The position numbers and the translations under genes were made by a program. A stretch of 32,950 nt of DNA from contig JANQEB010000058.1 of NCBI GenBank assembly GCA_028278605.1, positions 1-32,950 on the forward strand, written 5' to 3'. Origin of the DNA: Candidatus Gastranaerophilales bacterium. Lineage in GTDB: Bacteria > Cyanobacteriota > Vampirovibrionia > Gastranaerophilales > UBA9971. Under the pieces are notes generated by a model, which was not told the DNA's origin, made no database searches, and saw nothing but the letters and a program-made list of their open reading frames with translations. Positions 1-32,950 of the stretch are shown in pieces. Within the stretch, counting starts at the first letter, position 1. Each line of letters opens with the position of its first letter.

Positions 1-99
1 TGCCCCTACATCAAATAATACGGAGCTTGCAGATGCATTAGTATTTAGCATCCTATTAGCCATGAAATGGCAATCTATACTACCTGAAGTTGGGTCTAA
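1..99. repeat. 99-bp terminal direct repeat, identical to 32852..32950 (assembly overlap of a circular or circularly permuted genome)
   Basis: Both termini read tgcccctacatcaaataatacggagcttgcagatgcatt...cctgaagttgggtctaa; a long ORF continues in frame across the join. Confidence 0.95.
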
Positions 100-1647
100 A
101 ATAATGCCGGCACTTGGTAAATCATTGACAATTTCATTAGCTATAATATCAAATCTACCTGACGTTTGAGGTCTAAAGAAAGCATCTGTTGTTAAATGAA
201 GTCTTCCTCCAACAGTCATACGTAAAGTACCTGTTGATGCATCTGATCCAAGAAATCCATTGCCTGGTGCTATACAATTCCCAGTTATAAAAATATCTGC
301 TCCAGCATCTTGCGTACCAGTATTTAAAACAAAACTTGTACTTGGACCGGTACTTGTTCCCGGAATACTTCTTACATGAACGCTTGAGTGTTCATTCATA
401 TATAAAACTCCACCCCATGAAGCCTCGCCAAGATATAGATGAACATGTGAGGGTAAGGTTACCGACCCAGTCCATATTACTTCTGAATATGATCCTCCTC
501 CAATAACATGGATTGAATACGGATTAGTAATCGAAGGGACATCTCCTCCAGTTAAGGCAAGTATTTTATCGATTGCTGTATCTATAGTTAAAAGAGGAGT
601 TCCATAACTTAATCCATCATTAGAATCGCTCCCTACTTTATTAACAAAATAACTATTATCTTTAGGAACTTCTCCTGCTACCTGAGCCTTAATAGCCTCA
701 ATAGTCCATAATTTTTTATCTAAATCTACAGTTTCATTAGGATCGTTAGAAAATCCTTCAATTTTAGTAGCACCTTCATTTAACTCTAGCTCTGTAATCT
801 GTCCAGGAGCATCATTGTATAATTTCATAGTGCTTGTAGCTGAGTCATTTTGAGATATAACATTCATCTCAGAACCAACCATAGCTATACCATTTTTCCA
901 TAGAGCCATATTAGTTTGTAGTACATATGTCCTAAATTGAGCGTCTGCCAAAGAAGATGAGATAAATCTACCCCCAGGATATGGATTACTACTTGGGGAA
1001 AACTTCCAATACAAAGAACCAGAGCCACTTACTCTAATAGTAAACTGCGTACCTACTGCAAGATAAGGAGGAGTTGGCAAAGTAATGCCATTCCAACCAG
1101 CGGCATAAGCCGCAGCAGGTACAGTACTAAGTAAAGTTCCTCCGGTTCCTTCTCCAGCATAAATCCGAACCACTGTATCAGCAGGAGGCGTAAGGTTAAA
1201 ATTTACATCAATACGCAAAAGATTACCAGTTACACCCTGAGTTACACTTTGCCATGCATCGCTAAGACTAGTTTGGTTAGGGCCAATCTCATTAGATTGA
1301 TCTAGAGTATCAGTATCTTGGCCAATAAAATATGATTGATCTTCTCTTACTCGTAAATTTCTTACCTCTTCAGGTATTAAAGAACCCCCGCTATCTATCC
1401 ATTTGGATATAGTATCCCATACGGCAGCTCCCGTAGTATTATCTAAACATAGATATATTTCATTCGGAGACGTAGAGGTATCAATCCAAATATTCCCCAC
1501 TAAATATCCCTGTGTAATATCACTATTTACTGTAGGAGCACTTGCAGTTTTTGTTGTGGCAACAGATTCAATAGTACCGCTTGCATTACTTTCAACAAAA
1601 CCTTCTCCAGTGATAGAGGTTAATTGCTCTAATCTAATTCTTGGCAT
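1..1647 (-). CDS. Tail fibre/tailspike-like structural protein, N-terminal ~549 codons; continues across the contig join into 32851..32171 (about 775 aa in total)
   Basis: Open from ATG at 1647 (MPRIRLEQLTSITGEGFVESNASGTIES...) to position 1 with no stop. In frame with 32171..32914 (codon start 63 is equivalent to 32914). Contains VNKVGSDSNDGLSYGTPLLTIDTAIDKI, typical of beta-helix phage tail proteins. Confidence 0.8.
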   Translation of the reverse strand, partial: MPRIRLEQLTSITGEGFVESNASGTIESVATTKTASAPTVNSDITQGYLVGNIWIDTSTSPNEIYLCLDNTTGAAVWDTISKWIDSGGSLIPEEVRNLRVREDQSYFIGQDTDTLDQSNEIGPNQTSLSDAWQSVTQGVTGNLLRIDVNFNLTPPADTVVRIYAGEGTGGTLLSTVPAAAYAAGWNGITLPTPPYLAVGTQFTIRVSGSGSLYWKFSPSSNPYPGGRFISSSLADAQFRTYVLQTNMALWKNGIAMVGSEMNVISQNDSATSTMKLYNDAPGQITELELNEGATKIEGFSNDPNETVDLDKKLWTIEAIKAQVAGEVPKDNSYFVNKVGSDSNDGLSYGTPLLTIDTAIDKILALTGGDVPSITNPYSIHVIGGGSYSEVIWTGSVTLPSHVHLYLGEASWGGVLYMNEHSSVHVRSIPGTSTGPSTSFVLNTGTQDAGADIFITGNCIAPGNGFLGSDASTGTLRMTVGGRLHLTTDAFFRPQTSGRFDIIANEIVNDLPSAGIILDPTSGSIDCHFMANRMLNTNASASSVLFDVGA

Positions 1648-1648
1648 T

Positions 1649-1897
1649 TTATACTCCTGTTCTATAGCTTTCTATGAAAGCATCTAATTGTGATTTTTCC
1701 GCTGTATCTAATGGAAGCTCAAAACAACATCTAAAAATTTTATCTTCCCCAAAAACACAAAATTTTCGATCTGGAAATAAGGCAGAAATATCTGAATTTG
1801 GATGGATAGTCGCTTCCTCTCCATTTATATCAATTTTTACCTCTAGGTCATATCCAGTTACTAATTTATTACGTACATAATCATATTTAGTCGGCAT
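1649..1897 (-). CDS. Hypothetical protein in the tail module
   Basis: 82-aa ORF tightly packed between tail genes, same strand; SD-like AAGGAGAAATT upstream. Confidence 0.6.
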   Translation of the reverse strand: MPTKYDYVRNKLVTGYDLEVKIDINGEEATIHPNSDISALFPDRKFCVFGEDKIFRCCFELPLDTAEKSQLDAFIESYRTGV

Positions 1898-1906
1898 AAT
1901 TTCTCC

Positions 1907-3040
1907 TTAATCGCTTGTTATTTCCACACCGATATAGTTAATAGTTCCACCAATACTGTTATGATCTACAAAGATACCTCCATCTGCACCAGCAGCTAAG
2001 TTTGTAAATAAGCTTGTTATATCTTGCTCCCATCTGGTGTCATCAGTACCCGTATCATAAGTCGATGTAGTCTCGGAAAAAGTATATTGTGTAGCACTAT
2101 CTCCAGAATCCAATGTATATTCTCCTGCAAGGTCTATATCCCTCCCGGCCCCTCCAGCACCGCTTACTGGATAACCAATTAATTTTACAGTTAATATTCC
2201 TAGAAAATGTTTAGGAACATAAAAAGGAAATCTAAATGATCCACTTCCTCCAATTGATCTAACTCTGCGATTATTATAGTTAGAGTTATAATCTGGAGAG
2301 CATAAGAGAGAATAAGTTGTCGGAAGTTTTGTGGCATCAACAGAGCTTTCTACAATTGCACCTCCAGAACTTATCATTACCTTATCATTAGTTAAAGCAG
2401 TAGATGAATTAGTGCCGCCTTGGGATATTGCTAAGGCTGTAGTTAAACCAGTTATAGAAGTAATATCAGAGTTTGCCCCACTTGCTGCGCTTCCACTATG
2501 AGGATTAGCTGCAGATGTATGGGTTGTAATATCAGTATCTAATTGATCTAAGGCATCACTAACAAAATCACCTGTAACACTAGAGTCATTCTCCACTTGT
2601 GATGCGTCATAATCGCTTGCCTGCGCCGTCACATCTCCTGTCCTCGTAAATACAGAAGTTACGCTAGAGCCTGCGCCTAATGATACATTATACCATATTT
2701 GTAGAGCATCTGTTGTTTTTAGAGTTAAACCTCCTGGATCGTTCCATGTTAAAGCGGTTCCGCTAATTGTAAAATCTACTGTATATTCTCTAATCTGGCC
2801 ATTCAAAGATAAAATAGATTTTTCGGGAGCGGCCGGAGTATCACTTAAAGTAAATGCTGTTTGACCATCTCCACTTATTGTTAACACTTCGGTTTGCGTA
2901 TCTGGAATAGCTCCCTGTATATAGGATATTATTCGAGTACCGTTAGTTTTTAGCTGAGTAGCTCCTCCAACGCTAACTTCAACTTCAGTGGAATCGGTCA
3001 TATCAACTAAAGTACCATCTCCAATCTTTCTATTTGCCAT
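1907..3040 (-). CDS. Tail fibre-like structural protein
   Basis: 377 aa; Thr/Ser/Gly-rich, VFTRTGDVTAQASDYDASQVENDS...DALDQLDTDITTHTSAANPH motif style seen in phage tail fibre proteins. Confidence 0.65.
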   Translation of the reverse strand: MANRKIGDGTLVDMTDSTEVEVSVGGATQLKTNGTRIISYIQGAIPDTQTEVLTISGDGQTAFTLSDTPAAPEKSILSLNGQIREYTVDFTISGTALTWNDPGGLTLKTTDALQIWYNVSLGAGSSVTSVFTRTGDVTAQASDYDASQVENDSSVTGDFVSDALDQLDTDITTHTSAANPHSGSAASGANSDITSITGLTTALAISQGGTNSSTALTNDKVMISSGGAIVESSVDATKLPTTYSLLCSPDYNSNYNNRRVRSIGGSGSFRFPFYVPKHFLGILTVKLIGYPVSGAGGAGRDIDLAGEYTLDSGDSATQYTFSETTSTYDTGTDDTRWEQDITSLFTNLAAGADGGIFVDHNSIGGTINYIGVEITSD

Positions 3041-3057
3041 ACTTATACCCCTATTTA

Positions 3058-3201
3058 TTAATAATCAGAATCATCTGTTATGCGCGTATCACCTGCATCT
3101 GTTATGCGTGTATCACCTGCATCTGTTATTCTAAAAAAGTTTTGATATATATGCTGAAACTTATTCATTATTTGAGTAAATGCTTTTGCAGCAGTTTTCA
3201 T
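3058..3201 (-). CDS. 47-aa small protein with RITDAGDT tandem repeats (not in the supplied ORF track)
   Basis: MKTAAKAFTQIMNKFQHIYQNFFRITDAGDTRITDAGDTRITDDSDY*; ATGA overlap with the stop of 3198..3518. Confidence 0.6.
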   Translation of the reverse strand: MKTAAKAFTQIMNKFQHIYQNFFRITDAGDTRITDAGDTRITDDSDY

Positions 3202-3518
3202 GATATTTTTCCTAATCTAGCTGGAGTAGCTATCCAAATTAAAGTTCCAGCTGAGGTAGATTCGGGGGTGCCATCAATAGTGGCGCCAGTTAAAATTTCA
3301 TCGCAGAAAATTGGTAGAGCTTCTCCTGCCTCAAAAGATATAATACCAATTTCACCATTTAGTGAATTCTTCCAAACTACATCTCCAGCAGTTCCAGCTT
3401 TAATCCAGCTAGCCATTTCACCAAATTGCTCATCTAAAACTACTCTTCTACTTCTCCCAAAATATAATCCAATATCATTATTTCTTGTGTTTGGGTCTAA
3501 TTTATTTGTTATTGCCAT
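3198..3518 (-). CDS. Hypothetical virion-associated protein
   Basis: 106-aa ORF in the tail operon; AAGGAGAAAG SD before ATG. Confidence 0.6.
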   Translation of the reverse strand: MAITNKLDPNTRNNDIGLYFGRSRRVVLDEQFGEMASWIKAGTAGDVVWKNSLNGEIGIISFEAGEALPIFCDEILTGATIDGTPESTSAGTLIWIATPARLGKIS

Positions 3519-3529
3519 TAACTTTCTCC

Positions 3530-5431
3530 TTAATATTTCATTAATAATCTTGCGTTCATATTTTTAGGTCTACTTTCTGCCCCACCAGAAACAGTCGTAG
3601 GTAATGCAGCACTTATAGCGGCAAAACTACCGCCTCCAGCTAGTCCTGTTCCCCCAACAACCTCTTCAAATGATGCAGTATGAGCATGAGTTAAGTTTTG
3701 ATCTGGCTGTGTTGTACCCACATTATCACCGCTAGCCCCATCAGGACGTGCTATTCTTGTTGCTGCATCTGGATCAATTCCAGCACCATTATCTTGTGAT
3801 CTTATAAAATATCCTCTTGTATCTGGAAGGCCGAATGCGATAGGATTCACTATGGCATGTAATTTTGCGGCTACAGCATCAGCATTATCGTTAATATCTA
3901 ATGCAAGATTTAAAGCCGTTGTAGCTACTCCTGTAGGATACACTCCAGCTCCATTTATGGTGATCCATACAACAAAATCGAATGAACCTTCTGCTGTTGA
4001 AAACGTGAAATATGATCCCGGTGTAATACTAGAAGCAGCTACTGTCTGTACCGTAAATATTTCAGGAAGAACAGCTGTTCCCTGCTGTGTTACGGTTACA
4101 GTAAATCCAGAAGTTCCAGCGTTAGCATCAGTTACTGATCCATTAGCTAAACCAATAATAGTAACAGTATCAGTTAATACCGTTGCAGCAGCGAAATGCT
4201 CGCCATATTTAACGCCATAGTATGCAAACAATCTTGGAAAAGATGCCACAGGTAACTCATTAGCACCACTAACATTTACCCATCCTACATAGTTTTCCCC
4301 AGAAAAGTCTTGTACAGTTAAACCAACTGGAAACGGGGAATCCCATATAAAACCCACACCAGTAAAATATTGCAGCGACCAATCATAGGTTATATCTCCA
4401 CCATTTGTGCCATAATATCTTTCAATGGGGCGCTCGGGGATCATCAAGCCTATACTATCTTTATTTACCTGAGCACGAGTGAGATAATTATATTCTAACT
4501 TTATATCACCTCTGTTTAGTTGAAATATAGTTAATTCTACATCAGATATTTGATTTAGAGGCATTCTAAATATAATTTGCAAGTAACCTACCTCATTATT
4601 TGGAGCTATAACTTTTCCCGCGATTGATGGAATTGTAAAAGTCTTAGTATAGACAGTATCTGCTGGAGTTAGAGATTCTGCGCCAAAACTTGTCTCAACA
4701 CTTGCAGATCCTCCAGATCCAAAATACTGATTAACTAAGATTTCTATGTTTCTAGACGTATCGCTTCTACCATTAAAAGATAATGTTACTTCCTGGCCAG
4801 ATAAACTACGCACATCCTCTATTTGATAATATAGATCATTAAAAGTTTCTCCTCCTGCACCAACTGAAGTACAGCTATATTTATATTTTCTTAGAGGAGT
4901 ATTGGGAACATCAGTTTGACCTAAAGGAAATTCCTCAAATTCAATTGTGATATTAGCATTAACATTGCTTCTAATATAATACCAGTTTGGATCAGCAATT
5001 TGTAATGCTGTGATACCTAATTGATCTTCTGTATATTTATTTGCGCTGATAATCGAAAAATCAGCATTAGATATATAATTTGTCACATCAATATCAGTTG
5101 CACCAGGTTCAGGATTTTGATTTTCAGCAGAATTCCAGTTATCAACCGTTGCTATTACAGCATCATCTTTATCTCTTAATTCAAGATAGTAATTTTCATC
5201 AGAAGCATAATAAAGCGGACCAACACTTGCCCCAGAATCTAAAATAATAGGATTTGCATATGCAGGGGGTGTTGTGGCTGGAGGCGTAATAATGTTTGTT
5301 TCATATATAGCTTTTGGCGTAACATGATCACTTGCCTTAAAAGAATAAAGCTTTCCATCTATTAAAGGAACTCCAGTTGTATCAAAATAAGTATTTCTAA
5401 AAGCTGCTGCTGTATTATATTTAACTGCCAT
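3530..5431 (-). CDS. Tail fibre protein with tail-collar-like C-terminus
   Basis: 633 aa; N-term MAVKYNTAAAFRNTYFDTTGVPLIDGKLYSFKASDH... and C-term HAHTASFEE...SRPKNMNARLLMKY resemble phage tail fibre/collar proteins. Confidence 0.75.
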   Translation of the reverse strand: MAVKYNTAAAFRNTYFDTTGVPLIDGKLYSFKASDHVTPKAIYETNIITPPATTPPAYANPIILDSGASVGPLYYASDENYYLELRDKDDAVIATVDNWNSAENQNPEPGATDIDVTNYISNADFSIISANKYTEDQLGITALQIADPNWYYIRSNVNANITIEFEEFPLGQTDVPNTPLRKYKYSCTSVGAGGETFNDLYYQIEDVRSLSGQEVTLSFNGRSDTSRNIEILVNQYFGSGGSASVETSFGAESLTPADTVYTKTFTIPSIAGKVIAPNNEVGYLQIIFRMPLNQISDVELTIFQLNRGDIKLEYNYLTRAQVNKDSIGLMIPERPIERYYGTNGGDITYDWSLQYFTGVGFIWDSPFPVGLTVQDFSGENYVGWVNVSGANELPVASFPRLFAYYGVKYGEHFAAATVLTDTVTIIGLANGSVTDANAGTSGFTVTVTQQGTAVLPEIFTVQTVAASSITPGSYFTFSTAEGSFDFVVWITINGAGVYPTGVATTALNLALDINDNADAVAAKLHAIVNPIAFGLPDTRGYFIRSQDNGAGIDPDAATRIARPDGASGDNVGTTQPDQNLTHAHTASFEEVVGGTGLAGGGSFAAISAALPTTVSGGAESRPKNMNARLLMKY

Positions 5432-7236
5432 TATAGCCCTCCGTTATTTGCGCTTTGTATGCCTCTAGCTGCGCCTGAAGATAAAATTGCTAACGCTGTT
5501 GGAGACAATCTTGATAAAATACCTGCGCCTTTTTTAGCAACAGGAGAACCAAGCTCTCGCAATATTTGTCTTTGGAATCCTGGGAATCTGAAAGCTATTC
5601 GAGATAGCAAGCCACCAATAGGACGTGCTACATTAAGAGCACCGCCAATGAATGGCCTATCTGCTGCTGTACCAGCGATCAATCTACTTGGGCTTAATAT
5701 ATCAGAAAGGATTCCTTTTGGTGCTTTAGTAGAGAATAATTCTGGCTCTTTTTGCATAAGCTTTAACATATTATTAAGCTCAGTGACATGATTTGGAAAT
5801 AATGTTTCTCTTTGTTTAGCTCCAAGCTGCCCAAATCTTTTTAGAATAGCTCCAGCTGTACCATCAGTACCAGATAAATGATGTAAAGCCAATAAATCGC
5901 GTGATTCATCTTCAGGCATTAATGATAATATTTTATCTATGCCTCCAGTATCATCATTCTTAACACTAGCTTTGATAGTGGTATTAAAAAATTTACCAGT
6001 TTGAGGAAATTCTTGCCTTAATAACTTGGCAAATGCTGAAGGTGTAGATCCACCTCTAGGTGCTCTATCTGATAGGAACGGGGCTTTTTCGTCTCGCGTA
6101 ATAGCTTTTGCTTGATTCCAAGCGTCTAAAACTTCTGGTCTTCCGCTATCTACCGCAGTTTTTTCAAAATCTTGCGCTATAGCCTGCTTTATAGGAGAAA
6201 GAACTCCTGCAATATTACCAACTTTATTAATAATATTTGGATTTCTAAGACGTTCATTAATATCAGTATCTAACTCTTTTAAATTAGCAATATTTGATGA
6301 ACTTTCTACCTGATCTTTTAATTCAAGTAAATTAGCCTGTAATTCTTTATTTTTTTCACTTAAAACACGTTTAGGTAGATTATCTAATGCATCATTTATA
6401 GCATTTACTGTATTTTTTTTACTGAAAAGCTCCCTTCCTTTAGTTAAATCATTAAAATTATCATAAGCAGCACTTTCGCGTGATCTTATTTCATTTAACT
6501 TGCCTAACATTCTATTAAATAGATCATCACTGGCTCCTTCAGGAAATGATCCTTTACCTAATTCATCAGTTATTTGACCAATTCGGTCTGCGATTATATT
6601 TGAAGCGCCTAATTTTCCACCTGGCAACATACTAATTACTTTTCTTACAACGGCAGGCCCCCCTGTAAGCAATTCTGGTAAAACGGCCCCCCCTATTCCA
6701 GCAGTTAATGCTCCTGCAAGTTTATTCTGCGGATCTTGTGATGCGCCAATAGGAGCAAATCCAGCAAATCTTTGCAATATTCTACCTAGTAATGGGGTAG
6801 CTTCTGAAATACCTTTTTCTACCGCAGCCCCACCTACAAGAAATGGCAATATTCCTCCAATATCTTCTCCTATTTTCCCAGCTACCCCTTGGGTTGGAGC
6901 TTCAAATTGTTGAGGAATAACAACTTGATGATCAGGTTTAGTTGAAAAAGGAACTCCTGGTGCAGTTAATTGCGTTAAATCAAATCCTCCTGAAGCTTGA
7001 TTTATAAACTTAGCAATTGATTCTAAAGAACCTTTTGTGAGTCCAAATCCAATTCTTCCCAATGTGCCTTCAGGACTTGTTAATGGCGCAGCACCTTCTG
7101 CAACAATTGATTGTAGCCCTTCTAAAGTTGGAGCGGTTGCTTGAGCACTTGGAGCGGTTGCTTGAGCACTTGGAGCGGTTGCTTGAGCACCTTTTTCTGC
7201 ATCAATTATGGATTGCAATTGTTGCAAACTAGCCAT
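5431..7236 (-). CDS. Putative internal virion / DNA ejection protein
   Basis: 601 aa, Ala/Leu/Gly-rich helical protein at the P22 gp16-like position; N-terminal SAQATAP heptad repeat. Confidence 0.55.
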   Translation of the reverse strand: MASLQQLQSIIDAEKGAQATAPSAQATAPSAQATAPTLEGLQSIVAEGAAPLTSPEGTLGRIGFGLTKGSLESIAKFINQASGGFDLTQLTAPGVPFSTKPDHQVVIPQQFEAPTQGVAGKIGEDIGGILPFLVGGAAVEKGISEATPLLGRILQRFAGFAPIGASQDPQNKLAGALTAGIGGAVLPELLTGGPAVVRKVISMLPGGKLGASNIIADRIGQITDELGKGSFPEGASDDLFNRMLGKLNEIRSRESAAYDNFNDLTKGRELFSKKNTVNAINDALDNLPKRVLSEKNKELQANLLELKDQVESSSNIANLKELDTDINERLRNPNIINKVGNIAGVLSPIKQAIAQDFEKTAVDSGRPEVLDAWNQAKAITRDEKAPFLSDRAPRGGSTPSAFAKLLRQEFPQTGKFFNTTIKASVKNDDTGGIDKILSLMPEDESRDLLALHHLSGTDGTAGAILKRFGQLGAKQRETLFPNHVTELNNMLKLMQKEPELFSTKAPKGILSDILSPSRLIAGTAADRPFIGGALNVARPIGGLLSRIAFRFPGFQRQILRELGSPVAKKGAGILSRLSPTALAILSSGAARGIQSANNGGL

Positions 7237-8527
7237 TCTTTGTTTCCCCCATTCTAGATTTTAGGATGTCAAGAACATGGTCAACTGTCATATTATTCTT
7301 CTTTGCTAAAGCTTCCACTTGCTCAGCTGTAACACCAGGTAAACCACCTAATCTTGTTTGAAGTACTTCATTTTGTGCATTTTTATTAGCCTCAGCTAAA
7401 ATATTAGGTTGTGCTTTAATCCATTGTGAATCTACCTCATCAGAACGCCTACCGCCTTTTGTTATATAATTATGATAAAAATTAGCTTTTGCAATTGACT
7501 GATTATCTTTTCCTAAAACGTCTGCAAATATTTTTCTTAAAGCAGATGGATACATGTTTGCTGTACCAACAGCATTTTTTAAGAAATTAAATTCTATTTG
7601 GGTCATTCTTCCTAAATGAAAGGTCTTAATAAACTCGCCTTGTGCTCTTGTTAGATCCGCTCTTAACTTTTGGCCTGCTGGTGAAGCCCAATTTATATGG
7701 CCTGTAATAGGTCCAACTAAATTAGTTTGGTTTATATCATTTAAAAGTGTTTTATATAAAGGAATTTCATGTTCTCTTGCTTGCGCAGCATCAGCATTAA
7801 TATTATTCCATTCACTACTTAATTGCGTTGCTTGTGCCTTTAAAAATGGATCATCTTGCGCCCTATTTACTACGCTGGCTAGAACGCTTGTAGCTTCTTT
7901 ATTAAGATCTTTCTGTTGATCTATATCTGGCTTTACAGCAGCCTTTTCTTGTTCCGTAGCAACATTTGATTGCGGAATTGCAGCATTTATTTCAGCTGTT
8001 GCTTGCGCCGGAGGAGTTACTGCTGTTTGACTATTTGCCTGCTGAATCGTAGCATTTACACCTGCTGTATTAGCAGGAGATACAGTAACAGTTCCTGGCT
8101 GGGATGTAGGAACATTCTGTAATCCAGATAATTTTGCTACTAAAGCAGCTGCTGCTAAAGTTCTAGGATCATTCTTACCAAATTGTGCAACATTTGTTCT
8201 AAGATTCTGCAGAGCTTCATTAAGATTGGTTACATCAGTTCTACCTGCTTTCCCTGCTGTAGCCTGAGATTCCCTAACCTTAGCAAGCGTTAGTAATTGA
8301 TTTAATTGCGCTGCTTTAGCTCTTTGTTGAGCTATCTTTGGTAATTGCTGCACATTAAATTGCGCAGTTTGAACTTTTAAAGGATCTAATTGCTGTTCAA
8401 GCTGATTTTGCATTTGCGCTGCTTGCGCGCTAGCTTGAGCTTGTCTAGATGCAGCAATTCTAGCCATAATATCAGTTGGTAATACTTGTGGTTGTATATT
8501 TGGTGTAATTATTGGTATAGCCATCAT
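7229..8527 (-). CDS. Putative internal virion / DNA ejection protein
   Basis: 432 aa, Gln/Ala-rich coiled-coil-like, syntenic with P22 gp20. Confidence 0.5.
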   Translation of the reverse strand: MMAIPIITPNIQPQVLPTDIMARIAASRQAQASAQAAQMQNQLEQQLDPLKVQTAQFNVQQLPKIAQQRAKAAQLNQLLTLAKVRESQATAGKAGRTDVTNLNEALQNLRTNVAQFGKNDPRTLAAAALVAKLSGLQNVPTSQPGTVTVSPANTAGVNATIQQANSQTAVTPPAQATAEINAAIPQSNVATEQEKAAVKPDIDQQKDLNKEATSVLASVVNRAQDDPFLKAQATQLSSEWNNINADAAQAREHEIPLYKTLLNDINQTNLVGPITGHINWASPAGQKLRADLTRAQGEFIKTFHLGRMTQIEFNFLKNAVGTANMYPSALRKIFADVLGKDNQSIAKANFYHNYITKGGRRSDEVDSQWIKAQPNILAEANKNAQNEVLQTRLGGLPGVTAEQVEALAKKNNMTVDHVLDILKSRMGETKNG

Positions 8528-8533
8528 TACTCC

Positions 8534-9256
8534 TTATAAAAATAAACTCGCAATAGATCCGACATCGCCTAAAATATTGCCAAATTCACTGCCTTGCTGT
8601 TGTGCTCCACCAAGCTGAGCTTGACCTAACGATCCAAGTAAACTAGAAATATCCTCACTGGTTCGCATTCCTGCTTGAGCACCAGCTTGAGCAGCTCCCA
8701 GTCCTTGCCCACTTAATTGACCCAATCCAGATAAGGTCTGTCCTCTCCCTGCTAGAACGCTATTTAAAAACTGTTGAGCCTGATTAGCAGTCTGAGTTTG
8801 CGCAAATTGCTCTAATGCCTTTTGTTCTGCGCCACTTTGACCTAATCCTTGAGCAATGGCTCTATTGCTAACAGCTCCTAATCCAGCTTGAATTGCAGCC
8901 TGTTGTGCTGGTGATTGCTGAAATTTTCCTAAAATAGCATTTATCATGCCTGCGGGATCTTGGCCTTGTTGTAGCAAAGCAAGCTCACTAGCTCCAGCTG
9001 TAGCTCCAGTCTGCTGAAATGGTCTCAATCCAGCTAAAGCTTGTTGTAAAGCTCTTTGTTCTTCTCCAATACCGCCCTGAATTTGACTTTCCAAATCTCC
9101 TAATCCAGATTGGGTTTGTTGTCCTCCAAAAATTGACGCTAAAATATTTAAAGCTGGTCCTATCAAACCTTTTGCATTAAATTTAGAGGCACTTAGAGTT
9201 GTTGCTGGTGAAGCAGTGCTTGTTAATGGAGCACCAGGATTGTTAGATGTTACCAT
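8534..9256 (-). CDS. Putative DNA transfer/ejection protein (gp7/gp14-like position)
   Basis: 240 aa, Gly/Gln/Ala-rich (GQTLSGLGQLSGQGLGAAQAGAQAG); gene order. Confidence 0.5.
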   Translation of the reverse strand: MVTSNNPGAPLTSTASPATTLSASKFNAKGLIGPALNILASIFGGQQTQSGLGDLESQIQGGIGEEQRALQQALAGLRPFQQTGATAGASELALLQQGQDPAGMINAILGKFQQSPAQQAAIQAGLGAVSNRAIAQGLGQSGAEQKALEQFAQTQTANQAQQFLNSVLAGRGQTLSGLGQLSGQGLGAAQAGAQAGMRTSEDISSLLGSLGQAQLGGAQQQGSEFGNILGDVGSIASLFL

Positions 9257-9265
9257 TCTTTTCTC

Positions 9266-9667
9266 CTATAATTTTCTTATCCATAAGTTTTGCATTTCAT
9301 TGTATATAAATTCATAAATCGTATTTTTGTCAAAAACAATGCTAGCTGTTTTTAGCTCAACACCATTACCATTATTCATTGTTACTGGGGCCACATTATC
9401 TAAACCTTCCACTAAGATAGATTGTCCATCAAAACCTTTTGTTATCTGAGGATTAGCTGTGATAGTTATTGGAGATCCTCCTGCGCCTTTAATTCTCATA
9501 TGAGATGATGATAATTCTATTCCTGAAGCTGCAGAAATCTCGGTTTCAGGTGATGGTGGAGTACCAAAATCTACTTTATTACGTAAATTATTTAGCCAAA
9601 CGGCCCATGATCTTTGAGGTCTATTGCGATTATCTATAAAAGGATCTTTTGGATATGGCCCTATCAT
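9266..9667 (-). CDS. Hypothetical virion protein at the tail-needle/gp26 position
   Basis: 133-aa ORF between gp10-like and ejection genes. Confidence 0.5.
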   Translation of the reverse strand: MIGPYPKDPFIDNRNRPQRSWAVWLNNLRNKVDFGTPPSPETEISAASGIELSSSHMRIKGAGGSPITITANPQITKGFDGQSILVEGLDNVAPVTMNNGNGVELKTASIVFDKNTIYEFIYNEMQNLWIRKL

Positions 9668-11106
9668 TAAAACCCTCCCTGCTGAACATCAATATTCACA
9701 GAAGATCCTAGAATTACGAAAGGAGTATCATTGTCATAAGAAACTCTTAATGTAAATGATCGCGCATTTCCTAACCTAAAGAATTGAGTTCTATATTCTC
9801 TTTCTCCAATCTTCCCTATCTTTTCGCTCAGTTCATTACCATATGTAATACCACCATCCCTTGATACCTGAAGTCGCAAAGTTGGGTCTGAATCTATACC
9901 GTCACCATCTAGTCCTACACCTTGCTTTAAATCAAATAAAATACTATGTAAAGTAATTCTTCTATATTTAGAGTCAAATAATGGCGCAGTTACTATAGAT
10001 CTCCTAATGTTGATCCCATCATCAGTAAAATGATATTTAGACATTTCTAATAATTTAGTTGAGCTGTAATCAAGAACATAATGCTTGTTATTAAAATAAG
10101 CATGATCTTCTGGCAATCCTCTTGTTCCTACTCCATATTTAATTTCAGCCCAAATTTTTTCTCCTATATCATATTCCCAACTTTTATTAGCTGTAGTGAA
10201 GTTTAATCTATAGAAAGTATGCCCTTGTTCATTTCTGTAAATAAATGCAGTAGCATCATCTGTTGTTTCGTATTCTTGAAATTGGTTTTCTATGGCTTTT
10301 GTGCTTACCCCTGTTGGCTCTGTTCCAGTTGTGATTACTACTGATCCAACTCCGTTATCATCCTTTGCTAACCACATTAAAAAACCAAATGCCGTAGAAA
10401 TAGAACTAGCAGAACTACAACCATAAGGTAATACGTCAGATCTTCTATATGGTAAAACAGCATCTCCGGCATCATACCAAACCTCTGTGATTCTATTTCC
10501 CATAATAAAAATACGATCATTTAATCGTCTTAATCCTATAACATCATCTGGTTGTGCTGTAATAGCAAACTCATCTAATGCATTCCATGTAAGCCCATCA
10601 CCAATAGCTGAGAAATGTAATTTATTAGAGTTTGCTCTACTTACTATAAATCGTGATCCTAAGACGGTTACATCAGTGGGAAGTGCAGGAAATCCTGCAG
10701 CAAATACCTGCTGAAATACACTAGTGGAAGTATTAAATAACCACCCTCCTGTTCCATCAACAAATAGTATTTCTGTACCATTATCTGCTATTCCTACATG
10801 GCCAGAAGTGGTATTCAGATCTCCGATCGGAGAATATGCTAACCCAGAAGTAATTCTATAAATCTTTGTGCCTATGATTGCATATAGTGTATCTTGAAAT
10901 TTATATAATCTTCTTCCGCCACCATCAGTAGGCGGAAAGATAACTCCGTTTTCAGAGCTAAGTCCTGGGGTTGCAAAAGCAGCTTTACCTTTTTTACCCG
11001 TAGGATTTTTATCTACAAATAGATTAATTAGTTCCTTAGCATCAAACTTTGCTGAATCAGATTTATTAAATCCTGATATTATGTCAAAGCTATGGTTACT
11101 AGGCAC
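9667..11106 (-). CDS. P22 gp10-like packaged DNA stabilization / tail hub protein
   Basis: 479 aa; GRRLYKFQDTLYAIIGTKIYRI...DVTVLGSRFIVSRANSNKLHFSAIGDGLTWNALDEFAITAQPDDVIGLRRLNDRIFIMGNRITEVWYDAG pattern; synteny. Confidence 0.85.
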   Translation of the reverse strand: MPSNHSFDIISGFNKSDSAKFDAKELINLFVDKNPTGKKGKAAFATPGLSSENGVIFPPTDGGGRRLYKFQDTLYAIIGTKIYRITSGLAYSPIGDLNTTSGHVGIADNGTEILFVDGTGGWLFNTSTSVFQQVFAAGFPALPTDVTVLGSRFIVSRANSNKLHFSAIGDGLTWNALDEFAITAQPDDVIGLRRLNDRIFIMGNRITEVWYDAGDAVLPYRRSDVLPYGCSSASSISTAFGFLMWLAKDDNGVGSVVITTGTEPTGVSTKAIENQFQEYETTDDATAFIYRNEQGHTFYRLNFTTANKSWEYDIGEKIWAEIKYGVGTRGLPEDHAYFNNKHYVLDYSSTKLLEMSKYHFTDDGINIRRSIVTAPLFDSKYRRITLHSILFDLKQGVGLDGDGIDSDPTLRLQVSRDGGITYGNELSEKIGKIGEREYRTQFFRLGNARSFTLRVSYDNDTPFVILGSSVNIDVQQGGF

Positions 11107-11824
11107 TTAGAAAGTCCTCCCGGCTAATTCCTCTATTATAATGCGTTAAAGCTATTCCACTAAATGACTCAAGAGAGGTATCTGCTGCATTGATAATATT
11201 AGCTAACATCTCTTGATATTGCGCCTCTTGTGTTGAAGTCCAAACTGAACCAGGATAATGATCATGTAAGATACGTCCTAGAGCATATCCGAGAAATAAA
11301 TGCATGTATGCTGGAACCTCATCTAAAGGTTGACTAAGCTCTACAGCATCTATGACAAATTTAGCTTTTAAAGTTATAGGATAAGCTTTAGCTGGTTTTG
11401 TAAAGAAGATTATTCTTGATTCATCTATATCGTTCTGGAAATATGCATCAATTGGACGATTTATTACATTAGTCTTTCTAATATTATTAAAATAAAACTG
11501 ATCAGGCTGAATATTTACAGGATAATTTTTATCATCATCTTCAAGAATGATGTATTTAAGATCAACAATTCTATTGCTATCAACTGAAGCCCCAACTTTC
11601 TTAGAAAAAGAATAGGTAGTCTGGCCTATTACAAGATTAAAGGATAAAAGAGAATTATAAGCTATTCTCTTGTCATTAGAGGCGTAATGATCCAGAAGCG
11701 CATTTAATAAATAAAGCCCCTCTGTAGTTCGTGATTGTTCAAGAGCCCTATCCTCTGAATAGAGCCCTATTAACTTATAGGCATTTTCTATTATTGTATT
11801 AACAGTTCTAGTAATTACTGTCAT
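11099..11824 (-). CDS. P22 gp4-like head-tail adaptor/tail accessory factor
   Basis: 241 aa; IIENAYKLIGLYS...TEGLYLLNALLDHYASND; located between coat and gp10-like genes. Confidence 0.75.
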   Translation of the reverse strand: MTVITRTVNTIIENAYKLIGLYSEDRALEQSRTTEGLYLLNALLDHYASNDKRIAYNSLLSFNLVIGQTTYSFSKKVGASVDSNRIVDLKYIILEDDDKNYPVNIQPDQFYFNNIRKTNVINRPIDAYFQNDIDESRIIFFTKPAKAYPITLKAKFVIDAVELSQPLDEVPAYMHLFLGYALGRILHDHYPGSVWTSTQEAQYQEMLANIINAADTSLESFSGIALTHYNRGISREDFLSA

Positions 11825-11840
11825 TATAGGTTCCTAAATA

Positions 11841-11860
11841 AGGGAGGGTTTCCCCTCCCT
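11841..11860 (-). terminator. Strong 8-bp stem hairpin with GAAA loop 3' of the coat gene (terminator-like or mRNA-stabilising)
   Basis: AGGGAGGG-tttc-CCCTCCCT on plus; minus transcript reads AGGGAGGG-GAAA-CCCTCCCT followed by TTATTTAGG. Confidence 0.6.
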
Positions 11861-11866
11861 CTATTT

Positions 11867-13168
11867 TTATCCTAACAATCCATACATAAAGTCTTGCTGT
11901 AAGTCGTAACCGTAGATTACATCAGCACGAATTGTAGAAGTATCATTGTTACCACCATAGTATCTGACCATACGGATAGATATTCCGGTTTCAGGATCAG
12001 TCTTAGTTCCCATATCTGCAGCAGGAACACCAAAAGGTAATGCTAATGGAGGAGCCGCAAATACAATACCGCCTTTATTGTAAGCAATATTAACTTCATA
12101 CGGAGTATCAGAAGCACCTGCCGCACTATTAGCGCTTGCTAAAGATACAGCACTAGTAACACCACCTTGAATACCAGTTGGATCACTAATATTTCTGTAT
12201 GGGTTATCGCCGCCAACATCGCTTATGATTGAAGGAGAAACAGTAATTGTAGCCTCACCCGAAACATCAGAATCAACAGCACTTGTATTTGTGATGGTAA
12301 ACTGCATAGGAATTCCTGTAGAAACATGGTCAGGACCAGGATTTACAGAAAATACACCAGCAATCTGAATTTTATCACCAGGATTAAATACTCCTGTAGT
12401 GCTTGGCTGTAAGTTTTCAATAACAATGGTATTTCCAGATGTTACTATTGTCTTTACATTACCAGCATCTACAAAACCATTTGAAGGAGTTGCAGAACTA
12501 TCACCAACACCAGCTAATTGCCTAGGTACGTAAACACTCTTATATGATTGCATATCTGCAATTCTTCCAAGCTGTCCATTCCTGGTAATATCTCTATTCA
12601 ATTGCTGATCGAATGAGTTTTGTAATGTACTTGAAGAAATAAAGCTCGAATAAGCTAAAGGACCAAATCCTATCCATCTTTCTTCAGAAGGCATTCCGAG
12701 TAAATCCATTCCAGCCGCAACATCAGAAGCATCAATATATGCACTTGGACGGGTTCCTGCTGTACCAGTAAAATAATTTATTTCTTTACCAATATCGGTA
12801 GCAAGATCTCTATCAACTTTATTAGCTAAGGCTTTAGCCATAGGAGCAACAACTCTTTCATTAAAACGATCTTTTACATCAAAAGTCATTTCACGTGAGG
12901 TTACATCTGTAGCTACATGTTTACGCTTGTCAATAGTTAGAGAGGTTGATTTCTCTTCGCGATCATCAACACTGGAAATGGTAGCACCATCACCAACATT
13001 ATAACGAACGCGTTTACGAATAGTAATAGAACCGCCAGTATCAGTATGAGCTCTAGTCATATCAGCTTCAAACTGCTTATCGGATGTGCCTACTACTAAT
13101 AGATTATTTTTAAATTCAATGAGGAAATCTTCTGCAACTTCCTGCATTGTAATATTTGTGTTTGCCAT
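11867..13168 (-). CDS. P22-like major capsid (coat) protein
   Basis: 433 aa; DTGGSITIRKRVRYNVGDGATISS...; position between scaffold and gp4-like. Confidence 0.8.
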   Translation of the reverse strand: MANTNITMQEVAEDFLIEFKNNLLVVGTSDKQFEADMTRAHTDTGGSITIRKRVRYNVGDGATISSVDDREEKSTSLTIDKRKHVATDVTSREMTFDVKDRFNERVVAPMAKALANKVDRDLATDIGKEINYFTGTAGTRPSAYIDASDVAAGMDLLGMPSEERWIGFGPLAYSSFISSSTLQNSFDQQLNRDITRNGQLGRIADMQSYKSVYVPRQLAGVGDSSATPSNGFVDAGNVKTIVTSGNTIVIENLQPSTTGVFNPGDKIQIAGVFSVNPGPDHVSTGIPMQFTITNTSAVDSDVSGEATITVSPSIISDVGGDNPYRNISDPTGIQGGVTSAVSLASANSAAGASDTPYEVNIAYNKGGIVFAAPPLALPFGVPAADMGTKTDPETGISIRMVRYYGGNNDTSTIRADVIYGYDLQQDFMYGLLG

Positions 13169-13218
13169 TTATAGACTCCTTTGCCTGATGAAACGAACGA
13201 CAAAAAAGTCTTAGACAA

Positions 13219-14097
13219 CTACCTATCAAACTGTTGTGCTAGTTTCCTTCTTTGCTTTTCTAAAAAGCTCATTTCATCAACATTTTTAACATTGCCATTA
13301 CTTCTTAATGGCTCCGGTTGTGGAGTTGCAGAAGGGATCTTCTTTGCTGAAGTCTTCCTTTTTTGCTGCAATTCCAGCACTCTAGATTGTTGTTCATAAG
13401 GATCAAGTCGTGAAATATTTAACAAAGCATTAGGATCTTCCTTAGCCATCTTGTAGAGATCTTCTATTCCGCCTTTGCTTAAAGCCGCAGCTTCTAGCAT
13501 TTCTTTCGAAATATTAACACTCTTCAATACAGGGCCAAGATCCTCAAACTCAACAGCACAATCATCAATTTGATCTAAGAGTCGATCGCTATACTGCGAA
13601 CTATTAGATACATTTGGTGATTGATTAACACTGCCTCCTTCATATCCCGACTGAGTTGCCGTCGTACCAGGAACACCGTGTTGCTCTATCGCCTGCAAAG
13701 CAGAATTAATTAAAGAGCTGTATTGCTCTCTAGTAGTATCTTTATGTATCCAACCTAAAACATTATCCCAAATATGATCAGCACTTGGAGCAATTGACTG
13801 CTGAGCCTGTTGCTGTGCTAATCCCTGTGCGGAATTTTGCTGAGTCTGTGCAAGTTTCTGCGCATATTCAGCCTCAAGTTTTCTACGCGCCCTTCTTTCT
13901 GCTTTAGCCGCCGTTTTAGCCTCTTTACGATTAAACTCTTCTTTCGTAAAAATAATCTTATCTTCCGAAGACAGTTTAGCTTCTTCGTTTTCAGAATTAT
14001 CTTCTGAGGTCTCAACAGGGGAAGCAGAATCGACACTATCTTCTACCTGTTCAATACTTTCGCCAGGATTATCCTGGCTTGTAACTTCATCACTCAT
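13219..14097 (-). CDS. Scaffolding protein
   Basis: 292 aa, Glu/Gln-rich coiled coil, basic C-terminus (FLEKQRRKLAQQFDR); directly upstream of coat; SD GAAGGAGAAAAC. Confidence 0.7.
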   Translation of the reverse strand: MSDEVTSQDNPGESIEQVEDSVDSASPVETSEDNSENEEAKLSSEDKIIFTKEEFNRKEAKTAAKAERRARRKLEAEYAQKLAQTQQNSAQGLAQQQAQQSIAPSADHIWDNVLGWIHKDTTREQYSSLINSALQAIEQHGVPGTTATQSGYEGGSVNQSPNVSNSSQYSDRLLDQIDDCAVEFEDLGPVLKSVNISKEMLEAAALSKGGIEDLYKMAKEDPNALLNISRLDPYEQQSRVLELQQKRKTSAKKIPSATPQPEPLRSNGNVKNVDEMSFLEKQRRKLAQQFDR

Positions 14098-14206
14098 GTT
14101 TTCTCCTTCAATTTAAAGTCACGCTAAAAATTGGCCGTGTTTGTCTAAATATCGGTCACGCCCGGCTCGTAGTTCTTGCTACGTCATCTATAATCACAAA
14201 TCATCC

Positions 14207-14238
14207 TGTGGATAAAGCTGTGGATAACTTGTGTATAA
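14207..14238. promoter_or_regulatory. DnaA-box cluster A: three consensus 9-mers
   Basis: TGTGGATAA 14207-14215, TGTGGATAA 14219-14227, TGTGTATAA 14230-14238 (reverse complement TTATNCACA), followed by AT-rich ttatatatacc. Confidence 0.7.
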
Positions 14239-14275
14239 GTTATATATACCATCTTAATATTGCATAGTCAAGTAA

Positions 14276-14560
14276 TTAAATCTTAACTCTTCTACCATCA
14301 TGGGTAGTGATCATTTTTGCTCCAGATTTCCTTAATACCCTATCAGCTCTTTCAAAGATTTTTTTCATCTCTGTTCTGCTTAAAGTTCCCTTATTAAATC
14401 CTTGTCTAGCTCTTGCTTTAGCATTTATTGCGTGAGCTTTATCTGGAATTGGAAATGCTCCTCGTGGCGCACCTCCTTTAGGTCCTTTTTTTGCTTTACT
14501 TGGCAACCCATACTGAGATAGTTTTAATACCTTTCTTCTTCTAGAGGTTAATTTGGCCAT
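14276..14560 (-). CDS. Small basic phage protein between portal and scaffold
   Basis: 94 aa, Lys/Arg/Ala-rich; start overlaps the 3' end of the portal gene. Confidence 0.7.
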   Translation of the reverse strand: MAKLTSRRRKVLKLSQYGLPSKAKKGPKGGAPRGAFPIPDKAHAINAKARARQGFNKGTLSRTEMKKIFERADRVLRKSGAKMITTHDGRRVKI

Positions 14561-16679
14561 TCTGCTGTTCTCCTTTTGATAATGTTGTTAATGTTTTTAA
14601 CACTTGTGTCTGCTCTTCTAATTGTGCTTTGTCTTCTTCCGCCTGAATACGTCTACTTTCCTGAACTCCTTTTACTGCTGCTTCAGCTTGATTAGTCTGC
14701 GCATTTAGCATATTAGCAAGCGCGGTTATTCTTGATGCCATTGCCTTTACTCTGTCATCTTGAGCTGACATATGATCAAGTATCATATCTTGCTGTTTTT
14801 TCTGCAGATCTAATTGTTGAGATGCAATTTGTAACTGCGCCATCTGCTGCTGTATTTCTTGTTGCGGATTTTGTTGCGATTTTTGAGCGTTCTGGATCAC
14901 TATTGGATCTTTTGATCCCTCTAGCGCAGCTATTTGAGGAATACCAAAACGCTGGATTCTCTCAACAAGTTGTGGTCCTTGCTGCAAATCAAGATTCTTA
15001 ATAATAAGATCGCTAGTAAGTTGTGCGAACTGTGGATTATTGCGCGCAAACTCTAATAATTTAGCTGCATTTTCACTCTGCTGTATTTCAAAACTAGAGC
15101 CAACTTGAACCCTAACATTAAAAAATGCTTCTTTATCAGGAATTTGAGCGGTATTTGCACTGTTAATAGGAATCATATCCTCTTTGCCATCTTTTGTGGT
15201 TATACTAACTACTCTTTCTGAATCATATAATTTAGGGATAAGATCAACAATAACCCTAGCACCAGATTCAATAGCTTTTTCTGCGTTAACGAAGAACTCT
15301 TTCACATTCAAATTTCCACCACGCTGACGATTAGCTATTGCTATTCCACTTACTTCATTTCCTTGTGCCCCCATATTAGGATCAAATCTTCCAGGAATCA
15401 TCTGTAGATCTTCTAATGATCTATTCATCTCAGCTTGTAGATCATTTCCAATACTTTGGGCAGGAATAACAATTGGAACTTCACCATTCGTGCCTCTTTT
15501 ATAAGGCAACGCTGATTTTGCAATATGAGGATTACGCCATTCATTTTCATATCCTGCAATATTTTCTGGCGTCACTAAAAATTTCTCAAACCTGGTTAGC
15601 TTTAATCTATATAAATATTCACTTCTAGCGTAATTATATGATCTTTGGGCATCCTTCATCCATGCCACTAATCCGTAAGTTCTTTCACGTCCTTTAACCC
15701 ATTTAATATTGCCACCCTGAAAAATTATAGGAAGTCTTTTTCCGTCCCATTCACACCGCTCTAGAATTTCTGTACGAGATACCCTATAAAATATAATCCT
15801 ATAGTCCTCGTGAGTTTCTAATTTAACTATTTCATATTCATCAACTGGAGTGGATGTATCGCCTCCCGGGAACTTTTTCTTTAAGATATTTAATTCTTTA
15901 TTCTTTTGTTTAACTATTTCTTCAGCATTATCTCCATCGATAACACTTCCATCATTTAATAGAGCTACCTTTATTTTAAAAGGAACTTTTTCCCAATAAT
16001 CTACTACTGTAACTTGATCTTCAGTGACCCAAGTAAAATATTCATAATTTTCAAGATAATCGCTTGCATCAGGTATTTGCGCTCCGGGATAGCGATTACT
16101 AAATTCTTTTTTTGACATAGTCACAGTTGTTCCGCAACAGTTACCATCAGATTTATCTACAAGTCTAGCAATAGGATCCCAGAAACAAGTTGTGGGATCA
16201 TAAACGGACTCATATCTTGGTACTTGCTGAAAGCTCCCAGCCTTTTCACGCTCAACAACTATCCTAAAAGCTCCATATCCTCCAATAATAGCATTTTCTA
16301 GCGCGGTCTGATAAACAACATCATTTCTTGAATCAAAAGAAATATGTCGCGTCATATTAGTTATTAGATCTATTGATTGTTGGTCAACTTCAGTAAAATG
16401 CTCGGATCGTACTTCTAAATCAGGGGTATTCTGCGCGAACTCAGCTGATAAATTAGTAATATATCTTGGGAGCATATTAAATGTAAGTCTAGGTCTATGA
16501 TCTAGATCATATTCTTTAATCTCTCCGTCAGTCCATTGCCCATCCTCTAAGTAGACAAATTCCATTGTTTTTCTAAAGCGGTGATTATTTTCTGAATAAT
16601 ACTCAAACCATTCCGATACACGCTTTTGAATGCGCGATAAAATTTCATTATCAAGTGTTTTTTGCGATTTTCTAGCCAT
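14541..16679 (-). CDS. P22-like portal protein
   Basis: ~712 aa from ATG 16679 (MARKSQKTLDNEIL...). The ORF-track start at 16700 is a TTG; ATG 16679 has AAAGGGA upstream. RPRLTFNMLPRYITNLSAEFAQNTPD...RSYNYARSEYLYR are P22-portal-like. Confidence 0.88.
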   Translation of the reverse strand: MARKSQKTLDNEILSRIQKRVSEWFEYYSENNHRFRKTMEFVYLEDGQWTDGEIKEYDLDHRPRLTFNMLPRYITNLSAEFAQNTPDLEVRSEHFTEVDQQSIDLITNMTRHISFDSRNDVVYQTALENAIIGGYGAFRIVVEREKAGSFQQVPRYESVYDPTTCFWDPIARLVDKSDGNCCGTTVTMSKKEFSNRYPGAQIPDASDYLENYEYFTWVTEDQVTVVDYWEKVPFKIKVALLNDGSVIDGDNAEEIVKQKNKELNILKKKFPGGDTSTPVDEYEIVKLETHEDYRIIFYRVSRTEILERCEWDGKRLPIIFQGGNIKWVKGRERTYGLVAWMKDAQRSYNYARSEYLYRLKLTRFEKFLVTPENIAGYENEWRNPHIAKSALPYKRGTNGEVPIVIPAQSIGNDLQAEMNRSLEDLQMIPGRFDPNMGAQGNEVSGIAIANRQRGGNLNVKEFFVNAEKAIESGARVIVDLIPKLYDSERVVSITTKDGKEDMIPINSANTAQIPDKEAFFNVRVQVGSSFEIQQSENAAKLLEFARNNPQFAQLTSDLIIKNLDLQQGPQLVERIQRFGIPQIAALEGSKDPIVIQNAQKSQQNPQQEIQQQMAQLQIASQQLDLQKKQQDMILDHMSAQDDRVKAMASRITALANMLNAQTNQAEAAVKGVQESRRIQAEEDKAQLEEQTQVLKTLTTLSKGEQQNGQINL

Positions 16680-16708
16680 TACGTTATCCCTTTGGTTCAA
16701 AATAAATA

Positions 16709-16738
16709 ATTATACCACCTTTTAGTGCTATCTGTGAA
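16709..16738 (-). promoter_or_regulatory. Predicted portal promoter: -35 TTCACA, 18-bp spacer, extended -10 TGGTATAAT
   Basis: Minus strand TTCACA (16738-16733) ... TATAAT (16714-16709); ~23-nt leader to ATG 16679. Confidence 0.55.
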
Positions 16739-16773
16739 TAACTTGTGGATAACTTTTAAATAACTGTGGATAA
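16733..16773. promoter_or_regulatory. DnaA-box cluster B: three consensus 9-mers
   Basis: TGTGAATAA 16733-16741, TGTGGATAA 16744-16752, TGTGGATAA 16765-16773 (reverse complement TTATNCACA); starts 11 and 21 bp apart. Confidence 0.7.
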
Positions 16774-16774
16774 C

Positions 16775-18253
16775 TTAATATTTTATAGTCTGGAAAAATG
16801 CTTTTGGATCAAATGATGATGTGTTTGCAACGGTAGCTAAAAAGTTTATCGCTTGAGATGTTGAATCCACCCAGTCATCATGAACATCATTAGGAAATGA
16901 TATTAGTTCTTGTATATATTCTGTTAAATCCTGGTCTTTTGGAAGATAAACCATTTTAGTTGCGAAATATGGCGTTGCAGAATTTGCTCGGGCTATTTTA
17001 TCTCCCTGTGGTTTAACAGCTAATATCGGGTATTTAAACTCTCTTCTTAGCTCTTGAAATAATGATTGTCCGCTTGCTTTATCCTCTACAACCACAATGT
17101 TTGGCTTCCACTTTATGGCGAACTGATCCGCTAACTGTTTTAGCTCTGGGAATTCAACCTTTCCACGCCATGCCTCAATAAGATAAATCTTATTGCCTAT
17201 TCTCCCCCAGCATGTCATAGCTGAATAGTCATTATCTTCACCTTTCTTAAAAGCTGTGTCCCATGACTGCAAGATATAATCAAATGTACCTGGATTGCCT
17301 GTATAAAATTGAATGTCATCTTCCTTAAATATATTGCCGCCTTCTCTAACCGGCCTTTGCTGTAATTGTCCTGGAACATTCACTGGGCCAAGACCAATTT
17401 TTAATTCATTCAATATTTCTGGTGTAATGGCATCCCAAACTATTTGACCTTCTTTAGTTCTTGGGTCTTCAAATATAGGTGTTATGCATTTGCGTTCTAG
17501 CTCAAATTCCATCGGTAGGCATAAATGAATAACATCTTCATGTTCTAAAAGATAACCAGATAAATCCATTTTATTTAGTCTTTGCATGATCACAATAAAT
17601 GATCTCTCTGATTGCAAGTTACGTCTGGTAGTTACAGTTGAGCTATACCATTCATTAACATTAGTAATAGCATTGGTGTTTAATGAGTCATCAGCATCTA
17701 AAGGATCATCAATCATTACAGTATCACCACCCTCACCAGTTAATAATCCACCGATAGAAAAAGCTGTTCTATTACCGCCTTTATCATTCTCGTATCTAGA
17801 TTTCTGGTTCTGATCACCACATAGATTAAATATATGCCCCCAGTATTTTTGATACCATTGTGATTTTATGACTTGACGGCTTTTACGAGTATCGCGTATT
17901 GCTAGTTCTTTACCATGAGATCCAGTCAAAAATCTATGCTGTGGCTTTTTTATCCATACCCACGCAGGGTATAGCACAGAAACTAAAAGAGACTTACCTA
18001 ACCTAGGAGGAATATTAATTATTAGCTTATTAAACTTTCCATTAAACACAGCTTCAAGATGATCACATACAGCTTTGATATGCCATCCATCAACAAAAGG
18101 GGTAGGATCAATAGTATGCCATGCTTGCTTTACAAACTCATAAAAAGAATCTTCTGCTTTTTTTCTTAACGCTTGCTCTTCTTCCGGTAATTGACTAACT
18201 TGGCATTCATTTAATAACTCTTGAGCTTTTTTAATTAGTGCGGTTCGTCTCAT
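16775..18253 (-). CDS. Terminase large subunit
   Basis: 492 aa; Walker A-like PPRLGKSLLVSVLYPAWVW, VMIDDPL, nuclease domain SWDTAFKKGEDNDYSAMTCWG...VVEDKASG. Confidence 0.95.
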   Translation of the reverse strand: MRRTALIKKAQELLNECQVSQLPEEEQALRKKAEDSFYEFVKQAWHTIDPTPFVDGWHIKAVCDHLEAVFNGKFNKLIINIPPRLGKSLLVSVLYPAWVWIKKPQHRFLTGSHGKELAIRDTRKSRQVIKSQWYQKYWGHIFNLCGDQNQKSRYENDKGGNRTAFSIGGLLTGEGGDTVMIDDPLDADDSLNTNAITNVNEWYSSTVTTRRNLQSERSFIVIMQRLNKMDLSGYLLEHEDVIHLCLPMEFELERKCITPIFEDPRTKEGQIVWDAITPEILNELKIGLGPVNVPGQLQQRPVREGGNIFKEDDIQFYTGNPGTFDYILQSWDTAFKKGEDNDYSAMTCWGRIGNKIYLIEAWRGKVEFPELKQLADQFAIKWKPNIVVVEDKASGQSLFQELRREFKYPILAVKPQGDKIARANSATPYFATKMVYLPKDQDLTEYIQELISFPNDVHDDWVDSTSQAINFLATVANTSSFDPKAFFQTIKY

Positions 18254-18810
18254 TTTTCCTTAAGCTTAGCCTTTAACCTTTCTAGTTCTTCTACGACAGG
18301 AGCCAATTGTTCATTGCAATAAATTTCTGATTCCTTATTCAGGAGATTAACAAGCTTTTCACCCTCTTCTAAAGATAATATGCCGTCGTTAACAGCTTTA
18401 TTGATATTAGTTGTTCTTTCAACAATTGATAATTCAGAATCAAGATTAATTTGTGACATAACGTCTTTGTTTAAGTACGTCATCGATGTCTGGTCATTAC
18501 CGAATGATGCTTTCATAATCTTATTAAATATATGACCATTTAGCTTACCTTTTCCTGGGTTATCTACTAAATATTGAACAAGCTTTTTATAAAGAAAGCC
18601 CTTTAATAGTGTTTGTCCTAGACTATAAGCATGAAAAAAGTCTTCATGTGCATTAACCCAATTACGGAATGTTCTTTCAGTAACATTATGCTTTGCTGCA
18701 AAGGTTATACCATTACCCCCTTCTCGCATATGTTCTACGATCTCTTCGCAAAAACTATCTTTATATGCTGTTGGCCTGCCTATATCAGCATCAGATTTCT
18801 TATCTAACAT
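18250..18810 (-). CDS. Terminase small subunit
   Basis: 186 aa HTH protein (GRPTAYKDSFCEEIVEHM...TFRNWVNAHEDFFHAYSLG); ATGA coupling with terL. Confidence 0.85.
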   Translation of the reverse strand: MLDKKSDADIGRPTAYKDSFCEEIVEHMREGGNGITFAAKHNVTERTFRNWVNAHEDFFHAYSLGQTLLKGFLYKKLVQYLVDNPGKGKLNGHIFNKIMKASFGNDQTSMTYLNKDVMSQINLDSELSIVERTTNINKAVNDGILSLEEGEKLVNLLNKESEIYCNEQLAPVVEELERLKAKLKEK

Positions 18811-18908
18811 AGGATAACTATTCCTTAAATTATACTAGAAGAGATAATTATTGCACAGTTATTTTATAGATGCAATGGATTTAATTGAGTGTGCTTGCAC
18901 ATTACCAG

Positions 18909-19181
18909 TCATTTTCCCTCCTCATCAATTGTTATTTCCTCTACAATGCGCGGAGGTTGTACCCATTTTTTCTCATCCTCATCCCACTCTATTATTGCGA
19001 AATTATCGTATACCCTATAAAGTATATTTACCTCCCAGCCGTCTTTTTTTAACTGCGTCATAATGTCGCTAGGAAAGTCATAGTCTGGCCTATGAGCAAC
19101 AATTTCCAAACATTCACCTGTAGCTCTATACCGTCCACGAATATACCATTTCTCACCCTCTCTAGTTCCGAAATTATTCAT
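18909..19181 (-). CDS. Hypothetical protein
   Basis: Likely true start MNNFGTREGEKWYIRG at 19181 with AAGGAGGGGGAAT SD; the ORF track extends to 19262. Confidence 0.6.
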   Translation of the reverse strand: MNNFGTREGEKWYIRGRYRATGECLEIVAHRPDYDFPSDIMTQLKKDGWEVNILYRVYDNFAIIEWDEDEKKWVQPPRIVEEITIDEEGK

Positions 19182-19206
19182 ATTCCCCCTCCTTATAAGA
19201 ACTCCT

Positions 19207-19212
19207 ATAATA
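19207..19212 (-). promoter_or_regulatory. Predicted extended -10 element TGGTATTAT upstream of the 18909..19181 gene
   Basis: Minus strand CATATGGTATTATAGGAG; ~20 nt before the SD/ATG region. Confidence 0.35.
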
Positions 19213-19355
19213 CCATATGGGCCGATAAACACAAAAAAATATTGTGTCATAGGAGCTAACACGTAGTTACGTAGATACCAATTAAAATTTATTTACTTAC
19301 GAAATTGTTATTAAAGGGAATAGCGGTTAGCTTTAATTAGGTTGCCTTATATAAA

Positions 19356-19382
19356 AACCCCAGATTTTTTAGGTCTGGGGTT
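19356..19382 (-). terminator. Rho-independent terminator for the upstream minus-strand operon
   Basis: Minus strand AACCCCAGACCTAAAAAATCTGGGGTTTTTAT: 9-bp stem followed by a U run. Confidence 0.85.
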
Positions 19383-19460
19383 CAACAAGGATTATATATT
19401 ATAAAATGAAAGAAAATAAAAATATGTTACTATGTTTTCCGTAGTGCATTATATCTTATT

Positions 19461-19733
19461 TTATACCTTTGTCAAGCTTTTACTCTTATTTTTTCTTTTT
19501 GCTTGTTTTTGCATATTATTACTTTGGCCAAGCTTATACTTTAAATCTTCAATTTTAGCCCCCAAATCCTGGTTATCAGCCTCTAGCTCATCAATAACAT
19601 AATTAGCATGTTTTAGCAGTGATAATAATACTTCAGCGTCATATTCGTTGATAAAGCGTTGATTGCCAATAGTAACTAGCATTCCTGTATCTTCCAAGTT
19701 GTAGTTATCTGGTAGCAATTTAATTCTTGCCAT
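19461..19733 (-). CDS. Hypothetical coiled-coil protein
   Basis: 90-aa ORF, abuts 19733..20296. Confidence 0.55.
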   Translation of the reverse strand: MARIKLLPDNYNLEDTGMLVTIGNQRFINEYDAEVLLSLLKHANYVIDELEADNQDLGAKIEDLKYKLGQSNNMQKQAKRKNKSKSLTKV

Positions 19734-20296
19734 TATTTTACCTCCGGCTGTTCAATTAACTCTAACGCTTTATCTATCATCTTTTGCTCTATTTCCACAA
19801 CATCCCATACTGCGGCCTTAGCAGCCCAATAAGAATCCTCAGCAACTTGAGAAACAGCCCAAGATGCAGCAGAAGTAGCAGAAGCACCAGCACAGCAAGC
19901 AGCCCGATAAGCAGCATAAGCAGCCCAATAAGCAGCCCTAGCAGTCCAATAAGCAGCCCTAGCAGTCCGATAAGCAGCCTTAGCAGCCTCTCTCAGCTCT
20001 TCACGCGTAGATTCTGGGTTCTCAGCCACTTCGATACAAAGACGTACAGTGCTATTATCTGGATATTCTGCCTCCCAGATAGGTAGCACTAACCTTGCGC
20101 AGTAACATCCAAAATCTACTAAGCTCCTACCCTTTAACAGATGCGAAAGCAGCCAAATCCAACCGATTTTACCCTCTTCAACAAGCATCTTAATCAACTC
20201 TTTATGTTCAATGCTGGTTAGATTCTTAGCTTTGAACCAATCTATTCCTTCTTTGCAGGCATTATGCTTTTTAAGCCATCTCTTAGTTATCTTCAT
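19733..20296 (-). CDS. MKITKRW-family Ala-rich repeat protein (paralogue 1; Imm-5-like/putative immunity protein-like N-terminal region)
   Basis: 187 aa; MKITKRWLKKHNACKEGIDWFKAK...CARLVLPIWEAEYPD + AAYWTARAAYWAAYAAY repeats + WDVVEIEQKMIDKALELI. Confidence 0.7.
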   Translation of the reverse strand: MKITKRWLKKHNACKEGIDWFKAKNLTSIEHKELIKMLVEEGKIGWIWLLSHLLKGRSLVDFGCYCARLVLPIWEAEYPDNSTVRLCIEVAENPESTREELREAAKAAYRTARAAYWTARAAYWAAYAAYRAACCAGASATSAASWAVSQVAEDSYWAAKAAVWDVVEIEQKMIDKALELIEQPEVK

Positions 20297-20298
20297 TA

Positions 20299-20754
20299 TT
20301 AACCCTTACTAGCGCTAACATCAACCTCAAATTTAGGAGACTCTTTGAAAATACGCGTTATACCTCCTTTCTGCTCAACATTAAGATCGTTATCTGATAT
20401 ATATTGGGCCACTATTTCAGGTGTTAATAATTTACATATATCGTCTAACTTAGATCGTAATTCGTTAGATTCTTTTTTTAGCTCATCATATTTCACTATT
20501 AAATCTTTTCCGGTTTCTACCGTTTTTTTAAGCTCATTTAATAGATCACTATAACAGCTTTTAGGAACATAGCATATATTATTCCATTCGACATCATAGA
20601 CATAAAAGCCTAAGTGAGTCACCACCTTATTGTCTTCTGATATATTAGAAGATGACCTCAAGACTGGTATATCTATTAGTTTTGTATCTTTTTGATGAGT
20701 GAGGCAATAATAATTTTCACCATATTTATTTATAACATCAGGTTTATTTTTCAT
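20299..20754 (-). CDS. Hypothetical protein; C-terminal domain shared with 20744..21334
   Basis: LTPEIVAQYISDNDLNVEQKGGITRIFKESPKFEVDV. Confidence 0.6.
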   Translation of the reverse strand: MKNKPDVINKYGENYYCLTHQKDTKLIDIPVLRSSSNISEDNKVVTHLGFYVYDVEWNNICYVPKSCYSDLLNELKKTVETGKDLIVKYDELKKESNELRSKLDDICKLLTPEIVAQYISDNDLNVEQKGGITRIFKESPKFEVDVSASKG

Positions 20755-21334
20755 TGCTTTCTCCTTTAGTTATACGCACATCAATCTCAAATTTAGGTGT
20801 TTCTTTGTAAATTCTAATTGATCCATCCTTCTGTTCGACTTTGAGATCATTGTCAGCTATATATTGAGCTACTATTTCAGGTGTAAATGTAATTTCTTGG
20901 GACTCTTTAAACTTCTTTCCAAGCCCATCAAATTTATCAAGTAATTTTTCAAAATCTTCCTCTCTCACGTATGCATCGCTATTACGGTGATAAACATGAT
21001 ATCGTTCTAAAAATACGTTTGGCCACAATATTGTATTACGTAAATTATCTATTTCTGGACTCGGATCATAACTTTTTACTTCCGGACTAACAGCAATCAT
21101 CTCATTAATTTTCTTCATACTTTTTTCCTTATCTATTTTCTGTTTAAATTTCTCGATATCAATCAACGACCAAACCCATATTAAACTTGTAATCTCTAGG
21201 CATGCAGCAAGAACTGCAAACATTATTATCACCCCAGAGCCATAAAATGCTAGAACTGGATAAATAATACTAAATGACACTATAATCATGGCTGCAGCCA
21301 CCCATAACCACCTAATTTTTGCTTTACTGCTCAT
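20744..21334 (-). CDS. Hypothetical membrane protein, two N-terminal TM segments; C-terminal domain shared with 20299..20754
   Basis: Hydrophobic WVAAAMIIVSFSIIYPVLAFYGSGVIIMFAVLAACLEI; FTPEIVAQYIADNDLKVEQKDGSIRIYKETPKFEIDV. Confidence 0.6.
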   Translation of the reverse strand: MSSKAKIRWLWVAAAMIIVSFSIIYPVLAFYGSGVIIMFAVLAACLEITSLIWVWSLIDIEKFKQKIDKEKSMKKINEMIAVSPEVKSYDPSPEIDNLRNTILWPNVFLERYHVYHRNSDAYVREEDFEKLLDKFDGLGKKFKESQEITFTPEIVAQYIADNDLKVEQKDGSIRIYKETPKFEIDVRITKGESNEK

Positions 21335-21458
21335 GTAACATCTCCTTTAATTTTTTAATCGCTTTTTCACCAAGTGGACTAGCGTATCCTATCCCGGTAT
21401 CGCCGTTTATAATATCAATTATAATTTCAGCTAATATTTCTATTTTATCGTCTGCCAT
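21324..21458 (-). CDS. 44-aa small protein (not in the ORF track)
   Basis: MADDKIEILAEIIIDIINGDTGIGYASPLGEKAIKKLKEMLHEQ*; AAGGAGGAAAAG SD before ATG; overlaps the start of 20744..21334. Confidence 0.6.
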   Translation of the reverse strand: MADDKIEILAEIIIDIINGDTGIGYASPLGEKAIKKLKEMLHEQ

Positions 21459-21554
21459 CTTTTCCTCCTTTTTCTGTGTACATAAATTACTCCTCATTCT
21501 CCTGTTGTTTAATTAATTCTAAACCTTTATCTGTTATCTTTTGCTTTATTTCTA

Positions 21555-22007
21555 CTACATCCCAGCCTTAGCAGCCCAATAAGCAGCATAAGCAGCCCCA
21601 TTAGCAGCCCAATAAGCAGCCTTAGCAGCCGCATTAGCAGCACCTTTAGCAGCCCAATAATCAGTAGAAGCAACCCAATAAGCAGTAGAAGCAGCATCCA
21701 TCAGTTCTTCTGATGTAGATTCTGGGTTTTCCGCTATTTCTAAACAATGACGCAGACGGTTATCTTCTGGGTTCTCTGCCTCCCAGATAGGTAGCACTAA
21801 CCTTGCGCAGTAACATCCAAAATCTACTAAGCTCCTACCCTTTAACAGATGCGAAATCAGCCACCAAATCCAACCGATTTTACCCTCTTTAGCTAGAAGC
21901 TTAATCAACTCTTCGTGTTCAATGCTCTTTAGCTTCCTAGCTTCAAACCACTCCAAACCTTCCTTGCAGGCATCTTGCTCTTCTAGCCATCTCTTAGTTA
22001 TCTTCAT
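21555..22007 (-). pseudogene. MKITKRW-family paralogue 2, frameshifted near the end of the Ala-rich tract
   Basis: ORF ends ...AAYWAAKAGM*; the family C-terminus WDVVEIKQKITDKGLELIKQQENEE* is intact in another frame at 21487..21564. Confidence 0.65.
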
Positions 22008-22018
22008 TTTTTAATTCC

Positions 22019-22678
22019 TCATTTACGATTTACAGCATGCCCCCAGACACCACCATACAATTTTTTACAATTACTTACAAAAGCCGCGTGCGCCTCTTTA
22101 ACTCCTGGGATTGCTCTTTGCTCTTCCTTTGACAATCTACTTGTAGCAGGCAACTGATCTACCTCTAACCGCTTCACAATTGGCTCTTCTTGAATCTTAC
22201 CAGCAATAATCTTATTGCATATATCCTCATACCGAGCTAAAAATGCTCTCCGCAATGTTTTCTCGTCGTAATGCTTACGCTCGTAAGACGGCACAGAATT
22301 AAATGCTTTACGCACAGCAAACGATGGATGGTCGTATGCACGCTGGATAAATGCATCCTCGTTATCTAGCAACCCATGGGCTTTGTAAACAAATCTTCGT
22401 TCATTTGGAACCCAGTTATTGTTTTGTGAATAATTATTTTTAAAATACTCTATCGCTATCATAACTTGCTTATCCGTTAATGTTGAGGCTGCCTTAGCCC
22501 ATTTGTCGCGTTCTCGGCCCAAAACTTCGTCGATCTCTTCCGGTGCTCTGTCTTTGCTACAAGCATTATTGTACGTCTCATAAATTTTTAGCAACTCCTT
22601 GAGAATGTACGCACCTGCCCTTTGATCTCTCGATTTCTTGTAATCTTGATCTTGCGTCGACTCTTGGTGTTCTAGCAT
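22019..22678 (-). CDS. Putative replication accessory protein (lambda P-like position)
   Basis: Likely start at ATG 22678 (MLEHQESTQDQDYKKSRDQ) with AAGGAGGTTAAGG SD; directly follows the replication initiator-like gene. Confidence 0.5.
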   Translation of the reverse strand: MLEHQESTQDQDYKKSRDQRAGAYILKELLKIYETYNNACSKDRAPEEIDEVLGRERDKWAKAASTLTDKQVMIAIEYFKNNYSQNNNWVPNERRFVYKAHGLLDNEDAFIQRAYDHPSFAVRKAFNSVPSYERKHYDEKTLRRAFLARYEDICNKIIAGKIQEEPIVKRLEVDQLPATSRLSKEEQRAIPGVKEAHAAFVSNCKKLYGGVWGHAVNRK

Positions 22679-23354
22679 CCTTAACCTCCTTGAAGTTTTT
22701 CCAGTTTTCCAAAAAATGTTCATCTCGCCCAAAAAATTTACTCATCTGCATAACAAAAGCAGTCCCAGTAATTCCAGATTTATCGCAATACTTCTGGTAG
22801 GCAAGTATGCAATCTTTCAACTGCACCTCGGTATATTTCCCGCTAGCAAGCAATTCATTCAACTTGCGCCTACCCCCTGCGGCATTGATGCTTCCACTTC
22901 TAGCAGGATAAAGCGCACGGTATCCAGTAAACTCCTCGTCGCTTAAACTTTTTCTTTTTTCTTTAGTATTTCTTTTTTCTTTTTGATTATATATATATAT
23001 ATATTTATTATTATATAGCTGCGGGTTTCCAGTAACTGGTTTACCGTCAACGGTATTCCCGTTCATGGATAAATTTTTATCGTGATTTATCACCCATTTT
23101 GTTTTATTGAACTTGCCACTATCGTCACGTACTGTTTCTTTTCGTAGATGCCCAGATTTTTCAAGCTCAGCAAATAAATTATTTATCTTATCTCGACCAC
23201 AATTTGCACGCTCAAAACTCTTTTTTCTAATATCCCATTCTGGCGGTAAGGCAAGTAACTCACAAAGCAAACCTAATGCTCCAAACGACAAATTTTTGTC
23301 CTGAGCTAGTACGCGCTCCATAGTAACATAACCTTTTTCTTTCATTTTGCACAT
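22578..23354 (-). CDS. Replication initiator-like protein (lambda O-type: N-terminal HTH, AT-rich linker, C-terminal domain)
   Basis: MCKMKEKGYVTMERVLAQDKNLSFGALGLLCELLALPPEWDI... winged-helix style; C-terminal SGKYTEVQLKDCILAYQKYCDKSGITGTAFVMQMSKFFGRDEHFLENW. Confidence 0.65.
   Translation of the reverse strand: MCKMKEKGYVTMERVLAQDKNLSFGALGLLCELLALPPEWDIRKKSFERANCGRDKINNLFAELEKSGHLRKETVRDDSGKFNKTKWVINHDKNLSMNGNTVDGKPVTGNPQLYNNKYIYIYNQKEKRNTKEKRKSLSDEEFTGYRALYPARSGSINAAGGRRKLNELLASGKYTEVQLKDCILAYQKYCDKSGITGTAFVMQMSKFFGRDEHFLENWKNFKEVKDARTPRVDARSRLQEIERSKGRCVHSQGVAKNL
22987..23055. promoter_or_regulatory. Candidate phage replication origin within the initiator gene
   Basis: (TA)n tract 22987-23004 next to perfect palindromes CCAGTAACTGG 23029-23039 and TACCGTcaACGGTA 23042-23055 in the linker-coding region. 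Confidence 0.35.
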
Positions 23355-23396
23355 AAAAATCCTTATATCTCAATTAGTTATTTTTATATTTTAACG

Positions 23397-23756
23397 TTAC
23401 TCATCATCATTATTCTTAGACATCTCTGCTTTCTTTAAATCTCGAAATTTAGGGTAATTATTAAGAGATTCATTAAAATCAGAAAGAAAGTCTAAAACCT
23501 GCTCTCCATCGAGATATCGACTAAGAGGCATAGTACAATGCTTACCAACCCTAACGATCATATATCTACTACAAGTACCATGTGCTTTTATTTCTAAATG
23601 CGCATTATAATGATTTAATAAATATTGGTGATTATTTATAGCAATCAATAAGTTACGCGCTTCTTTTAAAGAGTTTTTATTGATAGACTCCCTAATTTTT
23701 TTTAGTTCTTCAACGTTACTACAATCTCTAATTTCCGGCATATTTTCCTCCTTCAA
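23397..23756 (-). CDS. Hypothetical protein
   Basis: 119-aa ORF; AAGGAGGAAAAT SD. Confidence 0.6.
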   Translation of the reverse strand: MKEENMPEIRDCSNVEELKKIRESINKNSLKEARNLLIAINNHQYLLNHYNAHLEIKAHGTCSRYMIVRVGKHCTMPLSRYLDGEQVLDFLSDFNESLNNYPKFRDLKKAEMSKNNDDE

Positions 23757-23824
23757 AAAAGCCCATTTTACAAAAACTACAATCTAAATAATATAGGATT
23801 TATTAGTCAGTTTTTGTGGGATAT

Positions 23825-24163
23825 TTACCCATTAGATAAGCTTGCAATATATTGAAGAGCTACGTAATGAGTATTACATAGATTATCTAACCCACTGATA
23901 AAAAATACAATACATATAATCAAGAAAAACATTCCAAATCCAACCCCAACTATAAGCCAATCATTATCATCATGAGACCTTTTTAAAAAATACCCTATTA
24001 TGAATGACGCGCTACTAATTATTAAGAATAATAAAGAAAATACTATGTATAGCCACCCATCAAAAATAACCTTATGTATAGCTGCTTGCCATATCATATG
24101 GATAGGAACATTAAGTTTGCTTGCTAATATATTCATTATATTAGTAATATTTGCATTAGTCAT
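23825..24163 (-). CDS. Small membrane protein (two predicted TM segments)
   Basis: WLYIVFSLLFLIISSASFIIGYFL and WLIVGVGFGMFFLIICIVFFISG. Confidence 0.55.
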   Translation of the reverse strand: MTNANITNIMNILASKLNVPIHMIWQAAIHKVIFDGWLYIVFSLLFLIISSASFIIGYFLKRSHDDNDWLIVGVGFGMFFLIICIVFFISGLDNLCNTHYVALQYIASLSNG

Positions 24164-24259
24164 TAGTTACTCCTTAAGGTTTAAATTCCACTAAATTCTT
24201 TGATATTTAACACCGTTAACTGCAATAATATTCTCTGCTCCACCCTTTTTATACCTTTT

Positions 24260-24817
24260 CTAGTCCTGTTGTTTAATTAACTCTAAACCTTTATCTACTA
24301 TCTTTTGCTCAATTTCCGCAACATCCCAGCCTGCTTGAATAGCAGCCGTAGAAGCAGCAGAAGCAGCATAAGCAGCCCAAAAAGCGGCCTTAGCAGCAGC
24401 AGAAGCAATCCCATAAGCAGCAGAAGCAGCAGAAGCAAAAGCAGCAGAAGCAGCAGAAGCAGCAGAAGCAGCAGAAGCAAAAGCAGCAGCCTCAGCAGCA
24501 GCATCCATCAGTTCTTCTGATGTAGATTCTGGGTTCTCCGCTATTTCTAAACAATGACGCACACTGGTATCATCTGGATTTCCTGCTTCCCAGATAGGCA
24601 ATACCAGCCTTGCACAATAGCATCCCCAATTTACTAAGATTCGGCCCTTCAACAGATGTACAATCAGCCACCAAATCTCATTGAACCTACCATCTTTAGC
24701 TAGGAGCTTAATCAACTCTTCGTGTTCAATGCTCTTTAGGTTCTTAGTCTTGAACCACTTCAACCCTTCTTTGCAGGCATTATGTCCTTCTAACCATCTC
24801 TTAGTTATCTTCATCAT
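24260..24817 (-). CDS. MKITKRW-family Ala-rich repeat protein (paralogue 3)
   Basis: Likely start MMKITKRW at 24817; ASAASAASAAFASAA tract; ends GWDVAEIEQKIVDKGLELIKQQD. Confidence 0.7.
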   Translation of the reverse strand: MMKITKRWLEGHNACKEGLKWFKTKNLKSIEHEELIKLLAKDGRFNEIWWLIVHLLKGRILVNWGCYCARLVLPIWEAGNPDDTSVRHCLEIAENPESTSEELMDAAAEAAAFASAASAASAASAAFASAASAAYGIASAAAKAAFWAAYAASAASTAAIQAGWDVAEIEQKIVDKGLELIKQQD

Positions 24818-25049
24818 TCTTCCTAAACTCATTAAGCGCACGCTGTATAACACACTCAGCAGCACGGTATTTACGCTTTACAGCTCTAAATATGGCTAGA
24901 GCCTGCCCTTCGGTTAGCTGTCTATTGATACGCACATAACCGTTAACAGTTTTTGAATGCAATCCTATAGCATCAGCCATTAAATATTGAGGTATATGGT
25001 AGTTATTATATAGTTGTTTAAATGTAAGTTTTAGTTTTTTATTGTTCAT
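24801..25049 (-). CDS. Small HTH DNA-binding protein (Cro/XRE-like)
   Basis: 82 aa; FKQLYNNYHIPQYLMADAIGLHSKTVNGYVRINRQLTEGQALAIF fits a helix-turn-helix. Confidence 0.55.
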   Translation of the reverse strand: MNNKKLKLTFKQLYNNYHIPQYLMADAIGLHSKTVNGYVRINRQLTEGQALAIFRAVKRKYRAAECVIQRALNEFRKNDEDN

Positions 25050-25051
25050 TA

Positions 25052-25585
25052 TTAACCCTCATTATCCTGTGTTTTAATTAACTGTAACGCTTTATCGATC
25101 ATCTTTTGTTTAATTTCTACTACATCCCAGCCTGCGGCCTTAGCAGCAGAAGCAGCATAAGCAGCCCAAAAAGCGGCCTTAGCAGCAGCAGAAGCAATCC
25201 CATAAGCAGCAGAAGCATCCCAATAACCAGCCCAAGAAGAAGCATCAGCAACCCAAGAAGCAGCAGAATCAGCATCATTCAGTTCTTCTGATGTGGATTC
25301 TGGGTTCTCAGCCACTTCGATACAATGACGCAGACTGTTATCTTCTGGGTTTTTCTCCTCCCAGATAGGTAGCACTAACCTTGCGCAGTAGCATCCCCAA
25401 TTTACTCGGCTTCTACCCTTTAACAGATGCGAAAGCAGCCACCAAATCTCATCGAACATACCCTCTTCAATAAGCATCTTAATTAGGTCGCCATATTCAA
25501 TATTGGTTAGAGTATGATCTTCAAACCACTCTAAGCCTTCTTTGCAGGCATTATGCTTTTTAAGCCATCTCTTAGTTATCTTCAT
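25052..25585 (-). CDS. MKITKRW-family Ala-rich repeat protein (paralogue 4)
   Basis: 177 aa; shares a 76-bp exact block with 24260..24817. Confidence 0.7.
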   Translation of the reverse strand: MKITKRWLKKHNACKEGLEWFEDHTLTNIEYGDLIKMLIEEGMFDEIWWLLSHLLKGRSRVNWGCYCARLVLPIWEEKNPEDNSLRHCIEVAENPESTSEELNDADSAASWVADASSWAGYWDASAAYGIASAAAKAAFWAAYAASAAKAAGWDVVEIKQKMIDKALQLIKTQDNEG

Positions 25586-25832
25586 TTTTTAATTCCGATA
25601 TATCAGTATTAAGCAATATACAAAATCCCTCTTCTAGCGTACTAAGAGTATCATTTTTTATTGTAATCATATCTGTATTGGAAACCCCCGCTATTTTTAG
25701 GTGAGCAAATAACTGTACTAATGCATGAATAGTAGCAACAACAGTAATGTCTGGATCATACTGTGCAATATTAAATAAATCTAATATATCCTGCGCTAAA
25801 TCGCTTACCTCTTTTCTGTCTTTATCGTTCAA
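25572..25832 (-). CDS. Hypothetical protein
   Basis: 86-aa ORF; 14-bp overlap with the start of paralogue 4; AAGGAGGAAAAGG SD. Confidence 0.55.
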   Translation of the reverse strand: MNDKDRKEVSDLAQDILDLFNIAQYDPDITVVATIHALVQLFAHLKIAGVSNTDMITIKNDTLSTLEEGFCILLNTDISELKNEDN

Positions 25833-25956
25833 CCTTTTCCTCCTTTCTTTGTTTAATTTTTCTGCCTAATATTTCTAAGTATAGTTGCGACAAAGCGTAG
25901 TTATTACGCATCGCTTCATATAGAGTTCCCATGTCATTTTTTTCCATCTTTTCCAT
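25822..25956 (-). CDS. 44-aa small protein, first gene of the minus early operon (not in the ORF track)
   Basis: MEKMEKNDMGTLYEAMRNNYALSQLYLEILGRKIKQRKEEKVER*; AGGAGAATTATT before ATG; overlaps the next gene. Confidence 0.55.
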   Translation of the reverse strand: MEKMEKNDMGTLYEAMRNNYALSQLYLEILGRKIKQRKEEKVER

Positions 25957-25992
25957 AATAATTCTCCTATTTCAAATATTTTTGATAAACGC

Positions 25993-26021
25993 ATCTTAAT
26001 ATACTATTATACTCACGTCAA
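25993..26021 (-). promoter_or_regulatory. Predicted early leftward promoter TTGACG-N17-TAAGAT
   Basis: Minus strand TTGACG (26021-26016), TAAGAT (25998-25993). Confidence 0.55.
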
Positions 26022-26053
26022 GACTTTTCTACTAAAAAATATTGAAAAAACCC

Positions 26054-26082
26054 TTGACATTATATTTTTATTGTTTTAACAT
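26054..26082 (+). promoter_or_regulatory. Predicted early rightward promoter TTGACA-N17-TAACAT
   Basis: TTGACA 26054-26059, TAACAT 26077-26082; upstream of an AAAAGGAGG SD. Confidence 0.6.
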
Positions 26083-26113
26083 GTGACCACTAACTTAAAA
26101 GGAGGTTATTATT

Positions 26114-26263
26114 ATGAAAGTATGGATAAGTATTAATACAATGCAAACAAGATTATATAATTTGAATAGATTAATGAATTTTTGGTATGGCGTAGACCAA
26201 AAAAAATATCTTAAGGTTAAACAATTTAGGGATGAACTAAAAGAAAAAGAAGGATTGAAGTGA
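26114..26263 (+). CDS. 49-aa small protein (not in the ORF track)
   Basis: MKVWISINTMQTRLYNLNRLMNFWYGVDQKKYLKVKQFRDELKEKEGLK*; AAAAGGAGG SD. Confidence 0.6.
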   Translation: MKVWISINTMQTRLYNLNRLMNFWYGVDQKKYLKVKQFRDELKEKEGLK

Positions 26264-26299
26264 AGATGAACTCAAAGGTGGGGAGAGAGTAGGTCCAGA

Positions 26300-26338
26300 G
26301 CTATGACTATAGTTGCAGTATTGATATATAGTCATAGC
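26300..26338 (+). repeat. Perfect 12-bp inverted repeat / hairpin
   Basis: GCTATGACTATA (26300-26311) ... TATAGTCATAGC (26327-26338), 15-nt loop. Confidence 0.75.
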
Positions 26339-26367
26339 AATGGGTTTTCTAATAGATAGGAGGATTG

Positions 26368-26544
26368 ATGATGGTTGATATTTATGAATCAATAAATTTA
26401 AATGAACATTTAAAGCTTGTATCTGAAATAGAGGCGTACAATATTGAAAATGAAAGACGGGCACTTGAAAAAGAAATGCACGAAAGCTACCATGGGTACG
26501 AGGTAGAAGCCATTCAAAACTACGCAGATATAAGGGGTGTATAA
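26368..26544 (+). CDS. 58-aa small protein (not in the ORF track)
   Basis: MMVDIYESINLNEHLKLVSEIEAYNIENERRALEKEMHESYHGYEVEAIQNYADIRGV*; AGGAGG SD. Confidence 0.6.
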   Translation: MMVDIYESINLNEHLKLVSEIEAYNIENERRALEKEMHESYHGYEVEAIQNYADIRGV

Positions 26545-26545
26545 T

Positions 26546-27232
26546 ATGAATATTTATGAAAAATTACAAGATGTCAGGTATCAGCTAAGCAAGAAGAAGC
26601 TTAGCAAGTCAGGTTTTAATAAACATTCAGGTTTTAAATATTTTGAATTATCTGATTTTCTACCGCAGATTACAGAGCTTATGAAAAACTCTAAACTTTG
26701 CTCTAATATATCATTTGGCGGAAAAACAGCCGTCCTAAAAATAATTAACTCCGAGAAGCCTGAAGAAATAGTGAAATTTTATTCTCCAGTAGGATTAGCA
26801 AAGGTAAGTAATCTACATGATGCCCAAAACGTAGGTGCATCTCAAACATACACTAGAAGGTATTTATATATGAATGCTTTTGAAATAGTCGCGAATGATG
26901 AAATTGATTTAATCAGTAATAATGAAACAAAACCTAGAAATGTCACACAGAAGACGCAAACTGCAACAAATGCTACGCAGAATAAATCTTACTCCCTAGC
27001 GCAACAAACATGTGATGACCGCGGTAGCCCTATCATGCCCAATAAGGCCGATGATGGAGGTTTAGAGTGCCCATTATGTCAAAGCAAGATGTGGAAGAAT
27101 AAGGGTGTGCAAGAATATTATTATTGTGGTGGCTATAGAGATGGATGTAAATATAAATATGTTCCATCTAGCGATACTGCACCACAAGAAGAAGGCGAAA
27201 ATGCATATACAGATGAAGACGTCCCATTTTAG
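26546..27232 (+). CDS. erf: ERF-family single-strand annealing protein with C-terminal zinc ribbon
   Basis: MNIYEKLQDVRYQLSKKKLSKSGFNKHSGFKYFELSDFLPQI...NLHDAQNVGASQTYTRRYLYMNAFEI; C-term CPLCQSKMWKNKGVQEYYYCGGYRDGCKYKY. Confidence 0.85.
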   Translation: MNIYEKLQDVRYQLSKKKLSKSGFNKHSGFKYFELSDFLPQITELMKNSKLCSNISFGGKTAVLKIINSEKPEEIVKFYSPVGLAKVSNLHDAQNVGASQTYTRRYLYMNAFEIVANDEIDLISNNETKPRNVTQKTQTATNATQNKSYSLAQQTCDDRGSPIMPNKADDGGLECPLCQSKMWKNKGVQEYYYCGGYRDGCKYKYVPSSDTAPQEEGENAYTDEDVPF

Positions 27233-27240
27233 GATAAATA

Positions 27241-27591
27241 ATGACTAAAGCAATAAGATTTAACGGAGCGGTCGGGCGTTGTAGCTCCAGGGTCGACGGA
27301 TCAATGAGTTTAAGCGTAGCAACTCCTCAACTCACTACGGTCGAAAAAGCGGCCATCATGGACCTGCAAGGTATTAATGTCGATATAATAGTTACACCTT
27401 TAGACATCAATCCTTCCAAAACTATACTACTAGAGGTAGACAAGGACCTTAATACCAAGACCCGATCGCAACGTTTACGCAATGTGTGATATGTTGAGTG
27501 GCAACAACAAGGTAGTCCAGGCATATTTGATACGTACTATTATCGTGAAATGGACAAGTTAATTGAAATGAGAAAAGAAAATTTACAATAA
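27241..27591 (+). CDS. Conserved phage protein interrupted by an in-frame TGA (82 aa + TGA + 33 aa)
   Basis: MTKAIRFNGAVGRCSSRVDGSMSLSVATPQLTTVEKAAIMDLQGINVDIIVTPLD...KTRSQRLRNV*YVEWQQQGSPGIFDTYYYREMDKLIEMRKENLQ*; TGA at 27487-27489, same frame to TAA 27589-27591. Confidence 0.6.
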
Positions 27592-27606
27592 AAAGAGGAT
27601 TGGAAT

Positions 27607-28095
27607 ATGAAACTATATGAGATAGCAAACGAATATCAGCAAGCATTAACTACACTGCATTCTATAGATGAGATAACTCAAGATGTTATATCAGATACAT
27701 TGTCAATCATTAAGGATGATTTTGAAACCAAGGCGGTTGCGGTCTCAAGCTTTGTTAAAAATATCGAAGCTGACATCTTGGCTATGAAAGAAGCAGAAGC
27801 AAGCATAGCCAAAAGACGAAAAGCCCTGCAAAACCAAATTGAGTCGGTAAAATCGTACTTATTAGACAATATGGAACGAACTGGCATTAACCATATACAT
27901 TCTCCATATTTTGATATTAAATTAAAAAAATGCCCTTCAAGTGTCGAAATTATCGACGAAGAACTAATACCTGATGAATGCTTTAGGGTCAAAAGAGAGG
28001 TTAGTAAATCATTTATTAAGGATGCCCTGAAGAACGGCGTAATTATAGAGGGGGCAAAACTAATTGATGATAAAATGAGGATAGATATTAAATGA
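27607..28095 (+). CDS. Siphovirus Gp157-like protein
   Basis: 162 aa; MKLYEIANEYQQALTTL...DDFETKAVAVSSFVKNIEADILAMKEAEASIAKRRKALQNQIESVKSYLLDNME...IKLKKCPSSVEI. Confidence 0.85.
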   Translation: MKLYEIANEYQQALTTLHSIDEITQDVISDTLSIIKDDFETKAVAVSSFVKNIEADILAMKEAEASIAKRRKALQNQIESVKSYLLDNMERTGINHIHSPYFDIKLKKCPSSVEIIDEELIPDECFRVKREVSKSFIKDALKNGVIIEGAKLIDDKMRIDIK

Positions 28096-28187
28096 ATATT
28101 GTAATAATGTCATCCAATAGAGCATCTGTGGTTAAGTCTAGGTCTAATAATAATTAATTAGAGATTAAATAACTAAGGGCTTTATGC

Positions 28188-28216
28188 TTGACATGAGTAC
28201 AATAACATATGATAAT
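28188..28216 (+). promoter_or_regulatory. Strong predicted sigma70 promoter TTGACA-N17-GATAAT
   Basis: TTGACA 28188-28193, GATAAT 28211-28216. Confidence 0.65.
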
Positions 28217-28235
28217 AAGCGTGCAAGCATGTAAT

Positions 28236-28271
28236 GGGCGCGACTCTCCCCTCTCTCTCTTACTCGCGCCC
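28236..28271 (+). ncRNA. Structured leader or small RNA candidate: GGGCGCGA/TCGCGCCC stem with a pyrimidine-rich loop
   Basis: Perfect 8-bp GC-rich stem (28236-28243 / 28264-28271), loop ctctcccctctctctcttac, ~20 nt downstream of the predicted TSS. Confidence 0.5.
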
Positions 28272-28292
28272 TCCTCTTAAGGAGATATTAAA

Positions 28293-28634
28293 ATGAACGA
28301 AATAAAATTCGAACACTTTATGGGTAAGCATGTAAAATTTATTTTTAAAGATCACTATTATATAGGCGTTTTAAAAAAGCTGGATAATGAGCGGTGCTTT
28401 TTAGACAATATTCGGCTCATAATAAACCCATACCCATATTCTCATAAACTAGATATAGATATAGGAGACTCTCTTAAAAATTGGCAGATTGCTTTTTCTG
28501 ATTGGTCAGCCGCTATGTTTGTCCCTACGGCAACAGAAATAATACTATGCTCCGATGAAGATGAAAAATATATAAAGCGGGAGATTAAAAGGATGGAGAA
28601 AGAGCATGCGCTAAGTAAAAGTGACATCATTTAA
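28293..28634 (+). CDS. Hypothetical protein
   Basis: 113-aa ORF; AAGGAG SD. Confidence 0.6.
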   Translation: MNEIKFEHFMGKHVKFIFKDHYYIGVLKKLDNERCFLDNIRLIINPYPYSHKLDIDIGDSLKNWQIAFSDWSAAMFVPTATEIILCSDEDEKYIKREIKRMEKEHALSKSDII

Positions 28635-28635
28635 C

Positions 28636-28782
28636 ATGGAAAAAATAAAATTAACAATCGAAGGCAAACCTGTACCAAATAATACTAAATTCTGGGTAAA
28701 CCCCGCTATAGGGACAATTAGAATAATAAAGGACAGCCGAGATGCCAGCGCACAAAAAAAGCCACAGATAAAGAGATTTTAG
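28636..28782 (+). CDS. Short 48-aa ORF, possibly a truncated gene remnant
   Basis: MEKIKLTIEGKPVPNNTKFWVNPAIGTIRIIKDSRDASAQKKPQIKRF*; no clear SD. Confidence 0.3.
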   Translation: MEKIKLTIEGKPVPNNTKFWVNPAIGTIRIIKDSRDASAQKKPQIKRF

Positions 28783-29675
28783 ATTCATACAATAAAACAG
28801 GCAGTATTTGGAAGACCGGAAGAGAATGCGGCATGTGTGGTCAATCAGTTCATGAACGTCTAAAGAAAATGGGAATTATATTGCGGCCAAAAGAATTTAC
28901 TGAAGAGGAAAAGCAATTAATCCTTAATACATATAAAAAAGGTTTTTCAAGCGGTGATGGTATATTGAATAGTCTATGCAATACTCTAGGGAAGAGCAAA
29001 GCAAATATAAGCCGATTTGCGCATAAACTAGGTCTTTCTAATGCAAAACGCAAGGATAGCAAGCCATCAATAGAGGCTAGAACCGCACGCACTAAAAAAT
29101 GGTATAAAGAAAATCCTCACCCACGTGGGATGAAAGGGAAGAAGCATTCCCAAGAAACAAGGGAAAAATTTTCAAGAATTGGTCAAGAACGCTGGAATAA
29201 CTATTCCACTAAGCAAAAGCAAGAAATGTTAGAAAAATACTATAAGGGTAGAATAGCAAAATGGGGAGGGTCGGGAGTTACTCCCGCCAATAGAAGAAAT
29301 TGTTCTTGGAAAGCGGGATGGCGCGAAATAGGAGATAAAAGGCATTATTTTAGGAGTAGATGGGAAGCTAATTACGCCAGATATCTCCAATGGAAAAAAG
29401 AACATAAAGAGATAATGGACTGGAAATATGAGGTTGATACATTTTGGTTTGAAAAGATAAGGCGCGGTGTGCGGTCTTACAAACCAGACTTTAAGATATT
29501 TCCGGTTGAAGGCGAACCGTATTATGATGAAGTAAAAGGCTGGATGGACCAGCGATCAAAGACTACTCTCCGTAGGATGGCAAAATATTACCCCGAGATT
29601 ACTGTAAATATTATCGATAAAAAAGTCATAAACGGCTTAAAAAATTATGGCTACATAATAAAAGGGTGGGAGTAA
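28742..29675 (+). CDS. HTH + NUMOD3-like + PDDEXK-like endonuclease, apparent frameshift at an A7 tract (28754-28760); the track ORF starts at 28833
   Basis: MPAHK / KATDKEILDSYNKTGSIWKTGRECGMCGQSVHERLKKMGI... ; HPRGMKGKKHSQETREKFS; FRSRWEANYARYLQW...SYKPDFKIFPVEGEPYYDEVKGWMDQRSKTTLRRMAKYYPE. Confidence 0.6.
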
Positions 29676-29789
29676 AGATGTAAAAAACAAAGGCTACCAC
29701 TTATTAGTAAATGATAGCCGGTGTTCTGTATTACGCATATCGAAAAGATATGCTGAACGTGATTATGTCGAAATAATCGTTGAGAAACT

Positions 29790-30182
29790 TTAAGGCATCG
29801 TTCGACATATAATATACGCGTATGGTCCTTGATAGCTACTATTATCAATAACCCCTTTAATATCAATTTTATAAACTCCAGAGCTAGGAGGTAAGATTTT
29901 CCAGGTCATAAAATTAGAGGTTGTTTGCGTATAGCTCCAATCATAATTATTTACTGTCATTATCCATTTTACTTTCACTTGATCAATTTTACTACTATCT
30001 ACTGTATTGCATTCAATGTTTGGAGCATCAGGAATATTATTGGCTGATATGCTTTCATCAGCAATCGCTTCAAAAGTTTGCCCTTGTATTACTTGATGAT
30101 ATCCATCATTAATATTTGTATATTTTATGCCACCAAAAGAAATTAGGGGCAGTAATCCCAAAGCTATGAGTATTGTTTTCAT
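29790..30182 (-). CDS. Secreted/periplasmic small protein with signal peptide
   Basis: 130 aa; MKTILIALGLLPLISFGG N-terminus; last gene of the lysis cluster. Confidence 0.55.
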   Translation of the reverse strand: MKTILIALGLLPLISFGGIKYTNINDGYHQVIQGQTFEAIADESISANNIPDAPNIECNTVDSSKIDQVKVKWIMTVNNYDWSYTQTTSNFMTWKILPPSSGVYKIDIKGVIDNSSYQGPYAYIICRTMP

Positions 30183-30252
30183 TTTTTCTCTCCTATTTGT
30201 AAGATATTTGCTATTATTAGCGTAATCTATTGTAGATTATAGAGAGAATTTG

Positions 30253-30513
30253 TCAACTATTTTTTTTTAGGCCGTTTCGAGTTACTTGTACTAGGATATC
30301 AGAAAGTTTATCGTCTATTTTTTCATTGCGCTTATGGATAGCATCAGCCACCTTGTCTATTTTAATGCGATTCTCCATAGAGCGGTTTTCATTTGCTCCG
30401 ATTCTGTGAATCTCATGTGCTGCGCCCCACACTAAGCCTGCCGCCGCTAGGATTACTGCACTAGCATTTCTAATGCTTGTTAGGACGCTGTCTTTTGATT
30501 TTTTTTCGGTCAT
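30253..30513 (-). CDS. Small membrane protein in the lysis cluster (possible spanin/holin accessory)
   Basis: 86 aa; single TM ASAVILAAAGLVWGAAHEI then a coiled-coil-like tail. Confidence 0.45.
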   Translation of the reverse strand: MTEKKSKDSVLTSIRNASAVILAAAGLVWGAAHEIHRIGANENRSMENRIKIDKVADAIHKRNEKIDDKLSDILVQVTRNGLKKNS

Positions 30514-30916
30514 GTTTTACCCATAAAAATAGTGCGATTACAGCTCTTATGAGGCCTACGCAGACATATACTCCTGTTCCAATATCAAAAATGGAGCTAG
30601 AGCTTGCAAATTTTATCGCCTCCATGTTAAAAACGAGATACAAAAAATATCCCATCCACAGATAGCTCAACCCAAAAATACTTAAATTATGCTGAACGAG
30701 CGTTTTTTTATCGTGCTTATGGCATAGAAAAACAATAGTGGCGGTTAATATTAGCAATACTAATATACCGCTTAAGGTCTCAATAAAACTAGCTGTGTGG
30801 GAGGGGATAATATAAGCTAGAAATCCTACCACCAAGGATGATAGCAAAGATAATGCTAATATATAAACGCTGTTATTCCATATTTTTTTGCAAATTTTAA
30901 TAATAAATTTTTTCAT
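30470..30916 (-). CDS. Multi-TM membrane protein in the lysis cluster (possible second holin)
   Basis: 148 aa, about 4 hydrophobic segments. Confidence 0.45.
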   Translation of the reverse strand: MKKFIIKICKKIWNNSVYILALSLLSSLVVGFLAYIIPSHTASFIETLSGILVLLILTATIVFLCHKHDKKTLVQHNLSIFGLSYLWMGYFLYLVFNMEAIKFASSSSIFDIGTGVYVCVGLIRAVIALFLWVKHDRKKIKRQRPNKH

Positions 30917-30992
30917 ATTTATCCTCAGTTAATTAATATAAGTACTTAATATATATCAATTAACTGCCTAATAATAGAGCAAATATCCTACA

Positions 30993-31535
30993 TTAATTAT
31001 TTTTCCCCGCCAAGTATTTATCTTTCTTAGACGATGAATAAGATGATCCAAAATAATAATTAAGCATTGTAATAAATCCTGTGCCTAGAGAGCCTAGCAT
31101 AATATCTATAATGCCACGCACATCTGGATCAAGATCAACAAACATTAGCAAGAATAATAATCCAAAAAACCCAACCGTGAGAAATATAGCAAGAAACGAT
31201 GGCGTAAAATCTCTAAATCCAGACTTTGCCATTTCTACCTCGCGACTTCTAGCACTTGAGCTTTCCATTTGATCTATTTTTTTGGAATCAATATCGAGCC
31301 TCTTAAGTTCAACTTCTGTTTGAGCATTAAGCTCTTTAATTTTAAGCCAAGTCTCAGGTGAGGCATTTTGAAGAGCGCTATCTATTTCTTTAGGTCCAGC
31401 ATCTTCATTTAATCCTAATATATTACATAACCCTTTCACTGCTACTCCAGCTACAGGAGTTCCGATTACGGAAGCTACTGCAGGTGCTACAGCACCAATA
31501 ATACCTTTTATACTACCCCATATAGAATCACCCAT
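30993..31535 (-). CDS. 3TM holin-like protein
   Basis: 180 aa; WGSIKGIIGAVAPAVASVIGTPVAG... FLAIFLTVGFFGLLFLLMFVDLDP...MLNYYFGSSYSSSKKD is characteristic of 3TM holins. Confidence 0.75.
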   Translation of the reverse strand: MGDSIWGSIKGIIGAVAPAVASVIGTPVAGVAVKGLCNILGLNEDAGPKEIDSALQNASPETWLKIKELNAQTEVELKRLDIDSKKIDQMESSSARSREVEMAKSGFRDFTPSFLAIFLTVGFFGLLFLLMFVDLDPDVRGIIDIMLGSLGTGFITMLNYYFGSSYSSSKKDKYLAGKNN

Positions 31536-31550
31536 AAAATACTCCTTTAT

Positions 31551-32093
31551 TCAAAGCAAACAGTCAAAAGCCCTATTTAGCCAACCTAATAAAAATATAT
31601 TTTGGTTCGGATTATTGTTCACAATACCACGATAAAAATCTATAAGTTCTAATGTTAGCAATGAGCAGAAGAAACTTATATTTGTTGACTCATTAATTGC
31701 AGTAATTGTTTTAGAACCAATAACGCCATCAACTATAACGCGATTATGATTACTGTATTTATTGATACAATGCTGGACAATAATTCCAGCACGCCTATTG
31801 CCAGCATTTACAGCAATACTAAAAATAAAATTAGCAATCTTTTGACTATTAATGCCATCCAACTGCTTCCAAAAGTATTTTTTATAGATTTCTTCGGCAT
31901 CGCTAACATTTAATAGTTTAATATCATCTACATCAATATCGCCATCATTATCAACATCACCTAACATACCTAACTTTGATAAAAATCTAAGTGATATACC
32001 ATATTTTGTGGCACCCCCTTTATCTAATGAGGAGTCACTAAAACCGCCTTCTTGCTTTAAAATAATTTCAAATGCTTCGTTAAAATTAGCCAT
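31551..32093 (-). CDS. Endolysin, GH108-type muramidase with peptidoglycan-binding C-terminus
   Basis: Likely start MANFNEAF at 32093; ILKQEGGFSDSSLDKGGATKYGIS (catalytic EGG), DVDNDGDIDVDDIKLL, DGVIGSKTITAIN. Confidence 0.85.
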   Translation of the reverse strand: MANFNEAFEIILKQEGGFSDSSLDKGGATKYGISLRFLSKLGMLGDVDNDGDIDVDDIKLLNVSDAEEIYKKYFWKQLDGINSQKIANFIFSIAVNAGNRRAGIIVQHCINKYSNHNRVIVDGVIGSKTITAINESTNISFFCSLLTLELIDFYRGIVNNNPNQNIFLLGWLNRAFDCLL

Positions 32094-32170
32094 TACCCAT
32101 ACCCAATTCTTGCGCACACGGCCCTAATACAAGAGCGTATGCATCATATTCAATTTTTTTCATAAATATC

Positions 32171-32851
32171 CTAATTTCTCAAAAGTGGGATCACGCTAAA
32201 TACAGTATCCCCAGTTGTTGCGCCACTAGCTGCTAATGTAGCTGCACCCGTCGCTACGGTAATAACTAAATTATAAGTAAATGCCTCACCATTAATGTTA
32301 ATACCAAAGGTAATGGTAGTAGTTACAGCTGATTGGGTCACGGTCCCATTATTCTCCAGCTGCTTATTATAAATATACTGTACTGCTGTTACCGATTCAT
32401 CAACAAATAATAAGAAGGTATTAGTATTACCAGAAGGACCTGCTTTTAAGGTGACGATATAAGCCCCTGGTGTATCAAAAGTATATGTAGCTAATGGGGT
32501 AGTGCTTAGATTAGTATATGTCTGCGTAGGCCCTCTAAGAGCTGTAATATGAGACCCTGTAGACCTAATACTTAATGGCGTATCTGTTCCTACCACATAG
32601 TCATATTGATAGGTGCTACGAATGGTATTAGTAACACCACCAAACTCATTTTTATGAATTGCATTATCACTATTAGATTGGTCGCGCAATATATTTAATG
32701 TCACACGCGCTCCACCAGAGGATGTAGATGCTACAGCTTCATCAAAGTAATTAGTATTAATTACTAATTCTGAACTACTATCAGCGTTATATACTTTACC
32801 GTTACCACCATCTATATAATTAGCATCAACATAACATCTCGCTGTTCCAAC
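32171..32851 (-). CDS. C-terminal part of the tail fibre/tailspike-like ORF that crosses the contig join
   Basis: The listed ORF 32171..32914 is an internal-ATG fragment of the longer ORF 1647->1/32851->32171; Thr/Ser/Gly-rich and ends SVIPLLRN*. Confidence 0.8.
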   Translation of the reverse strand, partial: VGTARCYVDANYIDGGNGKVYNADSSSELVINTNYFDEAVASTSSGGARVTLNILRDQSNSDNAIHKNEFGGVTNTIRSTYQYDYVVGTDTPLSIRSTGSHITALRGPTQTYTNLSTTPLATYTFDTPGAYIVTLKAGPSGNTNTFLLFVDESVTAVQYIYNKQLENNGTVTQSAVTTTITFGININGEAFTYNLVITVATGAATLAASGATTGDTVFSVIPLLRN

Positions 32852-32950
32852 TGCCCCTACATCAAATAATACGGAGCTTGCAGATGCATTAGTATTTAGC
32901 ATCCTATTAGCCATGAAATGGCAATCTATACTACCTGAAGTTGGGTCTAA
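32852..32950. repeat. Second copy of the 99-bp terminal direct repeat
   Basis: Identical to 1..99. Confidence 0.95.

Follow-up and report, generated by a model that had tools for sequence, protein, structure and literature searches.

The window, by which we mean the whole stretch of 32,950 nucleotides analysed here, is the complete circular genome of a phage, 32,851 bp in length as judged from its 99-bp identical ends (positions 1–99 and 32852–32950), which was assembled as a separate circular contig within a Gastranaerophilales MAG assembly. Based on the portal, the coat protein and the order of genes, the phage is P22-like, and it carries an O-like replication gene at 22.6–23.4 kb; the initiator or loader it encodes is of the O-like or DnaD-like kind. 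The packaging and head genes are listed in Table 1; for the putative scaffolding protein among them, a family search gave no match. Two clusters of DnaA boxes lie between these genes: cluster B in the gap between terL and portal, and cluster A (14207–14238), with three boxes at a spacing of 12 and 11 bp, in the portal-scaffold gap, 5′ of the scaffold gene.

Table 1. Genes, DnaA boxes and candidate promoter elements of the packaging and head region (positions in the window).
Feature	Position	Strand	Sequence or basis
Terminase large subunit (terL)	16775..18253	-	phrog_38, 1e-100
Cluster B box 3	16765..16773	-	TTATCCACA
Cluster B degenerate unit	16755..16763	-	TTATTTAAA; occupies the missing step of the register, between box 2 and box 3
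Cluster B box 2	16744..16752	-	TTATCCACA
Cluster B box 1	16733..16741	-	TTATTCACA; contains the −35 hexamer TTCACA (16738-16733)
Candidate sigma70-type promoter upstream of portal	16709..16738	-	TTCACA-18-TATAAT, 11 of 12, TG extended −10 (TGgTATAAT)
Shine-Dalgarno sequence of portal	16688..16693	-	AAAGGG
P22-like portal protein, ATG start	14541..16679	-	phrog_156, 1.2e-98; start backed by nearest relative L047
Cluster A box 3	14230..14238	-	TTATACACA
Cluster A box 2	14219..14227	-	TTATCCACA
Cluster A box 1	14207..14215	-	TTATCCACA
Putative scaffolding protein (gene after cluster A)	13219..14097	-	Position before the coat gene; synteny with annotated relatives
Major coat protein	11867..13168	-	phrog_283, 8.5e-55

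The initial annotation had described three perfect matches to the DnaA-box consensus between terL and portal. We confirm three zero-mismatch TTATNCACA boxes at 16733–16773. They share one orientation, their starts are separated by 11 and 21 bp, and they lie on the minus strand, which is the coding strand of both terL and portal. The gap itself measures 74 bp, as had been stated, only with a portal start at TTG 16700; a gap of 95 bp is more likely, since the ATG at 16679 follows a Shine-Dalgarno sequence and coincides with the portal start of L047 when the two proteins are aligned. The spacings of 11, 12 and 21 bp found in the window correspond to the same-direction, helically phased layout of an oriC-type DnaA oligomer array.

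Given that the genome is AT-rich, the clusters might be thought an artefact of chance or base composition. The window contains seven perfect boxes, compared with 1.9 expected from dinucleotide shuffles or 1.34 from a Markov-3 model, and six of the seven are grouped in the two clusters. Three same-strand boxes within 41 bp occurred in none of 2000 Markov-3 genomes, bearing out the earlier view that cluster B is beyond chance, and even two such boxes were found in just 0.05% of them. Throughout the 2.6-Mb assembly there are four same-strand pairs of TTATNCACA at most 15 nt apart, all in clusters A and B, and three copies of AGTTATCCACA, every one in the window. With the simulations, the twin cluster in the same genome and the reversed-pattern control described below all speaking against it, we reject a chance origin, to which we assign a negligible probability.

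Tandem arrays of this kind recur in IMG/VR, where 27 loci match a pattern with the 11/21 geometry and box triples with 11/12-bp spacing are present in at least 120 contigs, as opposed to one contig for the reversed pattern used as control. Among 99 non-redundant arrays pooled from both scans, the spacing peaks at 11 (138), 12 (74) and 21 bp (30), peaks that are partly ascertained because 11 and 12 were preset in the second pattern and 21 in the first; array counts also overstate independence, as some arrays share ancestry. The fifth position of the box was free in the search, apart from a C fixed in one of the three boxes of the first pattern, and its majority base is C in 81 of the 99 arrays, C being the best base for DnaA at this position (PMC5835720). 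From the motif, the register and this base preference, binding of DnaA to the arrays is the most economical reading and, in our judgement, a well supported prediction. Array-bearing cultured phages infect E. coli, Shigella, Klebsiella, Enterobacter and Lactococcus, so that use or titration of DnaA can be tested in standard strains. Literature searches within open-access papers, a set that omits most subscription journals, brought up no description of DnaA arrays in the late regions of phages.

DnaA boxes in tandem or in clusters were also seen in small ssDNA microviruses (L034, L417) and in Lactococcus 949-like phages (L035, which is Lactococcus phage 949). In T7-like phages (L036, which is the E. 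coli phage P483) they occupy the stretch that precedes the early genes. A further array (L406:6030–6115), upstream of a terL-containing block, has eight 11-bp units that grade from TTATACACA to TTATATACA; this gradient is possibly a drift of box specificity.

With respect to late genes, terL was detected independently at 15 array loci, and in 13 of these the array lies 5′ of it (one-sided p 0.004). The terL queries behind this count came from outside the array set; a version with queries taken partly from array loci was biased and was set aside. The remaining two loci, L311 and L312, belong to phages that are themselves P22-like, with portals 30–32% identical, and their arrays lie in the portal-to-scaffold gap, directly before scaffold, in the slot that cluster A occupies in the window. 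In L311 six boxes are followed by the candidate promoter TTGACA-17-TATTCT (p 0.06) and in L312 four boxes by TTGCAA-16-TATACT (p 0.22). In both, the −35 begins 3–4 bp past the last box, and the candidate promoters are individually weak. The centre of the box closest to the promoter lies ~44 bp before the predicted start, a place where an activator could also sit. L047, the nearest relative by portal (46%), has no boxes in the portal-scaffold gap and carries there instead three 12-bp direct repeats CCTAACATT (L047:4444–4481) upstream of TTGACA-17-TATAAA. In view of the boxes and promoters of L311 and L312 and the CCTAACATT repeats and promoter of L047, this gap has the look of a regulatory slot in which one operator can replace another. 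As a widespread motif, CCTAACATT was rejected, having only 5 matches.

Conservation among relatives, which had been suggested as a check on the boxes, gives a mixed picture: L311 and L312 have arrays, but box pairs are missing from L047 and from the remaining portal and terL relatives that homology searches brought up. No box pairs were detected in 160 loci of alignment-found portal and single-query terL relatives, and no tandem triplet of any kind in the 72 other portal relatives, which leaves L047 as the sole case among 73 portal loci. With portal and coat as single-sequence queries, no close relatives came to light; a portal search of 192 genomes returned the window as its only match, and a portal scan of genome contigs returned none.

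The exchangeable slot bears on the possibility that the repeats bind another protein, either a phage regulator or a host factor, whose site happens to resemble a DnaA box. The case of L047 indicates that operators of another kind can occupy the slot, in L406 TTATACACA is lengthened to TTATATACA units, and small HTH-like genes (assigned by eye) adjoin the arrays of L311 and L312. However, these genes look unlike each other and the gaps of the window contain none, while the identical 9-mer, with C preferred at position 5, appears in unrelated phages. We consider another binding protein distinctly unlikely.

Returning to DnaA as the probable ligand, the array of cluster B runs straight into the candidate promoter of portal: the −35 is formed by the last six bases of box 1, i.e. 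the final 6 bp of the array. Per genome, only 0.08 promoters that score as well and have a TG are expected. Judging from the −10, transcription would start near 16702, giving a leader of ~23 nt with AAAGGG ahead of ATG 16679. The promoter scan at cluster A gave no good neighbouring promoter comparable to that of cluster B. From the −35 overlap and the slot, control of promoters by the arrays is plausible. Repression would be its most likely sign at cluster B, where a near-consensus promoter has its −35 covered by box 1; by analogy with mioC this is the sign we prefer.

A second role that had been proposed for the boxes is titration: with rising numbers of phage copies, the arrays would sequester host DnaA and halt new rounds of host chromosome replication, without any specific effect on the nearby promoter. 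This would suit high-affinity consensus boxes, six of them clustered per genome, and the spread of arrays over phages as unrelated as microviruses, T7-like and Lactococcus phages, and the site before late genes could be merely tolerated intergenic space. Also in line with it, a 47-base consensus array query found no match at E 0.01 in 5,426 E. coli genomes. Yet a decoy could sit anywhere, whereas the arrays are predominantly 5′ of terL and share a slot in relatives; box 1 coincides with a −35; and three-box arrays make modest sinks. Titration on its own is thus a doubtful explanation, although datA-like titration may be part of the promoter-gating mechanism itself.

Taking these observations into account, we propose, with a probability of roughly 45%, that the clusters are phased host-DnaA arrays that control head-gene promoters through a repression eased by titration. 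DnaA would line up head to tail along the 11/12/21-bp array, either covering the −35 or lying against it, and the bound protein would gate the entry of RNA polymerase at the head-gene promoter. Phage replication would multiply the boxes, free or ATP-bound DnaA would fall, and repression would be relieved, so that portal and capsid proteins would be made in a burst coupled to replication. Coupling of late transcription to DnaA is the best supported of the three roles put forward by the initial annotation, being favoured by the overlap of box 1 with the −35, by arrays upstream of packaging and head genes and by the L311 and L312 arrays that abut candidate promoters. The lack of a good promoter at cluster A counts against the proposal, as do the different motif in the slot of L047, the weakness of the single promoters in L311 and L312 and, described below, the varying box direction, the scarcity of nearby promoters outside the P22-like group and the rarity of arrays in Gastranaerophilales.

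The closest parallels are in E. coli, where the mioC and dnaA promoters are repressed by DnaA and repression of mioC drops with titration and RIDA (PMC5835720). At mioC and dnaA2p, as here, boxes for DnaA lie on a sigma70 promoter or directly beside it (PMC5835720); in contrast, the arrangement described here belongs to a phage late operon and consists of a tandem array of perfect boxes. In lambda, host DnaA footprints at sites downstream of pO (PMC3985674), and the pO and pR promoters near the origin resemble our case in having host DnaA sites on phage DNA near a promoter, but the lambda sites are in the early replication region and the window arrays precede packaging and head genes. Low-affinity DnaA arrays of E. 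coli oriC consist of same-direction sites 2–3 bp apart on one face of the helix (PMC4451416); the phage arrays share these gaps and the single direction, whereas their boxes are consensus and expected to be of high affinity. The datA and DARS loci likewise have clustered DnaA boxes outside the origin, from which the phage arrays differ by their strict tandem layout; datA has an essential IHF site between its boxes (PMC5835720). Replication iterons, finally, are also short direct repeats in helical register, but the phage arrays are 6 kb from the O-like gene and their repeats match the host DnaA box.

The resemblance to oriC arrays is also what speaks for the third proposed role, a cryptic replication origin, for which host DnaA would melt one of the arrays, or the two of them, and replication would begin there through the phage helicase loader. 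The phage does encode an initiator or loader of its own, no iteron-like repeats were found in its replication region, and many of the arrays elsewhere are flanked by gene blocks that diverge from them. Nevertheless, the origin gained no positive support in the window: no GC-skew turn is seen at 14–17 kb, a weak test as skew tracks transcription here, and the sign of the skew changes near 26 kb and 30 kb, with the direction of transcription. Moreover, the two arrays are 2.5 kb apart within one operon, at a distance of 6 kb from the replication genes, and the sequence after cluster B fits a near-consensus promoter better than a known unwinding element. We therefore judge an origin at these arrays to be improbable.

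As to how far promoter gating by DnaA may extend, sigma70 promoters near arrays in the late direction are mostly absent outside the P22-like group, and consequently gating is best supported for this group only. A −10 at fixed distance beside the arrays was not seen across the 99 arrays, and the direction of the boxes relative to the gene flips from phage to phage. That many unrelated phages have independently adopted such arrays as a sensor of replication state for their packaging and head genes, late promoters being turned on without a dedicated phage late activator once multiplying phage copies titrate DnaA, is a speculation we hold to be unlikely. If it were true, phages would time the building of capsids by reading the replication-control protein of the host, an unrecognised route linking DNA replication to late gene expression.

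The assembly was assigned to Gastranaerophilales by its DnaA. Tandem boxes were present in 3 of 286 Gastranaerophilales genomes, this one included; a comparison with host oriC regions showed no clustering of boxes around dnaA in relatives, nor were there clustered boxes in this assembly outside the phage. The phage contig may have been mis-binned in the Gastranaerophilales MAG, making the host link uncertain. Because arrays are rare in Gastranaerophilales and the phage is on a separate contig, the identity of the DnaA that would bind the arrays is uncertain as well.

Two further features of the genome were observed. Four paralogous genes (19733–20296, 21555–22007, 24260–24865 and 25052–25585) encode proteins with MKITKRWL starts and Ala-rich repeated tails, one having a weak match to Imm5 below the cut-off and another matching PHROGs of unknown function. 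On the minus strand at 19352–19475, before terS, a perfect TTGACA-16-TATAAT is followed ~60 nt later by a strong terminator hairpin, a combination which resembles lambda PR′ with tR′ and suggests that the late operon is under antitermination control.
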